Shown: in pieces, positions 1 to 64,000 of the stretch
Layout: the number at the start of each line of letters is the position of its first letter
Position numbering within the stretch: position 1 is the stretch's first letter
DNA from: an uncultured Tateyamaria sp.
GTDB lineage: Bacteria; Pseudomonadota; Alphaproteobacteria; Rhodobacterales; Rhodobacteraceae
Direction of reading: 5' to 3'
Assembly: GCF_947503385.1 (NCBI RefSeq)
Contig: NZ_CANNDO010000003.1
Span: forward strand, 62,001 to 126,000
DNA: 64,000 bases
The notes under the pieces: generated by a model
Seen by the model: the letters and a program-made list of their open reading frames with translations, nothing else
What the model was told of the DNA's origin: nothing
Database searches by the model: none
Program-made: the position numbers and the translations under genes

Positions 1-1
1 C

Positions 2-688
2 CTGCAAGTGCGCGCGGGCGAAATCCTCGGCATTGCAGGCGTGGCAGGCAACGGCCAATCCGAATTGCTTGAGGTTCTGGGCGGCTATGCCACCGGCACC
101 GGTACAATCACCCTCAACGGCCAGCCCATCGACCTGACCGGCAAGAACTCCGACGGGCGGTCACGCCGGGCCAACGGCATCGCCCATGTGCCCGAAGACC
201 GCCAGCGCGAAGGCCTGATCATGGATTTTTCCGCGTGGGAGAACACAGCCTTCGGCTATCACCACGATCCGCGCTACGCGTCTGGCATCCTGATGAACAA
301 CGCCGCGATCAAGGCCGATACTCAGGAAAAGATGGACCGCTTTGACGTCCGCCCGCCCCATCCGCATCTTGCTGCCAAGAATTTCTCCGGTGGCAACCAG
401 CAAAAAATCGTTCTCGCCCGCGAGATCGAGCGCAACCCGGACTTGCTTTTGGTGGGCCAGCCCACCCGTGGCGTGGATATCGGTGCCATCGAATTCATCC
501 ACCAGCAGATTGTCGCCCTGCGCGATCAGGGCAAGGCGGTCCTGTTGGTCTCCGTCGAGCTTGAGGAAATCCTCGGCCTCGCTGACCGTGTTGCGGTTAT
601 GTTTGATGGTCAGATCATGGGCACACGCGCCGCCACCGATACGGATGAAAAGGAGCTGGGCCTCCTCATGGCGGGGGTGACGGCATGA
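2..688 (+). CDS. ABC transporter ATP-binding protein, nucleoside/sugar type (5' truncated by window edge)
   Basis: This is the second ATPase half of a double-cassette importer subunit; the reading frame is open from the first bases, so the start lies outside the window. Visible motifs are a Walker A-like GVAGNGQSE (degenerate, as is usual in the second cassette of RbsA/BmpA-type ATPases), AHVPEDRQREGLI, the ABC signature FSGGNQQK and a Walker B-like region LLLVGQPTRGVDIGA. Two permease genes follow on the same strand, giving the ATPase-permease-permease order of BmpA-dependent nucleoside importers; the binding protein would be upstream, outside the window. The substrate (nucleoside, purine or sugar) cannot be decided. 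The stop codon runs directly into a repeated hairpin element. Confidence 0.9.
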   Translation: MQVRAGEILGIAGVAGNGQSELLEVLGGYATGTGTITLNGQPIDLTGKNSDGRSRRANGIAHVPEDRQREGLIMDFSAWENTAFGYHHDPRYASGILMNNAAIKADTQEKMDRFDVRPPHPHLAAKNFSGGNQQKIVLAREIERNPDLLLVGQPTRGVDIGAIEFIHQQIVALRDQGKAVLLVSVELEEILGLADRVAVMFDGQIMGTRAATDTDEKELGLLMAGVTA

Positions 689-747
689 CTTCTTCTGACC
701 AAAAATACCATGGGGGCGTCGCGGCAGCGACGGGGGTGAAACCCCCC
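689..747 (+). repeat. Copy B of a post-stop repeated element with two hairpins
   Basis: Directly after the ATPase stop codon comes CTTCTTCTGACCAAAAATAC (690-709), then a G-run, a hairpin GTCGC/GCGAC (718-722 with 727-731) and a second hairpin GGGGGT/ACCCCC with a GAA loop (732-746). The same 5' module recurs at 4691-4709 (reverse strand) and at 42425-42445. The hairpins could reduce read-through from the ATPase gene into the permease genes or protect a 3' end. The function is inferred. Confidence 0.7.
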
Positions 748-794
748 AAAAAATGGCGTGTGCGCAGCACTCAATCAGGAAACGGAGCGGGACG

Positions 795-1904
795 ATGGAT
801 GTAATGCCCAAATGGGCCGAGGTCATCCTCGTGCCGCTCATCTCCCTGATCCTCGCTGCGATCCTGTCGGCCCTCGTGATCCTCGCCATCGGCGAGGACC
901 CGGTGGCCGCTGTACGACTTATGATCACCGGTGCGCTGGGATCGACCTATGGCTGGGGCTATACGCTCTACTACGCCACAAATTTCATGTTCACGGGGCT
1001 CGCCGTCGCCATCGCCTTTCACGCGGGCCTGTTCAACATCGGTGGCGAAGGGCAGGCTATGCTGGGCGGGCTTGGCGTGGCGCTGGTGTGCCTGTTCATC
1101 CCGTGGCCGCACTGGTCCATGGCGCTGATTGCCGCCGTCGTCGGTTCTGCCGTGTTTGGTGCGCTTTGGGCCGCGATACCGGCCTATCTTCAGGCCAGCC
1201 GGGGCAGCCATATCGTGATCACCACGATCATGTTCAACTTCATCGCCGCTGCGGTCCTGAACTACATGCTGGTGAACGTGCTGCGCCCCGCGGGCAGTAT
1301 GGATCCCGCCACCGCCCGCTTTGACGAGGCGGTGCACCTGCCCTCCCTGCACGAGATGCTGGCCCCCATCGGCATCAACTTTTCCAAGGCTGCTCCGGCC
1401 AATGTGTCGCTCGTGGTCGCTCTGATCGCCTGCGTGCTGGTGTGGTTGCTGATCTGGCGCACGCCTCTGGGCCTCGAAATACGATCCTTCGGCAAATCAC
1501 ACCGGGCGGCGCGATATGCAGGCATCGGGGCAGTGCGCATCACCATGATCGCCATGCTGCTGTCCGGCGGGCTGGCGGGCATGATGGCCATCAACAATGT
1601 CATGGGCGAGGCCGAGCGCCTCGTGCTGAACGCCGTCGAAGGGGCGGGCTTTATCGGCATCGCCGTGGCCCTGATGGGGCGCAGCCATCCGTTTGGCGTC
1701 TTTCTTGCCGCGATTCTCTTTGGGTTTCTCTATCAGGGCGGGGCTGAACTTGCGCTCTGGACGTCAATCCCGCGCGAGTTGATTGTCGTCATTCAGGCGC
1801 TCGTGATCCTGTTCACGGGCGCGCTCGACAATATGGTGCGGATGCCGCTGGAACGGATGTTTCTTGCCATGCGCCGCCGCCCGAATGTGCAGGCGGGGGA
1901 GTAA
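795..1904 (+). CDS. ABC transporter permease 1 (nucleoside/sugar family)
   Basis: A 369-residue integral membrane permease of the BPD_transp_2 (RbsC/BmpA-associated) family. About eight to ten hydrophobic segments are visible, starting at residues 8-30 and ending with a segment around VIQALVILFTGAL. The conserved cytoplasmic-loop region reads FGKSHRAARYAGI. I chose the ATG at 795 because it follows GGAGCGGGACG; an in-frame ATG at 753 would add 14 poorly hydrophobic residues and overlap the preceding hairpin element. The gene is followed after 3 bp by the second permease, so the two are almost certainly co-translated and form a heterodimeric channel with the upstream ATPase. Confidence 0.9.
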   Translation: MDVMPKWAEVILVPLISLILAAILSALVILAIGEDPVAAVRLMITGALGSTYGWGYTLYYATNFMFTGLAVAIAFHAGLFNIGGEGQAMLGGLGVALVCLFIPWPHWSMALIAAVVGSAVFGALWAAIPAYLQASRGSHIVITTIMFNFIAAAVLNYMLVNVLRPAGSMDPATARFDEAVHLPSLHEMLAPIGINFSKAAPANVSLVVALIACVLVWLLIWRTPLGLEIRSFGKSHRAARYAGIGAVRITMIAMLLSGGLAGMMAINNVMGEAERLVLNAVEGAGFIGIAVALMGRSHPFGVFLAAILFGFLYQGGAELALWTSIPRELIVVIQALVILFTGALDNMVRMPLERMFLAMRRRPNVQAGE

Positions 1905-1907
1905 GAC

Positions 1908-2873
1908 ATGGATTTCCTGACCCTCATTCAGATCCTCGACAGTTCCGTGCGCCTCGCCACGCCACTGCTGCTGGCCTGCCTTGCCGGACTGTTTTCGGAA
2001 CGTGCGGGCATCTTCGACATTGGGCTTGAGGGCAAGATGCTGGCCGCGGCCATGTTCTCTGCTGCGACCGCTGCTATCACCGGCAATGTCTGGCTGGGCT
2101 TGCTGGCAGGCATCGGCGCGTCGATGTTTCTGTCGATCATTCACGGGCTGGCCTCCATCACCTTCCGCGGCAACCAACTGATTTCCGGCGTTGCGATCAA
2201 TTTCCTCGCCGCTGGCATCACTGTGCTGGTAGCGCAGGACTGGTTCAGCCAAGGCGGGCGCACCCCGCAATTGTCCGGTGCTGGCCGGTTCGAAGGGTTT
2301 GACCTGCCCTTTGCCGACAGCCTAGGCAGTGTCCCGATTTTTGGCCCGACCTATTCCGAACTGGTCTCGGGCCACTCCATCCTCGTGTATATCGCGTTCC
2401 TTGCGGTGCCCGCGACATGGTACGTCCTGTTCCGCACCCGGTTTGGCCTTCGCCTGCGCGCTGTGGGCGAAAACCCCGCAGCGGTGGACACTGCGGGCGT
2501 ATCTGTGGTTGGCCTGCGCTATGCCGCTGTGGCGATCTGTGGCGTGCTCTGCGGGATTGCGGGGGCCTATCTCGCCACGGCCCTGCAAGCGGGGTTCGTC
2601 AAGGACATGACGGCGGGCCGTGGTTTTATCGCTCTCGCGGCTCTGATCTTCGCCAAATGGCGGCCTTGGTCCGCGCTATGGACTTGTCTGCTGTTTGGCT
2701 TTTTGCAAGCCATCGCACTGCGGTTCCAGAACATCGATCTGGGTGTGATCACGGTGCCGGTTCAGTTGATGGACGCCCTGCCCTATATCCTTGTGGTCGT
2801 GATCCTTGCCGGTGTCGGTGGCAAGGCGATCCCGCCGCGGGCCGGTGGCGAACCCTATGTGAAAGAGCGCTGA
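1908..2873 (+). CDS. ABC transporter permease 2 (nucleoside/sugar family)
   Basis: A 321-residue permease paralogous to the preceding gene. It shows the family hallmarks ERAGIFDIGLEGKML near residues 30-45, which match FHAGLFNIGGEGQAML in the first permease, and LRAVGENPAAVDTAG in the cytoplasmic loop, where the first permease has FGKSHRAARYAGI. About eight hydrophobic segments can be seen. It ends the transporter operon. The next gene starts 95 bp downstream after a short CTGCG/CGCAG hairpin (2941-2953). The pairing of two unequal permeases is the usual arrangement for BmpA-dependent nucleoside importers. Confidence 0.9.
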   Translation: MDFLTLIQILDSSVRLATPLLLACLAGLFSERAGIFDIGLEGKMLAAAMFSAATAAITGNVWLGLLAGIGASMFLSIIHGLASITFRGNQLISGVAINFLAAGITVLVAQDWFSQGGRTPQLSGAGRFEGFDLPFADSLGSVPIFGPTYSELVSGHSILVYIAFLAVPATWYVLFRTRFGLRLRAVGENPAAVDTAGVSVVGLRYAAVAICGVLCGIAGAYLATALQAGFVKDMTAGRGFIALAALIFAKWRPWSALWTCLLFGFLQAIALRFQNIDLGVITVPVQLMDALPYILVVVILAGVGGKAIPPRAGGEPYVKER

Positions 2874-2968
2874 GCCGATAAGGCCAGTTCCCCGCTTTTT
2901 TCGTTCCAGATTGCTGCGCGGCGGCAAGACCCCTTGATTTCTGCGAAGCGCAGGGACTAACAGGGTCC

Positions 2969-3886
2969 ATGCAAATCTACCTGCCCATCGCCGAGGTATC
3001 GGTCAACGCCTTCCTGCTTTTGGGGCTGGGCGGGCTGGTGGGCATTCTGTCAGGCATGTTTGGCGTTGGCGGCGGCTTTCTCATGACGCCCCTGCTGTTC
3101 TTTATTGGCATCCCACCGGCCGTGGCCGTGGCGACCGAGGCCAACCAGATCGTCGCCTCTTCCTTTTCCGGCGTGCTTGCGCATCTCAGGCGAAAGACGG
3201 TGGACCTCAGGATGGGCACCGTGCTGCTCATCGGCGGGCTTGTCGGGGCGGCACTGGGTGTTCTGCTGTTCAACTATCTCAAGTCGCTGGGGCAAGTCGA
3301 TCTGCTTGTGCGGCTGTGCTACGTGGTCTTTCTGGGTGTGATCGGCGGGCTGATGTTCATCGAAAGCCTCAACGCGATCCGCAAGACCAATCGCGGCACG
3401 GCCCTGCCCAAGCGCAAGAAACACGGGCTGATACACAAACTGCCATTCAAGATGCGGTTCCGGGTGTCGGGCCTCTACATCTCGGTCATCCCTCCCCTGC
3501 TCGTGGGTTTGTGTGTGGGCGTGCTGGCCGCGATCATGGGGGTGGGCGGCGGGTTCATCATGGTGCCTGCGATGATCTACCTGCTGGGAATGCCCACCAA
3601 GGTGGTGGTGGGCACGTCACTGTTCCAGATCATCTTTGTTACCGGTTTCACCACTATGCTGCACGCGACCACGAACTATACCGTGGACGTGATGCTGGCC
3701 GTTCTGTTGCTGGTTGGCGGTGTGATCGGCGCGCAAATCGGCACCCGTATCGGCGTCAAAATGAAAGCCGAACAACTGCGCATCCTGCTGGCGATGATGG
3801 TGCTGGCTGTTTGTGGCAAACTGGCCTTTGATCTGCTGGTCATGCCATCAGAGCTGTACAGCGTCGGAAAGGCAGGGGGCCACTGA
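2969..3886 (+). CDS. TSUP (TauE/SafE, DUF81) family membrane exporter
   Basis: A 305-residue membrane protein with about eight transmembrane segments. It carries the twin internal-repeat signature of the TSUP family: GMFGVGGGFLMTPLLFF near residue 30 and AIMGVGGGFIMVPAMIY near residue 190. Family members export sulfite, sulfoacetate or other organosulfonates, or act on C2 compounds; the substrate here is unknown. The stop codon overlaps the start of the following gene (TGATG at 3884-3888), indicating translational coupling to a TIGR02186-type protein, a pairing that recurs in alphaproteobacteria. It is likely independent of the ABC operon. Confidence 0.9.
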   Translation: MQIYLPIAEVSVNAFLLLGLGGLVGILSGMFGVGGGFLMTPLLFFIGIPPAVAVATEANQIVASSFSGVLAHLRRKTVDLRMGTVLLIGGLVGAALGVLLFNYLKSLGQVDLLVRLCYVVFLGVIGGLMFIESLNAIRKTNRGTALPKRKKHGLIHKLPFKMRFRVSGLYISVIPPLLVGLCVGVLAAIMGVGGGFIMVPAMIYLLGMPTKVVVGTSLFQIIFVTGFTTMLHATTNYTVDVMLAVLLLVGGVIGAQIGTRIGVKMKAEQLRILLAMMVLAVCGKLAFDLLVMPSELYSVGKAGGH

Positions 3887-4635
3887 TGCGTTGGGTGCTG
3901 GCCCTTTTCCTCATGGTGCTGCCGGCAGCCGCCGAAGAGGTCGTGCTGGGCCTGTCGCAAAAAGAGGTTGCCATCACGACCAGCTTTGACGGCTCGGAAA
4001 TCCTGATCTTTGGCGCAATCAAGCGTGACGCGCCCCCGCCACCCGGACAGCTTGGCGTTCTGGTTACCATTGCGGGCCCGGCGGAGCCGGTTTCCGTGCG
4101 CCGCAAGGAGCGCCGCTATGGTATCTGGGTCAACACCGAAGAGGTGCAATTGGAAGGCGCGCCAAGCTACTATGCCGTGGCGACAAGCGCACCGCTGGAC
4201 GACGTGCTGAGCATTCGTGACAACCTTGAACACCGCGTCACGGTGCCGAGCCTGCTGCGCAGCCTGACGGTCCCCAGTTCGGTTCTGGACGCAAGCGCCT
4301 ACGTTGCGGCGCTGATCCGCGTGCGGCAGGACGCCGGGATCTACCAAGAGCTTGAAGGTCAGGTCGTTGTCGATCAGGAATCGCTGTTTCGCACGCGCAT
4401 CGCCCTGCCCGCCGCGCTAACAGAGGGCGCATATCAGACCCGCATCCTGCTGACGCGCGACGGAGCGGTTGTATCGCGCTATGATACGACCATTGAGGTG
4501 CGCAAGGTCGGGTTGGAACGCTGGCTGTACAGTATGAGCCGCGAGAACCCGTTTTGGTACGGGATCATGTCACTGGCCATCGCCATCGCCGCTGGCTGGG
4601 GCGCGTCAGCGGTCTTTTCTCTGATCCGAAACTGA
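3886..4635 (+). CDS. TIGR02186 family periplasmic/membrane-anchored protein
   Basis: 249 residues with an N-terminal signal peptide (MRWVLALFLMVLPAAAEE) and one C-terminal transmembrane segment (about residues 222-245). The bulk is predicted to be periplasmic and beta-rich. This fits the alphaproteobacterial family TIGR02186, whose genes usually sit next to a TSUP exporter, as here, where the start overlaps the upstream stop. A helper role for the exporter is inference; no catalytic motif can be seen. It converges with the helicase gene on the other strand, with a repeated hairpin element between them. Confidence 0.8.
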   Translation: MRWVLALFLMVLPAAAEEVVLGLSQKEVAITTSFDGSEILIFGAIKRDAPPPPGQLGVLVTIAGPAEPVSVRRKERRYGIWVNTEEVQLEGAPSYYAVATSAPLDDVLSIRDNLEHRVTVPSLLRSLTVPSSVLDASAYVAALIRVRQDAGIYQELEGQVVVDQESLFRTRIALPAALTEGAYQTRILLTRDGAVVSRYDTTIEVRKVGLERWLYSMSRENPFWYGIMSLAIAIAAGWGASAVFSLIRN

Positions 4636-4660
4636 CGGCACGGCCTGTGACGCGCAGGAA

Positions 4661-4710
4661 CGAGGGGCCAGCCCCTCGCGCTCCCCGTGGTATTTTTAGT
4701 CAGAAGAAAC
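4661..4710 (-). repeat. Copy A of the post-stop repeated element / bidirectional terminator
   Basis: Read on the minus strand, this follows the helicase stop after 3 bp: TTTCTTCTGACTAAAAATAC (4709-4690), then CACGGGGAGCG and a near loop-free hairpin CGAGGGGC/GCCCCTCG (4661-4678). On the plus strand the hairpin is followed by a TATTTTTAG tract (4691-4699), so it can also end transcription of the TSUP operon. The 5' module matches copy B at 17 of 20 positions. Confidence 0.75.
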
Positions 4711-4713
4711 GGA

Positions 4714-6240
4714 TCAATCTTCGGTTGGTTCGCTGAGGGTCAGGGGGGCCGCTGGAGTGCTGCGCAGATCGTCAATCGTCAGCGGCGCAGATGGCTTGGC
4801 CAGCCGGTTGCGTACAACCCAGATCAGCCGTTCCTGTGCCCGCGTGATTGCCACATAGGCCAGCCGTTTCCACAAGGGTTGGCCTGCTTCGGTCCGGCCC
4901 ATGCGGGCGGCGGTGTAAAGGTCGGGGGCAAAGACCTGCACAGTTTTCCACTGGCTGCCTTGTGCCTTGTGGATGGTTACGGCCGCTCCGTGGAGAAAAG
5001 CAGCGCCCATGCGGGCTGCATAGGGGATAAACGGCTCTTCCTCATCGGGTTTTTCTATTTTCACGATGGACGCGGCGGACACTTGCGGGTCCTCGGCCCC
5101 CATCACGTGCAAGCGCGAGAAGCCCGGCTTGCGCCCCTCGCCGAGATAGATGACCTGCGCGCCTTTGATCAGCCCACGCGCCTCGAGGTCGAGCCGTTTT
5201 TTCCTATGTTTCAGAGGCAGTTCCAGCCCGTCGCAAATCAAGGGCTCGCCTTCCAGCAGGCGATCATCCGGGGCCCCGTACACGGTGCGAAACGCTTGAA
5301 TCAGCCGGACGCGGGTGACATTGCGCCAGACAAGTGCGGGGCTGCGCGCCATCAGGTCAACTTCGACCCGTTGGCCCCAGACCACGCGGTCATCGCGCGC
5401 TGCGGCGTCTTCGACCATGCGTTCGAACCGGTGGAAATCCACCTCTGGATCAGCCAGCGCATGGGCCAGATCGAGGATCGGGTTGTCTGCCGCTTGCCGG
5501 TGGATACGGCCAAGGTTCAGCACCCGAGGTGCGGGCAGGCTGTCGAAGACCATGGCACCTGACTGGTTCACCGGGGCAAGCTGCGCGGGATCACCAAACA
5601 GCAGGAGTGTCGGAAAGATTTCCTTGAGATCCTCGAACTGGCGGTCATCCAGCATTGAGGCTTCATCCACGAACCCGATATCGAGCGGTTCCTCGCGCCG
5701 TTTCCAACCCGTGATAAAGTCCGAGCCGCGCAGGCCCGCCGCCGCCAAGGCACCGGGAATCGATTTGTTGTTCTGGAAAAAGGCGGAAGCGCGGTCCAGT
5801 GCCTCTTCGGTCAGCCCCTCGACCTCGGGACGTTCGCCATTGCCAGCCAGCCATTCCGCGATGCGCTCGTATTCGGGGTCATAGACCGGAGTATAGAGGA
5901 TACGGTGGATCGTGGTGGCCGGCACACCGCGAAAGCGAAGCACGCTTGCCGCCTTGTTCGTCGGCGCAAGGATGGCCAGCGTGCGTTTGTCCCGGCGCTT
6001 GCGACTTTCGTAGTCGCCCGACACGACCTCGACCCCTGCCCCTTCAAGCGCCTTGTAGAGTTCGGACAGCAACATGGTCTTGCCCGACCCCGCCTTGCCC
6101 GTCACGGCCATCACCGACGTGGCCGAAGATTTGGACGGCGTCAGCAGCGCGTCGTCGAGGTCTATTCCCGCGCCCCGCAGCATTTCGGTGACACTGTCAA
6201 AGGCGCTGGCCTGATCGTCGGAGAGGGCAAGATTGGTCAT
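4714..6240 (-). CDS. AAA/RecD-like superfamily 1 DNA helicase
   Basis: 508 residues. Walker A is GKAGSGKT near residue 50, followed by the TNKAA box (LAPTNKAASVLRF), Walker B GFVDEASMLDD near residue 190, a GDPAQL motif near residue 215 (LLFGDPAQLAPV), and the C-terminal helicase motifs TIHKAQGSQW and VAITRAQERLIWV. This is the RecD2/Dda-like, viral helicase 1 class of SF1B enzymes, which unwind DNA 5' to 3'. It is shorter than RecD2 (about 700) and lacks a recognisable N-terminal RecB/RecC-binding region, so it is a stand-alone helicase of uncertain repair role. It lies 41 bp downstream of luxI on the same strand. Confidence 0.88.
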   Translation of the reverse strand: MTNLALSDDQASAFDSVTEMLRGAGIDLDDALLTPSKSSATSVMAVTGKAGSGKTMLLSELYKALEGAGVEVVSGDYESRKRRDKRTLAILAPTNKAASVLRFRGVPATTIHRILYTPVYDPEYERIAEWLAGNGERPEVEGLTEEALDRASAFFQNNKSIPGALAAAGLRGSDFITGWKRREEPLDIGFVDEASMLDDRQFEDLKEIFPTLLLFGDPAQLAPVNQSGAMVFDSLPAPRVLNLGRIHRQAADNPILDLAHALADPEVDFHRFERMVEDAAARDDRVVWGQRVEVDLMARSPALVWRNVTRVRLIQAFRTVYGAPDDRLLEGEPLICDGLELPLKHRKKRLDLEARGLIKGAQVIYLGEGRKPGFSRLHVMGAEDPQVSAASIVKIEKPDEEEPFIPYAARMGAAFLHGAAVTIHKAQGSQWKTVQVFAPDLYTAARMGRTEAGQPLWKRLAYVAITRAQERLIWVVRNRLAKPSAPLTIDDLRSTPAAPLTLSEPTED

Positions 6241-6281
6241 GGCGCGACCCTATAGGCCACTTCCGACAGGGACCAGACGGC

Positions 6282-6917
6282 TTAGGCGCTTTGGGCAAAG
6301 CTGGGGTGTGTTTGGGTGCCAAAGGCGCGGTCAAACCACTGACGCGATTGCGCAAGGGATATCCCGGCCCGCGCGGCCACCCGAGACGCGGCGTCAGGGT
6401 CAAAATGCCAAAGGCCCACGCTGATCTGGTCGCGGCCAGTGCCGGCACTGCCGAGCACCTCGGGCGAGGATCCGATCATGCGGTAGATGCGCACCATGCG
6501 GGCATCGAACACGCCAACGAAATGTTCCACGCCAAAGTTTTGCATGATCTCACCACCACCCAGCATGAGCGCAGCCGCCACATGTCCCCCCGCGCCGCGC
6601 GCGAGGCAAAAGCGGGTGCATTCCCAGATCAGCGGGCTGGTCACGGGACCCGAAATCAGTTCACCGAAATGCTCGTTCACCATGGTCCGCCCGGTGGTGG
6701 GCAAGAACCGCATGGACCCGCCATGGCGCCCGTCAGGTTCTTCCCAGATCACGTAGAGAGGGTTTAGTTGGTCGTACTGGTCACGCTCTTGCCCGTCGCC
6801 GTCAATGTCCACATCCCAACCAAGACGTGTCTTGAACTGATCGGCACGGTCTTCGAACATTGTGCGGGCCAAAAGGGGATAGTCGGCGAGGTCGGACGCA
6901 TAAACGTAGCGCAGCAT
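6282..6917 (-). CDS. luxI: Acyl-homoserine-lactone synthase (LuxI family)
   Basis: 211 residues making an N-acyl-homoserine lactone from S-adenosylmethionine and an acyl donor. The family's invariant N-terminal residues are visible in RADQFKTRLGW followed by acidic positions (DVDIDGDGQERDQYD). Also present are GSMRFLPTTG and the ELISGP...IWECTRF segment with the conserved Glu and Arg. I chose ATG 6917, preceded by AAGGAG seven bases upstream, over an ATG six codons earlier. It lies 112 bp downstream of luxR on the same strand. The gap carries a lux-box-like inverted repeat (7001-7014), compatible with autoinduction. Acyl chain length and oxidation cannot be read from sequence. Confidence 0.93.
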   Translation of the reverse strand: MLRYVYASDLADYPLLARTMFEDRADQFKTRLGWDVDIDGDGQERDQYDQLNPLYVIWEEPDGRHGGSMRFLPTTGRTMVNEHFGELISGPVTSPLIWECTRFCLARGAGGHVAAALMLGGGEIMQNFGVEHFVGVFDARMVRIYRMIGSSPEVLGSAGTGRDQISVGLWHFDPDAASRVAARAGISLAQSRQWFDRAFGTQTHPSFAQSA

Positions 6918-6972
6918 TGGTGGACTCCTTGTCAAACCGGGGCAGGTATGACTGAAATACTACCGATACGTG

Positions 6973-7014
6973 CGTTAACGTCTACTACCACCCGCGTACG
7001 GTGCAATCCTGCAC
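6973..7014 (-). promoter_or_regulatory. Candidate lux-box-like operator region upstream of luxI
   Basis: Two palindromes lie between the luxR stop and the luxI start: GTGCA-ATCC-TGCAC (7001-7014, perfect 5-bp arms with a 4-bp spacer) and CGTTAACG (6973-6980). The first resembles the dyads bound by LuxR-type regulators and sits 84 bp before the luxI ATG. Assignment is by position and symmetry only. Confidence 0.45.
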
Positions 7015-7029
7015 AGCGCAACAGGCCGC

Positions 7030-7761
7030 TCAGACGACGATCAAACCGCGGCTCATGGCGCGGGCGACGGCATGTGTTGTGTTCAGCGCCCCCAATTTGA
7101 ACCGCGCGCTTTCGATATAGACCCGCAGCGTATGCTCGGAAATCGACAGCGTGTCGGCGACCTGTGCGCGGCTGTAGCCCATGGCTAGCAATGTCATCGC
7201 GTCCACCTCACGCGGGCTGAGGGCCTGGGATTGTTCTGGCGTGCGGTCGGGTTCGAGCTCCAGTGCTTTTTGGTTAAAGTCGTGGGCGATCAAGATAAGA
7301 TCGCGGCGATGCGTTTCGGTCCAGTTTGCCCACGTGTCATCATTGCATGAGTGGCTGATGGTAAAGAGTGCGAATTGTCCGTTCGGCCCCCGGATCGGCA
7401 CCGAAAACCCCTGATTGCCAACCCCGTATGCGATGGCTTCGGCCTGAAACGCGCGGGCGGCCTTGCTTGACCAATCGAGGCGCTTCCAGTCCACTGGGTG
7501 AAACCGTTGAAAACACCCGACAATGACCGGATCAACGCGCAGGTAGTTCTGCTCGAGATACCGTTCCCGCCACGCGTCCGAGTAGGTGCCGCAACCATAC
7601 TGATCCCCGGCGGAGTCGACCCAGTGGTACACCACATGATCAATCCCGTAATGGTCCCGTATTTGTTCTGACGCGCGCTGGAGGGCCTCAAGACCGTCAG
7701 CTTGCTCCAGCTCCTCCAAAATGAATTCCAACGGCTGTTTCGCCATTGCTGCGCTGACCAT
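7030..7761 (-). CDS. luxR: LuxR-family quorum-sensing transcriptional regulator
   Basis: 243 residues with two domains: an N-terminal autoinducer-binding domain (about residues 25-165, containing YHWVDSAGDQYG, QNYLRVDPV and GFSVPIRGPNGQFALF, which include the conserved Trp, Tyr, Asp and Gly positions) and a C-terminal LuxR helix-turn-helix (about residues 178-238, LSPREVDAMTLLAMG then SEHTLRVYIESARFKLG). The ATG at 7761 follows AAGGA by eight bases. The 5' end overlaps a small ORF by 65 bp on the same strand. With luxI directly downstream this is a complete cognate sensor-synthase pair. Confidence 0.93.
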   Translation of the reverse strand: MVSAAMAKQPLEFILEELEQADGLEALQRASEQIRDHYGIDHVVYHWVDSAGDQYGCGTYSDAWRERYLEQNYLRVDPVIVGCFQRFHPVDWKRLDWSSKAARAFQAEAIAYGVGNQGFSVPIRGPNGQFALFTISHSCNDDTWANWTETHRRDLILIAHDFNQKALELEPDRTPEQSQALSPREVDAMTLLAMGYSRAQVADTLSISEHTLRVYIESARFKLGALNTTHAVARAMSRGLIVV

Positions 7762-7903
7762 GCTGCGTATCCTTCATCGCGGCGATCTCGGCCAACGCCA
7801 CAATTGCCGTGTCATCCAGCTGCTCAGCCAAGGCCGGCATCCCGTTTGCATGGGCAAATGTTTTAAGGTCAGCGAGAACGTCCAGTATCCAGTCACTTTT
7901 CAT
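7697..7903 (-). CDS. Small acidic protein upstream of and overlapping luxR
   Basis: A 68-residue ORF beginning MKSDWILDVLADLKTFAHAN and continuing with a helix-rich segment MPALAEQLDDTAIVALAEIA. I recall similar short ORFs in other Rhodobacterales, but cannot confirm this here. Its last 65 bp overlap the start of luxR in another frame, implying translational coupling. The last 20 or so residues lie wholly in the overlap and look unconstrained. An alternative GTG start four codons upstream has no better ribosome-binding site. No function is known; a role in modulating LuxR synthesis is speculation. Confidence 0.6.
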   Translation of the reverse strand: MKSDWILDVLADLKTFAHANGMPALAEQLDDTAIVALAEIAAMKDTQHGQRSNGETAVGIHFGGAGAS

Positions 7904-7925
7904 GGTCAGAGTCACTTCTCATTGG

Positions 7926-7961
7926 TTAACGAAAGATTAACACAACTATAGCATGTGTTAA
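7926..7961 (-). promoter_or_regulatory. CtrA-type box and 25-bp inverted repeat upstream of the quorum-sensing unit
   Basis: TTAA-N7-TTAA (7926-7940) matches the full CtrA recognition pattern. It shares its right half with an inverted repeat TTAACACA-N9-TGTGTTAA (7937-7944 and 7954-7961). Read on the minus strand, a TATAGT hexamer (7950-7945) lies inside the repeat, so a regulator bound here would contact the core promoter of the small ORF-luxR-luxI transcript. The symmetry is seen directly; the identity of the binding protein is inferred. Confidence 0.5.
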
Positions 7962-8054
7962 CTTCCCTTGAAAATTCACGTATTTCTCCTCCCCAAAAAT
8001 GGTGAGGTCGCAAATTTTAAGTGTTTGAAACGGTTGGACCGGTCAAAAAACGCA

Positions 8055-8092
8055 AAACGCCCGCGCCACCATAGGGTGATTCGCGGGCGTTT
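8055..8092 (-). terminator. Rho-independent terminator of ccr
   Basis: Perfect 11-bp stem AAACGCCCGCG / CGCGGGCGTTT (8055-8065 and 8082-8092) with a 16-base loop. On the minus strand it is followed by TGCGTTTTTTGACC, a U-rich tract, 25 bp after the ccr stop. Confidence 0.9.
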
Positions 8093-8117
8093 CACACTCA
8101 CCTTAAGCGTGTGACCG

Positions 8118-9398
8118 TCAGGAGCGCGCCTCCAGCGCGTCTTCCAAGGTGCGCAACCCCGTCTTGGGTGCTTGCACCAACACCGACATGTTGCCGGGCT
8201 TGTGCTCGTTGCGGAGCATCTTCATGTGGGCCTGCGGCAAGTCATCCCAATCGAACACCTCGGACATGCACGGATCCAGCCGACGCTCCACCATCAGGTG
8301 GTTCGCAGCCGACGCCTGTTGCAGGTGCGCAAAGTGGCTGCCCTGCAAACGCTTCTGGTGCATCCACATATATCTGACGTCAAAGGTGCAATTGAACCCG
8401 GTGGTGCCTGCACAGATCACAACCATGCCGCCCTTTTTGCAAACAAAGGTGGACACAGGGAACGTCGCCTCGCCGGGATGTTCGAACACCATATCCACAT
8501 TGTTGCCCTTGCCGGTGATGTCCCAGATCGCCTTGCCGAACTTGCGCGCCTCTTTGAACCAGTCCGCATATTCAGGCGTGTTCACCGTGGGCAGTTGCCC
8601 CCAGCAATTGAAATCCTTGCGGTTCAGGACACCTTTGGCACCGAGGTCCATGACAAAGTCACGCTTGCTCTCGTCACTGATCACACCGATCGCATTGGCG
8701 CCTGCGGTGTTGATCAACTGGATCGCATAGGACCCCAGACCACCCGAAGCGCCCCAGACCAGCACGTTCTGGCCCGGTTTCAGGTCATGCGGTTCGTGAC
8801 CAAACAACATCCGGTATGCCGTGGCGAGTGTCAGCGTGTAGCACGCGCTCTCTTCCCATGTCAGATGTTTGGGCCGCGGCATCAGTTGCTGCGCCTGCAC
8901 GTTGGTAAATTGGGCAAAGGAGCCGTCGGGCGTCTCGTAGCCCCAGATACGCTGGCTGGGCGAATACATTGGATCGCCACCATTACAGTGTTCGTCGTCG
9001 CCGTCGTCCTGATTGCAGTGGATCACGACCTCGTCGCCGACCTTCCAGCGTTTGACCTTGTCGCCCACCGCCCACACGATGCCCGACGCATCGGAACCGG
9101 CGATGTGGTATGGCTGTTTGTGCCCGTCAAACGGGCTGATCGGCTGGCCCAAAGCCGCCCAAACACCGTTATAATTCACGCCTGCGGCCATCACGAGCAC
9201 CAGCACCTCGTGACTGTCCAGCACGGGCACGTCCACCACTTCCAACTGCATCGCGGTATCGGGTTCACCGTGACGCTCGCGGCGGATGGCCCATGCGTAC
9301 ATTTGCTTGGGCACGTAGCCCATGGGCGGCATCTCCCCCATTTCATAGAGGTCTTTTTCCGGTGCGTCGTAGGACGCGATGCTGGTGTCGAGTGCCAT
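8118..9398 (-). CDS. ccr: Crotonyl-CoA carboxylase/reductase
   Basis: 426 residues, the usual size. The enzyme converts crotonyl-CoA, CO2 and NADPH to ethylmalonyl-CoA, the signature step of the ethylmalonyl-CoA pathway for acetyl-CoA assimilation without isocitrate lyase. It is a medium-chain dehydrogenase/reductase: YAWAIRRERHGEP near the N-terminus, GVNYNGVWAALGQPIS, and the Rossmann motif WGASGGLGSYAIQL at about residue 215. The ATG at 9398 is preceded by GGAGG; six upstream codons in frame are not needed. A strong terminator follows. Its partner ethylmalonyl-CoA mutase lies 2.2 kb away on the opposite strand, and mch and mcl2 occur at 23-25.6 kb, so most of the specific pathway is in this window. 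Confidence 0.96.
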   Translation of the reverse strand: MALDTSIASYDAPEKDLYEMGEMPPMGYVPKQMYAWAIRRERHGEPDTAMQLEVVDVPVLDSHEVLVLVMAAGVNYNGVWAALGQPISPFDGHKQPYHIAGSDASGIVWAVGDKVKRWKVGDEVVIHCNQDDGDDEHCNGGDPMYSPSQRIWGYETPDGSFAQFTNVQAQQLMPRPKHLTWEESACYTLTLATAYRMLFGHEPHDLKPGQNVLVWGASGGLGSYAIQLINTAGANAIGVISDESKRDFVMDLGAKGVLNRKDFNCWGQLPTVNTPEYADWFKEARKFGKAIWDITGKGNNVDMVFEHPGEATFPVSTFVCKKGGMVVICAGTTGFNCTFDVRYMWMHQKRLQGSHFAHLQQASAANHLMVERRLDPCMSEVFDWDDLPQAHMKMLRNEHKPGNMSVLVQAPKTGLRTLEDALEARS

Positions 9399-9511
9399 TG
9401 CAGCCTCCATAGCCAATATTTTTCCGCCGCAGCGCAGAATCGATGCGGTATTTGCCGTGGATATGGCTCAAAACGAAAGAAAGCAACACGAAAAAGTCTG
9501 ATTTTGTAATT

Positions 9512-10888
9512 TTATGACTTTGCGGTCGCAGCATTTTCGACGTCGGGCGCGATCCGGATGCTGTTGGCGTAATATTGCAATAGCGGCTGTTCCGCCGCGA
9601 CCATGACCCAATGATCGTCGTCCTTGATGATCATGCCACGCGTGTGCATCCGCTTTAGCGCCGCGTTCACAAAGCCCGGAAAACTGTCGCGGGACACACG
9701 GGGACGGGTGCCGATTGTCAACCGAAACAGCGCCTCGGCCTCTTCCATCAACGCCGCCTTGCTCAACGGTCCCTGCGCGTGCAGAAACAAATGCGCCAGA
9801 AGCGGCACGCCAAAGACGGGCATCGACCGTTCCACCCGCTCTTTCAGCTCTGCCGCCAACAACTCGACCGCGCCCACATCTGGTTGCGCCCGCAAGGACA
9901 GCGGCTGACCAAAGCTGACACTGGCCGCACCAAACCCCATGTGCTTGCCCCGGATACGTTTCCAGAACATCTTGAGCGCAAAGCCCATGACCACGGAAAT
10001 GCGCGCCGGAAACCGGCGGTCCCCCCGTTGATGGGCCGCGATCAGCACACGGTCCTCCAATACGCGATCATAGTTGATCGCCACAGGCACAAAGACGATA
10101 TCGCGGCCTTCAGGGTCGTAGGCGTCGATCACATATGACAGCAGCCCCATCTTGAACGGCTTGAGCGTGCCATCGACGCTCAACCCGCCTTCGGGAAAAA
10201 TCGCCTGAGTCACGCCACCTTCGGTCGCAAGTTGCACATATCGGGCCAGCACCTTTCGATACAGTTGCCCGCGCGATTTGCGGCGAATGAAATAGGCCCC
10301 CATGGATTTGATCAACCGGCTGAGCGGCCAGACCCGCGCCCATTCCCCAACCGCATAGCTGAGCGCAGAGGCGCGCGCGGCCAGATAGGTCACCAGCACA
10401 TAGTCCATGTTGCTGCGGTGGTTCATCACAAAGACCACCGTTGCATCGCTGGGAATATCCTTGAGATGCGCAGTGTTCTGCGTGGCCGTGTGTACCGTAT
10501 ACAGTGAGTTGGCAAGCCAGCGCGCGGCGCGAATGCCAAAGCCGAAATAGGCAAAGGCGGAAAAGCTGGGCACGATTTCCCGCGCATAGCGCCGCGCCAT
10601 CTGAAACGCCACGTCTTCGCGGACGTCATTTTCCTTGGCATGGACCACAATGGCCTGACTGACCTCCGGATCGTAGATCAGCCGCTGGATCATGTCGTGG
10701 CGGCGGGCCAGCTTGAACGGCTCAATCGGCACCGTCAGCCGTTCATTCAGCCGTGCCACGGCCCGCTCCAGCCTGCGGCGAAAGAACCAGCGGACGGATG
10801 GAAACAAAAAGTGCGACGCAAAGGTGACCGCGGCAAACAGCACGATCAGCACAAAAAACCACAGAGGAAGTTCAACGGTTTGCCACAT
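9512..10888 (-). CDS. PlsB-like glycerol-3-phosphate/lysophosphatidate acyltransferase
   Basis: 458 residues from ATG 10888. An N-terminal transmembrane segment (LPLWFFVLIVLFAAVTFA) is followed by an acyltransferase domain with the HX4D catalytic motif in VMNHRSNMDYVLV (about residue 155), GAYFIRR, and the phosphate-binding IFPEGGLSVDGT motif. These resemble PlsB more than PlsC: HRSNMDY and FFIRR-type blocks, and length. It is much shorter than enterobacterial PlsB (about 800), so the exact acyl acceptor is uncertain. It lies 113 bp upstream of ccr on the same strand, an association with the ethylmalonyl-CoA locus that I recall from other Rhodobacterales. No clear ribosome-binding site precedes the chosen start. 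Confidence 0.8.
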   Translation of the reverse strand: MWQTVELPLWFFVLIVLFAAVTFASHFLFPSVRWFFRRRLERAVARLNERLTVPIEPFKLARRHDMIQRLIYDPEVSQAIVVHAKENDVREDVAFQMARRYAREIVPSFSAFAYFGFGIRAARWLANSLYTVHTATQNTAHLKDIPSDATVVFVMNHRSNMDYVLVTYLAARASALSYAVGEWARVWPLSRLIKSMGAYFIRRKSRGQLYRKVLARYVQLATEGGVTQAIFPEGGLSVDGTLKPFKMGLLSYVIDAYDPEGRDIVFVPVAINYDRVLEDRVLIAAHQRGDRRFPARISVVMGFALKMFWKRIRGKHMGFGAASVSFGQPLSLRAQPDVGAVELLAAELKERVERSMPVFGVPLLAHLFLHAQGPLSKAALMEEAEALFRLTIGTRPRVSRDSFPGFVNAALKRMHTRGMIIKDDDHWVMVAAEQPLLQYYANSIRIAPDVENAATAKS

Positions 10889-10973
10889 GGCGCAACACTT
10901 GCAGGCGTATGGGCGCGGGACAACACGTAACTTTGCGCTGGCAGCCCGTGCGCCGTCGGCGCAACATAGTGGC

Positions 10974-11375
10974 ATGTATGATGGCGACAGTTTCTTTACC
11001 CTCGGGGTGGCGGGTCAGATTGGTTTGCTGATCTTGTCTTTGGTTATGGCGGCGGCAGCGTTGGGTGTGACGCGGCTGATGACATTTCACCGCCCCCTGA
11101 TATTGCGCCCCTTTATTTGGGGGGTGCTGTTCATCAGCTTTATCTGGCTGTCGCCCCAAGGCTACTATACCTATTACCGTCTGATCTTTGACGGGTTGCC
11201 CGCACAGTCGGTGATCAAGGCCCCGCCCCGCCCCGAAGAATTGCTGGCCTACATGACCTTTACCGGAGACGCGACATTGTCGGCACATTCCGTGGGTGTG
11301 CTTGGATGGTTGATGCTGGGTGTGGCGATGCTGCCCCGGCGCAAGACACAGCGTCCTGCCCCTCCCCAAGTTTGA
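10974..11375 (+). CDS. Small conserved membrane protein of the ethylmalonyl-CoA locus
   Basis: 133 residues with three likely transmembrane segments (about residues 10-32, 43-62 and 106-124) and no recognisable domain. The ATG at 10974 (MYDGDSFF) is the first plausible start after the divergently oriented acyltransferase gene, 85 bp away. The C-terminus is basic and proline-rich. It precedes the tandem repeat and the mutase gene on the same strand, so it may share regulation with ecm. The function is unknown. Confidence 0.7.
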   Translation: MYDGDSFFTLGVAGQIGLLILSLVMAAAALGVTRLMTFHRPLILRPFIWGVLFISFIWLSPQGYYTYYRLIFDGLPAQSVIKAPPRPEELLAYMTFTGDATLSAHSVGVLGWLMLGVAMLPRRKTQRPAPPQV

Positions 11376-11386
11376 TCCCACCGATT

Positions 11387-11486
11387 AGAAATGCCGACGC
11401 TGTTTGCAAGCGCAGGAGAAATGCCGACGCCGTTTGCAAGCGCGGCAGAAATGCCGACGCCGTTTGCAAGCGCGGCAGAAATGCCG
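11387..11486. repeat. 30-bp tandem repeat, three full copies plus a 10-bp partial copy, each with TTTGCAA
   Basis: Units span 11387-11416, 11417-11446 and 11447-11476, with a partial unit AGAAATGCCG at 11477-11486. Units 2 and 3 are identical; unit 1 differs at two positions. Each contains a TTTGCAA motif (11403-11409, 11433-11439, 11463-11469), so the motifs recur every 30 bp, close to three helical turns, just upstream of the likely ecm promoter. TTTGCAA-type motifs are bound by RamB/PccR (ScfR-type) regulators of short-chain acyl-CoA metabolism. Confidence 0.9.
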
Positions 11487-11498
11487 CGACGCAGCGGA

Positions 11499-11528
11499 TT
11501 GACGGAGAGACAAAGTTTCGTTTATCAC
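11499..11528 (+). promoter_or_regulatory. ecm: Candidate sigma-70 promoter of ecm
   Basis: TTGACG (11499-11504) and TATCAC (11523-11528) are separated by 18 bp, 45 bp upstream of the mutase ATG and 12 bp downstream of the last tandem-repeat unit. A second possible -10, TATAAC, lies at 11532-11537. This is predicted by eye only. Confidence 0.4.
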
Positions 11529-11572
11529 GCCTATAACGCAATTTTCTTGCTCAGATGATTCACGAGGCCGCC

Positions 11573-13534
11573 ATGACCCAGAAAGACCGCCCCTGGCTGA
11601 TCCGCACCTATGCTGGCCATTCCACCGCTGCCGCATCCAATGCGCTGTACCGGGCAAACCTCGCCAAAGGACAGACCGGCCTCAGCGTGGCCTTCGATCT
11701 GCCAACGCAGACCGGATATGACAGCGACCACGTTCTGGCACGGGGCGAAGTGGGCAAAGTCGGCGTTCCGGTCGCGCATTTGGGCGATATGCGCACCCTG
11801 TTTTCGGAGATCCCTCTGGAACAGATGAACACGTCAATGACGATCAACGCGACTGCCCCATGGCTGCTTGCGCTCTATATCGCTGTGGCCGAGGAACAGG
11901 GCGCAGACGTGTCAGCACTGCAAGGCACCGTACAAAATGACCTGATCAAGGAATACCTGAGCCGCGGCACCTATATTTGCCCGCCGGAACCCAGCCTTCG
12001 GATGATCGCGGATGTGGCCGAATACTGCTATTCCAATCTGCCCAAATGGAACCCGATGAACGTCTGTTCCTATCACCTGCAAGAGGCGGGTGCGACGCCA
12101 GAACAGGAATTGGCCTTTGCTCTGGCGACCGCCACTGCGGTGCTGGACGCTCTGAAACCCCGCATCGCGCCGGAGGATTTTCCGGCCGTGGTCGGGCGCA
12201 TTTCCTTCTTTGTGAATGCGGGTATCCGGTTTGTGACCGAGATGTGCAAAATGCGCGCCTTTGTCGATTTGTGGGACGAGATTTGCGAAACACGCTATGG
12301 CGTGACCGATCCAAAATTTCGCCGTTTCCGCTATGGCGTTCAAGTCAATTCGCTTGGCCTGACCGAACAGCAGCCAGAAAACAACGTCTACCGTATTCTG
12401 ATCGAAATGCTGGCCGTCACCCTGTCGAAGAAAGCCCGCGCCCGCGCCGTGCAATTGCCCGCGTGGAACGAAGCGCTTGGCCTGCCGCGCCCGTGGGATC
12501 AGCAATGGTCGATGCGGATGCAGCAGATTATGGCCTACGAGACCGACTTGCTGGAATTTGACGATCTGTTTGACGGCAACCCGGCAGTCGACGCCAAGGT
12601 CGAAGCGCTCAAGGACGGCGCGCGCCATGAATTGGCCAGCCTCGATGCAATGGGCGGAGCAATTGCGGCAATTGACTATATGAAAGGGCAATTGGTGCAA
12701 TCCAATGCCGACCGCCTTGGTCGGATCGAAAAGGGTGAAACGGTTGTCGTCGGCGTGAACAAATATCAGGCGGGCGAGCCGTCGCCGCTAATGACAGGTG
12801 ATGGCGGTATCATGGTTGTGGACCCTGCGGTCGAAGCCGAACAGATTTCGCGGCTGGATGCATGGCGCGCTGCACGCGACAGCGATGCGGTGGCCAAAGC
12901 ATTGGCCGATCTGCGCGCGGCAGCCGCTGCGGGCGAGAACGTCATGCCTGCCTCTATTGCCTGCGCCCGCGCCGGCGTAACAACGGGCGAATGGGCCGCA
13001 CAGATGCGCGCCGTTCACGGAGAATATCGTGGTCCCACTGGCGTTTCGTCTGGCAGGTCGAACAAGACCGAAGGGCTGGATGACCTGCGCGACGCCGTGG
13101 ACGCGGTCAGTGACCGTTTGGGGCGGCGGCTGAAATTCCTTGTTGGCAAGCCGGGTCTTGATGGTCATTCGAATGGGGCTGAACAGATTGCTGTGCGCGC
13201 GCGCGATTGCGGCATGGACATCGCCTATGAAGGCATCCGCCTCACCCCCGAAGAGATCGTGGCGGCGGCACGTGACGACGCAGCCCACGTGGTGGGCCTC
13301 TCCATCCTGTCAGGAAGTCATATCCCATTGGTCGAGGATCTGATGCAGCGGATGCAGGCCGAAGGTTTGGGCCACATTCCTGTCATTGTCGGCGGCATTA
13401 TTCCGGATGAAGATGCCCAAAGACTGCGCGCCTTTGGCGTGGCGCGCGTCTATACGCCAAAAGATTTCGAATTGAACATGATCATGATGGATATCGTGAC
13501 ATTGGCTGATCCGACGGCAGTTGCGGCGGAATAA
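11573..13534 (+). CDS. ecm: Ethylmalonyl-CoA mutase, B12-dependent (MeaA)
   Basis: 653 residues. It rearranges (2R)-ethylmalonyl-CoA to (2S)-methylsuccinyl-CoA with adenosylcobalamin. The N-terminal substrate-binding barrel begins WLIRTYAGHSTAAASN, and the C-terminal cobalamin domain has the base-off motif LDGHSNG (DXHXXG) near residue 530, with GLSILSGSH and VIVGGIIPDED further on. A protein of this length with both domains on one chain is typical of MeaA/Ecm rather than the heavier methylmalonyl-CoA mutases. The ATG at 11573 follows GAGGCCGCC; an in-frame ATG six codons earlier is less likely. A TTTGCAA tandem repeat precedes the promoter. Confidence 0.95.
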   Translation: MTQKDRPWLIRTYAGHSTAAASNALYRANLAKGQTGLSVAFDLPTQTGYDSDHVLARGEVGKVGVPVAHLGDMRTLFSEIPLEQMNTSMTINATAPWLLALYIAVAEEQGADVSALQGTVQNDLIKEYLSRGTYICPPEPSLRMIADVAEYCYSNLPKWNPMNVCSYHLQEAGATPEQELAFALATATAVLDALKPRIAPEDFPAVVGRISFFVNAGIRFVTEMCKMRAFVDLWDEICETRYGVTDPKFRRFRYGVQVNSLGLTEQQPENNVYRILIEMLAVTLSKKARARAVQLPAWNEALGLPRPWDQQWSMRMQQIMAYETDLLEFDDLFDGNPAVDAKVEALKDGARHELASLDAMGGAIAAIDYMKGQLVQSNADRLGRIEKGETVVVGVNKYQAGEPSPLMTGDGGIMVVDPAVEAEQISRLDAWRAARDSDAVAKALADLRAAAAAGENVMPASIACARAGVTTGEWAAQMRAVHGEYRGPTGVSSGRSNKTEGLDDLRDAVDAVSDRLGRRLKFLVGKPGLDGHSNGAEQIAVRARDCGMDIAYEGIRLTPEEIVAAARDDAAHVVGLSILSGSHIPLVEDLMQRMQAEGLGHIPVIVGGIIPDEDAQRLRAFGVARVYTPKDFELNMIMMDIVTLADPTAVAAE

Positions 13535-13715
13535 TCCTATTTAAAGTGCCCGCCTGAGTTCAGCAAATTTCGCGTCAGAGTTACATCCGTTCGCGCAGCG
13601 GTGGCAATCGGCTGTTTTTTGCCGACCTTGACACAAATGCGGACGGCCAACCCATTGCTTGTAGCGCATTTATTCTCGTATTGGATAAAAACCACTCAGA
13701 ATTAGGAATAAAAGA

Positions 13716-14033
13716 ATGGCCAAGAGTCTCGAAAAGATGTCCCATCAGGAGCTTGAAAAATTGCGTACAGATGTGGACGCCGCTTTGATGGCTGCAAAGA
13801 AACGGGATAAAAAGGAGGCGCGCAAAGCTGCAGAAGCCGCAGCAGCGGAATATGGCTTTACGCTGGCGGAATTGATGGGCGGCTCTGGCGGCAAATCTTC
13901 TGGCAAGGGCGGTGTTGCCAAATACGCCAACCCCGAAAACCCATCGCAAACCTGGACTGGCAAAGGCCGCCAGCCGAAATGGTACAAGGATGCAATGGCT
14001 GCGGGCACCGATCCCGCAACGCTTGAGGTCTGA
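13716..14033 (+). CDS. H-NS family nucleoid-associated protein
   Basis: 105 residues with the H-NS/HvrA layout: an N-terminal coiled-coil oligomerisation region ([20 protein letters not shown] through [12 protein letters not shown]), a Gly/Lys-rich linker, and the C-terminal DNA-binding core [20 protein letters not shown]. In Rhodobacter the relative HvrA/Spb modulates photosynthesis and nitrogen genes and binds AT-rich DNA. The 180-bp upstream gap is relatively AT-rich (AAAACCACTCAGAATTAGG), which would suit autoregulation. It is 46 bp upstream of deoD but has no obvious functional link to it. Confidence 0.92.
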
Positions 14034-14079
14034 TCCCCAGTCAGGCTACCAGTCACTCGACACCAATCAGGAGAGTGAC

Positions 14080-14784
14080 ATGACCGTCCATATCGGGGCC
14101 GCGCCCGGCCAAATCGCTGAAACCGTTTTGATGCCGGGCGACCCCTACCGCGCGCGTTGGGCCGCCGAGACCTTTCTTGACGGGGCGGAGCTGGTCAACG
14201 AAGTGCGCGGCATGTTGGGGTTTACCGGCACATGGCGCGGCAACCGGGTCACCATTCAGGGGTCCGGCATGGGAATGCCGTCCCTGTCCATCTACGCCAA
14301 CGAATTGATGGCGGAGTACGGCGCGCAGACGCTGATCCGTATCGGGTCCTGTGGCGGGATGCAGGCGCATGTCGGTATTCGCGATGTGATTATCGCGATG
14401 ACAGCCTCCACGATCACCTCACCCTCCTCGGGCATATTCCGCGAAGTGAACTATGCACCGTGTGCAGACTACGGCCTGCTGAAGGCCGCCGTCGCGGCGG
14501 CAGATGCCAAAGGCACCAAGACGCATGTGGGTGGGATTTATTCGTCTGACGTATTCTACGCCGAGCGCCCCGATCTCGACGAACAAATGGTGCGACATGG
14601 TATTCTGGGGGTCGAGATGGAGGCCGCAGAGCTTTATACCCTTGCCGCGCGGCATGGACGTCGGGCGCTGGCTGTGCTGACGGTCAGCGACCACCTCCAG
14701 ACCGGCGAGGCATTGCCATCGGAAGATCGCGAGCGGAGCTTTGGCGATATGGTCGAAATTGCCCTGGAAGCGGCGTTTGCCTGA
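14080..14784 (+). CDS. deoD: Purine-nucleoside phosphorylase, DeoD type
   Basis: 234 residues, the usual length for the hexameric PNP class. It cleaves purine (deoxy)nucleosides with phosphate to free base and (deoxy)ribose-1-phosphate. Motifs visible are [10 protein letters not shown] near residue 20, the glycine-rich GSGMGMPS phosphate/ribose loop, RIGSCGGM, and VEMEAAELY with the substrate-contacting Glu residues. The ATG at 14080 follows AGGAG. The catalytic region near [19 protein letters not shown] carries the Asp that protonates the base. With the nucleoside-type ABC transporter at the window start it suggests nucleoside salvage, though the genes are 11 kb apart. Confidence 0.93.
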
Positions 14785-14970
14785 GGCGAAGTTCGTCTTG
14801 AGCACCGGGCCATTGGCCTAAATGCGGCCTCTGTGCGGCCCCCCGTCGCGGACATGTAAGATGCAGATAAACCCTTGGTTCGCGCCCACCCAAGTTGGGC
14901 GCGCGCCGACGCGTGTGGCAGTCCGACCCTTCGGGGAGGATTTTTTGGGGACAGAGACGGCAGGGGCGCT

Positions 14971-15822
14971 TTAGCCCATGCCGTGCGTCCGATCATAGGC
15001 GTTTTTGGGCGGCGATTGCCATCCGTGAAGCGTACCGGGGGCCGGTTGGAACACCTCAATCCTGAGCGGGTGGCACGGGGCCACATCGGACGTATGTTCT
15101 GACCCGCAATCACCACCGGGACATGCGCTGAGCGCACCCAAAAGGTCGATTTCCGCAAAGAATTCGATGTAGTCACCGGGGCGCACCGGGCTCGCCTTCA
15201 TAAAGTATTGACCGGTGTCGCGGGTGAAGCCCGTGCACATGAACACGTTCATGACGTCGTGCACCTGCATTTCGGCCTCGCGCAGTGGCAGGCCGGTATG
15301 CGCGCTGAGCGCGCGCGTCAGGTTGGAATGGCAACAATGGTGGTAATGGCCGCCTTGCAGCAGATTGCCGGTATATGGGTCACAGCGCGTGCCGATCACG
15401 TCATGCACACCGCCGCCAAAATCGTCGAACCCATACCAGTCGAGCGTATCGGTGGTGATCGTGGCCATCGGGCGCAAGAAGGGAAAACTGCTCCAGAGCC
15501 GGTCGCCGGTGTTTACATGTGTGCCGTGCAGGGCGCGGGTCTTGCCGGAATAGAACCGTTCGGAGAGGTCGTGCAGGTTCCACAGGTTCAAATCCCCAAC
15601 TTGCGGGCCATCGACGCTTGTGATGCGGAAAAAGCAGCCTGCCGGCACTTCGAAACACGCGGCCTCACGCGGGTCAGCTGTGACCACGCAAAGGGGTGTG
15701 GCTGTGGCGCGGGCCGCTGCATAAAGCGTCAGATCGGGCTGCGGCAATGTTTCGGGTGGATAGCAGATCACCGGGGCGATGGCGCGGCGGGCGTCGGCGT
15801 CGGCGTCGGACGGCTGGGTCAT
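14971..15822 (-). CDS. DUF1989 / urea carboxylase-associated family protein
   Basis: 283 residues of the DUF1989 family. Visible features are the core FFRITSVDGPQVGDLNLW, a GDRLWSSFPFLRPMATI segment, CHSNLTRAL and the conserved VHDVMNVFMCTG block. Family members are often encoded near urea carboxylase or aminomethyltransferase genes and are proposed to act in urea or pyrimidine degradation, but the reaction is unclear and no such partner is present here. It is the last gene of the long minus-strand block, 19 bp after a glycosyltransferase gene. The N-terminal 35 residues are low-complexity and the start is uncertain. Confidence 0.82.
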   Translation of the reverse strand: MTQPSDADADARRAIAPVICYPPETLPQPDLTLYAAARATATPLCVVTADPREAACFEVPAGCFFRITSVDGPQVGDLNLWNLHDLSERFYSGKTRALHGTHVNTGDRLWSSFPFLRPMATITTDTLDWYGFDDFGGGVHDVIGTRCDPYTGNLLQGGHYHHCCHSNLTRALSAHTGLPLREAEMQVHDVMNVFMCTGFTRDTGQYFMKASPVRPGDYIEFFAEIDLLGALSACPGGDCGSEHTSDVAPCHPLRIEVFQPAPGTLHGWQSPPKNAYDRTHGMG

Positions 15823-15841
15823 TGCGGGTCCTTTTCTGCGA

Positions 15842-16843
15842 TCATGTGCGCAGCAGTTTGCGCAGTTTGAATCCCGCGCGGGTCATTGCAACAAAGCCAC
15901 GTGGCGGGTCGGCGCGACTGACAAACACGCGCTCAAACTGCTCCATCACGGCCGCCGGCGCGAAAGGCGCCACGAGGCCCTTCCAGTCATAGGGGGCGGC
16001 ACTGCGCAAATCGCGCGCCTTTGCCAGAAAGTCGTCCGCATCGCGGTAAAGCGCGCCAGGGGCCGGGTGCAGGATCGTGCGGTGGTTGCCGTCTTTGCCC
16101 CCCTGCCACGCCAGCACGGGCCGGTCGTGGAACAGGAATTCGCAAATCGCGAGGCCAAAACTTTCACCTCGCTTGCGGGCGTGGATCATCGCGTCACAGG
16201 ACAGAATGAAATTCGATTTGTCGACCGGGTCGGTCACAGGATCACGGAACAGGACGCGGGGATGATCAATGAAAGGTGCCGTGTTAACGAACACACACCA
16301 TACATCTTCGTCCGTCAGCAACTGCGGCAGGGCCGATTTCACGAAATCCAGATCGAACGTGTCGTAGCCACCATAGCGGCCATAGACAAAAGCACCTTCG
16401 GGAATTCCCCAAGCGTCACGCTGCGACGTGCCCGGCGGCAAGGTGACAATGTGCGGTACGTGCGGATAGCGGCCCCCGGTGCAGTACAGCGCCAACCATT
16501 CGGACACGTATGCATAGCTGGCGCCATGCGGATCAAAGGCCTGAAACACCGCATGGATAGCGCTGGGTGTGTCGGGGCTGACCAGCCCGTCCTGCCCGCC
16601 ATATTTGATGAAATAGGTAAGGTCAGCACCGGACCCCGCGATGTCGCCCAACCGCTCGTATTCCGTCAGCGGAAAACGCGCGGCGAACTTGGCCACGATC
16701 CCTGCGTCCGTTTCCGCCTGGCCTTTTGGATAACACACCATCGCCTCGTGCCCGAGCAGGGCTTCGGCAAAATGAGCGTAGTCATAGATGGCCTGGGCCG
16801 TTCCGCGCAGGCCCAGGTCGTTGGCATGAAAAAGGATTTTCAC
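15842..16843 (-). CDS. Glycosyltransferase, GT-B fold (GT4-like)
   Basis: 333 residues beginning MKILFHANDLGLRGT, the usual beta-strand plus glycine-rich loop start of GT-B enzymes. The C-terminal half contains CDAMIHARKRGESFGLAICE, the donor-binding E-x7-E region of the GT4 family, followed by VLAWQGGKDGNH. Sugar donor and acceptor cannot be predicted. It begins 7 bp after the sdhB stop on the same strand, so it is presumably co-transcribed with succinate dehydrogenase, one of several glycan-related genes placed inside TCA operons in this window. Confidence 0.75.
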   Translation of the reverse strand: MKILFHANDLGLRGTAQAIYDYAHFAEALLGHEAMVCYPKGQAETDAGIVAKFAARFPLTEYERLGDIAGSGADLTYFIKYGGQDGLVSPDTPSAIHAVFQAFDPHGASYAYVSEWLALYCTGGRYPHVPHIVTLPPGTSQRDAWGIPEGAFVYGRYGGYDTFDLDFVKSALPQLLTDEDVWCVFVNTAPFIDHPRVLFRDPVTDPVDKSNFILSCDAMIHARKRGESFGLAICEFLFHDRPVLAWQGGKDGNHRTILHPAPGALYRDADDFLAKARDLRSAAPYDWKGLVAPFAPAAVMEQFERVFVSRADPPRGFVAMTRAGFKLRKLLRT

Positions 16844-16850
16844 GAAACCC

Positions 16851-17630
16851 TCAGACGGTGCGCTCGACCATCATTTTTTTGATATTGGCAATTGCTTCGG
16901 CGGGGTTCAGGCCCTTGGGGCAGGTCTTGGCGCAGTTCATGATGGTGTGGCAGCGATACAGCTTGAACGGGTCTTCAAGGTCGTCGAGCCGTTCGCCTGT
17001 GGCCTCGTCCCGGCTGTCGATGATCCAGCGGTAGGCGTGCAAAAGCGCTGCTGGCCCAAGGTAGCGGTCGCCATTCCACCAGTAGCTGGGGCAGGACGTG
17101 GAGCACGACGCACACATCACACATTCATAGAGACCGTCGAGTTTTTTGCGGTCCTCGATCGACTGACGCCATTCCTTGGCGGGGCGGTTCGTCTTGGTCT
17201 CAAGCCACGGCATGATACTGGCGTGCTGCGCGTAGAAATGGGTGAGGTCTGGGATCAGGTCCTTGACCACGGGCATGTGGGGCAGCGGATAGATTTTGAC
17301 GTCGCCCTTTACCTCGTCCATGCCGTAGATGCAGGCGAGCGTGTTGATGCCGTCGATATTCATCGCGCACGATCCGCAAATCCCCTCGCGGCAGGAACGG
17401 CGGAAGGTCAGCGTCGGGTCGATCTCGTTCTTGATCTTGATCAGCGCGTCCAGAATCATCGGACCGCAGGTGTCCATGTCGACGAAATAGGTGTCGACGG
17501 ACGGGTTTTTGCCGTCATCGGGGTTCCAGCGATAAATCTGGAATTTGCGCAGATTGGTGGCACCCTCGGGCTTGGGCCACGTCTTGCCGGTTGTGATGCG
17601 GCTGTTCTTGGGAAGTGTCAGTTGGACCAT
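16851..17630 (-). CDS. sdhB: Succinate dehydrogenase iron-sulfur subunit
   Basis: 259 residues carrying the three cluster motifs in order: [12 protein letters not shown] for [2Fe-2S] (with a further Cys in NTLAC), [16 protein letters not shown] for [4Fe-4S] and [17 protein letters not shown] for [3Fe-4S]. It passes electrons from SdhA to the quinone site formed with SdhC/SdhD. The ATG at 17630 follows AAGGAGAACCGC. It is separated from sdhA by a FkbM methyltransferase and a lipoprotein gene instead of being adjacent. The upstream gap to the lipoprotein is 13 bp. Confidence 0.97.
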
Positions 17631-17643
17631 TGCGGTTCTCCTT

Positions 17644-17973
17644 TCACGCGGTGAGCAGGGTAAGCCCTGCCCGTGTGACGCACTGTTGAGTTTCGGGGCG
17701 CTGGAGCACTTGGGTGACCAGCGCAACTGTGGTTTCTGAGACGCCGATCACGGCGTCCTTGGCAAATTCGCCGATTTCGCGGGCGGTGGCGTTGTCGATC
17801 ACGCAGTCGGTAAAGGGCGTGACCGCCTGTTTCGGCACCGCCGGGAACCGGGTGGTGAGGGTCTCGGCCACCGCCGCCTTGGCGCTGCGGCGAGCGACAT
17901 CGTCCACCGCCTGGGTCGCCTCCGCGCAGGCCGTCAGGGTCAAAAGCGTGACAAGGGCCAGCGTGCGGATCAT
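17644..17973 (-). CDS. Small lipoprotein between sdhA and sdhB
   Basis: 109 residues with a lipoprotein signal ([16 protein letters not shown], lipobox LTAC). The mature part is short, alanine/threonine-rich and helical, with two more cysteines (TDCVIDNAT and QQCVTRAG). Its ATG overlaps the TGA of the upstream FkbM gene (ATGA at 17973-17970), so it is translationally coupled. The family is not recognised by function; the lipoprotein prediction is firm. Confidence 0.75.
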
Positions 17974-18653
17974 GCGGCGTCCCACCGTGTAAAGAGCAGG
18001 TCCATATGCCGGGGCTGCGACCGTTTGGTTGGACCATCGGCAATGGCCAGAACGTCGCGCATTTCCAGCCCGTGGGCGGCAAGCGTGGCAATCGCGGCCG
18101 AAGGCGGATCAACCCCTTCGAAACGGCGGGCCATGGACAGCTCAAGGATCACAAAGTCGGTCTGTTTCAATGTTTCTGTCGCCCCGGCAAGAACTTGTGC
18201 CTCGAACCCTTCGGTGTCGATCTTGATCCCAAAGGGGCCGACGTGACCTGTGGCAAGGCTGTCGAGGGTCACGACGGGCACATCGCGGGTCTTTGTGTCG
18301 GTAAAACTGCCCGCAAGTGCGTCGCGCCGTTCCAGCAGGCTGGCCATGGCCCCGCCCTGCCCCGGTTTGGTTTCGGGGATGGTCAGGGTCATCTGCCCCG
18401 GCGCGGACCCAACGGCTACCGCGTGAAAGTCGCCCTTGGCCGGGCGCGGACCGGGCAAATCGCCTTGCGGGTCGATCAGCACAAAATGCGCGTCGGGAAA
18501 GCTGTCATACAGCCACGGCGTTCCTTCGAACACGCCCACGTCGAAAACGGTGGCGGGCTCGAACCCGTAGGTGCGCAGGTAGAACGGGCGCGTTTTGTGG
18601 GGGTGGATGACCAGCCCCTCTTTGCGCGCAAGTTCTCTGAGCTCACCCAGCAT
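17970..18653 (-). CDS. FkbM-family methyltransferase
   Basis: 227 residues from ATG 18653, which is preceded by GAGG six bases upstream; an in-frame ATG at 18686 is possible but lacks a ribosome-binding site. The fold is a SAM-dependent Rossmann methyltransferase: VFDVGVFEGTPWLYDSFP is motif I, followed by FVLIDPQ. The FkbM signature is VTLDSL...FGIKIDTEGFEAQVLAGA. Such enzymes O-methylate sugars or secondary metabolites; in this setting a surface glycan is a reasonable guess. It starts 65 bp after sdhA and is coupled to the following lipoprotein gene. Confidence 0.8.
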   Translation of the reverse strand: MLGELRELARKEGLVIHPHKTRPFYLRTYGFEPATVFDVGVFEGTPWLYDSFPDAHFVLIDPQGDLPGPRPAKGDFHAVAVGSAPGQMTLTIPETKPGQGGAMASLLERRDALAGSFTDTKTRDVPVVTLDSLATGHVGPFGIKIDTEGFEAQVLAGATETLKQTDFVILELSMARRFEGVDPPSAAIATLAAHGLEMRDVLAIADGPTKRSQPRHMDLLFTRWDAA

Positions 18654-18717
18654 GGGCGGCCTCAAACCCGCCGCCGGGGCGAGCATGGGGGCGTGTGACA
18701 GCACAGGGCCACCGGCC

Positions 18718-20523
18718 TTAGTAGACCCGCGCCTTGGGCGCGATTTTCTTGAGGTCGATGCCCCCGTCATTGTGGCTGGTCAGAGGCTGCGTGATCACAC
18801 CGCGGAAACCAAGCGATGCCTCATTGCCCTTGAACCAGATGAGCGAATGCTTGCGCCAGTTCTCGTCGTCGCGGTCCGGGTAATCCTCGTGCGCATGGGC
18901 GCCGCGGCTTTCCTTGCGGGCTGCCGCCGCCGTGACTGTGGCCACAGCGTTGGGGATCAGGTTGGTCAGTTCCAGCGTTTCCATCAGGTCGGAGTTCCAC
19001 ACCAGCGACGTGTCCGAAACCTTGAGATCGCTGATCTTGCCCGCGACGCCCTCCATTTTCTCCTGACCTTCGGCCAATGTCTTGTCGGTGCGGAAGACGG
19101 CCGCATCCTGCTGCATCGTCTTTTGCATCTCAAGCCGCAGTTCTGCCGTTGGCACGTGGCCGCCCGCATACCGCAGCCCGTCAAACCGGCTGAACGCCGC
19201 CTCGATCGACCGCTTGCTGGGCGTGGGCACCGCTGCCTCTGCATCCACAACTTCGCGGGCGCGAATGGCCGCCGCACGGCCAAAGACCACGAGGTCGATG
19301 AGAGAGTTGGAGCCCAGACGGTTCGCCCCGTGAACAGAGGCACAGCCTGCCTCACCCACGGCCATCAGGCCCGGTGCAATGGCGTTGGGGTTGTCTTTGG
19401 TTGGGGCGAGCACTTCGCCCCAGTAATTCGTCGGGATACCACCCATGTTGTAGTGCACAGTGGGCAGGACCGGGATCGGCTCCTTGGTCAGGTCCACGCC
19501 TGCGAAAATGCGCGCACTTTCCGAAATGCCCGGCAGACGTTCTGCCAGCGTTTCCGGCGGCAGGTGGTTGAGGTGCAGGTGGATGTGATCCCCCTCCGCG
19601 CCCACGCCACGCCCTTCGCGGATCTCCAGCGTCATGCAGCGGCTGACCACATCACGGCTGGCGAGGTCCTTGTAGGTGGGCGCATAGCGTTCCATGAACC
19701 GCTCACCCTCGGAATTGGTGAGGTAACCGCCCTCGCCCCGCGCGCCTTCAGTGATCAGGCAGCCCGATCCGTAGATGCCAGTGGGATGGAACTGCACGAA
19801 TTCCATATCCTGCAGCGGCAAACCTGCGCGCGCCGTCATACCACCGCCGTCGCCGGTACAGGTGTGCGCGGATGTGGCGCTGAAATAGGCGCGGCCATAG
19901 CCACCCGTCGCCAGCACGACCATCTTGGCCGCAAACAGGTGCATCGTGCCGTCATCCAGCTTCCAGCAGAGCACACCCTGACATTCCCCGTCATCGCCCA
20001 TGATCAGGTCGATGGCGAAATATTCGATGTAGAATTCCGCGTTGTTCTTGAGCGATTGACCATAGAGCGTGTGCAGGATCGCGTGGCCGGTCCGGTCCGC
20101 TGCGGCACAGGTGCGTTGCACCGGGGGCCCTTCGCCAAATTCTGTGGTGTGTCCGCCAAAGGGGCGTTGGTAAATCTTGCCCTCTTCGGTGCGCGAAAAC
20201 GGCACGCCGTAGTGTTCAAGCTCGTAAACCGCTTTGGGCGCCTCACGGGCGAGGTACTCCATGGCATCGGTGTCGCCCAGCCAATCCGAACCCTTGACTG
20301 TGTCGTACATATGCCACTGCCAGTTGTCGGGCCCCATGTTCGACAGCGATGCGGCAATGCCGCCCTGAGCGGCCACAGTGTGCGAGCGGGTCGGAAAAAC
20401 CTTGGTCACACAGGCGGTGCGCAGGCCCTGTTCGGCCATGCCCAGGGTTGCGCGCAATCCGGCCCCACCGGCCCCAACCACAACGACGTCATATTCATGT
20501 GTTTCGTAATCGTAAGCAGCCAT
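18718..20523 (-). CDS. sdhA: Succinate dehydrogenase flavoprotein subunit
   Basis: 601 residues. It oxidises succinate to fumarate, linking the TCA cycle to the quinone pool. The FAD dinucleotide fold is [15 protein letters not shown] near residue 20, and the covalent FAD histidine lies in [12 protein letters not shown]. Also visible are the active-site Arg/His regions [25 protein letters not shown] and [13 protein letters not shown]-like (YNMGGIPTN). The ATG at 20523 follows AAGGAGGCAAGTCC. Operon order on this strand is sdhC, sdhD, sdhA, fkbM, lipoprotein, sdhB. Confidence 0.98.
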
Positions 20524-20546
20524 GGACTTGCCTCCTTGGGCTTCAA

Positions 20547-20918
20547 TCAAAGTGCGATGCGGGCGATGGCGAACACGCCTGTCGCCGCCGCGGCGTAGCT
20601 CAGGCAGATCATGGCGAGGATCGCCACCTTCTGCGCTGTTCCATGAACGTAGTCCTCGATCAGCACCTGCACACCGTCCTTAAAGTGCATCATGGTCACC
20701 ACGATGGTCAGCGCGGCCACAATCGCCGGGAAAGGCCGCGCGAAATACGCCGTCACATCCGCGTGGCTTTCACCCAACATCGGACCAAAGGTAAAGACGA
20801 ACAGGGGAATCAGGATCAGCAGTGCAAAGCTGCTGACTTTCATGGCCCAGAAATGTGCGGTGCCGGTCTTGGCAGAGCCCATGCCCACGGCGCGTTTGCG
20901 GTCGGTCAGATAGCGCAT
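20547..20918 (-). CDS. sdhD: Succinate dehydrogenase membrane anchor subunit
   Basis: 123 residues with three transmembrane helices (about 30-50, 62-82 and 97-118). The [16 protein letters not shown] segment holds the conserved His and Asp-Tyr residues found near heme b and the quinone site of SdhD proteins. The start follows GAGGAGAGACGG. It lies 10 bp after sdhC and 23 bp before sdhA. Confidence 0.94.
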
Positions 20919-20928
20919 CCGTCTCTCC

Positions 20929-21312
20929 TCAGATCACGATGATGGTGAACAGGGTCAGAACAACAGACCCGCCAATCACGGCCCAGCCCATCTTTTCCGC
21001 TGTGTCGAGGTCAAGGCCGATGCCGTTGTCCCACATCAGGTGCCGCACGCCAGCCAGCGTATGATACCACAGCCCCCACAGCGACAAGGTCATCACCAGA
21101 TCGCCGAAAAAGCTGGTCAGCACCCCGTCGGCCACTGCAAAATACTCAGGCGACGTGGCCGCAGCCAGCAACCACCAGATCACCAACAGCGACGAGATCA
21201 AAAGGGCATTGCCTGTGATCCGTGTCAGGATCGACGTCATCGACGTCAGTTGCGGGCGGTAGATGGTCAGGTGTGGCGAGAGCGGGCGATTGCCCCGATT
21301 GACATCGGCCAT
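20929..21312 (-). CDS. sdhC: Succinate dehydrogenase cytochrome b556 subunit
   Basis: 127 residues. The N-terminal RPLSPHLTIYRPQLTSMTSI block with SILTRITGNAL is diagnostic of SdhC. The second helix region LWYHTLAGVRHLMWD supplies the axial heme histidine. Three transmembrane helices are visible. It is first in the sdh operon, preceded by AAGGAAG. The 150-bp upstream gap carries paired GTGATCAC palindromes (21428-21456), also found upstream of sucC. Confidence 0.96.
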   Translation of the reverse strand: MADVNRGNRPLSPHLTIYRPQLTSMTSILTRITGNALLISSLLVIWWLLAAATSPEYFAVADGVLTSFFGDLVMTLSLWGLWYHTLAGVRHLMWDNGIGLDLDTAEKMGWAVIGGSVVLTLFTIIVI

Positions 21313-21427
21313 GGCGCTTCCTTTTCTTTGGCTGAGCCAGTGATAGCGGATTTTACGCGCAAGTCACGTGCCCAGCGGTCACAAGTGGCGCGGTTTTTTG
21401 GCGCATTAGAGGGAATTCGCCGACAAC

Positions 21428-21456
21428 GTGATCACTTATTTCCAAGCTGTGATCAC
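21428..21456 (-). promoter_or_regulatory. Paired GTGATCAC palindromes upstream of sdhC
   Basis: Two perfect 8-bp palindromes GTGATCAC at 21428-21435 and 21449-21456, 13 bp apart (21 bp centre to centre), end 115 bp before the sdhC start. On the coding strand the distal copy extends to TTTGTGATCACA. The identical pair geometry occurs at 30933-30961, 113 bp before sucC, so these look like a shared operator for the TCA operons. Confidence 0.7.
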
Positions 21457-21462
21457 AAAGAG

Positions 21463-22122
21463 CTACTTTGCCACATCGACGGCCTGTCTTGTGGTCTCGC
21501 GCTGGAGTTTGCGTTTGATCTGAACCGGATAGTCCGCGAATCCATCCGCCGTCATCACAAAGGCACCCGGACCCGCAATCAGGTTCTCAAAGAAATAGGC
21601 GGTCAGGTCGGTGCTATCGGTCTCAATGGCCAGGGCATTTACAGTGATCCCATCTGCATTGAGAGCGGCGCGTTGCGTGTCTGGCGCGATGCCTTCGTTC
21701 GAAATGCCGTCGCCGGACACGTCGATGACCCGGCGCGCGCACTGCGGCACCTCTGCAAAGGCCGCGCGCGACACGGCAAGCGCCTCTCCAATGGCGGTGG
21801 AATAGTTGCGCCAAATCCGCTCGTCCTGATCAATTCGGTCAGCCAGCGCCAAAACATCTGCATAGCTGTGCATCGGCGTCCATGGGATTGTCTGGCGTTG
21901 GCGTGACGCGCCCGTCCATTGCACCAGCGCCACATGGGCCTGCTGGCTGACCAGCGCGTCTGCCACGATCCCGTCACGCAGGCCCGTGGCCAGTCCGCCC
22001 ATCTGGACGCGGAATTCCTGCCGATCCACCGATCCCGACACATCGACCGCCAGAAGCAAGGCCAGATCGCAAGCATGGCCAAGCGTGGGCAGCATCGACA
22101 GAAGGGTGGCGTATCGCAGCAT
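21463..22122 (-). CDS. DUF1194 exported von Willebrand A-like protein
   Basis: 219 residues with a short signal peptide (cleavage likely near LGHACD). The body is a von Willebrand factor A-like domain: the MIDAS motif DVSGS occurs in LLLAVDVSGSVD, with a second metal-ligand region in NYSTAIGEAL and VIDVSGDGISNEG. This matches DUF1194, an alphaproteobacterial family of unknown function. It lies directly upstream of the sdhC operator region on the same strand and just downstream of a DUF4344 gene; both encode exported proteins. A ligand or partner cannot be predicted. Confidence 0.85.
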   Translation of the reverse strand: MLRYATLLSMLPTLGHACDLALLLAVDVSGSVDRQEFRVQMGGLATGLRDGIVADALVSQQAHVALVQWTGASRQRQTIPWTPMHSYADVLALADRIDQDERIWRNYSTAIGEALAVSRAAFAEVPQCARRVIDVSGDGISNEGIAPDTQRAALNADGITVNALAIETDSTDLTAYFFENLIAGPGAFVMTADGFADYPVQIKRKLQRETTRQAVDVAK

Positions 22123-22172
22123 GGCCCGACCCTAGCGGGGCTTTTGCCCGTAGGTCGATCACATTTCCGCGT

Positions 22173-22883
22173 CTATTCAATCAAGGCAAAGAGTGCGCGC
22201 AAATGAGCTTCGAATTCGGTACACATCACAATCTCGACCGTGGCGGGATCGTAATAGGCGTTGGCCTCGCCACAGGGTGCAACGCGCACGGCAATGGGTT
22301 CAGGAAAGATGAAATCGCCGTTGAGGGCCGCCACCTCCGCACCAACCAGTTCAGCTGTCATGGACTGCTTGCCATCCGCATCAAAAATCAGGCTGTCGCC
22401 GGGGCCTGCGATCTCGTCCATTACAGCGCCCCAACTGTCCATCGCCAGATCGTATTCCTCGGGGCAGGTGTCGGCACGCTCTTCGGGCAGGCCCATATCG
22501 GCTGCAAAACCGTCGCGCGCTTGCGGGTTGGCGCCGTAGAACAGGCAGACGGTGTTAAAAAAACGCTGTTCGTCTGGCCCGTGCACGTCCCAGTAGATGG
22601 CATCCGCGCCCAGTTCCGCCTCTGCCCAGAACCCAAAGGCGGCATCATAGGCCAAATCCTGCGCGACATCCTCCTCATAGAACGTGTCGATCATCAGGAT
22701 GGAGGCGACATCGGCGGCATCCTCCTCTTGGCCGAACACAGGCAGGCCCAGCACGTCGATCATCGCGTGGCCCAACTCGTGATAAAAGACACTCAAGAGG
22801 TTTGCCGCGACAAATCGGTCCTCGTCCGCGTTGGCAAAGGCAATGCCAGGAACAAGCAGACAGAAGATCAGGTAACGCAACAT
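22173..22883 (-). CDS. DUF4344 putative zinc metallopeptidase, exported
   Basis: 236 residues with a signal peptide (MLRYLIFCLLVPGIAFANAD) followed by the zinc-protease motif HELGH in VFYHELGHAMIDVLG, with downstream acidic residues (FGQEEDAADVAS) that could supply the third ligand. This fits DUF4344. The ATG at 22883 is preceded by a strong GGAGGAGG. It lies between mch and the DUF1194 gene on the same strand. The substrate is unknown. The ligand-like motif is intact, so activity is plausible. Confidence 0.85.
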   Translation of the reverse strand: MLRYLIFCLLVPGIAFANADEDRFVAANLLSVFYHELGHAMIDVLGLPVFGQEEDAADVASILMIDTFYEEDVAQDLAYDAAFGFWAEAELGADAIYWDVHGPDEQRFFNTVCLFYGANPQARDGFAADMGLPEERADTCPEEYDLAMDSWGAVMDEIAGPGDSLIFDADGKQSMTAELVGAEVAALNGDFIFPEPIAVRVAPCGEANAYYDPATVEIVMCTEFEAHLRALFALIE

Positions 22884-22954
22884 CAGCCTCCTCCGGGCGC
22901 TTAAGGGATGGCGGGTGGGGTGTCGTTCGTCAGAACGCACGTCACCCGGTATCC

Positions 22955-24001
22955 CTACACCGGAAGCAAAGCCCAATAATCAAGGTCGAGCAAGACGTCG
23001 GGCAGGTATTTGCCGTCTGCGCCGCGCAACGCGAACGGCGCGCCACCCTTGGTCGCCACCAGACGCAGGCGCAGCGCACCGACCCCCGGCGCTGCCGTTT
23101 CGGCGCTGTCCAGAACTTCCGTCCACGCGCGGATCGTGTCCCCGGCAAGACAAGGGTTGGCATGAGCCCCTGCGTTCAACCCCACCACCAACTGCGCGTT
23201 GGCCAAGCCGTTGAAACTCAACGCCCGCGCCATAGAGATCACATGCCCACCATAGATCAGCCGCGTGCCGTCAGGTCGCGCGGACGTATCGAAATGCACT
23301 TTGGCCGTGTTCTGCCAAAGGCGCGTGGCCATCATGTGCTCGGCCTCCTCGACCGTGACACCGTCGACATGGTCGATGCGCTCACCCACTGCATAGTCGC
23401 CCCAGCGATGCGGCTCCCCGGCGAGGGCAAAATCATAGCTGCCAAAGTCGAGACCTTGCGGCACCACAAGGCTTTCAGCGGGCACTGCGTCGGCAAGCGC
23501 GGGCACCACCGTTTCGGGCGCGGCTGCGTCCATATCCCGCTTGCGCACCATAACCCAACGCACATAGCTCAATACCGCTGTTCCGTGCTGATTGCGCCCG
23601 GTCGTGCGCACCCAGACCACGCCCGTCTTGCCATTGGAATTCTGCTTCAGCCCGATCACTTCGGAACTCGACCGCAGCGTGTCCCCCGGCCAAACCGGCG
23701 CCAGCCAACGGCCTTCGGCATAGCCCAGATTGGCCACCGCATTCAGAGAGATGTCAGGCACGGTTTTGCCAAACACCGTATGAAAGGCGATCATATCATC
23801 CAGCGGTGCAGCTGGCAGGCCGCAGGCCTGCGCAAACGCATCCGATGAATACAGCGCGTGCCGCGCCGGATAGAGCGCATGATAAAGCGCCCGCTCGCCA
23901 GCGCCGACAGTCCGCGGCACAGCATGGTCAATCACCTGACCCACGCGGTAGTCTTCAAAAAAGCGGCCCGCATTGGTCTTGGCTTTGGCATGGGCCATCA
24001 T
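22955..24001 (-). CDS. mch: Mesaconyl-CoA hydratase (beta-methylmalyl-CoA dehydratase)
   Basis: 348 residues with two MaoC-like hotdog halves. The N-terminal half begins GRFFEDYRVGQVIDHAVPRT, and the second has a WGDYAVGERIDHVDGVTVEE segment. In the ethylmalonyl-CoA pathway it hydrates mesaconyl-C1-CoA to beta-methylmalyl-CoA. The start overlaps the stop of the upstream DUF1737 gene (ATGATG at 24001-23996, either ATG possible) and GGGAG lies just upstream. It is encoded with mcl2, as expected for this pathway in Rhodobacterales, and 13 kb from ccr/ecm. Confidence 0.9.
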   Translation of the reverse strand: MMAHAKAKTNAGRFFEDYRVGQVIDHAVPRTVGAGERALYHALYPARHALYSSDAFAQACGLPAAPLDDMIAFHTVFGKTVPDISLNAVANLGYAEGRWLAPVWPGDTLRSSSEVIGLKQNSNGKTGVVWVRTTGRNQHGTAVLSYVRWVMVRKRDMDAAAPETVVPALADAVPAESLVVPQGLDFGSYDFALAGEPHRWGDYAVGERIDHVDGVTVEEAEHMMATRLWQNTAKVHFDTSARPDGTRLIYGGHVISMARALSFNGLANAQLVVGLNAGAHANPCLAGDTIRAWTEVLDSAETAAPGVGALRLRLVATKGGAPFALRGADGKYLPDVLLDLDYWALLPV

Positions 24002-24201
24002 TGGTCTCCCAGCTTGATGTCGGGGTGGTAGTCGCCCGCCACGTCTTTGACGACCGCCTGTCCGCAGCGCATCACACCCGCTGCGTGGTCCCATGTCTGG
24101 GTCGGGCTGCCCTGCAACTCCCACCCTGTATTCAGCGCGGCCGTGACCTTGTGGCAAAAGGCGGACGTGTCCTCTTCGGACAGAAAACGGTAGAGTTTCA
24201 T
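23998..24201 (-). CDS. DUF1737 domain protein
   Basis: A 67-residue protein: MKLYRFLSEEDTSAFCHKVT at the N-terminus, then NTGWELQGSPTQTWD and GQAVVKDV. This is the DUF1737 pattern, a small cytosolic domain of unknown function usually found as a single-domain ORF. It overlaps mch by four bases and starts 4 bp after the NnrU-like gene stop, so it is translated in the same unit as mch. Confidence 0.85.
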   Translation of the reverse strand: MKLYRFLSEEDTSAFCHKVTAALNTGWELQGSPTQTWDHAAGVMRCGQAVVKDVAGDYHPDIKLGDQ

Positions 24202-24205
24202 ATGT

Positions 24206-24763
24206 TTACCCCGGGAACGGCCAGACACCCAGCCAGCTGTGGACAAAGCCGATGGCACCCAAGGCGACCACGGACGCCGCCATGAACATCGCATCCTTGG
24301 CATAGGAGCGTTCAGCAGGCGCCGGGCTCCAGTTCGGCTCGGCCGCGTTGATGATGCGCGCGGTGGCAATCGCCCAGACCAGCAATCCGCCAAACAGAAT
24401 GATTGACGCCAGATCGCCATTCACCAGCAGATGCACGACCGCCCAGATCGAGAACCCGGTGAGCATCGGATGGCGCATCCCCGCCAGCAGCTTGCCGCGT
24501 TTGGCCGCCGGAGTGAGCAAGTAGATGGCAACCAGCATCCCCAGATTGTTGATATGGACCATGAATGCAGGCGGCTGCCAGACCGGGACAAACTCCGTCC
24601 CACGATAGCCGATGACCATCAGCACGATACCAATGGCCAGCGCCGCCGTTACGATCCCCTTGCCGCCGTCGCCCATCGCCGCCCGACGATCAGGGGCCAC
24701 ACGTTTGAACAGATGGGCCGCCCACCACAGGGCAACGCCGACACATAAAATGATCCAGTACAT
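24206..24763 (-). CDS. NnrU family integral membrane protein
   Basis: 185 residues with five to six transmembrane helices. The family features are an early HLFKRVAP motif, the MRHPMLTGFSIWAVVHLL segment with the conserved Arg-His-Pro, and a C-terminal helix pair. NnrU was named in denitrification loci and resembles isoprenylcysteine methyltransferase-like membrane proteins, but its activity is unknown. No denitrification gene is nearby; it is packed 1 bp after mcl2 and 4 bp before DUF1737 in the mch unit. Confidence 0.85.
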   Translation of the reverse strand: MYWIILCVGVALWWAAHLFKRVAPDRRAAMGDGGKGIVTAALAIGIVLMVIGYRGTEFVPVWQPPAFMVHINNLGMLVAIYLLTPAAKRGKLLAGMRHPMLTGFSIWAVVHLLVNGDLASIILFGGLLVWAIATARIINAAEPNWSPAPAERSYAKDAMFMAASVVALGAIGFVHSWLGVWPFPG

Positions 24764-24764
24764 G

Positions 24765-25619
24765 CTATCCCTCCGCCATGACCGCGATCGCCTCGGCCTT
24801 GGCCAGGGTCTCGCGCGCGGTCACGATGTGCAGGTTTTCGACGATCCGTCCATCCACAACCGCGACGCCCTGCCCTGCCGCCTCGGCCTCTTCGAAGGCG
24901 GCGATCTGACGGCGCGCAAGGTCGACCTCGTCCTCAGACGGGGAAAAGGCCGCGTTGGCCACATCGACCTGCGCCGGGTGGATCAACGTTTTGCCGTCAA
25001 AGCCCATATCACGGCCCTGTTCGCATTCCATGGCAAGCCCGTCCGTATCCTTGAAGGCGTTGTAGACACCGTCGATGATCGCAACCCCGTGGGCTTTGGC
25101 CGCCAGCACGCACAGGCCAAGCCCGGTTTGCAGCGCAAGCCGGTCGGCCCGGAACCGGGTCTGAAGCTCTTTTGCGAGGTCGTTGGTGCCCATGACCATG
25201 CCTTCGAGCTTTGGGTGGGCTGCGATGTCGGCGGCATTGAGCATTCCCAGCGGGCTTTCCATCATGGCCCACAGGGGTATATCGCCGGTATGGGCCGCCA
25301 GCGCATCAAGATCGGCAGGGCTGTCCACCTTGGGCAGCAGAATGGCATCAGCCCCCATCCCTGCCGCCGCGACAGCGTCAGCCAAGCCCCAATCGGTGTC
25401 AAAACCATTGATGCGGACGATTTTCATCCGATGGCCATATCCGCCTGTTGCCAAGGCCTCTGCCAAAGTTGCGCGCGCCGTTTCCTTTTCGTCCGGCGAC
25501 ACAGCATCCTCGAGATCAAAGATAATCGCGTCCACAGGCAACCCGCGTGCCTTGTCCAGCGCACGCGGCTTTGAGCCGGGAATGTAAAGCACGGAGCGAA
25601 GCGGACGGGCAGTGGCCAT
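24765..25619 (-). CDS. mcl2: (3S)-malyl-CoA thioesterase (Mcl2), CitE-like superfamily
   Basis: 284 residues of the HpcH/HpaI aldolase (CitE) superfamily: SVLYIPGSKPRALDKA at the N-terminus, IIFDLEDAVSPDEK with the Asp-Glu metal ligands, MMESPLGMLNA, and VDGVYNAFKDTDG. The length and the C-terminal GKTLIHPAQVDVAN block fit Mcl2 of the ethylmalonyl-CoA pathway, which hydrolyses (3S)-malyl-CoA to malate, better than the longer malyl-CoA lyase Mcl1; the choice is inference from recollected sequences. The ATG at 25619 follows AGGAATCCGCCC. It is the first gene of the long minus-strand block. Confidence 0.85.
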   Translation of the reverse strand: MATARPLRSVLYIPGSKPRALDKARGLPVDAIIFDLEDAVSPDEKETARATLAEALATGGYGHRMKIVRINGFDTDWGLADAVAAAGMGADAILLPKVDSPADLDALAAHTGDIPLWAMMESPLGMLNAADIAAHPKLEGMVMGTNDLAKELQTRFRADRLALQTGLGLCVLAAKAHGVAIIDGVYNAFKDTDGLAMECEQGRDMGFDGKTLIHPAQVDVANAAFSPSEDEVDLARRQIAAFEEAEAAGQGVAVVDGRIVENLHIVTARETLAKAEAIAVMAEG

Positions 25620-25968
25620 GGGCGGATTCCTGAAGTCATAAAGTTGCGCGGAAAGGGGCATTTTTTTGCACATAGTTCAAGAGCAATTGCGCTGCAGTGC
25701 AGAAATTTCTGCGTAAAATCTGTGCTGCAAGGCCGCATCGCTCAAATTGCAAGGAACACCGCGCGCAGGGTTAACCATTAATTCAACCTCACGGCGCAGG
25801 CTGATCCCCGTTCCGCTCTCTTCGGGAGGGCCGTTTCGGCAGGGCCGCCGAGGACTTTGCGGGAGTGAGACGCGGAACATCGAACCGGGGCTGCCCGGTC
25901 ATCGCCGGACGATCCGGATGGGCCAGATGACCAGTGGTTTTGCCACTTGCTTGGGAAAGGCGAACGTG
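25620..25968. other. 349-bp intergenic region with palindromes and a structured segment
   Basis: This gap separates mcl2 (minus) from a small secreted protein (plus). It holds a 14-bp perfect palindrome GCAGAAATTTCTGC (25699-25712), a TTGCAA (25747-25752), a CtrA half-site TTAACCAT (25771-25778), and a foldable stretch at 25806-25890: CCCCG with CGGGG and GTTCCGC with GCGGAAC as outer stems, and a GCCG-TTT-CGGC hairpin inside. No convincing ORF is seen. It may contain a leader or small RNA as well as two divergent promoters. Confidence 0.5.
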
Positions 25969-26295
25969 ATGACACGGAATTTCATGATGATGGGCGCACT
26001 GGCCGCGACCGCCCTGCTGGGTGCTTTTGGTGCCACTGCGGCAGACGCACAGCAACAGCGCAATTGCGGACCCCGCGACGTTGTGGTGACGCGGCTGGCC
26101 GAAGGGTACGGTGAAACGCGGCAGTCCATGGGGCTGGGTGCCAACAACGCGGTGATCGAGGTGTTTGCCTCCGAGGAGACGGGCAGTTGGACCATCACGG
26201 TGACCACACCCAACGGCATGACTTGCCTTGTTGCCTCTGGTCAGGCGTTCGAAGAACTGGCCGAGGCGCTGCCTGCCAAGGGCAACGACGCCTGA
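25969..26295 (+). CDS. Small secreted protein with two mature cysteines
   Basis: 108 residues. The signal peptide (MTRNFMMMGALAATALLGAF, cleavage near ADAQ) is followed by a compact domain: RNCGPRDVVVTRLAEGYGET, then a beta-rich part ending NGMTCLVASGQAFEELAEAL. The two cysteines probably form a disulfide. I recognise it as a recurrent small exported protein of this bacterial group but know no function. The ATG at 25969 follows AAAGG. A good terminator lies 30 bp after the stop. Confidence 0.75.
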   Translation: MTRNFMMMGALAATALLGAFGATAADAQQQRNCGPRDVVVTRLAEGYGETRQSMGLGANNAVIEVFASEETGSWTITVTTPNGMTCLVASGQAFEELAEALPAKGNDA

Positions 26296-26325
26296 GATCC
26301 GGGCCTGAATTGGAAATCAGGAAGG

Positions 26326-26351
26326 GGCGCGCCAAGTGGTGCGCCTTTTTT
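26326..26351 (+). terminator. Rho-independent terminator after the small secreted protein
   Basis: GGCGCGCC-AAGT-GGTGCGCC (26326-26345) forms an eight-pair stem with one G-T pair and is followed directly by TTTTTT (26346-26351). It overlaps the stop of the convergent GNAT gene. Confidence 0.85.
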
Positions 26352-26788
26352 CATGGTCGCCGCAGCGGCGCGCGGCGCAGGGTCATGCCCCATTTTTCGT
26401 CTGCGCTGAAGCCAAGCGCCTCGTAGAACCCGCGGGCCTCTGCGGTCTGACCGGTCAACAGCATGATCTTGTAGCAATCAGTGCCCCATGCGGCCTGCAC
26501 GGCCGCCTCCATCACACGGCGACCGTGACCGGCACCACGGTGATCGGCATCAGTGACCACATTTTCGATCAGTGCGTAGGGCCGCCCGCCTTGGGTCATG
26601 TTGGGCAGGATGTGCAGCGTTGCCATGGCGCGGGCGAATGCCCCGTCCCAATCGCCCAGCACGGTCGTTCCGGGATGAGCGATGACAGCTGCGAACGTCT
26701 CCGGCGCAGCGAGCGGTTGGTCCCCGACCAGATGCCGGTAAAGCCGGATGGCAGCGTCCGTGTCAGCGGCGAAAAAGGCGCGGATCAT
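26351..26788 (-). CDS. GNAT-family N-acetyltransferase
   Basis: 145 residues with the GNAT acetyl-CoA site: VVTDADHRGAGHGRRVME contains the R-x-x-G-x-G/A pyrophosphate loop in slightly altered form (HRGAGHG), followed by YKIMLLTGQ and GFYEALGF. The substrate is unknown. The ATG overlaps the TGA of the upstream TSUP gene (ATGA at 26788-26785), so the two are translationally coupled. The 3' end abuts the terminator of the convergent gene. Confidence 0.85.
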   Translation of the reverse strand: MIRAFFAADTDAAIRLYRHLVGDQPLAAPETFAAVIAHPGTTVLGDWDGAFARAMATLHILPNMTQGGRPYALIENVVTDADHRGAGHGRRVMEAAVQAAWGTDCYKIMLLTGQTAEARGFYEALGFSADEKWGMTLRRAPLRRP

Positions 26789-27540
26789 GTCAGTCCGTCC
26801 CAGATCAGCTTGGTCCCTGTTACGGTAAGCAACACGTAGGTGAGCGCAAAGAATATGCGTTCCGGCACCATGAAGTGCATCTTGACCCCGATCCAGGCGC
26901 CCAGCAGAGCAAAAGGCGCAAGCGCCAGATTGGCAAGTCCCGTTTCCGCCGTGAACATCCCCAGAAAGGCGTAAGGCACGAATTTGGCGATATTGATGGC
27001 GGTAAAGATCAGCACCGTGTTGGCCTGATACTCGGTCTTGGTTGTCTTGAGCGACAACAGGTAAACGGCCGCAGGTGGCCCCCCCGCGTGACTGACAAAG
27101 CTGGTAAAGCCCGCGACCGTGCCCGCCAGCCCGCCCGCCCAGCGTGGCAGGGCCGACGCGGCGATGCGAATCCAGCCGCGCGATCGGCCCAGTTGCCAGA
27201 TGACAAACCCGATGGAAATCACACCGATGAGCACGCGCAGCACGTCCGGGTTGGACTGGGCGTAGAACGCCGCCCCGATGGCCACTCCGGGCACACCGCC
27301 GAGGATCATCAGCCGCGCCGTGGGCCAGTGCCATTTGCGCCAATAGGGCCGCAGCGTCGCCACGTCGACCAGCATCAGCAGGGGCAGCATGACGCCCAGC
27401 GCCAGTCCCGGTTCCACCACCAGTGCCAGAATCGAAGAGGCTGCGAACGCGGCCCCCGACCCGAACCCGCCTTTGGAGATGCCCGCAAAGATGGCAGCAG
27501 GCCCGGCAATGGCAAAAAAGGCCCAAGTCAGGTCGAGCAT
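26785..27540 (-). CDS. TSUP (TauE/SafE, DUF81) family membrane protein
   Basis: 251 residues with about seven to eight transmembrane segments. The first family signature is FAGISKGGFGSGAAF (residues 18-32). The second repeat FTSFVSHAGGPPAAVYLL resembles the AGGP variant typical of one TSUP subfamily. It probably exports an organic sulfonate or similar anion. It is only distantly related to the TSUP at 2969. It is divergent from mdh (166-bp gap) and coupled to a GNAT gene. Confidence 0.87.
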   Translation of the reverse strand: MLDLTWAFFAIAGPAAIFAGISKGGFGSGAAFAASSILALVVEPGLALGVMLPLLMLVDVATLRPYWRKWHWPTARLMILGGVPGVAIGAAFYAQSNPDVLRVLIGVISIGFVIWQLGRSRGWIRIAASALPRWAGGLAGTVAGFTSFVSHAGGPPAAVYLLSLKTTKTEYQANTVLIFTAINIAKFVPYAFLGMFTAETGLANLALAPFALLGAWIGVKMHFMVPERIFFALTYVLLTVTGTKLIWDGLT

Positions 27541-27664
27541 CGGAAAACGTCCGTAAAAACTGTGCGTTCCCTTTCCCTTAGCGCGCGGCGTGCGTCACCG
27601 CCAGAGCAGGCGGGCGGTCGTGCCGCAGTGCAGCAGACTTGCAAGGTCCGCGCCCAAGCGCTAG

Positions 27665-28669
<1,005 letters not shown>

Positions 28670-28682
28670 TCGACAGCACAAC

Positions 28683-28716
28683 GGATCGCGCGCGGCTCTT
28701 GCGCCGCGGGCGATCC
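28683..28716 (+). terminator. mdh: Hairpin after mdh
   Basis: GGATCGCGCGCGGC (28683-28696) and GCCGCGGGCGATCC (28703-28716) form a 14-bp stem with a single mismatch and a six-base loop. It starts 13 bp after the mdh stop. There is no T-tract, so it may stabilise the mdh mRNA end instead of terminating efficiently. Confidence 0.65.
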
Positions 28717-28742
28717 ACACGATTACGGTCAATGGGGGGAGT

Positions 28743-29252
28743 ATGAAGGCAACGCTGAACGCAGCGGCTCTGTGCAGCGGCCTCTTTATTTCCGCGGCGC
28801 ACGCAGCCCCCCTAGAAAGCAGGGTCCTCGACCAACACAACGCGTTTGTAAAAACCTGTGTGGCGTGGATCGAGACAGGCGTGGTGCGGGCGGTACCGTC
28901 GTCTTATGTACAGTCCGGTCGCAAGGCCACTTTCAGGATGCCAAACCCCGACGGCGCACATGGATGGAGCGCCGAAATGGCGTTTGATACGCGCCGCAAA
29001 AAGCGCGAATGCAAGTTGCGCATCAACGGAGCGATCCGCGACCGTGCACAGTTCGACAGCATCATGGCCCGGCTCGTCAAACAGGTGGCATCATCCGGTC
29101 GCACCAAACCAACGGGTTTGATCGAAAAGCGCGGGCGCAGGTTTCCTGCGTTTCAAATTGGCACAGATATCTACCGCTACTCGGTCTCTTCGGGTGGCAA
29201 AAACTTTGAAACCACAGCGTATTTTATATACGAGCGCAGTTCTGCGCCTTGA
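28743..29252 (+). CDS. Exported protein of unknown function, two-cysteine type
   Basis: 169 residues with a signal peptide (cleavage near AAHAAP). The mature protein has a helix ending in AFVKTC, a variable middle, a second cysteine in RRKKRECKLRI, a helix (AQFDSIMARLVKQV) and a beta-like C-terminus (NFETTAYFIYER). The same order of features appears in four other exported proteins among the suc genes (32265, 32715, 33466, 35694). The function is unknown. It lies 73 bp after mdh, and a degraded glycosyltransferase follows after 3 bp. Confidence 0.7.
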   Translation: MKATLNAAALCSGLFISAAHAAPLESRVLDQHNAFVKTCVAWIETGVVRAVPSSYVQSGRKATFRMPNPDGAHGWSAEMAFDTRRKKRECKLRINGAIRDRAQFDSIMARLVKQVASSGRTKPTGLIEKRGRRFPAFQIGTDIYRYSVSSGGKNFETTAYFIYERSSAP

Positions 29253-29255
29253 GCA

Positions 29256-29984
29256 ATGACCCAAGACACCACGATTGTTCTGGTATCCTGCACGTCCTGA
29301 GCTCTTGGATCAGACGCTGGCGAGCCTCGCGGCGCGCGACCTCAGTGCCGTGCGCAATATCATCGTGATCGAATACAGCGACCATCCCGGCATTGCCGAG
29401 GTCGTCGCAAGACGTCTGGCATCCGTGCCGCATCCGTTCTGCAACATACGGAAACAGCTGGGTCAGATCGCCTCGATTGATCGCGCGTACAGTCATGTGG
29501 AGACGCCTTACATCTACCATTGCGAGGATGATTGGCTGTTTCCCACGTCGCTGTTCATTGAGGAAAGTCGCGCCGTCCTTGAGGCGCGCGCGGACGTTCA
29601 TGCGGTGATGCTGCGCGCATAGTCCAAAGCAACGGACGCTCAGAACCACGCGGCGCCGTCCGAGATTGCGGGCGTGCCCCTGCGCATTGCCGACCCCAAG
29701 GCGCACCGGCGCTGGGGCAGTTTTTGTTCAATCCCGGCTTGCGCCGCACCAGTGACTACTCTGCCCGTGCCCCCTACGCGCAAATCGGGCCGGAGCGCGA
29801 CCTGAGCCATTATCACAAGCTGCGCGGCTTTCGCCTAGTCTATCTTGAGGCGGGCGACGTGACACATATCGGCTTTGAACCCACGGTGAAAACGGACGAA
29901 ATCCGCCGCAAAAAGGCGCGTGGATTCCTGTTCAAATCCCTGTGGCACAGGCTGCAGTTCGCATGGTTTCGCCGATACGGATAG
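29256..29984 (+). pseudogene. Degraded glycosyltransferase family 2-like gene (two frameshifts, one nonsense codon)
   Basis: The start MTQDTTIVLVSCT (from 29256) is in one frame, then continues one base out of frame as RPELLDQTLASLAARDLSAV (shift near 29290-29298). An in-frame TAG at 29620-29622 interrupts VMLRA/SKATD, consistent with TGG to TAG. A second one-base loss near 29712-29720 moves the frame again to FNPGLRRTSDYSARAPYAQI and on to the end. Joined, the pieces give about 240 residues with a GT-A style core (YIYHCEDDWLFP, an acidic DxD-like motif). The expected original role is transfer of a sugar to a surface glycan. Sequencing error is unlikely to explain three separate lesions. Confidence 0.8.
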
Positions 29985-30062
29985 GCGGACGATTGAAACC
30001 GGTACAGAATTTTCCGCGATTGGCCTGTCGCCGCGCCGCCAGACTGCCCATATAGTCGCCAT

Positions 30063-30905
30063 ATGCCACAGACCCGCCCCATTGAGCGAAAGCTGACCAC
30101 GATCCTTGCTGCGGATGCTGCCAATTACTCTGGCCGTATGCACACCGACGAAGAGGGCACCGTGCGCGCGCTGCGCGCTGCGCGGGCGGTAATTGATGCG
30201 TCTATCACCGGGCGCGGTGGCCGGATCGCGAACACATCGGGCGACGGTCTGATTGCAGAATTTCCGTCAGTCGTGGACGCGGTGTCCTGCGCGGTGAACA
30301 TCCAGACCGTGTTGAATGACACGCCCGACCATCTGTCCTTTCGGTTGGGCGTGCATCTGGGCGACGTGATTGTCGAAGGGCAAGACCTGTTGGGAGACGG
30401 TGTAAACCTTGCTGCGCGCCTACAGGAAATGGCGGACGTGGGCGGCATCCTGATTTCGCAACAGGTCTATGATCAGGTGCGCCGAAAACTCGGGCCGGTC
30501 GAATTTCGCCCGCTTGGCCCGGCCACCCCAAAGCATTTGCAGGACGAAGTGGGCGTCTATGCGGTTGTGGCCCCCGGCATCGTGGCACCGCGTCTGCCGG
30601 ACAATCTGGGCCCAAAGGTCCATATTCCCCCACCCCCACCGCCGGTCCTCGAGGATGGTGCGCCCACACCCTCCCCCGAGGAGGTGCCACCGCAAATCGC
30701 AGAGATGCGCCGCAAGTTTCGCAAGGACGGCAGGCGGTTGGGCGCAGCGATCGGTGCAATAGTTCTGGTAGAGATCATATTTGATCTCAGCCCGGTCCTT
30801 ACGGTTGTGCCGACCGTCGCGCTTGCATGGATTCTCTTTAGCCGGTGGCGCAAGCTGAAGGCCGCGGAAGCCACCGAAGTGCAGGAAGAGTCGCAGCCGG
30901 GCTGA
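30063..30905 (+). CDS. Class III adenylate/guanylate cyclase with C-terminal membrane segments
   Basis: 280 residues. The cyclase homology domain fills about residues 8-175: KLTTILAADAANYSG with the first metal Asp, NTSGDGLIAEF with the GDG motif, and LGDGVNLAARLQEMA with the transition-state Asn and Arg. A proline-rich linker (about 190-215) leads to two transmembrane helices near the C-terminus (AIGAIVLVEIIFDL and VLTVVPTVALAWILF), an inverted layout compared with most membrane cyclases. It should make cAMP or cGMP. It lies 169 bp upstream of sucC, but the operator pair and promoter between suggest separate transcription. Confidence 0.88.
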   Translation: MPQTRPIERKLTTILAADAANYSGRMHTDEEGTVRALRAARAVIDASITGRGGRIANTSGDGLIAEFPSVVDAVSCAVNIQTVLNDTPDHLSFRLGVHLGDVIVEGQDLLGDGVNLAARLQEMADVGGILISQQVYDQVRRKLGPVEFRPLGPATPKHLQDEVGVYAVVAPGIVAPRLPDNLGPKVHIPPPPPPVLEDGAPTPSPEEVPPQIAEMRRKFRKDGRRLGAAIGAIVLVEIIFDLSPVLTVVPTVALAWILFSRWRKLKAAEATEVQEESQPG

Positions 30906-30932
30906 CGTGATTCGATCCTTGTCTGAAATTTT

Positions 30933-30961
30933 GTGATCACACTTTTTCAACGTGTGATCAC
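30933..30961 (+). promoter_or_regulatory. Paired GTGATCAC palindromes upstream of sucC
   Basis: GTGATCAC at 30933-30940 and 30954-30961, 13 bp apart (21 bp centre to centre), embedded in TTTTGTGATCACA and GTGTGATCACAAA. The block ends 113 bp before the sucC ATG. The spacing, and nearly the distance to the gene, equal those of the pair upstream of sdhC. Likely a dimer-of-dimers operator coordinating the TCA operons; the regulator is unknown. Confidence 0.75.
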
Positions 30962-31074
30962 AAATCCGGAAATTCCGCCGATTTCCCCGCCCTGCGACAT
31001 CTTACCCGTTTACCTGACCTTCAGCATCGGTCGAATAGGCAGGAACCTGCACCACCAAACGGGACCGATTTGTC

Positions 31075-32268
31075 ATGAACATCCACGAATACCAGGCCAA
31101 AGCCCTTCTGCGCAGCTACGGGGCTCCGGTCTCGGACGGGCGCGTTGTTTTGCGGGCCGAAGACGCAAAGACAGCAGCGGGCGCGCTGGATGGCCCGTTG
31201 TGGGTGGTCAAGGCGCAGATCCACGCCGGTGGTCGCGGCAAGGGCACCTTCAAAGAAGCGGACGCAGGCGAAAAGGGCGGCGTGCGCCTCACCAAATCGG
31301 TTGAGGAAGCCTCCGAAGAAGCCAAAAAGATGTTGGGCCGTACTTTGGTCACGCATCAGACCGGCCCGGCGGGCAAGCAAGTGAACCGCATCTATATCGA
31401 GGACGGTTCGGGCATCGAGACCGAGATGTATCTGGCCCTGCTCGTTGACCGTGTAACCAGCCGCGTGTCCTTTGTCTGTTCGACCGAAGGCGGCATGGAC
31501 ATCGAAGAGGTGGCCGCAGAGACGCCCGAGAAGATCCTGAGCTTTTCCGTCGATCCCGCGACGGGGTATCAGGCATATCACGGTCGGCGCATCGCCTTCA
31601 TGCTGGGTCTGGAAGGCAAACAGGTGAAGCAATGCGTGGGCCTCATGGGCCTGCTCTACAAGGCGTTCATCGAAAAAGACATGGAAATGCTTGAGATCAA
31701 TCCGCTGATCGTCACCGACAGCGGCGATCTCAAGGTGCTGGATGCCAAGGTCAGCTTTGACGGCAACGCAATTTACCGCCACGCCGACATCAACGAACTG
31801 CGCGACGAGACCGAGGAAGACCCCAAGGAACTCGCCGCCTCTAAATACGACCTGAACTATATCGCACTGGATGGCGAGATTGGCTGCATGGTCAACGGTG
31901 CCGGTCTGGCCATGGCGACAATGGACATCATCAAGCTCTATGGGGCCGAGCCTGCCAACTTTCTTGACGTGGGTGGCGGCGCCACCAAGGAAAAGGTGAC
32001 CGAGGCGTTCAAGATCATCACCTCCGATCCCAACGTCAAAGGCATCCTCGTCAACATCTTTGGCGGCATCATGCGCTGCGACGTGATCGCCGAAGGCGTG
32101 GTCGCCGCGGTCAAGGAAGTGGGCCTGCAAGTGCCGCTTGTGGTGCGTCTTGAGGGGACGAACGTGCAGCAGGGCAAGGACATCATCAACAATTCCGGCC
32201 TCGACGTCATCGCCGCTGATGACCTCAAGGACGGCGCTCAAAAGATCGTGCAGGCCGTCAAGGGATGA
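31075..32268 (+). CDS. sucC: Succinyl-CoA synthetase, beta subunit (ADP-forming)
   Basis: 397 residues. With SucD it converts succinyl-CoA, ADP and phosphate to succinate, ATP and CoA. The N-terminal ATP-grasp domain starts [18 protein letters not shown] and has the nucleotide loop [12 protein letters not shown]. The C-terminal domain has [17 protein letters not shown] and [15 protein letters not shown]. It is unusual in not being next to sucD: four other genes, 2.5 kb, lie between them. The stop overlaps the next lipoprotein gene (ATGA at 32265-32268). Confidence 0.97.
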
Positions 32269-32714
32269 TCCGCCGCGCGCGGCATATTGGAGCGGTGGCG
32301 CTGGCGTTGCTGGCTCTGACCGCCTGCGATGACGGGGCCGGTCCGGCCCCAAACGCGCCGGAGCCGATTTTCCGCTCTGCCAGTGCCGAACCGGGGTCAG
32401 CCAACACTCCGGTGCGCTTTGCCCGTACTGTGCTGCAAACAGCCTGCATCGACACGCAACCCGATTTTCAGGGCGCGACGCGCGCTTTGGCCCGCGCCGG
32501 TGGTTTTGCCCAAAGTGCCAAGACGGGCACATTTTTCCACCAGCGCTATGACATGTCGGTCAAGGTCGTGCCGGGCCGCTGTTCGATGGTCGTCGGCACG
32601 TCTGGTGCGCGCGACAGTCTTGCGCAACTGGGCACGCTTAACAGCGTGCAAACCGGTGTGCCGCGCGTGTTTGGTGGACGATCCTATTATGCATTCTTTG
32701 TATCGGGGGCCTGA
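32265..32714 (+). CDS. Lipoprotein of unknown function, two-cysteine type, coupled to sucC
   Basis: 149 residues. The lipoprotein signal ends in the lipobox LTAC ([12 protein letters not shown]). The mature domain has ARTVLQTAC, about 50 variable residues, [11 protein letters not shown], a helix, and a C-terminal beta strand ([13 protein letters not shown]). It overlaps sucC by four bases. It abuts the next lipoprotein gene with no gap, so it is translated with the TCA operon. No known domain was recognised. Part of the proposed family described in the findings. Confidence 0.75.
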
Positions 32715-33431
32715 ATGAAACAAATTATACTTGCTCTGGGCATCGTGGTGGCATTGGCCGCCTGCGAAAGCCCGATCTCGCGAGCGACCGGCCCGACAGG
32801 CCCTGAATTGCCGCCCCTTGGCCTCGCTGCGACCGCCATATGGCTCGAAGACCGCGAAGCGCTCACCAGCCAAAGTGCGGAACGTGCAGCCGAAATTCGG
32901 GCAGCACAGCAGAACGCGGCCCGTCGTCAGGCCGTGGTGCAGCCCGCATCTCAACCGGCGGCACAACCGCTGTCGGCTCAGCCGGTCCCGACCGGCACAA
33001 TTGCGCTTGCGGCGCGCGCCTTTGCAGACGCCTGTGTGGCCAGCCTGCCCACGATGCAGAATGTGCGCGCGCAGGCCCGCAGCGCGAATGAACGGTATTT
33101 CGGCACAAAACCAGAGGAGTCGTCGCGGACTTTGCTGGGCGGACAGGGCGCGCAAGGTGATGTGGCGCTGTCGGTCTTTATTCAGGCGGGCCGTGGGCGC
33201 GACATCAATCAATGCAGTGTCGGTGCGCGGCGGCAGGATGCGTCCGCGCTTGCGCAGGCCTTGGTGGCGACACTGGGGGCTGCGGGTTACGGCCTGACAC
33301 CGGTTGCAGATGCTGACGCACAGCGCGCATGGCAGATTGACGGTGCAGCGCCCGGCACCATCCTGCGGGTCAACAGCCGCCGCAATTTCCTTGGCCAGAT
33401 CGTGACAGGGGCGTGGATCTCATGGCGTTGA
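32715..33431 (+). CDS. Lipoprotein of unknown function, two-cysteine type
   Basis: 238 residues with lipobox LAAC (IVVALAACES). A Pro/Ala/Gln-rich linker (about residues 70-95, rich in AQP and ASQPA) leads to a domain with AARAFADAC, a variable stretch, and DINQCSVGARR, then a helix (ASALAQALVATLGAAGYG) and a strand (VTGAWISWR). It repeats the layout of its upstream neighbour at greater length, suggesting an ancient tandem duplication. The function is unknown. Confidence 0.75.
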   Translation: MKQIILALGIVVALAACESPISRATGPTGPELPPLGLAATAIWLEDREALTSQSAERAAEIRAAQQNAARRQAVVQPASQPAAQPLSAQPVPTGTIALAARAFADACVASLPTMQNVRAQARSANERYFGTKPEESSRTLLGGQGAQGDVALSVFIQAGRGRDINQCSVGARRQDASALAQALVATLGAAGYGLTPVADADAQRAWQIDGAAPGTILRVNSRRNFLGQIVTGAWISWR

Positions 33432-33465
33432 TGCACAGCACATCCGGAGCGCGGAGCCCACAATA

Positions 33466-33981
33466 ATGAAACCGTTCGCCCGGCATATCTGTCTGATCGC
33501 TGGCGTGATCTGTGCCTGCGGCTTTGCCGTGAGCGCGCAGGTCGGGCCTGTGCATCCGGGCATTAAGGCGTTTACCAGCTATTGCTTTAAGGCGGGTCAG
33601 ACGGCGGCTGTCGCACGCGCCAACATGGAACGGAATGCCGGCGCACCCTTGCCGTTTGAACTGACCTTCTGGGACAAATCGCTTGAACCCGCACCGGGAA
33701 CTCCCGCCCATTCCGAACGCCGGTGCGAGGTGGCCTTTGCAGGCGACCAAGCGGGCGCCGCAGTGGATGCCGTGCAAGCCAAGATGGCGATGCCCCCCGT
33801 CTTCGGTACGCCCCTGCCCTTGCCTGCCCCCTTTGCCGCCACACCCGGCACCGCCTATATCGAAGCGCGCGAATTGCTCCGCCGTCGGGTCGCCGTGGTC
33901 CATATCGGGGTGCGCGGCGACACTGCCGAAACCTTTCTGCGCGTAGACCGCCTGCCTGCGGGCGAGGGGTTCGGGTCATGA
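33466..33981 (+). CDS. Exported protein of unknown function, two-cysteine type
   Basis: 171 residues with a signal peptide (cleavage near AVSAQV). The mature part has IKAFTSYC, a variable middle, ERRCEVAFAG, an Ala-rich helix (AGAAVDAVQAKM) and a C-terminal beta-like segment (RRVAVVHIGVRG). Here the product is secreted, not lipidated. The stop overlaps the start of the GT25 gene (ATGA at 33978-33981). The function is unknown. Confidence 0.72.
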   Translation: MKPFARHICLIAGVICACGFAVSAQVGPVHPGIKAFTSYCFKAGQTAAVARANMERNAGAPLPFELTFWDKSLEPAPGTPAHSERRCEVAFAGDQAGAAVDAVQAKMAMPPVFGTPLPLPAPFAATPGTAYIEARELLRRRVAVVHIGVRGDTAETFLRVDRLPAGEGFGS

Positions 33982-34796
33982 GTGTCTATGTCGAGGTCAT
34001 CAATCTCGCCCGCGCCACCGAACGCCGCGCGCATATGCAGACCGAGTTGGAGCGCGCGGGCATCGACGCCGCCTTCCCCCCCGCCTTCGACATGAAGGAA
34101 CATCCGCCCGAAGTGATGTTGCACCATTGCAAGGAAAACGGCCCATGGGGCACGTTTCAGCCGGGCAACATGGCCTGCACCATCAGCCACGAAATGGCGT
34201 GGGACCGGTTCATGGCCTCGGACGCGGATTATGCCGTGATCCTTGAAGACGACGTTTTTGTCTCTCCTGACTTGGCCGCGTGGCTGCGGGACATGTCGTG
34301 GTGGCCCGCAGATGCGCAACTCGTCAAGATCGAGCGCTGGAACGGGCGCAACACCAAGGTGCTGCTGGCAAAGGATGGGCCACGCCACCTCGGCCGCGAG
34401 CTGCGGCGGCTGTTTGGCCGCCACGTCGGGTCCGCCGGTTACATCCTGAACCGCGAGGGGGCGCAGCGAATGCTGGCGCATCGACCCTTTGCAGTGTCGA
34501 TCGACAATTACCTGTTCAACCGCAACGCCTCTCCTGCGGCGCGCAGCGTGGTGACCTATCAGATCAGCCCGGCGCTGGTGCAGCAGGGCAATGAACCCGA
34601 CGGCGTCGAACCCAGCCTCAACCACCGCAAGCGCCCCGAAGGCTGGGCGCTGACCGTGCAAAAGCTCAAGCGCGGCTGGCGCGAGGTGTCGTATCCGCTG
34701 TCGACCTATTTCAAATTCTTCACCGGTCAGATCGTTCTGACCCCCGTCCCCTATGCCGCCCACGCGGGCGCGCCCACCCAAACTTCCGAGACGTAA
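33978..34796 (+). CDS. Glycosyltransferase family 25
   Basis: 272 residues of the GT25/LPS glycosyltransferase family. It shows YVEVINLARATERRAHM at the N-terminus, GNMACTISHEMAWDRF, and YAVILEDDVFVS with the acidic metal-binding motif. The HVGSAGYILNREGAQRMLAH segment is the C-terminal family signature. It probably adds galactose or another hexose to lipopolysaccharide or another surface glycan. It overlaps the upstream exported protein gene and ends 12 bp before sucD, so it is cotranscribed with core metabolism. Confidence 0.87.
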   Translation: MSVYVEVINLARATERRAHMQTELERAGIDAAFPPAFDMKEHPPEVMLHHCKENGPWGTFQPGNMACTISHEMAWDRFMASDADYAVILEDDVFVSPDLAAWLRDMSWWPADAQLVKIERWNGRNTKVLLAKDGPRHLGRELRRLFGRHVGSAGYILNREGAQRMLAHRPFAVSIDNYLFNRNASPAARSVVTYQISPALVQQGNEPDGVEPSLNHRKRPEGWALTVQKLKRGWREVSYPLSTYFKFFTGQIVLTPVPYAAHAGAPTQTSET

Positions 34797-34808
34797 AAAG
34801 GACCTGTC

Positions 34809-35693
34809 ATGGCCGTACTCATCGATGAAAACACCAAAGTGATCTGCCAGGGCCTGACAGGGTCGCAAGGCACGTTCCACACCGAACAGGCCATCGACTA
34901 TGGCACCAAAATGGTCGGCGGCGTAACACCCGGCAAGGGTGGGCAAACGCATCTGGACCTGCCTGTGTTCAACTCGGTCCACGAGGCGATGGAGCGGACG
35001 GACGCCAATGCGTCTGTGATCTACGTGCCGCCCCCCTTTGCCGCCGACTCGATCCTCGAAGCGATTGACGCCGAAATGCCTCTGATCGTCTGCATCACCG
35101 AAGGCATCCCGGTGCTGGACATGATGAAAGTGCAGCGCGCGCTGGAAAACTCGTCTTCGCGGCTGATCGGCCCCAACTGCCCCGGCGTGATCACGCCCGA
35201 CGCCTGCAAGATCGGCATCATGCCCGGCCACATCCATAAACGCGGATCGGTGGGTGTTGTCAGCCGCTCCGGCACGCTGACCTATGAGGCGGTGAAGCAG
35301 ACCACGGATATGGGCCTCGGCCAGTCGTCGGCTGTGGGCATCGGCGGCGACCCGATCAAGGGGACCGAACATATCGACGTGCTTGAGATGTTCCTCGCCG
35401 ATCCCGAAACGGAAAGCATCATCATGATTGGTGAGATCGGCGGCAGCGCCGAAGAAGACGCCGCCCAGTTCCTCGCGGATGAGAAGAAAGCAGGCCGCTG
35501 GAAACCCACAGCCGGTTTCATCGCGGGCCGCACCGCCCCTCCGGGCCGCCGCATGGGCCACGCGGGCGCGATTGTTGCGGGCGGCAAAGGCGGCGCCGAA
35601 GACAAGATCGAAGCAATGCGCGCCGCTGGCATCGTGGTGGCCGACAGCCCTGCGACGCTGGGTGAGGCCGTGATGGAGGCGATTAAGGGCTGA
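34809..35693 (+). CDS. sucD: Succinyl-CoA synthetase, alpha subunit
   Basis: 294 residues. The CoA-binding Rossmann fold carries [16 protein letters not shown] near residue 18, [20 protein letters not shown], and the phosphohistidine in [15 protein letters not shown] near residue 245. SucD plus SucC form the ATP-making enzyme of the TCA cycle. The gene follows the GT25 gene by 12 bp and is followed with no gap by an exported-protein gene (stop TGA then ATG at 35694). Confidence 0.97.
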
Positions 35694-36425
35694 ATGTCTG
35701 CTCGGGTTTCATACACACCGCGGTCCGTTTTGGGTTCCAAGTTGGGGGCTTTGCCCGGCTTGAGCGCGTGGACTACGTGTATTCGCCGGGCATTCACAGC
35801 GGTTTCCCTGATTGCAGCATTGATCTTGCCTGCCGCAGCAGCAGCCAACGCTGAGCTTTCTGAGGTGATTGTACACTGTACCGACCCGAAAGCTGAGGCA
35901 GCTTCGATAACTGAAAGTCTAAGCGCTGCCGGCTGGACGACCGTAGTGCCGGACGACTTTGAACGGGCCGCACGGCATCTGGGCGACGGTGGCTTTCTAT
36001 TGACCCAGACTGTGGAGGAACCGCAGGCCCTAATGCAGTTGAGGGAAGCGGAGTTCCGGAAAGCGCTGTCACGGGTCAAGCGCAAGACCTCGGATTACTT
36101 CTACTCTGCGACCTTGCAATCCGCTGATCTGGCTACGGTCGTGAACGTCCATTGGAAACGGCAGGGAAATCGCTTGCAATGCAGCGCAGCGACCGCCGAC
36201 CGAACGGGCATCGAAGAGCTTGGAGCACACATTGCGTCCCTGACATCAAAGGGCCGGGCCAGCGATACGGGTCCAAGCCTGCACTACGTTGCTGCAACCG
36301 GCAAGGATGACCCGCTGCGGGTTTGGCTATCCGCAGTGAAAGATGAAACCACGGCTGTTTTTTCGGCGGCGCCGCTTTTGGCGACGGTTGGCCTGTTCGC
36401 CGAATACTTTCCCAGGAGAGATTGA
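35694..36425 (+). CDS. Exported protein of unknown function, two-cysteine type
   Basis: 243 residues. A basic N-terminal stretch precedes a hydrophobic signal segment (AVSLIAALILPAAAAANAE). The mature domain starts LSEVIVHC, and a long helical region with Arg/Lys-rich segments (LSRVKRKTSDYFYSAT) leads to WKRQGNRLQCSAATAD, a helix (IEELGAHIASLTSKG) and beta-like segments. It follows sucD without a gap and ends 3 bp before sucA. The lower GC content and longer signal region than its neighbours suggest separate history. Confidence 0.65.
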   Translation: MSARVSYTPRSVLGSKLGALPGLSAWTTCIRRAFTAVSLIAALILPAAAAANAELSEVIVHCTDPKAEAASITESLSAAGWTTVVPDDFERAARHLGDGGFLLTQTVEEPQALMQLREAEFRKALSRVKRKTSDYFYSATLQSADLATVVNVHWKRQGNRLQCSAATADRTGIEELGAHIASLTSKGRASDTGPSLHYVAATGKDDPLRVWLSAVKDETTAVFSAAPLLATVGLFAEYFPRRD

Positions 36426-36428
36426 ACC

Positions 36429-39386
36429 ATGACCGACCAATCCCCCAACGACCAGTTCCATGCCTCGTCCTTCATGCAGGGGCACAATGCGGAATACCTC
36501 GAACAGATGTATGCCCGCTATGCCAACGATCCCAATGCGGTGGACGAAAGCTGGCAGGCGTTTTTCCGAGCGATGGGCGATGACGAGGTTAGCGTCAAAC
36601 GCGAGGCTGAAGGCCCGTCCTGGGCGCGGGCCGATTGGCCGCCGCAGCCCGGCGATGATCTGACCGCGGCACTCACCGGCGAATGGGCACCGGAGCCCGA
36701 GGCAAAGGCGGCGGGCGACAAGATCAAAGCCAAGGCCGCCGAAGCAGGCGTGAGTGTCAGTGACGATCAGATCAAGCGCGCCGTACTGGACAGCATCCGC
36801 GCCCTGATGATCATCCGCGCCTACCGCATCCGGGGGCACCTCGTGGCGGATCTGGACCCGCTGGGAATGCGTGACCAGACCCCGCACCCGGAACTGGACC
36901 CGAAATCCTATGGCTTTACCGAAGCCGACATGGACAGGCCGATCTTCATCGACAATGTGCTGGGCTTGCAGGTCGCCTCGATGCGCGAAATCCTCGCGAT
37001 CGTGAATCGGACCTATTGCGGCACCTTCGCGCTGCAATACATGCACATCTCCAACCCCGAAGAAGCCGGTTGGCTCAAGGAGCGGATTGAGGGCTTTGGC
37101 AAGGAAGTTGCCTTTACCCGCGAAGGGCGCAAGGCGATCCTGAACAAGATGGTCGAAGCCGAGGGTTTTGAGAAGTTCCTGCACGTTAAGTACATGGGCA
37201 CCAAGCGGTTCGGCCTTGATGGCGGCGAAAGCCTGATCCCTGCGATGGAACAGATCATCAAACGCGGCGGCGCGCTGGGTCTTAGGGACATCGTCATCGG
37301 GATGCCGCACCGGGGCCGTCTGAGCGTTTTGGCCAACGTGATGGCCAAACCTTACAAGGCGATTTTCAATGAATTTCAGGGGGGCAGCTTCAAGCCCGAA
37401 GACGTGGATGGTTCGGGCGATGTCAAATATCACCTCGGCGCTTCGTCAGACCGCGAGTTTGACGGAAACGAAGTACACCTGTCGCTGACTGCGAACCCCA
37501 GCCACCTCGAAGCGGTGAACCCTGTTGTGCTGGGCAAGGTGCGGGCCAAGCAGGATCAGTTGAACGACCACGACCGGACAACCGTGATGCCGATCCTGTT
37601 GCACGGCGATGCGGCCTTTGCCGGGCAGGGCGTGGTCGCGGAATGCTTTGCGCTGTCTGGTCTCAAGGGGCACAAAACGGGCGGCACGATGCATATCGTG
37701 GTCAACAACCAGATCGGGTTTACGACAGCGCCGCATTTTTCCCGCTCCTCCCCCTACCCCACCGACAACGCGCTGGTGGTCGAAGCGCCGATTTTCCACG
37801 TGAACGGAGATGACCCGGAGGCTGTGGTCCATGCCGCCAAAGTGGCAACCGAGTTCCGCCAGAAATTCCACAAGGACGTGGTCATCGACATCATCTGTTA
37901 CCGCCGCTTTGGCCATAACGAGGGCGACGAGCCCATGTTCACCAACCCGGTGATGTACAAGAAAATCAAGTCGCACAAGACAACGCTGACCCTTTACACC
38001 GAACGTCTGGTGCGGGACGGACTGATCCCCGAGGGCGAGATCGAGGACATGAAAGCGGCCTTTCAGGCCCGCATGAACGACGAATTCGAAGCCGGGAAGG
38101 ATTACAAACCGAACAAGGCCGACTGGCTGGACGGCAAGTGGTCACATCTCGACAAGAACGGTGAAGAATATGAGCGCGGCAAGACCGCGATTGCCGAGGA
38201 AACGCTGGAACAGGTGGGCGTCGCGCTGACATCGGTGCCCGAAGGGTTCCCGCTCCACAAAACGGTGGGCCGGTTGCTGGACGCGCGCCGGGCGATGTTC
38301 GACAACGGTGCGGGGTTTGACTGGGCCACCGGTGAGGCGCTGGCCTTTGGTTCGTTGCTGACCGAAGGATATCCGGTGCGGCTGGCCGGGCAGGATTCCA
38401 CCCGTGGGACATTCTCGCAACGCCATTCTGGTCTCGTGAACCAAGAGACCGAGGAACGTTATTACCCGCTGAACGCGATCCGGCAGGGTCAGGCCCAGTA
38501 CGAAGTGATCGATTCGATGTTGAGCGAATATGCGGTGCTCGGCTTCGAATACGGCTATTCGCTGGCTGAACCCAACGCGCTGACCCTGTGGGAGGCGCAG
38601 TTCGGCGATTTTGCCAACGGCGCGCAGATCATGTTCGATCAGTTCATCAGTTCGGGCGAGTCGAAATGGCTGCGGATGTCGGGCCTCGTCGTCCTCCTGC
38701 CCCATGGCTTTGAGGGCCAGGGGCCGGAGCACTCCTCGGCCCGACTGGAGCGCTTTCTTCAAATGTGCGGTCAGGACAACTGGATCGTCGCCAACTGCAC
38801 GACGCCGGCGAACTACTTCCACATCTTGCGCCGCCAGATCCACCGTGATTTCCGCAAGCCGCTGATCCTGATGACGCCCAAATCGTTGTTGCGTCACAAA
38901 CTGGCGGTGTCCAAGGCCGAAGAGTTCACCAATGGGTCGTCCTTCCACCGCGTGCTGTGGGACGATGCCGAGCATGGCAATTCGGACACCAAGTTGGTCG
39001 CCGACAAAAAGATCAAGCGCGTCGTGATGTGTTCCGGCAAAGTCTATTACGACCTGCTCGAAGAACGCGATGCGCGCGGGATCGACGACATCTATCTGAT
39101 GCGCATCGAACAATTCTACCCGTTCCCCGCAATCTCCCTCGTCAAAGAGCTGGAGCGCTTTAAGGGGGCCGAGATGGTCTGGTGTCAGGAAGAGCCCAAA
39201 AATCAGGGCGGCTGGACCTTTATCGAACCGAATATCGAATGGGTGCTGAGCCGCATCAAGGCCAAGCACACACGGCCCCTCTATGTGGGCCGCGCCACAT
39301 CCGCCTCGCCCGCCACGGGTCTGGCGAGCCAACACAAAGCCCAACAAGCAGCCCTCGTGAACGACGCGCTGACCATCGAAGGATAA
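36429..39386 (+). CDS. sucA: 2-oxoglutarate dehydrogenase E1 component
   Basis: 985 residues. This thiamine-diphosphate decarboxylase starts the 2-oxoglutarate dehydrogenase reaction. It begins with the E1o N-terminal helix [20 protein letters not shown]. Other landmarks are [14 protein letters not shown], the ThDP motif region [13 protein letters not shown] (GDA...), [11 protein letters not shown], and the pyrimidine-domain block [22 protein letters not shown]-terminal domain with [10 protein letters not shown] follows. It is 4 bp upstream of sucB. The length is slightly above that of the E. coli protein (933). Confidence 0.97.
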
Positions 39387-39390
39387 GACC

Positions 39391-40899
39391 ATGACCACCG
39401 AAGTTCGCGTACCCACCCTGGGCGAAAGCGTCACCGAAGCCACCGTCGCCACCTGGTTCAAAAAGCCGGGTGATGCTGTAGCTGTGGATGAAATGCTGTG
39501 TGAGTTGGAAACCGACAAGGTCACGGTCGAGGTGCCTTCGCCCGTTGCCGGAACACTGGGTGATATCGTCGCCGCCGAGGGCGAGACCGTGGGCGTCGAT
39601 GCCCTGCTGGCGACCATCGCCGAAGGTGGCGAAGCCGCCGCTGCCCCTGCCGAAAAGGCCGCGCCTGCGGCACCAGAGGCGGCCCCGGCAGGTGACAGCG
39701 TTGACGTGATGGTGCCGACACTTGGCGAGAGCGTGACCGAGGCCACGGTCAGCACATGGTTCAAGGCCGTGGGCGACGCCGTCGCGCAGGACGAGATGCT
39801 GTGCGAGTTGGAAACCGACAAGGTCAGCGTCGAAGTGCCCGCCCCCGCCGCCGGTGTTCTGGCCGAGATCACGGCCCCCGAAGGCACCACGGTGGATGCC
39901 AGCGCCAAGCTTGCGGTGATCTCATCCTCCGGCGCGGCCCCCGTGGCCAAACCAGACGAAGCGGCCCCCGCGGCGGCCGCCGCTCCGGCCAGCGGTGGAC
40001 GCACCGATATCTCCAACGCGCCATCTGCCGAAAAAGCGATGGCCGAAGCCGGGTTGTCGGCCGATCAGGTCACTGGCACGGGCCGCGACGGACGCATCAT
40101 GAAAGATGACGTAGCCAAGGCTGTGGCCGCTGCCGCCAGCGCACCGGCCCCTGCCGCCGCTGCCGCAGCGCCCCGCGCCCCGGTCCCCGCAGATGACGCC
40201 GCCCGCGAAGAACGGGTCAAGATGACCCGCCTGCGCCAGACCATCGCCAAACGCCTCAAGGACAGCCAGAACACCGCGGCGATGCTCACCACCTATAACG
40301 AGGTGGACATGAGCGCCGTGATGGCTCTGCGCAATGAATACAAGGATCTGTTCCTCAAGAAACACGGGATCAAACTGGGTTTCATGTCCTTCTTCACCAA
40401 GGCGTGCTGCCACGCCCTAAAAGAAGTGCCGGAGGTAAACGCCGAAATTGACGGCACCGACATCGTCTACAAAAACTTCGTCCACATGGGCATCGCCGCA
40501 GGCACACCCACGGGCCTCGTCGTGCCAGTCATCCGCGATGCGGATGGCATGAGTTTCGCCGCAATCGAGGCGGCGATTGCCGAAAAGGGCGCGCGCGCGC
40601 GTGACGGCAAATTGTCCATGGCAGAGATGCAGGGCGGCACGTTCACCATCTCCAACGGAGGCGTCTACGGTTCGCTCATGTCGTCGCCCATCCTGAACCC
40701 ACCGCAATCCGGTATCCTCGGTATGCACAAGATTCAGGACCGCGCCATGGTCGTGAACGGCGAGATCGTGGTGCGCCCGATGATGTATCTCGCGCTCAGC
40801 TACGATCACCGCATCGTGGACGGCAAAGGCGCTGTGACCTTCCTTGTCCGCGTCAAAGAAGCCCTGGAAGATCCGCGGCGGTTGTTGATGGATTTGTGA
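39391..40899 (+). CDS. sucB: 2-oxoglutarate dehydrogenase E2 (dihydrolipoamide succinyltransferase) with two lipoyl domains
   Basis: 502 residues. There are two lipoyl domains (about residues 2-76 and 105-178), each with the lipoylated Lys in CELETDK followed by V-T/S-VEVP. Both are joined by Ala/Pro-rich linkers. A peripheral subunit-binding domain ([13 protein letters not shown]...[13 protein letters not shown]) and the catalytic core ending [13 protein letters not shown], with the catalytic His and Asp, follow. Typical E2o has a single lipoyl domain, so the duplication is notable. It transfers succinyl groups to CoA and forms the core of the complex with SucA and LpdA. Confidence 0.96.
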
Positions 40900-40903
40900 T
40901 CCC

Positions 40904-41260
40904 ATGTCCCTGCACCTCGCCCTCTTGAAAGTCCCGGTGACCGATCTGGCCACATCCGTGCCCTTCTACGCAGCGCTGTTGGGACAAGAGGCTGATTTTG
41001 TCGCCGAAGAGTACGGCTGGGCGCAGTTCGGCGCGCCCGCGCCGGGTCTCGCGCTTTATGTGCCGGGCAAGGGCGGTGGTGACAGGGCGTCGGGCGGGTC
41101 ACTGGATTTCCACCTCTCCGCCCCGGATTTGGACGGCGTGCGCAACCGCATCGCGGCGCTGGTCACGGCGCAAATCCACGAAAATGCCGACGGAACCCGC
41201 AGCCTCGAATGCGAGGACCCCAGCGGAAATGGCCTCAAAATCATGGAAGGGCCTGCATGA
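40904..41260 (+). CDS. VOC (glyoxalase/bleomycin resistance) family protein
   Basis: 118 residues of the vicinal oxygen chelate fold: KVPVTDLATSVPFYAALLG, then SLDFHLSAPDLDGVRNRIAA, and RSLECEDPSGNGLKIMEG. The His and Glu positions typical of metal-binding VOC proteins are visible, but the substrate (glyoxalase, dioxygenase or antibiotic sequestration) is not determinable. It starts 4 bp after sucB and overlaps the next gene (ATGA at 41257-41260). Confidence 0.85.
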   Translation: MSLHLALLKVPVTDLATSVPFYAALLGQEADFVAEEYGWAQFGAPAPGLALYVPGKGGGDRASGGSLDFHLSAPDLDGVRNRIAALVTAQIHENADGTRSLECEDPSGNGLKIMEGPA

Positions 41261-41649
41261 CACCCGAACTCACCTACCTGACCTATGCCGTTATCCTGCT
41301 GATCGCCCATGCGATCCTACAGGCGACGTTTTCCGACTTGTCCAAAGGCCTCGGCTGGGCGCTTGGCCCGCAGGATGAACACCGGGACCAGAACCTTGTC
41401 GCAGGGCGCATCCAGCGCGCGCTCAAGAACTACCTCGAAACGCTTCCCGCCTTTATGGCCCTCGCCCTGATGCTCAAGGTGACTGACCTTGGCTCCGCCA
41501 CCACCGCAACCGGTGCAGCGCTGTGGTTCTGGGCGCGCGTCGCCTACATTCCCGCCTACGCCTCTGGCGTGCCGATGGTGCGTTCGGTTGCGTGGTTTGC
41601 CTCGCTTGGCGGTCTTGTCCTCATGATCCTGCCGCTGCTGGGCGCATGA
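41257..41649 (+). CDS. MAPEG family membrane protein (first copy)
   Basis: 130 residues with four transmembrane segments. MAPEG hallmarks are AGRIQRALKNYLETLPAFMA near residue 50 and WARVAYIPAYASGVPMVRSV, with the Arg and Tyr residues lining the catalytic site. Such proteins are small membrane enzymes or binding proteins for glutathione and lipids. It overlaps its neighbours on both sides by four bases and is paralogous to the gene at 42026. Confidence 0.85.
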   Translation: MTPELTYLTYAVILLIAHAILQATFSDLSKGLGWALGPQDEHRDQNLVAGRIQRALKNYLETLPAFMALALMLKVTDLGSATTATGAALWFWARVAYIPAYASGVPMVRSVAWFASLGGLVLMILPLLGA

Positions 41650-42029
41650 GCCCGGCGCGCACCCTTTACTGGATGACGACCGCGGCGGCGTCTATTGCCG
41701 CGGCGTTTGCGCTTTATGACTTCGTCATCTTCAACCTGCCTCGCATGGTGGCAGAGTTGCAGGACGGCCTGCCGGGCCTCTTTCGGATCTCCCCGGCACT
41801 CGCCTTGCCCATCGCCATTGCACTGGCGCTATGGCTACGCGCAACGGCGGCGCTCTGGCTCTTTGTCGTTCACGTGCTGGCCTACAGACTGCACTATATC
41901 CTCGGTGCCGACCCTTTCGAAGGTCAAGCTCTGACGCTCGCAGGTGTCTTGCGCCACCCGGTCACACTCGCGGCCCAAACTGCGGTCCTCGTCATTCTCG
42001 TTCACAAGGGGGAGCTGGGCCGCCCATGA
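41646..42029 (+). CDS. Small multi-span membrane protein between two MAPEG genes
   Basis: 127 residues with three to four hydrophobic segments (about 8-28, 46-80 and 102-118). The central HYILGADPFEGQ loop is distinctive, but no family was recognised. It overlaps both flanking MAPEG genes by ATGA junctions, so the three are translated as one coupled module. A complex with the MAPEG proteins is a reasonable inference. Confidence 0.7.
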   Translation: MSPARTLYWMTTAAASIAAAFALYDFVIFNLPRMVAELQDGLPGLFRISPALALPIAIALALWLRATAALWLFVVHVLAYRLHYILGADPFEGQALTLAGVLRHPVTLAAQTAVLVILVHKGELGRP

Positions 42030-42424
42030 CGCCGGAACTGACCGCCCTCACCCTCGCCGCCCTTCTGCAGGTGATACAGTTCGTGCTGATGTCCGTGCCG
42101 GCAAATCTCGAACTGGGTCAGGGCCGCACCCTCGGCACCCGCGACAAGGGCGGGCTGGAAGAACAATTAAGCCCGCGCACCGCACGGCTTTATCGCGCTT
42201 TGGGCAACCATTTCGAAGGGTTGATCCTCTTTACCATCGCCTGCGTCGTGATCACCCTGTCGGACCAGTCCTCTGCCGTGACGACCACCTGCGCCTTCAT
42301 CTACCTCGCCGCACGCATTCTCTACGTACCGGCCTATGCCTTTGGCTGGGTGCCATGGCGCAGTTACATCTGGATGGTGGGCTTTTCCGCCACGGTCATC
42401 ATGCTGGTGGCAGCATTGATATGA
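42026..42424 (+). CDS. MAPEG family membrane protein (second copy)
   Basis: 132 residues with four transmembrane segments. SPRTARLYRALGNHFEGLIL replaces the RIQRALKNYLETLP region of the first copy, and ARILYVPAYAFGWVPWRSYI corresponds to its WARVAYIPAYAS block. The stop codon is immediately followed by a repeated hairpin element that separates it from lpdA. Confidence 0.85.
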   Translation: MTPELTALTLAALLQVIQFVLMSVPANLELGQGRTLGTRDKGGLEEQLSPRTARLYRALGNHFEGLILFTIACVVITLSDQSSAVTTTCAFIYLAARILYVPAYAFGWVPWRSYIWMVGFSATVIMLVAALI

Positions 42425-42470
42425 CCTTCTTCTCTTTCCAAATACTCCGGGGTCCGGGGCAGCGCCCCGG
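42425..42470 (+). repeat. Copy C of the post-stop repeated element
   Basis: Directly after the MAPEG stop: CTTCTTCTCTTTCCAAATAC (42426-42445), then TCCGGGGT and a hairpin CCGGGGC-AGC-GCCCCGG (42454-42470). It shares the CTTCTTCT...AAATAC...GGGG-hairpin plan with copies at 689-747 and 4661-4710. It lies 28 bp before lpdA, so it may set the relative level of lpdA within the operon. Confidence 0.75.
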
Positions 42471-42498
42471 TTCCAACCTCATAAAAAGGACCTGACCC

Positions 42499-43887
42499 AT
42501 GGCATCTTACGACCTCATCGTGATCGGCTCCGGCCCGGGCGGCTATGTCTGCGCGATCCGTGCGGCACAAAACGGCCTCAAGGTGGCCGTGGTTGAGGGG
42601 CGCGAGACCCTTGGCGGCACCTGCCTGAACATCGGCTGCATCCCATCAAAGGCACTGCTGCACGCCTCGCACATGCTGCATGAGGCCGAGCATAATTTCG
42701 CCACCATGGGTCTCAAGGGCAAGGCACCGTCGGTCGACTGGAAGCAGATGCAGACCTACAAGATGGACACGATTGGCCAAAACACTTCCGGCATCGAATT
42801 CCTGTTCAAGAAGAACAAGGTGGACTGGATCAAAGGGTGGGCATCCGTTCCTGCGACGGGCAAGGTCAAAGTGGGCGACGACGTCCATGACGCCAAAAAC
42901 ATCGTGATCGCGACCGGCTCCGAGCCGTCCTCGCTGCCGGGCGTTGAGGTGGATGAAAAGGTTGTCGTGACCTCCACCGGCGCGCTTGAGCTGGGCAAGG
43001 TCCCGCGCCGAATGGTGGTGATCGGCGCGGGTGTGATCGGGCTGGAACTGGGGTCTGTCTATGCCCGTCTGGGCGCAGAGGTTGAGGTGATTGAATTCCT
43101 CGACGCGATTACACCCGGCATGGACGCCGAAGTGCAAAAGCAGTTCAAAAAGATCCTGACCAAACAGGGGCTGACCTTTACCATGGGGGCCGCCGTCCAA
43201 AAGGTTGAGGCGACCAAGACAAAGGCCAAGGTCCACTACAAGCTGCGCAAGGATGACAGCGACCACGTGGCAGATGCCGACGTGGTGCTGGTCGCCACCG
43301 GGCGCAAGCCCTACACGGACGGTCTGGGTCTGGATGCACTGGGCATTGAGATGTCGGAGCGTGGCCAGATCAAGGTGGACGCCCACTGGCAGACCAACGT
43401 CAAAGGCATCTACGCCATTGGCGACGTGATCGACGGGCCGATGCTCGCACATAAGGCCGAAGATGAGGGCGTCGCCGCCGCCGATGTGGTCGCGGGCAAA
43501 CATGGGCACGTGAACTACGGTGTGATCCCCGGCGTGATCTACACGCATCCGGAGGTCGCCAATGTGGGCGAGACGGAACAGAGCCTCAAGGACGCGGGTC
43601 GCGCGTTCAAGGCGGGCAAGTTCAGTTTCATGGGCAACGGACGGGCCAAAGCGAATTTTGCCGCAGACGGCTTTGTCAAAATCCTCGTCGACGCCGAAAC
43701 CGATCGCATTCTGGGCGCGCATATCATCGGCCCCGGTGCTGGCGATCTGATCCACGAGGTCTGCGTGGCGATGGAGTTTGGCGCCTCGGCCGAGGATCTG
43801 GCAATGACTTGCCACGCCCACCCGACCTATTCCGAGGCGGTGCGCGAAGCTGCCCTGGCCTGCGGTCAAGGTGCCATACACATGTAA
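42499..43887 (+). CDS. lpdA: Dihydrolipoyl dehydrogenase (E3)
   Basis: 462 residues. It reoxidises the dihydrolipoyl arms of SucB using NAD. The FAD fold [20 protein letters not shown] opens the protein, and the redox disulfide lies in [17 protein letters not shown]. The NAD fold is [20 protein letters not shown], and the active-site [15 protein letters not shown] (His-Glu pair) is near the C-terminus. It is the last gene of the TCA block. Two hairpins follow the stop. Confidence 0.97.
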
Positions 43888-43891
43888 TCTT

Positions 43892-43942
43892 GCGTCCCTT
43901 CGGACGCTTCCGCACGGCATGGCGGGCGGGAAACCGCCCGCC
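43892..43942 (+). terminator. Two successive hairpins after lpdA
   Basis: Hairpin 1: GCGTCC-CTTC-GGACGC (43892-43907). Hairpin 2: GGCGGGCGG-GAAA-CCGCCCGCC (43921-43942), a perfect 9-bp stem with a GNRA tetraloop. There is no T-tract. Together they probably terminate or stabilise the lpdA transcript end. Confidence 0.7.
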
Positions 43943-44075
43943 AGCGGCCCCCGTGCTGGAACTTTCCTGCCCACCGCTACGTTTGTCCGTACGCAACCGC
44001 GTGCAGGCCCTTTCAATGTGATCTGCATGTGGCATTGCTGAACCCACATTCGGACGCATTTCAAAGGATCACATC

Positions 44076-44576
44076 ATGGACCGTCGCAATACGTTGAAAC
44101 TCATTGGCGGTGGCGCCGCTCTTGTCGCACTGGGCGCGTGCGCGCAGCCTGCGGGTGACGACATCGTCGATATCGCTGCTGGCAACCCCAACTTCTCCAC
44201 GCTGGTCGCCGCCGTACAGGCCGCGGGCCTCGTGGACACGCTCAAGGGGCCCGGCCCGTTCACCGTCTTTGCACCGACCAACGACGCCTTTGCCGCACTG
44301 CCCGCGGGCACGGTCGACAGCCTGTTGCTGCCTGAAAACAAGGATCAACTGGTCAGCATCCTGACCTATCACGTGGTGCCGGGCCAGATCACCGCCGGGG
44401 ACGTACTGGGCACGCGCCAGCAGGTCACAACGGTTCAGGGCGGCACGCTGGACGTGAATGGCCAAGTGGGCAAGGTCGGCACGGGCGTGAAAGTGAACAA
44501 CGCCAACGTGATCCAGCCGGATATTTTTGCCTCGAACGGTGTAATCCACGCCATTGACGCGGTCCTGCTGCCCTAA
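44076..44576 (+). CDS. Fasciclin (FAS1) domain lipoprotein
   Basis: 166 residues. A basic N-terminus ([10 protein letters not shown]) leads to a lipobox-like ALGAC at residues 21-25, so it is probably lipidated. The single FAS1 domain shows [18 protein letters not shown], the H1 motif [20 protein letters not shown], and the H2-like region [14 protein letters not shown] ending in [21 protein letters not shown]. Fasciclin domains mediate cell-surface adhesion. It is a single-gene unit, 188 bp after lpdA. Confidence 0.9.
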
Positions 44577-44646
44577 TCCATCACAACTGCGCGGTGCCGG
44601 AACACAGCCTTGATGTCCGGCCCGCCCTCTGCATCAGATGGCAGAT

Positions 44647-45249
44647 CTACCACATGGATTTGGCGGCGCGTGCAGGCCACGCGGCGTCATATTCCGCTCC
44701 GCCTTCCTCGCCCGAAGACACCTCGGACAAAATTTCGCCCGGTGTTGGCAAACCATCGGAATCGTCGCGGGACCACAGCCCCGCGCGCATCACGGCGCGG
44801 GCGCATTGGGTATAAACCTCGGAGATGCGGATCACGATGACGGTTGCAGGTTGGCGGCCCTTACGTTCGAACCGGGCGCGCAAATCGGCATCCGCTGTCA
44901 ACCGGGCAAGGCCGTTTATGCGCACCACCGTGTTTGATCCCGGCACCATGAACATCAGCGACACACGCCCGTCAGAGACGATATTGCGCAACGAATCCAA
45001 GCGGTTGTTGCCGCGCCAGTCCGGCATGGCCAAGGTGCGCGGATCAAGCTCGGTCACGACCGGGCGGTCGTCTCCGCGCGGGCTGCCATCGGTGCCGCCC
45101 GTGCCCACGGTCGTCAGCACCGCAAACCGGGCGGCCATGATCCATTTGCGGTAAAGCGGCGTCAGATGGTCCGCCACCTTGCGCAATGACGGTTGGCCGG
45201 GTGTGCCGTATAGCGCCTCAAGCGCCGCGATGTCTTCAATGTACTCCAT
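44647..45249 (-). CDS. Pyridoxamine 5'-phosphate oxidase-like (PPOX) flavoprotein
   Basis: 200 residues of the PPOX/FMN-binding split-barrel superfamily. RFAVLTTVGTGGTDGSPRGD is the beta-hairpin, LDPRTLAMPDWRGNNRLDSL resembles the FMN-contacting block of the MSMEG_1061-type subgroup, and MVPGSNTVVRINGLARLT follows. It may be an FMN-dependent oxidase or reductase of unknown substrate; the true PdxH signature is absent. It overlaps the 3' end of plsC by 14 bp. Confidence 0.82.
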   Translation of the reverse strand: MEYIEDIAALEALYGTPGQPSLRKVADHLTPLYRKWIMAARFAVLTTVGTGGTDGSPRGDDRPVVTELDPRTLAMPDWRGNNRLDSLRNIVSDGRVSLMFMVPGSNTVVRINGLARLTADADLRARFERKGRQPATVIVIRISEVYTQCARAVMRAGLWSRDDSDGLPTPGEILSEVSSGEEGGAEYDAAWPARAAKSMW

Positions 45250-45967
45250 GCGGATCGTACCCCAATTCGCGCATCAGCGCGTCAGATCTTGTTTCGACAA
45301 CGTCCTCTAGATGCGCCAGAAACGCTTCACGTTCCATGCCCGGTTCGATAGCGGGCAAGAATTCCACCACAGCCAGACCCGGTGTCCGTCGCAGTCCCGT
45401 CCGCGGCCAAAGCACGCCCACATTGGTGGCCACCGGCACGCAAGGCTGGCCCAACTGCTCGTAGAGCACGGCGGTGCCAACCTTGTAAGGCGCTTTGACC
45501 CCCGGTGCGACGCGGGTCCCCTGACTGTAGATGATAAGCTGACCCGGATTGGCGCGCCCGGCCTCTACGTCCTCAACCATCTTGGCGATGGCGGCACCCC
45601 GCTTGCCACGATCCACCGGGACACATTCCAGCCGTTTGGCATACAGGCCGATGATCGGCGTCCACAGGATCGACCGTTTCATGATGAATTTGGCCGACGG
45701 CAGCGCGGTAAAGATCATCATGATATCAAGGAAGGATTGGTGTTTTGCGGCAATCAGCACCTCGCCCTGCGGCACCTCTCCGCGCACTTCGGCGCGGATG
45801 CCCACCCACCACCGCATCGTCCAGAACACATAGCGGCTGTAGCTTTTGCAGGCGGCGCGGGCGCCGTGGCGGCTGATGATGGCGTAAGGCGCAAAGACAA
45901 GGCCGATGACCAGCATCATGACGTAGATTTGTCCGACAAAGGTGGTCGAACGGATCAGTTGCAGCAT
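45236..45967 (-). CDS. plsC: 1-acyl-sn-glycerol-3-phosphate acyltransferase
   Basis: 243 residues. It acylates lysophosphatidic acid to phosphatidic acid. An N-terminal transmembrane segment (IYVMMLVIGLVFAPYAII) precedes the HX4D motif in AAKHQSFLDIMMIF, LECVPVDRGKRG, and IYSQGTRVAPG, which corresponds to the FPEGTR-like third block with Ser-Gln in place of Pro-Glu. The ATG at 45967 shares a base with the ftsX stop and follows GGAGG. It is thus coupled to ftsEX, linking phospholipid synthesis to the division operon. Confidence 0.88.
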   Translation of the reverse strand: MLQLIRSTTFVGQIYVMMLVIGLVFAPYAIISRHGARAACKSYSRYVFWTMRWWVGIRAEVRGEVPQGEVLIAAKHQSFLDIMMIFTALPSAKFIMKRSILWTPIIGLYAKRLECVPVDRGKRGAAIAKMVEDVEAGRANPGQLIIYSQGTRVAPGVKAPYKVGTAVLYEQLGQPCVPVATNVGVLWPRTGLRRTPGLAVVEFLPAIEPGMEREAFLAHLEDVVETRSDALMRELGYDPHGVH

Positions 45968-46872
45968 CAGGTCAACCCTCCGAGTGCGCGGCGCGCAGCG
46001 GTGTTGGTCGCCAGCAAGGCGACAAGACCGGCCACCAGCGGCACCATCAGCGGCACCAGCCAGCCCGCCCCACGAAACCCGATACCGGTCAAAAGGCCCG
46101 GCGCATCCGCGCTGCCTGTGGGCATCAGCCACACAGCAAGCAGCCCGACGATCACACCCACCGCCGACCCGGACAGGGCGCGCAGGGTAAACCGCCGGAC
46201 AAATGCGTTGGCGATATAGCTGTCAGTGGCCCCGACAAGGCGCAACACCGCAATAACCTGCGCATTTGCAGCCAGCGCCGCGTTCGCGGCGAGCGTCACC
46301 ATGGCAGCAACCGCAGCCACGATCAGCAGCGCCACCACCCAGCCCAAAACACGCAGCCGACTTGCCGCAGACACGAGCGGCGCGCGCCAGCGCCCGTGAT
46401 CATCAAGAACGGCACCCGGCACTTCGGCTGCCAGCCGCAGACTGAGGCCCGTGGGGTCAAATCCGCTTTCGGTCTTCGTCTCGATCAGGCGCGGCACGGG
46501 CAGCGTGTCAAGCGGCAGATCAGCCCCGAACCACGGGGCCAGAAGCGCCGCCTGTTCCGCATCCGTCAGCGCACGCGCCTCCGCCACACCCGGCGTGGTT
46601 TCAAGAACGGCCAAAGCCGCCGCGGTCTGTTCGGCGCGTTGGTCCGCCGGGGCGACAATACGCAGGGTCGCGGTGTGGGCAAGCTCTGCACCCCATCGTT
46701 CCGCCAGCCGTCCCGCCGCAAGCGACAGCGCCAGCGCAAAGACGGCCAAAAACGCCATTGCTCCGGCGGCAAACAGGGTCAGTTGTGCTGTGTACCCCGA
46801 TGGCGGCACCACCCTGTCGGCCTGCCGGTCACCCGCCAGCAACGCGCGCAACTGCGCAAGATCCAGCTTCAT
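45967..46872 (-). CDS. ftsX: Cell division protein FtsX (permease-like)
   Basis: 301 residues with four transmembrane helices (one near residues 30-55 and three after about 170). A large periplasmic loop between helices 1 and 2 is expected to bind an activator of peptidoglycan hydrolases. C-terminal VIAVLRLVGATDSYIANAFV and RRFTLRALSGSAVGVIVG are family features. It overlaps ftsE by four bases (ATGA at 46872-46869) and plsC by one. FtsEX couples ATP hydrolysis to wall-hydrolase activation at the septum. Confidence 0.9.
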   Translation of the reverse strand: MKLDLAQLRALLAGDRQADRVVPPSGYTAQLTLFAAGAMAFLAVFALALSLAAGRLAERWGAELAHTATLRIVAPADQRAEQTAAALAVLETTPGVAEARALTDAEQAALLAPWFGADLPLDTLPVPRLIETKTESGFDPTGLSLRLAAEVPGAVLDDHGRWRAPLVSAASRLRVLGWVVALLIVAAVAAMVTLAANAALAANAQVIAVLRLVGATDSYIANAFVRRFTLRALSGSAVGVIVGLLAVWLMPTGSADAPGLLTGIGFRGAGWLVPLMVPLVAGLVALLATNTAARRALGGLT

Positions 46873-47546
46873 AGATCCGCCCCCGCAAGTTGCACACGCC
46901 GGTTGGCAATGCGCAGAACGCGCGCCTGCACCTGCGCTTTGGCGGCGCGGATCAGGCTGAGGTCATGTGTCGCGATCAGCACCGTTTTTCCCATGCGGTT
47001 CAGTTCCACAAGCAGGGTCAGTAGGCGCTGTGACATGTCCCAATCCACGTTGCCCGTAGGCTCGTCCGCCAGCACCACCTCCGGTGACATGATGACAGCC
47101 CGCGCCAGCGCCGCGCGCTGGCGTTCGCCCCCCGACAACTCGGGCGGCAGAGCCGCGGCACGATCTTGCAAACCCACCCAGCCCATCAATTCGTTCAGAT
47201 CACTGCCCCCCGCTTCGGCGTGGCGTCCCGACACGGTCAGCGGCAGCGCGATATTGTCGGCCACCGGCAGATGGTCGAGGAATTGTACGTCCTGATGCAC
47301 CACACCGATCCGGCGGCGGATCAGCGCAACGTCGTCGCGATTGAGTCCCCGCACATCGGCCTCGAACAGGCGCACATGCCCTGCCGTCGGCAACAATGCG
47401 CCGTAACACAGCTTGAGCAACGTCGTCTTGCCCGCCCCTGACGGCCCGGTCAAAAAATGGAACGACCCCGGCGCCAATTTGACGGAGATATCCGACAAAA
47501 GCTCACCCCCGCCGTAGCTGTAGGCTACATTTTCCAGCTCGATCAC
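46869..47546 (-). CDS. ftsE: Cell division ATP-binding protein FtsE
   Basis: 225 residues from a GTG at 47546 (VIELENVAYSYG), preceded by GAGGGGACAGGC. Motifs are Walker A GPSGAGKT, the Q-loop region RRRIGVVHQDVQFL, the signature LSGGERQRAALARA and Walker B VVLADEPTGNVD with His in ATHDL. A longer in-frame ATG start would add unlike residues. The family is 220-230 residues, which supports this choice. It drives FtsX and is divergently oriented to the zinc-ribbon gene, with 143 bp between. Confidence 0.92.
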   Translation of the reverse strand: MIELENVAYSYGGGELLSDISVKLAPGSFHFLTGPSGAGKTTLLKLCYGALLPTAGHVRLFEADVRGLNRDDVALIRRRIGVVHQDVQFLDHLPVADNIALPLTVSGRHAEAGGSDLNELMGWVGLQDRAAALPPELSGGERQRAALARAVIMSPEVVLADEPTGNVDWDMSQRLLTLLVELNRMGKTVLIATHDLSLIRAAKAQVQARVLRIANRRVQLAGADL

Positions 47547-47689
47547 GCCTGTCCCCTCGTTCTTGCCCCTGTTGTGCCCCAGCATCAGGCGCGTTTCAAT
47601 CTGATTGCCTGCCGCGCGCTTGGGCAGTTCCCGCTTTTCTGCGCGCGCGTTGAGCCATATGGTTGCCAAAAAGAGGGTTGGGGCGAGCG

Positions 47690-48568
47690 ATGCGGTTAAT
47701 CTGTCCAAATTGCGATGCGCAATATGAGGTGGTCGACGACGTTATTCCGGCCGAAGGCCGTGATGTACAATGTTCCAATTGTGGCCAGACGTGGTTCCAG
47801 CATCATCCCGACCATGCGCCCGCCGAAGAGGCCCCTGCCGACCTGCCCCCCGACCTTGCCGATCCTGAGGACGATCCAGTCGAGGACGAGGAACGGACAG
47901 ACGCCGTGCCACCCCCACCCCCTGCGCCAGCGCCCGATTTGGACCCCGAGCCGGAACCGGCTCCCCCGCCGCCACCCGCACCCGAGCCGCAACAGCGCAT
48001 CATTGACCCCGACGTCGCAGGCATTCTGCGCGAAGAGGCCGAGCGCGAAGCGCAGGCGCGCGCCGGTGCCGGGATTGAGACGCAGCCCGATCTGGGCCTT
48101 GATTCCGCCGAAAGCGAGGGCGACCGGCGTGCCCGCCAAGCGCGTGAGCGTATGGCCCGGCTGCGCGGTGAAACACCGCCCGTGGATCCGGTCGAGGCCA
48201 CAGAAGCGGTGGCAACCGCCGCCGCCGTTGGATCGCGACGCGAGTTGCTGCCCGATATCGAAGAGATCAATTCAACACTGCGCTCCTCGGGCGAGCGCGA
48301 GCAGCGCATGGCCGAACCCAGCCCAGACACCGCCGAACAGACGCCGAAACGCGGCGGGTTCCGGCGCGGGTTTTTGCTGATGGTTTTTGTCGCTGCGTTT
48401 CTCGCCGCGCTTTACATCTTTGCGCCGCAGATCGCGCAGGCAGTGCCGCAGGCTGACCCGTATCTAAGCGCTTATGTGGCGCAAGTGGATGTTGCGCGGT
48501 CATGGCTAGACGGGCAGGTACAGCAACTCCTGTTGATGCTGGACGCCGCCGCGATCCAAAGCGAATGA
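47690..48568 (+). CDS. MJ0042-type zinc-ribbon membrane protein
   Basis: 292 residues. The N-terminal zinc ribbon has CPNCDAQYEV and CSNCGQTWFQ (two CxxC pairs, residues 4-40). An acidic, proline-rich linker (about 50-110) leads to a helical region and a single transmembrane segment (GFLLMVFVAAFLAALYIFAP, about residues 225-245), with the remaining C-terminus beyond it. The Zn ribbon would be cytoplasmic. MJ0042 proteins of this size are common in alphaproteobacteria and of unknown function. The ATG at 47690 lies downstream of GGGGCGAGCG. Confidence 0.85.
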   Translation: MRLICPNCDAQYEVVDDVIPAEGRDVQCSNCGQTWFQHHPDHAPAEEAPADLPPDLADPEDDPVEDEERTDAVPPPPPAPAPDLDPEPEPAPPPPPAPEPQQRIIDPDVAGILREEAEREAQARAGAGIETQPDLGLDSAESEGDRRARQARERMARLRGETPPVDPVEATEAVATAAAVGSRRELLPDIEEINSTLRSSGEREQRMAEPSPDTAEQTPKRGGFRRGFLLMVFVAAFLAALYIFAPQIAQAVPQADPYLSAYVAQVDVARSWLDGQVQQLLLMLDAAAIQSE

Positions 48569-48582
48569 CGCTGTCCTAGTAC

Positions 48583-51201
48583 CTAGAACCGGTCAAGCAG
48601 CCGTTTGAGGTAGTCCAGTTCCTGATCCGGCCGCTCCCCTTCACCTGCGCGGCGACGGATTTCGTCCAGCAGATCACGCGCCCGGCGATAGACATCCTCG
48701 CCCTGAAGCAGGCTTTCCTCGGTTCCGGTGCTGCCATTTGACCCCGGCTCGCGGCCCAGAGGATCCTGCGCTTCGGCGCGGCGGTCGGCTTCGCTGGTGC
48801 CTTGCCCTTGCTCGCCATTTTGCGCTTGTTGCTGCATTTGCTCACCCAGCGCGCGCATCCCTTCGCGAAGGGCTTCCATCGCCTGGCTCTGATTGTCGAT
48901 GGCTTCAGCATAGTCCTGATTGCGCAGCGCCTCTTCGGCCCCGTCCATCGCGCGACCCGCCCGGTCCAGCGCATCGCGGGCGGCGTCGCCTTCGGGCGTG
49001 CCCGCACCGGGCAAGCTGCCCTGCTGGCGGCGCAGTTCGTCGCGCAGCGCCTGCTGGCGGTCGGCCAGCGCGCCGTCGCCGCCCCCCTCGCCTTCGGCCT
49101 GTTCCTGACCTTCGCTGCCGCCCTGCTGGCCGTCATCCTGTTCGCCCTGGCCTTGCTGGCCGCCCTGCTGGCTGTGTTCCTGTCCCTGACCCTGACCGCC
49201 GCTGCGGCCCTGATTGTTTTGGTTTTCACCGGCTTGGGCGTTCGGGTTGAACTGCTCTTGCAGATCGCGGAATGCCTCATCGCTGAGGCCTTGCTGTTCG
49301 CGCAGCGTCTCTGCAAGGCCTTCCATCGCCTGCTCACCCGGACTTTGCTGGCCCTCGCCGCCTTCGCCCTGGGTGACACGCATGTTTTCAAGCATTTCCT
49401 GAAGTTCACGCAGCGCTTGTTCAGCCTCGGCCATGCGGCCCTGCTCCATCAGTTCCTGAATGCGGTCCATCATGCGTTGCAGATCGTCTTGGTTCATCTG
49501 CATGGTTTCGGAGTTGCTGGGGCCGCGGTTTTCTTCGTTGGCCTCATCGTCCAGCTGCGCCTGTCGGGACAGTTGGCGCATATAATCGTCGGTGGCGCGG
49601 CGCAGTTCGCGCATCAATTCTTCGATCTCGGATTGGCTTGCGCCGTCGCGCATCGCCTGTTCCAGCCGTTCGCGGGCACGGCGCAGTCGTTCCAACGCGC
49701 TGGACAGGTCGCCTTCCTCGATGCCGAGGGCAAGATCCCAGAGGTCGCGGGCCACGTCCTCTTGCTGTTCGTCCGTCAGCCCGTAACGGGCAAGCGTTTC
49801 CAGTTTGGTGATGGCGCGGCGCAGGCGCAACTGGTCGACTTCCTTGCGAAAGACATCGTCGGGCATGAAGGCCACGGCGCGCAGCATCTGCGCCACCCGT
49901 GGCGCATTGTCCCGCGCCCACAGCAGGTCGCGGCGCTGTTCGATGATCGCGGCCGCCAGCGGATCGAAAAAGCGGCGGCCCGGCAAGACAAAGGTCTGTG
50001 GTTCGCTTTCGCCCTGCTGTTCGGCAGCATCCAGCACACTGAGCGTCATAGCCACAGGCAGGTTGGCCCACGGATGCTCGGAGAAGTCGTCGATCAGGCT
50101 TTCTTCGAACGCGGTGCGGTCGCCTGCAATGGGCATGGGCAGGGCCACGGTCAGTTCGGGACGCGGATCAGGCGCGATGGTCAGACCATGGCGGCGGTCT
50201 ACCGCCGACAGATCAAGCGCAAAGCGCGCCTCGCCCGCCTCGACGCCGTAATCATCAATGCCCTGAAACGGCAGCGTCATTTCGCCCAGTGCAGACGCAT
50301 CAGGGGCGCTCAAGATGCTGACCTGTGGCGCGGCATCCGGGATGACAGCCACGTCCCATGTGCGGCCACCGGGGCCGTTTATGGCGATCTCACCTGACTG
50401 GACGACCGTAAAATCCTGTTCCGGGGCGGAGGCCGGGGGCACCTCTCCGGTGCGGCCCGACACCGTTTCGGCAACAGTCAGCGCGCCCACCTCGCCATAG
50501 ATGCGCAAGGTGATCAGACTGCCCACGGGCACCGCCAGCGGGCCTTCGGCAATGTCATTAAGGTAGATGGTGGGACGGCCTGTGTAGCGGGGGCTTTCGG
50601 CCCAGCCTTCCCAAACCGGACCAGAGGCAAGGCCACCGCCCGCGCCAGGTGCCATTTCTGCCACAGAACCCACGCGCCAGATCGAGCCAAAGATCAATGC
50701 CACGCCAAAGACCAGCGCCGCCAGATAGCGCAGCGCATATGGGTCGCGGCGCGACACGCGCAGATCGCCGCCCACCGCCTTGGCCTGTGCCGCGCGCTCC
50801 AGCATTCGGGCCTTGTGCGCCTTCCAGACGGCGAGTGAGGCGGGATCGGTATCGCCGGTGGCTTGGGTGTCGATGAGCGCCCGCAGCGGGCGTCCCGGCA
50901 TGGTTTCATCCAGTCGCACCATCGCTTCGGCACGGCTGGGCAGGCGGAAGATCCGCAGGCCGTAGACCAAGGCGGCGGTCGCGCCGGCCACAGCCAAGAC
51001 GGCAAAGCCCCAGACCAGTTCAACACCCACAAGGTCCTGCAGGCCCAGCATCAGCACGCCCAGCACCGCCAGCACGACGGCGATCAAAGGCCATAGCGCG
51101 AGGGTCAGCCGTTCACTGAGCAGCCCGGCCCATGTCAGGTTCAGCGCAAGGCGCGCCCCTTTGAGACGGTCACGCAGATCGGTCTGGGTCTGATCGGCCA
51201 T
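48583..51201 (-). CDS. TIGR02302 (DUF4175) family membrane protein
   Basis: 872 residues. Two hydrophobic segments occur near residues 35-90, then a third near 160 (LAALVFGVALIFGSIW). A periplasmic-type middle follows, and a striking C-terminal low-complexity region rich in Gln, Glu and Gly, with repeated QGQGE and QQG runs (about residues 620-810), closes the protein. The whole matches the alphaproteobacterial family TIGR02302. The function is unknown. It is 34 bp downstream of lysA on the same strand. The large antisense ORF opposite its C-terminal part is a codon-bias artefact. Confidence 0.88.
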   Translation of the reverse strand: MADQTQTDLRDRLKGARLALNLTWAGLLSERLTLALWPLIAVVLAVLGVLMLGLQDLVGVELVWGFAVLAVAGATAALVYGLRIFRLPSRAEAMVRLDETMPGRPLRALIDTQATGDTDPASLAVWKAHKARMLERAAQAKAVGGDLRVSRRDPYALRYLAALVFGVALIFGSIWRVGSVAEMAPGAGGGLASGPVWEGWAESPRYTGRPTIYLNDIAEGPLAVPVGSLITLRIYGEVGALTVAETVSGRTGEVPPASAPEQDFTVVQSGEIAINGPGGRTWDVAVIPDAAPQVSILSAPDASALGEMTLPFQGIDDYGVEAGEARFALDLSAVDRRHGLTIAPDPRPELTVALPMPIAGDRTAFEESLIDDFSEHPWANLPVAMTLSVLDAAEQQGESEPQTFVLPGRRFFDPLAAAIIEQRRDLLWARDNAPRVAQMLRAVAFMPDDVFRKEVDQLRLRRAITKLETLARYGLTDEQQEDVARDLWDLALGIEEGDLSSALERLRRARERLEQAMRDGASQSEIEELMRELRRATDDYMRQLSRQAQLDDEANEENRGPSNSETMQMNQDDLQRMMDRIQELMEQGRMAEAEQALRELQEMLENMRVTQGEGGEGQQSPGEQAMEGLAETLREQQGLSDEAFRDLQEQFNPNAQAGENQNNQGRSGGQGQGQEHSQQGGQQGQGEQDDGQQGGSEGQEQAEGEGGGDGALADRQQALRDELRRQQGSLPGAGTPEGDAARDALDRAGRAMDGAEEALRNQDYAEAIDNQSQAMEALREGMRALGEQMQQQAQNGEQGQGTSEADRRAEAQDPLGREPGSNGSTGTEESLLQGEDVYRRARDLLDEIRRRAGEGERPDQELDYLKRLLDRF

Positions 51202-51235
51202 ATGGGTCCTCGCAGGGCGCGGCGCACCATAGCGC

Positions 51236-52501
51236 CTACAGCCATTCGGGGATGGTATCTCGATTTATGATTTCGTCAAAGGTCGGGCGTGGGCGGATCA
51301 CTGCGTATTGATCACCTTTCACCAGAACTTCCGGAATTAGGGGCCGCGTGTTGTATTCGCTGCTCATTACCGCGCCATATGCCCCGGCAGACCGGAACGC
51401 GACAAGCTCGCCAGCAGCCACAGGCGGCATCATGCGCTGTTTGGCAAAGGTATCACCCGATTCGCAAACTGGTCCCACAATGTCGAAAGGGGCCTGTTCG
51501 GTGCCGGGTGCCGGTTCGGTAACGGGAATGATATCGTGATAGGCTTCGTACATGGCGGGACGGATCAGATCGTTCATCGCACCGTCAAGGATCAGAAAAT
51601 CCCGCCCCTCGCCCGATTTGACGTAGATGACACCGCTGACCATCAGCCCGGCGTTGCCTGCGATCAGGCGGCCCGGTTCAATCTCGATCTCGCAGCCCAG
51701 ATGCCCCACGGTGCGCTGGATCAGCGCGCCAAACTCCATCGGCAGCGGCGGGGCTTCGTTCGAGCGGGTGTAGGGAATGCCAAGGCCACCCCCCAGATCA
51801 AGGCGGCGAATGTCGTGCCCGTCGGCGCGCAACTGTTCAGTGAGTTCCGCCACCTTTAGATACGCCTGCTCAAACGGGCCCAGTTCGGTCAACTGGCTGC
51901 CGATATGGACGTCGATGCCGATAACGTCGAGATGCTCCATCGCGGCGGCCATCGCATATACTTCACGGGCGCGGGCGATGGGGATGCCAAATTTGTTCTC
52001 GGACTTGCCCGTTGCGATCTTGGCATGGGTTTTGGCATCCACATCCGGGTTGACACGGATGGTGATGGGCGCGGTCACGCCAACCTCGCCCGCGACACGG
52101 TTCAGCACAACCATTTCGGGTTCGGATTCGACGTTGAATTGGCGGATGCCGCCGGTCAGGGCCATGTGGATCTCTTCGGCGGTTTTGCCGACGCCGGAAA
52201 ACACGATGCGGTCTCCGGGCACCCCTGCGGCCTTGGCGCGGAGGTATTCACCGCCCGACACCACGTCCATGCCCGCCCCCGCCTGCGCCAGCGTCTTGAG
52301 GATCGCTTGGTTGGAGGCCGCTTTCATCGCGTAGCACACGAGGTGATCGGTCCAGTTCAGCGCCTCGTCGAACAGGGTGAAGTGGCGCAGCAGCGTCGCG
52401 GTCGAGTAAACATAGAACGGCGTGCCAACCGCTGCCGCGATCTCAGGCAGTGGGACATCTTCGGCGTGCAACACGCCGTTTTGGTACAGAAAATGATCCA
52501 T
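51236..52501 (-). CDS. lysA: Diaminopimelate decarboxylase
   Basis: 421 residues, PLP-dependent type III decarboxylase making lysine from meso-diaminopimelate. The PLP lysine lies in LVCYAMKAASNQAILKTL. Also visible are the glycine-rich phosphate loop RRLDLGGGLGIPY, HIGSQLTELGPF, and the active-site Cys in GPVCESGDTFA. It follows the ATP-grasp gene by 39 bp and precedes the TIGR02302 gene on the same strand. Confidence 0.96.
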   Translation of the reverse strand: MDHFLYQNGVLHAEDVPLPEIAAAVGTPFYVYSTATLLRHFTLFDEALNWTDHLVCYAMKAASNQAILKTLAQAGAGMDVVSGGEYLRAKAAGVPGDRIVFSGVGKTAEEIHMALTGGIRQFNVESEPEMVVLNRVAGEVGVTAPITIRVNPDVDAKTHAKIATGKSENKFGIPIARAREVYAMAAAMEHLDVIGIDVHIGSQLTELGPFEQAYLKVAELTEQLRADGHDIRRLDLGGGLGIPYTRSNEAPPLPMEFGALIQRTVGHLGCEIEIEPGRLIAGNAGLMVSGVIYVKSGEGRDFLILDGAMNDLIRPAMYEAYHDIIPVTEPAPGTEQAPFDIVGPVCESGDTFAKQRMMPPVAAGELVAFRSAGAYGAVMSSEYNTRPLIPEVLVKGDQYAVIRPRPTFDEIINRDTIPEWL

Positions 52502-52540
52502 GGCCCGCGCATACCCGCGCGAAGGCCCGGGATCAATTGG

Positions 52541-53707
52541 TCACTTGCTCTTGAGCCGTGCAAGCTGTTTGGCCTGACGGTCAGCCACACGGTCCCACAG
52601 GGGTGCAAGGTCGGGCGACAATAGCCCCCGCCCGGCACCGATCTGATAGAGATTGTGCGACGGATTATCGTTGCATTCCAGAACCTTGGGTCCATCAGCT
52701 GTCACGGCGATGTCAAAGCCACAGATGCCGAATTCAGGGAACACCGCGTGAGCGTCGCAAGCGATGCGCAGCGTGTCGTCCCAATGCGGTATCGTGCGGC
52801 TCACGATGGGCGCGCCGGATACGGGGTGCTGCGGCATGTCCTGTTGCGCCAGACCGGTGCCCATAACGCAGCGCGTCACAGCGCCCGTCTCAAGGTCCAG
52901 ATGCGCCAGCAAGCTGCCCGCCTGCCAGAAATTGTCGGACATGGCCCGCGGTGCGGGCAGTTTCCAGACCGCATAGGCCGGGGTTGGCCCGTCACCGTCA
53001 TTGATGGTCACCACGCGCACGCAGCCAATGGCCGGGCCAGCGATGTGCGCCATGTCGGGATGCGGATCAAGCGCGCTTTGCAGAATGAATCCGCCGGGAT
53101 AGCGGCGCATGATCTCTTCTGCGAATTCCATCACCGGTCGCGTGTCGCCATTGGCGATGTGCAACACACCGCCCGCGCACCCTGTCAGGCGCACAGACCC
53201 CTCGGACAGCGACCCGTGATGCGGTTTACCAAACAGCGGATAGCGTGCCCCGTCTTCGAGAAACGCCGCAAGGGTGGCCGCATCACGCAACACGCGCATC
53301 TGGCCTGCGCACCGGTGCGTGCTGACAAGGGCCTGGGTCCGGGCGGTTGCGATGCCCAGTTGTTCCAGCAATTGGGTATACAGCAGCTTATTGCCCACAA
53401 AGGCCCGTGTCGGCACCGCTGCGGGCGGGTTCATACGGGCGTTGATCGCATTGATACCCTTTTGCCCAACAAAAGCACGTTTGGCCGCGCGTGGCATGTC
53501 AGGATCAAACAGCCCAAGACTGTAATACTCGTTCGAGCCTAGCTTTTGGGCGCCGCCCCGCATCGACCAACTTTCGCGCAGCTGGCGCAACGGGCTGACC
53601 CCGTATTGTTTCGCCACCTGCACGATCACCGGTGTGTTTGCCGATGTGGCCGCCTCTGGCCCGTCCAACAATGCGCCTTTTGGCGCGTCCATGCTCGTAT
53701 CGGTCAT
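52541..53707 (-). CDS. Sugar-transfer-associated ATP-grasp protein
   Basis: 388 residues. This fits the ATP-grasp family associated with sugar transfer and surface polysaccharide loci. YPLFGKPHHGSLSEGSVRL is the central ATP-binding strand-loop, and CGFDIAVTADGPKVLECNDN is the metal-binding C-terminal block. The acceptor is unknown; it may ligate an amino acid or acyl group to a sugar. It lies 39 bp upstream of lysA, in an otherwise amino-acid operon, making it one more glycan-type gene beside core metabolism. Confidence 0.75.
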   Translation of the reverse strand: MTDTSMDAPKGALLDGPEAATSANTPVIVQVAKQYGVSPLRQLRESWSMRGGAQKLGSNEYYSLGLFDPDMPRAAKRAFVGQKGINAINARMNPPAAVPTRAFVGNKLLYTQLLEQLGIATARTQALVSTHRCAGQMRVLRDAATLAAFLEDGARYPLFGKPHHGSLSEGSVRLTGCAGGVLHIANGDTRPVMEFAEEIMRRYPGGFILQSALDPHPDMAHIAGPAIGCVRVVTINDGDGPTPAYAVWKLPAPRAMSDNFWQAGSLLAHLDLETGAVTRCVMGTGLAQQDMPQHPVSGAPIVSRTIPHWDDTLRIACDAHAVFPEFGICGFDIAVTADGPKVLECNDNPSHNLYQIGAGRGLLSPDLAPLWDRVADRQAKQLARLKSK

Positions 53708-53800
53708 TGCCTGTCGCCTTGCCTGTCTTCACGTTGGGATCAGCGTAAGTGGCGATTTTGGCAACAATGGGGCGTGATTGTTTCCGTTTTTCGGAAAAAT

Positions 53801-54118
53801 CTAAGTCACCGGCCGCGAGCGCAGGAACAGATAGAGCGGCAAGCCGCAACTGACGCCAATACAGAACGTGGCGGGGATCGCCACAAGGGCAAGCCAGTTC
53901 CGCCGCGTGGCCACCTCGGCGATGATCCAGACCGTAAGGGCGACAGCGGCGACGGTCAGATCCCAAACCAGCCCGCTGGTGGCATCGTTCACATGCCACG
54001 CATCAACCATGGCCGACAGGCTGTATCCATTTTCGTTGAACCACCGGATGAAATAAAACATCGGGTGGATGGAGCCCCATATGGCAAGGCCCAGATAGAG
54101 TGCGCGCAGCGGGCTCAT
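53801..54118 (-). CDS. DUF2834-like small membrane protein
   Basis: 105 residues with three transmembrane helices (about residues 5-25, 50-68 and 78-98). The first loop has FYFIRWFNENGYSLSAMVDA, and the middle NDATSGLVWDLTVAAVALTV is characteristic of the DUF2834 family. The start at 54118 has GAGG only three bases upstream, so it is provisional. It lies 4 bp downstream of the small lipoprotein gene and 93 bp upstream of the ATP-grasp gene. Confidence 0.75.
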   Translation of the reverse strand: MSPLRALYLGLAIWGSIHPMFYFIRWFNENGYSLSAMVDAWHVNDATSGLVWDLTVAAVALTVWIIAEVATRRNWLALVAIPATFCIGVSCGLPLYLFLRSRPVT

Positions 54119-54122
54119 ATCC

Positions 54123-54299
54123 TCAGAACAGACTGACGCCGATACGCAGCGGCCCGCTGCTGACACCGATGGTGCCACCGGCGTGGACGCCACCAGACCC
54201 GATGCCAATACCGATGCTGGCGTCGGGCTGCACAGGTTCGCCATCCGCGCCACATGCAGCCAGCGCCAAGAACGACAGGAGGGCAACAGCTCGGATCAT
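54123..54299 (-). CDS. 58-residue glycine-rich lipoprotein coupled to argH
   Basis: Translation of 54299-54123 gives [16 protein letters not shown], a signal with a LAAC lipobox, then a short mature peptide rich in Gly, Ile and Ser ([11 protein letters not shown] and [11 protein letters not shown]). It ends LRIGVSLF. Its ATG overlaps the argH stop (ATGA at 54299-54296), so translation is coupled. The alternating Gly/hydrophobic mature part could form a beta-hairpin. No homologue was recognised. Confidence 0.65.
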
Positions 54300-55690
54300 C
54301 TTGACAACACCTCTTTCCAGCGGGCGACCTGCGCGCGCACCTGAACGGGCGCAGTACCCCCGTAAGATGTACGCGAATTCACCGAATTTTCCACGCCCAA
54401 AACGTCGAACACCTCTGCGGTGATGCCGTCATACGCGGTTTTCATCTGCTCAAGCGTGAGGTCAGGCAAGTCCTTGCCCTCGGATTCCGCCAGCGCTACA
54501 AGCGCGCCTGTGATGTGATGCGCGTCGCGAAATGGCAGGCCCAGCACGCGCACCAGCCAGTCGGCCAAATCGGTCGCCGTGGAAAAGCCGGAGCCTGCGG
54601 CAGCGGCAAGGCTGTCGCGGTTGGCGGTCATGTCGCGCACCATCCCGTCCATCGCGGCCAGCGCCAGCATCCAGTTGTCGGCGGCGTCAAAGACCTGTTC
54701 CTTGTCCTCTTGCATGTCCTTGGAATAGGCCAACGGCAGCCCCTTCATCACCATCATCAAGGCGGTGTTCGCACCAAAAATACGCCCGACCTTGGCGCGG
54801 ATCAGTTCGGCTGCATCCGGGTTTTTCTTTTGCGGCATAATGGAAGAGCCGGTGGAGAACCGGTCACTCAGCGTGACAAAGCGGAATTGGGCCGACGACC
54901 AGATCACCAGTTCTTCGGCAAAACGGCTGAGATGCATGGCGCAGATGCTGGCCACATTCAGGAATTCGAGGGCAAAGTCGCGGTCACTGACCGCATCAAG
55001 TGAATTGGCAGCGGGCCGGTCAAAACCCAACGCCTCTGCCGTCATCTGCCGGTCGATGGGAAAGGACGTGCCGGCAAGCGCCGCTGCCCCAAGGGGCGAC
55101 TCGTTCATCCGCGCGCGCGCATCCCGCACCCGAGACAGATCGCGGCCAAACATCTCCACATAGGCCATCATGTGGTGACCCCATGTGACCGGCTGCGCGG
55201 TTTGCAGGTGGGTAAAGCCGGGCATGACCCAATCGGCCCCCGCCTCTGCCTGATCCAGCAGTGCCGCGATCAGCGACACCAGCGCGCCATCCGCCGCGTC
55301 CAATTGGTCCCGCACCCACAGTTTGAAATCCGTTGCCACCTGATCGTTGCGCGAACGACCCGTGTGCAGACGGCCCGCCGGTTCACCAATCAGCTCCTTC
55401 AGCCGCGCCTCCACATTCATGTGAATGTCCTCAAGCGCGGTGGAAAAGGCAAAGGTGCCGCCTTCGATCTCTGACAAGACTGTGAGCAGCCCTTCCCGGA
55501 TCGACTTAACATCCTTATCACTCAGGATGCCCGTGGCGCCCAACATGGCGGCGTGGGCGCGCGAACCCGCGATATCCTGGGACGCCATGCGCTGGTCAAA
55601 TCCGATCGAGGCATTAATTGCCTCCATGATCGCATCGGGCCCTGCCGCGAAACGGCCGCCCCACATGGTATTTGCGGTTTTGTCGGTCAT
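54296..55690 (-). CDS. argH: Argininosuccinate lyase
   Basis: 464 residues, the usual size. It cleaves argininosuccinate to arginine and fumarate. The fumarase/aspartase superfamily signature is [15 protein letters not shown] near residue 285, with [14 protein letters not shown] and [18 protein letters not shown]-like ([14 protein letters not shown]) upstream. The ATG at 55690 ([14 protein letters not shown]) is the standard start. It is divergent from the thioredoxin-like gene at 55715 (24 bp apart) and heads the argH to lysA unit. Confidence 0.96.
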
Positions 55691-55714
55691 GCGCACGCCC
55701 CTGAGGAAGAGTTT

Positions 55715-56281
55715 ATGAAGAAAACGATTGCTGCCGCCGTCTACATGGCCCTGAGCTTGGGCGCAATTCCTGCGCTTGCGGACGTCGATGCCGCCATGGC
55801 CGCCCGCGAGGGCGACATGAAAAAGCTGGTGTTCCATACCACGCCCGAAGCGGTGTCGAGCGCCAGCTATGATCTCGCTGATGGTGCCGGCGAAGGCCGC
55901 CTGTCGGACTATGCGGGCAAGTATATTCTGGTGAATTTTTGGGCCACATGGTGCGCGCCCTGCCGCCATGAGATGCCGATGCTGGCGGAGTTGCAGACGG
56001 AACTGGGCGGCGACACATTCGAGGTCGTCACCATCGCCACGGGCCGCAACAACCCGGTCGCAATCGTCAAATTTTTTGACGAAATCGGCGTCGACAACCT
56101 GCCCCGTCACCAAGACCCAAAACAGAAGCTTGCGGCACAGATGGGCATTTTCGGCCTGCCAATCACCGTGTTGATCGACCAAGAGGGGCGCGAAATCGCA
56201 CGTCTGCGTGGCGATGCGGACTGGTCCAGTGACAGCGCCAAGGCGGTGATCACCGCTCTGATCGGTGACGGGGACAGCTAA
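55715..56281 (+). CDS. TlpA-like thioredoxin-fold protein, exported
   Basis: 188 residues. A signal peptide ([20 protein letters not shown]) precedes the redox domain with the active site WATWCAPCR (CAPC) and cis-Pro region [12 protein letters not shown]. It would reduce periplasmic disulfides, for example in cytochrome c maturation. The ATG at 55715 follows GAGGAAGAG. It is divergently transcribed from argH with only 24 bp between the two starts. Confidence 0.9.
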
Positions 56282-56360
56282 AGCGCACCACACCGGAATT
56301 GACTGCAATCATGGCGCGCAATAGCGTCATCCCGGAAAACCGAGATATGTGGGGCACTGC

Positions 56361-56990
56361 ATGTCCAAACTGGGTCTTTTGATTGCTTTCGTCTCGGCTT
56401 TGGCTGCAACGGCTGCGGTGTCAGACGCCGTGATCTTGCAGAAAACCGGTCGACAGATTCAAGTGGTCAGCGCGCAGGACATTGGACGCAAAAGCAGGAA
56501 AGAATTCCGCCAATGGCGCAAGAACCCGAACTATTTTGGCGCCATCATTTTTAATTCCCTTCAAGACCGTGCCTAGGGGTCCGTCAAGGGTATGCACACT
56601 CTGCAACAGGCACGCAGCGACGCCATGACGCTGTGCCGGGGGCGCTCGTCACAACCCGATGCCTGTTTCGAATACGCCTATTCACTGCCACGGGACTATG
56701 ACCCGAAAAGGACGGGCACGACGATCGGTCAGGGCGCATAAAAGTCGTTTCAAGGGCCGTTCACGAAACGGCGAAAAACGGGACCGCTCGGTGCTTTCGC
56801 GATCGACGACAGCTCCAGCTTTGGGTGGTCCATCAACTAATCCAACCCGGCATCGGCGCAGGAACAGGCTTTGCTGGAATGTCAGACCGGCGCAGCCAAA
56901 ACCCGCGCCAGTGCATCGGAATCGACCCGCAAGATCCTCGAACTGGATAAACGCCTGAAGTGCCGTATTGTCCACGTCTCGCAACGCTGA
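56361..56990 (+). pseudogene. Decayed exported-protein gene with three in-frame stop codons
   Basis: One reading frame from ATG 56361 (MSKLGLLIAFVSALAATA, a signal peptide) stays aligned over 209 codons to a TGA at 56988, broken only by TAG 56574-56576, TAA 56739-56741 and TAA 56838-56840. Between the stops are coherent blocks: NPNYFGAIIFNSLQDRA, HTLQQARSDAMTLCRGR, PDACFEYAYSLPRDYDPKR, GAFAIDDSSSFGWSIN and AQEQALLECQTGAAK. These recall a secreted protein common in the group that I have seen mislabelled as 5-aminolevulic acid synthase. No frameshift is needed. Decay is the simplest reading; stop-codon readthrough is not excluded. Confidence 0.75.
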
Positions 56991-57142
56991 TCCGCACACT
57001 GATAGCGCCAAAGATGGATCAGATCCGGTCCTTGCAGACGCACGACGCGCAGCCATCGCACCGAAGCCACCAGTAAAAGTAGTAATCAAACCGCGTCTTT
57101 TTTGCTAAAGTTCCTTCTTATTACACAGAAAGGAATTTTGTT

Positions 57143-57850
57143 ATGAGCGTACGCGCAATTCAAACGGCATTGAGAGACAAGGGATTTGACCCCGGCCCGA
57201 TTGACGGAGCCATGGGCCCTATGACGCGAGCCGCGATCCGGGCATTTCAGCAAAGCGCAGGCCTGACCGTTGACAGCATCGTCGGGCCGAACACCCGCGC
57301 GGCCCTGTTCGGCGAAAGCGCCCGCGCGCCCCAGGCCGACACCTCGATCCCATCCGAGATGACATGGCTGTCCGAAGCCGCGCGCCTGATCGGCGTGCGC
57401 GAAAACACGGCTCCGGGGCAAAGCAACGCGGTGATCGACGATTGGGCGGACACGCTGGACATCGGATTTGCCAGTGACGAGGTGCCGTGGTGCGGCCTGT
57501 TTGTCGCCCATTGCATGACCACCGGCGTGCCCGAAGACCCTCTGCCCAGCAACCCGTTGGGCGCACGCAAATGGGGCAGCTATGGCCGCGAAGCCCTGCC
57601 ACAACTCGGCTCCGTTCTGGTGTTCTGGCGTACCAGCCCCGACAGTTGGAAAGGCCATGTCGGGTTCTACTGGGCAGAGGACGATACCCATTACCATTGC
57701 CTTGGAGGCAATCAATCGAACGCCGTCAACATCAAAAGGATGCCGAAAACCCGCCTGTTACAGGCGCGCTGGCCGCAATCTCGCCCTGAAACGGGGCTTG
57801 TCCGCCACGCCTCACCCAATGGCGTGCTGATCAGCGTGACCGAACAGTAG
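57143..57850 (+). CDS. Peptidoglycan-binding / CHAP-like cell-wall hydrolase (TIGR02594 type)
   Basis: 235 residues. The N-terminal peptidoglycan-binding domain (residues 3-55: IQTALRDKGFDPGPIDGAMG ... AFQQSAGL) is followed by a NlpC/CHAP-like papain-fold domain with the catalytic Cys in EVPWCGLFVAHCM and His in WKGHVGFYWAED. This matches the TIGR02594 family. No signal peptide is seen, so export may be by holin, lysis or a gene-transfer-agent route; no phage genes are adjacent. It may be an isolated amidase or endopeptidase. Confidence 0.85.
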   Translation: MSVRAIQTALRDKGFDPGPIDGAMGPMTRAAIRAFQQSAGLTVDSIVGPNTRAALFGESARAPQADTSIPSEMTWLSEAARLIGVRENTAPGQSNAVIDDWADTLDIGFASDEVPWCGLFVAHCMTTGVPEDPLPSNPLGARKWGSYGREALPQLGSVLVFWRTSPDSWKGHVGFYWAEDDTHYHCLGGNQSNAVNIKRMPKTRLLQARWPQSRPETGLVRHASPNGVLISVTEQ

Positions 57851-57941
57851 CGCGCCGCGCCCTTGTGGCCCAAGCCGGTCGCAAGGGTCCGATGCGGGAG
57901 GTGTTCCTTTACTCCGTCGCCAAAATCACAAAAGGTTTCTC

Positions 57942-58358
57942 ATGCCCATATGGTACCGCCCCCTTCCGGGCAGAGAGATGTTTCACGTGGTCTACTCCGG
58001 TGTCATCGGATTGCAGGATGTGCTCGGGTTTTTTGACCAGTTCGAGATGGACTTTCTCAGCGCGCCCAACCACCACGAGCTGTGCGACGCACGGCAAGTC
58101 GAGGACGTGACGATCACTCCGCAGGAACTGGACGCGGTCCTGAGCCTTGTTGTCGGCATCTATCGCCGCAATGACTGCCGCAAAAAGATCGCTTTTGTCG
58201 CCGCGGATGGCAGTGCAAAGGTGACGATGGACGCCGTCGTGCGGCGGCTTGCCGTCGATCTGCCGTCGGTCCAGTGCGCCCGTTTTGACACCAGCGCCCC
58301 GGCGTTGGACTTTATTGGCCTGCCCACGAATTTCGCGATGCGACGGGCCCTGCATTGA
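57942..58358 (+). CDS. Hypothetical cytosolic protein (possible STAS-like fold)
   Basis: 138 residues without signal peptide or transmembrane segment. Alternating strands and helices (REMFHVVYSGVIGLQDVLGF, KIAFVAADGSAKVTMDAVVR) suggest a small alpha/beta domain such as SpoIIAA-like/STAS, but no key residues confirm this. Unrecognised otherwise. It stands alone between the cell-wall hydrolase and the next small membrane protein. Confidence 0.65.
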   Translation: MPIWYRPLPGREMFHVVYSGVIGLQDVLGFFDQFEMDFLSAPNHHELCDARQVEDVTITPQELDAVLSLVVGIYRRNDCRKKIAFVAADGSAKVTMDAVVRRLAVDLPSVQCARFDTSAPALDFIGLPTNFAMRRALH

Positions 58359-58420
58359 CGCAACGCCACGCTTGACCAACGCGCGCCGCTTCGCTGCTAT
58401 GGCCGTGGGGAGGGTCCTGC

Positions 58421-58810
58421 GTGCCGCTGCACATTCTGCTCATTCTGGTGATTGGTGGGATCGCAGGCATTGCGCTTGCGCTGCATCTGCTGGGCCTGAC
58501 CAAAGCGCCGCCGCTGACCCAAGCCAGCGCGCGCAGCGCATGGCTGCGTGCGTTTCCAGATGACCGGGTTGACCGCACGGATGTCACAAGCGACGGGCGC
58601 GCTGCGCGCGTGGAAACGGATAACGGGCGCGGCGTGGTCTGGCAGATGGGTGCCGATACCTGCGCGCGGCGTCTGCACGGCATAGAAGAGGCGCATGTGC
58701 GCCGGGGCCGCGTGACATTGTACCTCAAGGATTACGCCGCACCGCGCGTCACCGTGACCTTGACCCAAGATGAACAGGCCGAATGGGCAGACTGGATGGC
58801 GCGCATATGA
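58421..58810 (+). CDS. Small membrane-anchored protein of unknown function
   Basis: 129 residues from a GTG start at 58421, preceded by GGGGAGGGTCCTGC. An N-terminal transmembrane segment (LHILLILVIGGIAGIALALHL) anchors a cytosolic or periplasmic domain containing RAARVETDNGRGVVWQMGAD and RRGRVTLYLKDYAAPRVTV. The latter looks beta-rich. The stop overlaps the next gene's start (ATGATG at 58807). Not recognised. Confidence 0.65.
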   Translation: MPLHILLILVIGGIAGIALALHLLGLTKAPPLTQASARSAWLRAFPDDRVDRTDVTSDGRAARVETDNGRGVVWQMGADTCARRLHGIEEAHVRRGRVTLYLKDYAAPRVTVTLTQDEQAEWADWMARI

Positions 58811-59733
58811 TGAGCGATTTGACATATCCCGACGTGGTGCAGTGGGCCGTGCCGCTGTTTATCGCCGCGATTGCGGTGGAACTGGCTTGGATCGTGATCA
58901 AGGGGTGCGGCGGGCGGTACGAGACGCGCGACGCGGTGACGTCGTTGATCATGGGGGCGGGCAATGTGGCGTCCGGTATCCTGCTGGGCTTTGTCGCGTG
59001 GGGCTTTTTCATGGTGCTGTGGGCCATCACGCCGCTCAATCTTGGCACCAGCGTTTGGGTTGTGCTGCTCTGTTTCGTGCTGGATGACCTGCGCTACTAC
59101 TGGGTGCACCGGTTCGGGCACCGCATCCGCTGGGTCTGGGCGTCCCATGTGAACCATCACTCGTCGCAGCACTACAACCTGACCACCGCCTTGCGCCAGA
59201 CATGGACAGGCACGTTCACCTTTATGATGATCGTGCGGGCGCCGCTGATCCTGCTGGGCTTTCATCCGGCGATGGTGTTGTTCGTGGGCGGGCTCAACCT
59301 GATTTACCAGTTCTGGATTCACACCGAAGCCATCGGGCGGATGCCCCGCTGGTTTGAGGCGGTGATGAATACGCCCAGTCACCACCGGGTGCATCACGGG
59401 CGCAATCCCCGCTATCTCGACGCCAATTATGCCGGGGTGTTCATCATCTGGGACAAGATGTTCGGCACCTTCGTCCCCGAATTGGAGGAAGAGCGGCCCG
59501 ATTACGGGCTGGTGCAGAACCTTGGCACCTTCAACCCGATCCGGGTTGCGTTTCACGAATGGGTCGGCATCTTTCGCGACATCGCCCAACCGGGTCTGAC
59601 GTGGCGTGAACGGGTGATGTATGCCGTTGCCCCGCCGGGTTGGAGCCATGACGGAACGCGCGACACCTCCGCCACGATCAAGGCAAAACATCTGGCGCGA
59701 CATCCAGAGGATGCAGGCACACCCGGCTTCTAA
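58807..59733 (+). CDS. Fatty acid hydroxylase / sterol desaturase superfamily protein
   Basis: 308 residues with about four to five transmembrane segments. The three histidine boxes of the superfamily are visible: HRFGHR, HVNHHSSQHYN and HRVHHGRN (with a further WIHTEAIG). These bind a di-iron centre that hydroxylates or desaturates a lipid. A likely role is membrane lipid modification; the substrate is not inferable. It overlaps the upstream gene by four bases. Confidence 0.88.
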   Translation: MMSDLTYPDVVQWAVPLFIAAIAVELAWIVIKGCGGRYETRDAVTSLIMGAGNVASGILLGFVAWGFFMVLWAITPLNLGTSVWVVLLCFVLDDLRYYWVHRFGHRIRWVWASHVNHHSSQHYNLTTALRQTWTGTFTFMMIVRAPLILLGFHPAMVLFVGGLNLIYQFWIHTEAIGRMPRWFEAVMNTPSHHRVHHGRNPRYLDANYAGVFIIWDKMFGTFVPELEEERPDYGLVQNLGTFNPIRVAFHEWVGIFRDIAQPGLTWRERVMYAVAPPGWSHDGTRDTSATIKAKHLARHPEDAGTPGF

Positions 59734-59742
59734 GCAGCGCGC

Positions 59743-60807
59743 CTATGCCGCGTGGCGCAGGATCGCCGCCTCGCTGGCACTGAGGTTGCGCCGCGCATAT
59801 GCACCATAGCGGTGCGGATCGTATTCAAGATCGGGAAACTGCGCCACCAGGCGAGCCCGGTCACCGTCATCCAACGTGCTGAGTGCGGTATTGGCGGGAT
59901 GAAAACTTTCGGTCTCGACACCGTTTGCCCAGATCACCTGATGCTGGGGCAAAAGCATGTGGATATAGGTCACTTCGCGCACCTTGACGTCCACTGTCAC
60001 GGTCGAGCCGTTCACCAGATCCTTGGCCGCCACCAGTATCTCGGGCGTGTTGAACAGGGCCTGCGCGACGTCGCCCTTGATCAGCATCCGGTGTTCGGGT
60101 GAGACCAGCAATTCCTGATCCGGTCGATCCGAACCCAATGCACCCGCATGGAACCGCACAGGCCGCAGGCGTGGCATCGCAAACAGGCGCGCACCCGTCA
60201 TTCGGCGCTTGCCCACCCACAAAATGTCCTGCGCGCCGCTGTCCTTGGTCAGGACGCTGTCGCCTTCGCCCAGTTCTTCGACCAGACGGGGGCCATCTGG
60301 TGTGTCGATCCGCGTACCGGGGGTGAAACATATCACACCGCCCGCATTGTCGCCGGTCTGGTCACCGGGCTGCGTGTTCAACGTGTGGTGGACGACCCAT
60401 AATTCCTGATCCCGGGGCGGGATATCGTCAAGGAACATCAAAAGCGGCTGCGCACCGCGCCCCACTTCGATCAAGGTCACTGTGTAGCTCTTGGCGCCAT
60501 CGGTGACCACGAAACTGCTATCGAGGTCGCGCGCATCATCGGTGTCTGTCACCGCTTCGATGGGCTTGTGCTCAAGAGCGGCACCCACCAAACGTTCCAC
60601 CATACGCGCTGCGCGGCGCCGCATTGCCTCAGATCCATCCGCCCCATCGAGGCGCAACACAGTTTGTGGTCCATCCACGCGCAACGCGTCCCCACGCCAC
60701 GCCCAGGCTGCACCTACGGTCAACGACTGCACCGGTGCGGCCTCAAGACCATCCACTTGTGTTTGCGACCAGGAGATGACGAACGTGCCACGAAAGCCCG
60801 TCTTCAT
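59743..60807 (-). CDS. Hint-domain (hedgehog/intein) protein
   Basis: 354 residues. The Hint domain spans about residues 157-300: GGVICFTPGTRIDTPDGPRL with the nucleophilic Cys, then QDILWVGKRRMTG, ELLVSPEHRMLI with the His, and HMLLPQHQVIWANGVETESF. The first 150 residues are a distinct domain without a known match. Such Hint proteins without splicing partners are widespread in Rhodobacterales and often secreted; autoproteolysis is possible. No extein-like C-terminal splice His-Asn is present, so intein splicing is unlikely. Confidence 0.85.
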   Translation of the reverse strand: MKTGFRGTFVISWSQTQVDGLEAAPVQSLTVGAAWAWRGDALRVDGPQTVLRLDGADGSEAMRRRAARMVERLVGAALEHKPIEAVTDTDDARDLDSSFVVTDGAKSYTVTLIEVGRGAQPLLMFLDDIPPRDQELWVVHHTLNTQPGDQTGDNAGGVICFTPGTRIDTPDGPRLVEELGEGDSVLTKDSGAQDILWVGKRRMTGARLFAMPRLRPVRFHAGALGSDRPDQELLVSPEHRMLIKGDVAQALFNTPEILVAAKDLVNGSTVTVDVKVREVTYIHMLLPQHQVIWANGVETESFHPANTALSTLDDGDRARLVAQFPDLEYDPHRYGAYARRNLSASEAAILRHAA

Positions 60808-60918
60808 TGCCTGTATGCCTGCCTTTAGTTTTTTATTATCTCAACGGTAGCAAAAACCCGCCGATCTCTAAAGGGTGGATTCGGATAAGATTCCAATGTG
60901 TTGTGATGATTCGTTGAG

Positions 60919-60938
60919 GTGATGCGCGAATGCATCAC
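60919..60938. terminator. Hairpin after the LpxR-like gene
   Basis: GTGATGC-GCGAAT-GCATCAC, a perfect 7-bp stem 17 bp beyond the LpxR-like stop codon. No T-tract follows on either strand. Confidence 0.4.
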
Positions 60939-60954
60939 TTGGCGATGCCAATCG

Positions 60955-61872
60955 TCAGAAGCCCAACCGCACTTTGATCGAGCCGACAAACTGCCCCTCG
61001 TCCTGCCCTTCGAATTCTTCTCCGAGGTAGGTGATGCCAGCAAAACTCGACAATCCGCTTTCGCCTTGCCACATCACACCCACCCGCACACGTTCGCGGG
61101 TGTTGTCCAGCGCGGGCCCCTGATCGTCGGGTAAAAACACGCTGCTGTCCACATAGGCAAAGTCGGCACCCACGGTAAAGCTATAGCCCGTCCAGTCCTG
61201 CGTGATGACCCTGTAGCGTTGACCAGCCACCGGATCACGCACCAAAAGCTCGCCCTGCCCCAGACTGCCAAAGGTCCAGTCAAACCCCACCCGCGCCAAC
61301 GTCTCCACACCCGCACGTCCTTCGACAAAGGGCCGCAAGGTGGACTGCGCGCCCATACGGATGGGCCGGCCCATCTCGACCACAAGGGTCGGACGGATGG
61401 CATTGCCAATCTGCGCGTCCAGCACCCGATCCGAAGGTTCTGAGACGTTCAAGAGGTCATGTAACTCGGTCTGGAAACTGTCGAGCCCGGTTTGTGGACC
61501 CACAAACACCAGATCACCGCCAATCGCGTATTCCATGGCACCGCGCTGCATATGCGTGTGCAGACCCAGCGACAGCGCCCCGGCATAATGGCGATCACCC
61601 GGCGCCGGAAACCGCAGATTTTCAGGTGTTATGATCTCGCCATTGAACCGCAACTCCAACAGATCGCCAAAACCAGACGGTGCCGCACCCGTCCATGTCG
61701 GCCCCCACACCCGCGAACTGGCATAGGACCCGGTGCGCCAGCGATCCGCCGCGCCATCCACAATGTCGTTGGTAAGCAGATTGCCAAAGCCCAGTTTGGT
61801 GCGCCCGGCGGCGTCTGCGGCCGGGACGCTCATCACAAAAAGGGCTAAGCCCGCAAGGGTCGCACGAAGCAT
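60955..61872 (-). CDS. LpxR-like outer membrane lipid A deacylase
   Basis: 305 residues. A signal peptide (MLRATLAGLALFVMSVPAAD) precedes a predicted beta barrel. LLTNDIVDGAADRWRTGSY is the LpxR-type N-terminal block with Asn/Asp and Thr residues expected near the active site, and the C-terminal phenylalanine (VGSIKVRLGF) is typical of outer-membrane proteins. LpxR removes the 3'-acyloxyacyl chains of lipid A. Catalytic identity needs alignment, so the activity is a family inference. Confidence 0.8.
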   Translation of the reverse strand: MLRATLAGLALFVMSVPAADAAGRTKLGFGNLLTNDIVDGAADRWRTGSYASSRVWGPTWTGAAPSGFGDLLELRFNGEIITPENLRFPAPGDRHYAGALSLGLHTHMQRGAMEYAIGGDLVFVGPQTGLDSFQTELHDLLNVSEPSDRVLDAQIGNAIRPTLVVEMGRPIRMGAQSTLRPFVEGRAGVETLARVGFDWTFGSLGQGELLVRDPVAGQRYRVITQDWTGYSFTVGADFAYVDSSVFLPDDQGPALDNTRERVRVGVMWQGESGLSSFAGITYLGEEFEGQDEGQFVGSIKVRLGF

Positions 61873-62006
61873 GGACCAAAATCCCCAGTCTGCGCCCCCC
61901 CGAGCCAGACCGTGCTACTGTTGCAGGCGTGACTTGCCTAGTGCCTGTTGGCAACACTTGCGTTTTCTTCGATGCCCGTCCGCTGGTTTGCGTGGGTCAG
62001 GCCACC

Positions 62007-64000
62007 TCAGCCACATTTCGAATAGCCGCAAGACGCGCAGGTCATGCAACCTTCGATCATCCGCATCTCAAAGCTGCCGCAACTGGAACAGGCTTTGCCC
62101 TTTGGCGCATCAAGCCCCACCACCTGCGCCTGCGGATCGGTCTTCAATCCCATGCCCTCGCCTTCGATGAACCCTGTGGCCACCATATGCTGCTCGATCA
62201 CACCACCGATGGCCGCAAGGATCGAGGGAATGTACTTGCCCTGCATCCACGCACCGCCGCGCGGGTCGAACACCGCCTTTAACTCCTCCACGACAAAGCT
62301 CACGTCGCCACCGCGCCGGAACACTGCCGAAATCATCCGGGTCAGCGCCACGGTCCACGCAAAGTGCTCCATGTTCTTGGAATTGATGAACACCTCGAAC
62401 GGGCGCCGGTGCCCACCGATCACCAGATCATTGATGGTGATATAAAGCGCATGTTCGCTGTCGGGCCATTTCACTTTATACGTATTGCCCTCAAGGGCAC
62501 TTGGTCGGTCCAGCGGTTCCGCCATATAGATCACATCGCCATGGGGCTGCAGCGGCTCTGCATCATCCGTGGCCACGACATCCCGCGCACCTGCGTCCTT
62601 CTTCTCTTCTGAAATACTCAAAACACTGCCCGTGACGTCATTGGGCCGGTAGGTCGTGCAGCCTTTGCACCCCTGATCCCACGCCGCCATATAGACGTCC
62701 TTGAAATCGTCAAAGCTGATGTCCTCGGGACAGTTGATCGTTTTGGAGATCGAAGAGTCGACCCATTTCTGCGCCGCCGCCTGCATCTTCACATGCTCGA
62801 TCGGGGCCAGTGTCTGCGCGTTCACGAAATAGTCGGGCAGGTCCGCGTCACCAAACATCTCGCGCCACATCTGTACGGCGTAATCTTCGACCTCTTCCTC
62901 GGTACGCGTGCCATCCTTTTGCAGCACCTTGCGGGTGTAAGAATAGGCAAAGACGGGCTCGATCCCCGAACTGACGTTCCCCGCATAAAGCGAGATCGTG
63001 CCCGTGGGCGCGATGGACGTCAGCAAGGCGTTACGGATGCCATGTTCCGCCACCGCGTCCCGCACGTCCGCATCCATCGCCTGCATCGCGCCTGACTTCA
63101 GGAACCCCTCCGCATCAAAGAGTGGAAAGGCGCCCTTTTCGGTCGCCAATTGCACCGACGCCAGATACGCGGCGCGGGCGATCGCTTTCAGCCAGTGCTC
63201 CGTCTGACGCGCCGCCTCGTCGGATCCATAGCGCAGACCGACCATCAACAGCGCATCGGCCAGCCCCGTTACCCCAAGGCCGATGCGCCGCTTGGCCTGC
63301 GCCTCGCGCGCCTGCGCCTCCAGCGGGAATTTCGAGGCATCAACCACGTTGTCCATCATCCGCACTGCCGTGCCCACCAGATCGGCCAGTCCCGCTTCGT
63401 CCAGTTGCGCCGCAGCGTCAAGAGGGTCGCGGACCAACCGCGCGAGGTTGATCGACCCCAACAGGCACGCGCCATAGGGCGGCAGGGGCTGTTCGCCACA
63501 GGGGTTGGTGGCGGCAATCGTCTCGCAATAGTTCAGGTTGTTGGCCGCGTTGATCCTGTCGATAAAGATCACCCCCGGCTCGGCATAATCATAAGTCGAC
63601 CGCATGATCGCGTTCCACAGGTCCCGCGCCTGCACGGTCTTGTAGACCGTGTCGCCAAACACCAAATCCCACGACCCGTCCGCCTTGACCGCGTCCATGA
63701 ACGCATCCGTGACCAGCACGGACACGTTGAACATGCGCAGCCGTGCGGCATCCGACTTGGCGGTGATGAACTCTTCGATATCGGGATGGTCACAGCGCAT
63801 CGTGGCCATCATCGCGCCACGGCGGCTGCCTGCGGACATGATCGTGCGGCACATCGCGTCCCACACGTCCATAAAGGACAATGGCCCCGACGCATCCGCC
63901 GCCACACCGCTGACCGCAGCCCCCTTGGGCCGGATGGTCGAGAAGTCATAGCCGATGCCGCCGCCCTGCTGCATGGTCAGCGCGGCCTCCTTGAGCATGT
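62007..64000 (-). CDS. nrdJ: Vitamin B12-dependent ribonucleotide reductase (5' end outside window)
   Basis: 664 C-terminal residues are visible. It reduces ribonucleotides using adenosylcobalamin. The class II signature [20 protein letters not shown] holds the active-site Cys and Glu. [28 protein letters not shown] and the C-terminal redox Cys pairs with a zinc ribbon ([10 protein letters not shown] and [13 protein letters not shown]) are also clear. A linker near residue 465 encodes [13 protein letters not shown] over DNA that closely resembles the repeated post-stop element. It shares B12 dependence with Ecm. Confidence 0.95.

Follow-up and report, generated by a model that had tools for sequence, protein, structure and literature searches.

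The two paired palindromes that lie upstream of sdhC and sucC in this genome represent, as judged from sequence, the operators of an already known TCA regulator in a further genome, and the regulator reading both of them is very probably AkgR, a GntR/FCD protein. For R. sphaeroides, the regulator, its motif and its target operons have been published before. The present analysis adds the family-wide reach of the system, the fixed gap of 12 or 13 bp between the palindromes, the triple arrays, the phasing of sites and promoter, and the common site before akgR itself.

Results

The predicted AkgR operator of the suc operon is an exact match to GTGATCAC-N13-GTGATCAC at positions 30933..30961 of the window (the whole stretch of 64,000 nucleotides that was analyzed), with palindromes at 30933-30940 and 30954-30961 that end 113 bp before the ATG of sucC (31075, forward strand). 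That of the sdh operon, likewise exact, is at 21428..21456, with palindromes at 21428-21435 and 21449-21456, 115 bp before the ATG of sdhC (21312, reverse strand). No strand is assigned to either operator, and both fall between neighboring genes. The coordinates and the two distances agree with those of a preliminary description of this DNA, as does its remark that the other copies of GTGATCAC in the window are single and coding: of the six single copies, all of them within open reading frames (ORFs), five are in codon phase 0 and the sixth is in phase 1. The window holds 10 copies of GTGATCAC against 1.26 expected from shuffles, an excess that is probably explained for the most part by codon use, since the single copies are mostly in phase 0. 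When up to 3 mismatches were allowed, the only pairs in the window were still those of sdh and suc (0.23 expected; two were reached in 2 of 100 shuffles). Across the genome the same tolerance gave 95 places, whereas the reversed pattern gave 5; since loose matches are thus frequent, the exact form alone is informative, and it occurs just twice in the entire 4.57 Mb, before sdhC and before sucC. The sequence TGTGATCACA is found at nine places in the genome. Four of them correspond to sites described here, namely both palindromes of the suc pair, one of the sdh pair and the single copy before akgR; the remaining five are within ORFs, and one of these is about 100 bp before an ORF that by eye is response-regulator-like (L239).

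Past the sdh site, on the reverse strand, the order of genes is sdhC (20929..21312; NCBIfam TIGR02970), sdhD (20547..20918; TIGR02968) and sdhA (18718..20550; TIGR01816), with sdhB (16851..17726; NF004616) farther along, the start codons of sdhA and sdhB being provisional. Past the suc site, on the forward strand, sucC (31075..32268; NF001913) is followed by other ORFs and then by sucD (34809..35693; NF004230), sucA (36429..39386; NF006914), sucB (39391..40899; NF004309) and lpd (42499..43887; TIGR01350), every match being over its NCBIfam cut-off. The two sites stand where operators of the AkgR regulon are placed, before the sucCD/2-oxoglutarate dehydrogenase genes and before the sdh operon.

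The interval between sucC and sucD is about 2.5 kb and has ORFs inside (32265-34808), and a 243-amino-acid ORF separates sucD from sucA (35694-36425); no firm family match was obtained among those ORFs of the sucC-sucD-sucA intervals that were scanned. The sucC-sucD gap is present at loci L244 and L245 and absent at L246, L247 and L290. Separating sdhA from sdhB is an ORF of the same orientation that matches FkbM-type methyltransferases (17970-18770). Genome G051 matches chain 4l9y, presumably from R. sphaeroides, at 100% over 173 of 173 residues and is for this reason taken as R. sphaeroides; its sdhA-sdhB spacing is only about 600 bp. Directly upstream of the suc operator, the ORF at 30063-30905 has a weak match to an adenylate/guanylate cyclase domain.

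The sample of the family consisted of 295 genomes from 294 genera, and 249 of these carried exact N13 pairs, mostly two per pair-bearing genome and three in five genomes (read from the table). In G051 exact pairs also precede both sucC and sdhC. A pair of the reversed pattern was found in none of the 295 genomes, although this control sets a low bar, as CTAG forms part of the reversed 8-mer and is rare in the genomes of such bacteria. A fairer control is a sample of the class outside the family (240 genomes drawn, of which 3 belonged to the family, leaving 237), and there the exact pair was found in two genomes. One of these pairs (L266) is inside an ORF; the other (L265, 992-1020, genome G440) is 166 bp before the AkgR-matching stretch of a GntR gene, at 29% identity. 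The latter pair also precedes, by 110 bp, a divergent ORF with the look, by eye, of a TonB-dependent receptor.

Loci with a pair at any gap of 3 to 33 bp were fetched (n = 118, some overlapping one another), and in 107 of them the pair is upstream of sdhC, sucC or sucA. The pair precedes sucA in G177, a genome in which sucA is the leading gene and follows one that by eye is mdh-like. The other 11 loci comprise one at fumC (L037), one with a PotF-like ORF 165 bp downstream (L298), the two outside the family and seven with an irregular gap. At L037 (1501-1529, genome G042), a third pair lies 124 bp before the class II fumarase gene fumC, so that in one genome the operator extends to another TCA gene. 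The scan of relatives proposed in the preliminary description therefore found the pair kept before sdhC and sucC, and the lack of conservation that would have spoken against a shared operator was not seen. An origin of the pairs by chance, or through codon-driven copies of a common 8-mer, could draw on the excess of GTGATCAC in the window, mostly in coding phase 0, and on the many loose pairs in the genome, but it is virtually out of the question given that the only two exact pairs of the genome both precede TCA operons, that the pair occupies the same place in nearly all fetched loci and that it hardly occurs outside the family.

We take AkgR to be RSP_0981 of R. sphaeroides and CceR to be RSP_1663. 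RSP_0981, a GntR protein, is predicted in the excerpted text of PMC4344238 to regulate RSP_0967-6, RSP_0974-6 and RSP_0965-62, which are given there as succinyl-CoA synthetase (sucCD), succinate dehydrogenase (sdhCDA) and 2-oxoglutarate dehydrogenase. Excerpts of PMC6365646 include GTGATCAC among the AkgR sites of R. sphaeroides, call AkgR an activator in that species and cite Imam et al. 2015 for its regulon. Conservation, together with this published prediction of one GntR regulator, strongly supports the earlier idea of an operator shared by the two TCA operons. The sdh operon is also predicted to be under RSP_1663 and NtrC (PMC4344238, in excerpt), and AkgR thus need not act alone. As the binder of the 8-mer, CceR was rejected: by inspection, the 8-mer lacks the half-sites of the GTT-N6-8-AAC inverted repeat that marks the CceR regulon.

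A genome search located GntR domains at 22 places, none of which falls in the window, and a regulator gene inside the window was accordingly rejected; among the 30 window ORFs put to Pfam there was a LuxR-type regulator and no GntR protein. Also by Pfam, a LuxI-type autoinducer synthase (6282-6935, reverse strand) adjoins a LuxR-type regulator (7030-7761, reverse strand). Only one of the 22 GntR loci, L062, has GTGATCAC within about 1.5 kb. Its product of 216 amino acids combines an N-terminal GntR helix-turn-helix domain (PF00392, 54.3 bits) with a C-terminal FCD domain (PF07729, 63.8 bits), both over the cut-off, as in the FCD subfamily of the GntR family, and is the AkgR ortholog; the gene is outside the window on contig C1, and sdh and suc are on C3. 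This genome thus has the motif of the AkgR regulon exactly at both places and encodes an AkgR ortholog. In G051 the ortholog of L062 (78% identity) is found about 750 bp beyond sdhB on the opposite strand. Since sdhB is RSP_0979 in R. sphaeroides (PMC8920488, in excerpt), this closeness fits RSP_0981. The ortholog has a position next to lpd, where the suc genes end, in four other genomes that were chosen for having the ortholog and the suc genes on a single contig.

An ortholog was scored at E < 1e-50 in 268 of the 295 family genomes (read by eye). The exact pair was present in 243 of these 268 and in 6 of the 27 others (P about 2e-14 with phylogeny disregarded), and the corresponding figures for genomes at least 90% complete were 222 of 240 and 3 of 20; P values for this co-occurrence are too small because the genomes share ancestry. 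Among the genomes that lack an exact N13 pair, 46 in all, the ortholog is present in 25 and absent from 21, and a pair at any gap of 3 to 33 bp was found in 19 of the former and in none of the latter. An N12 pair is present at sdhC or sucC in 16 of the 25, and one-mismatch N13 pairs at these genes are present in two more (G040 and G291); neither form was found there in the remaining seven (G061, G122, G147, G155, G166, G201 and G281). For a control GntR paralog (L054), the figures among the same 46 genomes were 5/25 with the ortholog and 6/21 without. Two genomes in which no pair was found have a broken ortholog, with the match split over frames in G109 (L113) and interrupted by four internal stops in G157 (L110), both being fragmented assemblies.

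The six genomes with an exact pair in which the ortholog was not found (G019, G096, G114, G256, G264 and G273; three are 73-77% complete and three 91-100%) count against the assignment to AkgR, as do the seven that have the ortholog but neither form of the pair at sdhC or sucC. The former six would fit a scheme in which another GntR-like protein reads the sites and AkgR is a bystander. The GntR protein of only 29% identity that is encoded beside a pair in another family (L265) points the same way, as does a Pseudomonas GntR protein that is 32% identical to AkgR and has GTGATCAC as its proposed site (PMC6365646, in excerpt); together these two cases indicate that GntR relatives can share the 8-mer. 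Nevertheless, we consider such a scheme very unlikely, as the akgR candidate alone among the 22 GntR loci has the 8-mer nearby and as the co-occurrence with the pair is strong for AkgR but absent for the one control paralog tried.

For 58 distinct sucC sites (from relatives and this genome), the distance to the start codon ranges from 96 to 181 bp with a median of 109, and for 46 distinct sdhC sites it ranges from 107 to 231 bp with a median of 135. The preliminary description had regarded the common geometry and the near-equal distance at the two operons as very unlikely by chance; the geometry holds, there being just two exact pairs in the genome, but the likeness of 113 and 115 bp is partly a coincidence because these distances vary among relatives. 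The gap between palindromes is 13 bp at 44 and 12 bp at 14 of the sucC sites, and 13 bp at 41 and 12 bp at 5 of the sdhC sites, with the share of N12 inflated because the set includes genomes picked for the absence of N13 pairs. The palindrome centers are consequently 20-21 bp apart. Three genomes, G285 (L292), G135 (L294) and G191 (L300), have triple arrays of GTGATCAC with a 21-bp pitch before sucC. TTT and AAA are the commonest outer flanks of the palindromes, and the spacer, with an A+T content of 68% for 30 sucC sites and 61% for 16 sdhC sites, exceeds in this respect the downstream sequence (52% and 45%, respectively), measured between a point 10 bp past the pair and the start codon.

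Two palindromes in close succession could also act as RNA, by forming a hairpin that ends or attenuates transcription. The sucC site does fold at -20.6 kcal/mol (z -5.5), and the sites of four relatives have z values of -1.0 to -4.1, but any two copies of a palindrome will fold in this way. Moreover, the sdhC site of the window has a z of only -0.2, and in 103 of 104 sites the arms extend inward by just 0-2 bp. The loop has a fixed length of 12 or 13, and at akgR the 8-mer occurs as a single copy. With six sites folded, a strong fold in the window at sucC only and no terminator-like site found at the sdhC or sucC place, a hairpin or terminator was rejected as extremely unlikely.

A comparison of sdhC upstream regions revealed the hexamer CGTGAC in 33 of 46 (absent from the other 13), against 2 of 58 sucC regions. 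Counted from the end of the pair, it starts at 56-59 bp in 27 of these 33 regions and at 47, 69, 69, 77, 78 and 79 bp in the six others, all of the latter within 2 bp of whole 10.5-bp turns from the median (P 0.0006 versus a uniform distribution, with relatedness disregarded). In 18 sdhC regions a TA-type hexamer could be matched downstream of CGTGAC, with a 17-bp spacer in 17 of them. On this basis we propose CGTGAC at 21363..21368 (reverse strand) as the -35 element of sdhC in the window and TATCAC at 21340..21345 (reverse strand), 17 bp away, as the -10 element, a promoter derived from comparison alone; a standard sigma-70 scan gave no promoter at the sdhC or sucC site, and the sucC regions did not yield a clear -10. 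The pair would then lie roughly 90-120 bp upstream of the sdhC transcription start, a position that would suit an activator better than a promoter-blocking repressor. The spacing of two helical turns suggested in the preliminary description fits the 20-21 bp between centers, the triple arrays at 21 bp and the phasing of the -35-like element of sdhC, and dimer-of-dimers binding would fit as well. A literature search, which did not cover the 2015 AkgR paper, found no description of the paired layout, and the fixed paired geometry may be undescribed.

At L062 a single copy of GTGATCAC begins 16 bp before the ATG. Such a site is upstream of akgR in the 30 top orthologs, in 9 of 10 more distant ones and at all 80 named loci, which are related to each other, or 119 of the 120 scanned in total. 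It follows TTGAC or TTGAT at 11-15 bp in 116 of the 119 and at 19 bp in two, with neither found in one, and a palindrome at 11-15 bp would lie over the likely -10 of akgR. The site was found neither before akgR in G051 (R. sphaeroides) nor in G281; the autoregulatory site, although present at L062, is therefore not universal.

Many GntR/FCD proteins are repressors, and AkgR might accordingly bind the pairs but mainly repress sdh and suc, or act with either sign depending on a ligand. We find this unlikely, as the pair is about 60 bp upstream of the proposed -35 of sdhC, while the single akgR site covers the promoter position, and AkgR is termed an activator in the excerpts of PMC6365646.

Discussion

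It is highly likely, in our judgment, that the pairs are AkgR operators from which AkgR, bound side by side, activates sdhC and sucC from upstream and that akgR is repressed by its own product. Each GTGATCAC palindrome would be the site of one AkgR dimer, and two dimers would be placed next to each other, 20-21 bp apart on the same face of the helix, where they may cooperate. AkgR bound upstream of the sdhC and sucC promoters would bring about activation in this organism, and AkgR at the single akgR palindrome would repress its own gene. Through the two operons, AkgR may control TCA flux. We regard as evenly balanced the more specific proposal that AkgR dimers stack at 20-21 bp in twos or threes, at whole helical turns from the -35 of sdhC, and that self-repression is exerted from the single site. 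If this is true, one protein switches sign by the number and position of its sites and does so in a very small regulon that is kept across most of the family.

Across a large bacterial family, these findings name a likely regulator for two central respiratory operons, and through a simple sequence rule the regulon of a model organism becomes family-wide. With its fixed pitch, triple arrays and promoter phasing, the system makes the cooperativity and activation geometry of a GntR/FCD activator directly testable.

By sequence, the best solved relative of L062 is E. coli McbR (4p9f; E 3e-20 over most of the protein), which has other targets than AkgR. The AkgR regulon of R. sphaeroides shares with the present one the same 8-mer, the same two operons and an ortholog of 78% identity, with exact pairs in G051. 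It differs in that akgR is about 750 bp beyond sdhB there but on a separate contig here (C1, versus C3 for sdh and suc) and in that akgR of R. sphaeroides lacks GTGATCAC upstream, whereas akgR here has one copy before its start. PS417_07240 of Pseudomonas simiae, from the deoxyribonate cluster, is like AkgR a GntR-type protein, with GTGATCAC near the start codon as its proposed palindrome, and it is 32% identical to AkgR according to the excerpts of PMC6365646; as described there, it is set apart by its local catabolic cluster and single palindrome. CceR regulates central carbon metabolism in these bacteria, as AkgR does, but it belongs to the LacI family. As RSP_1663 it is predicted at the sdh operon too, with the motif GTT-N6-8-AAC (PMC4344238, in excerpt).
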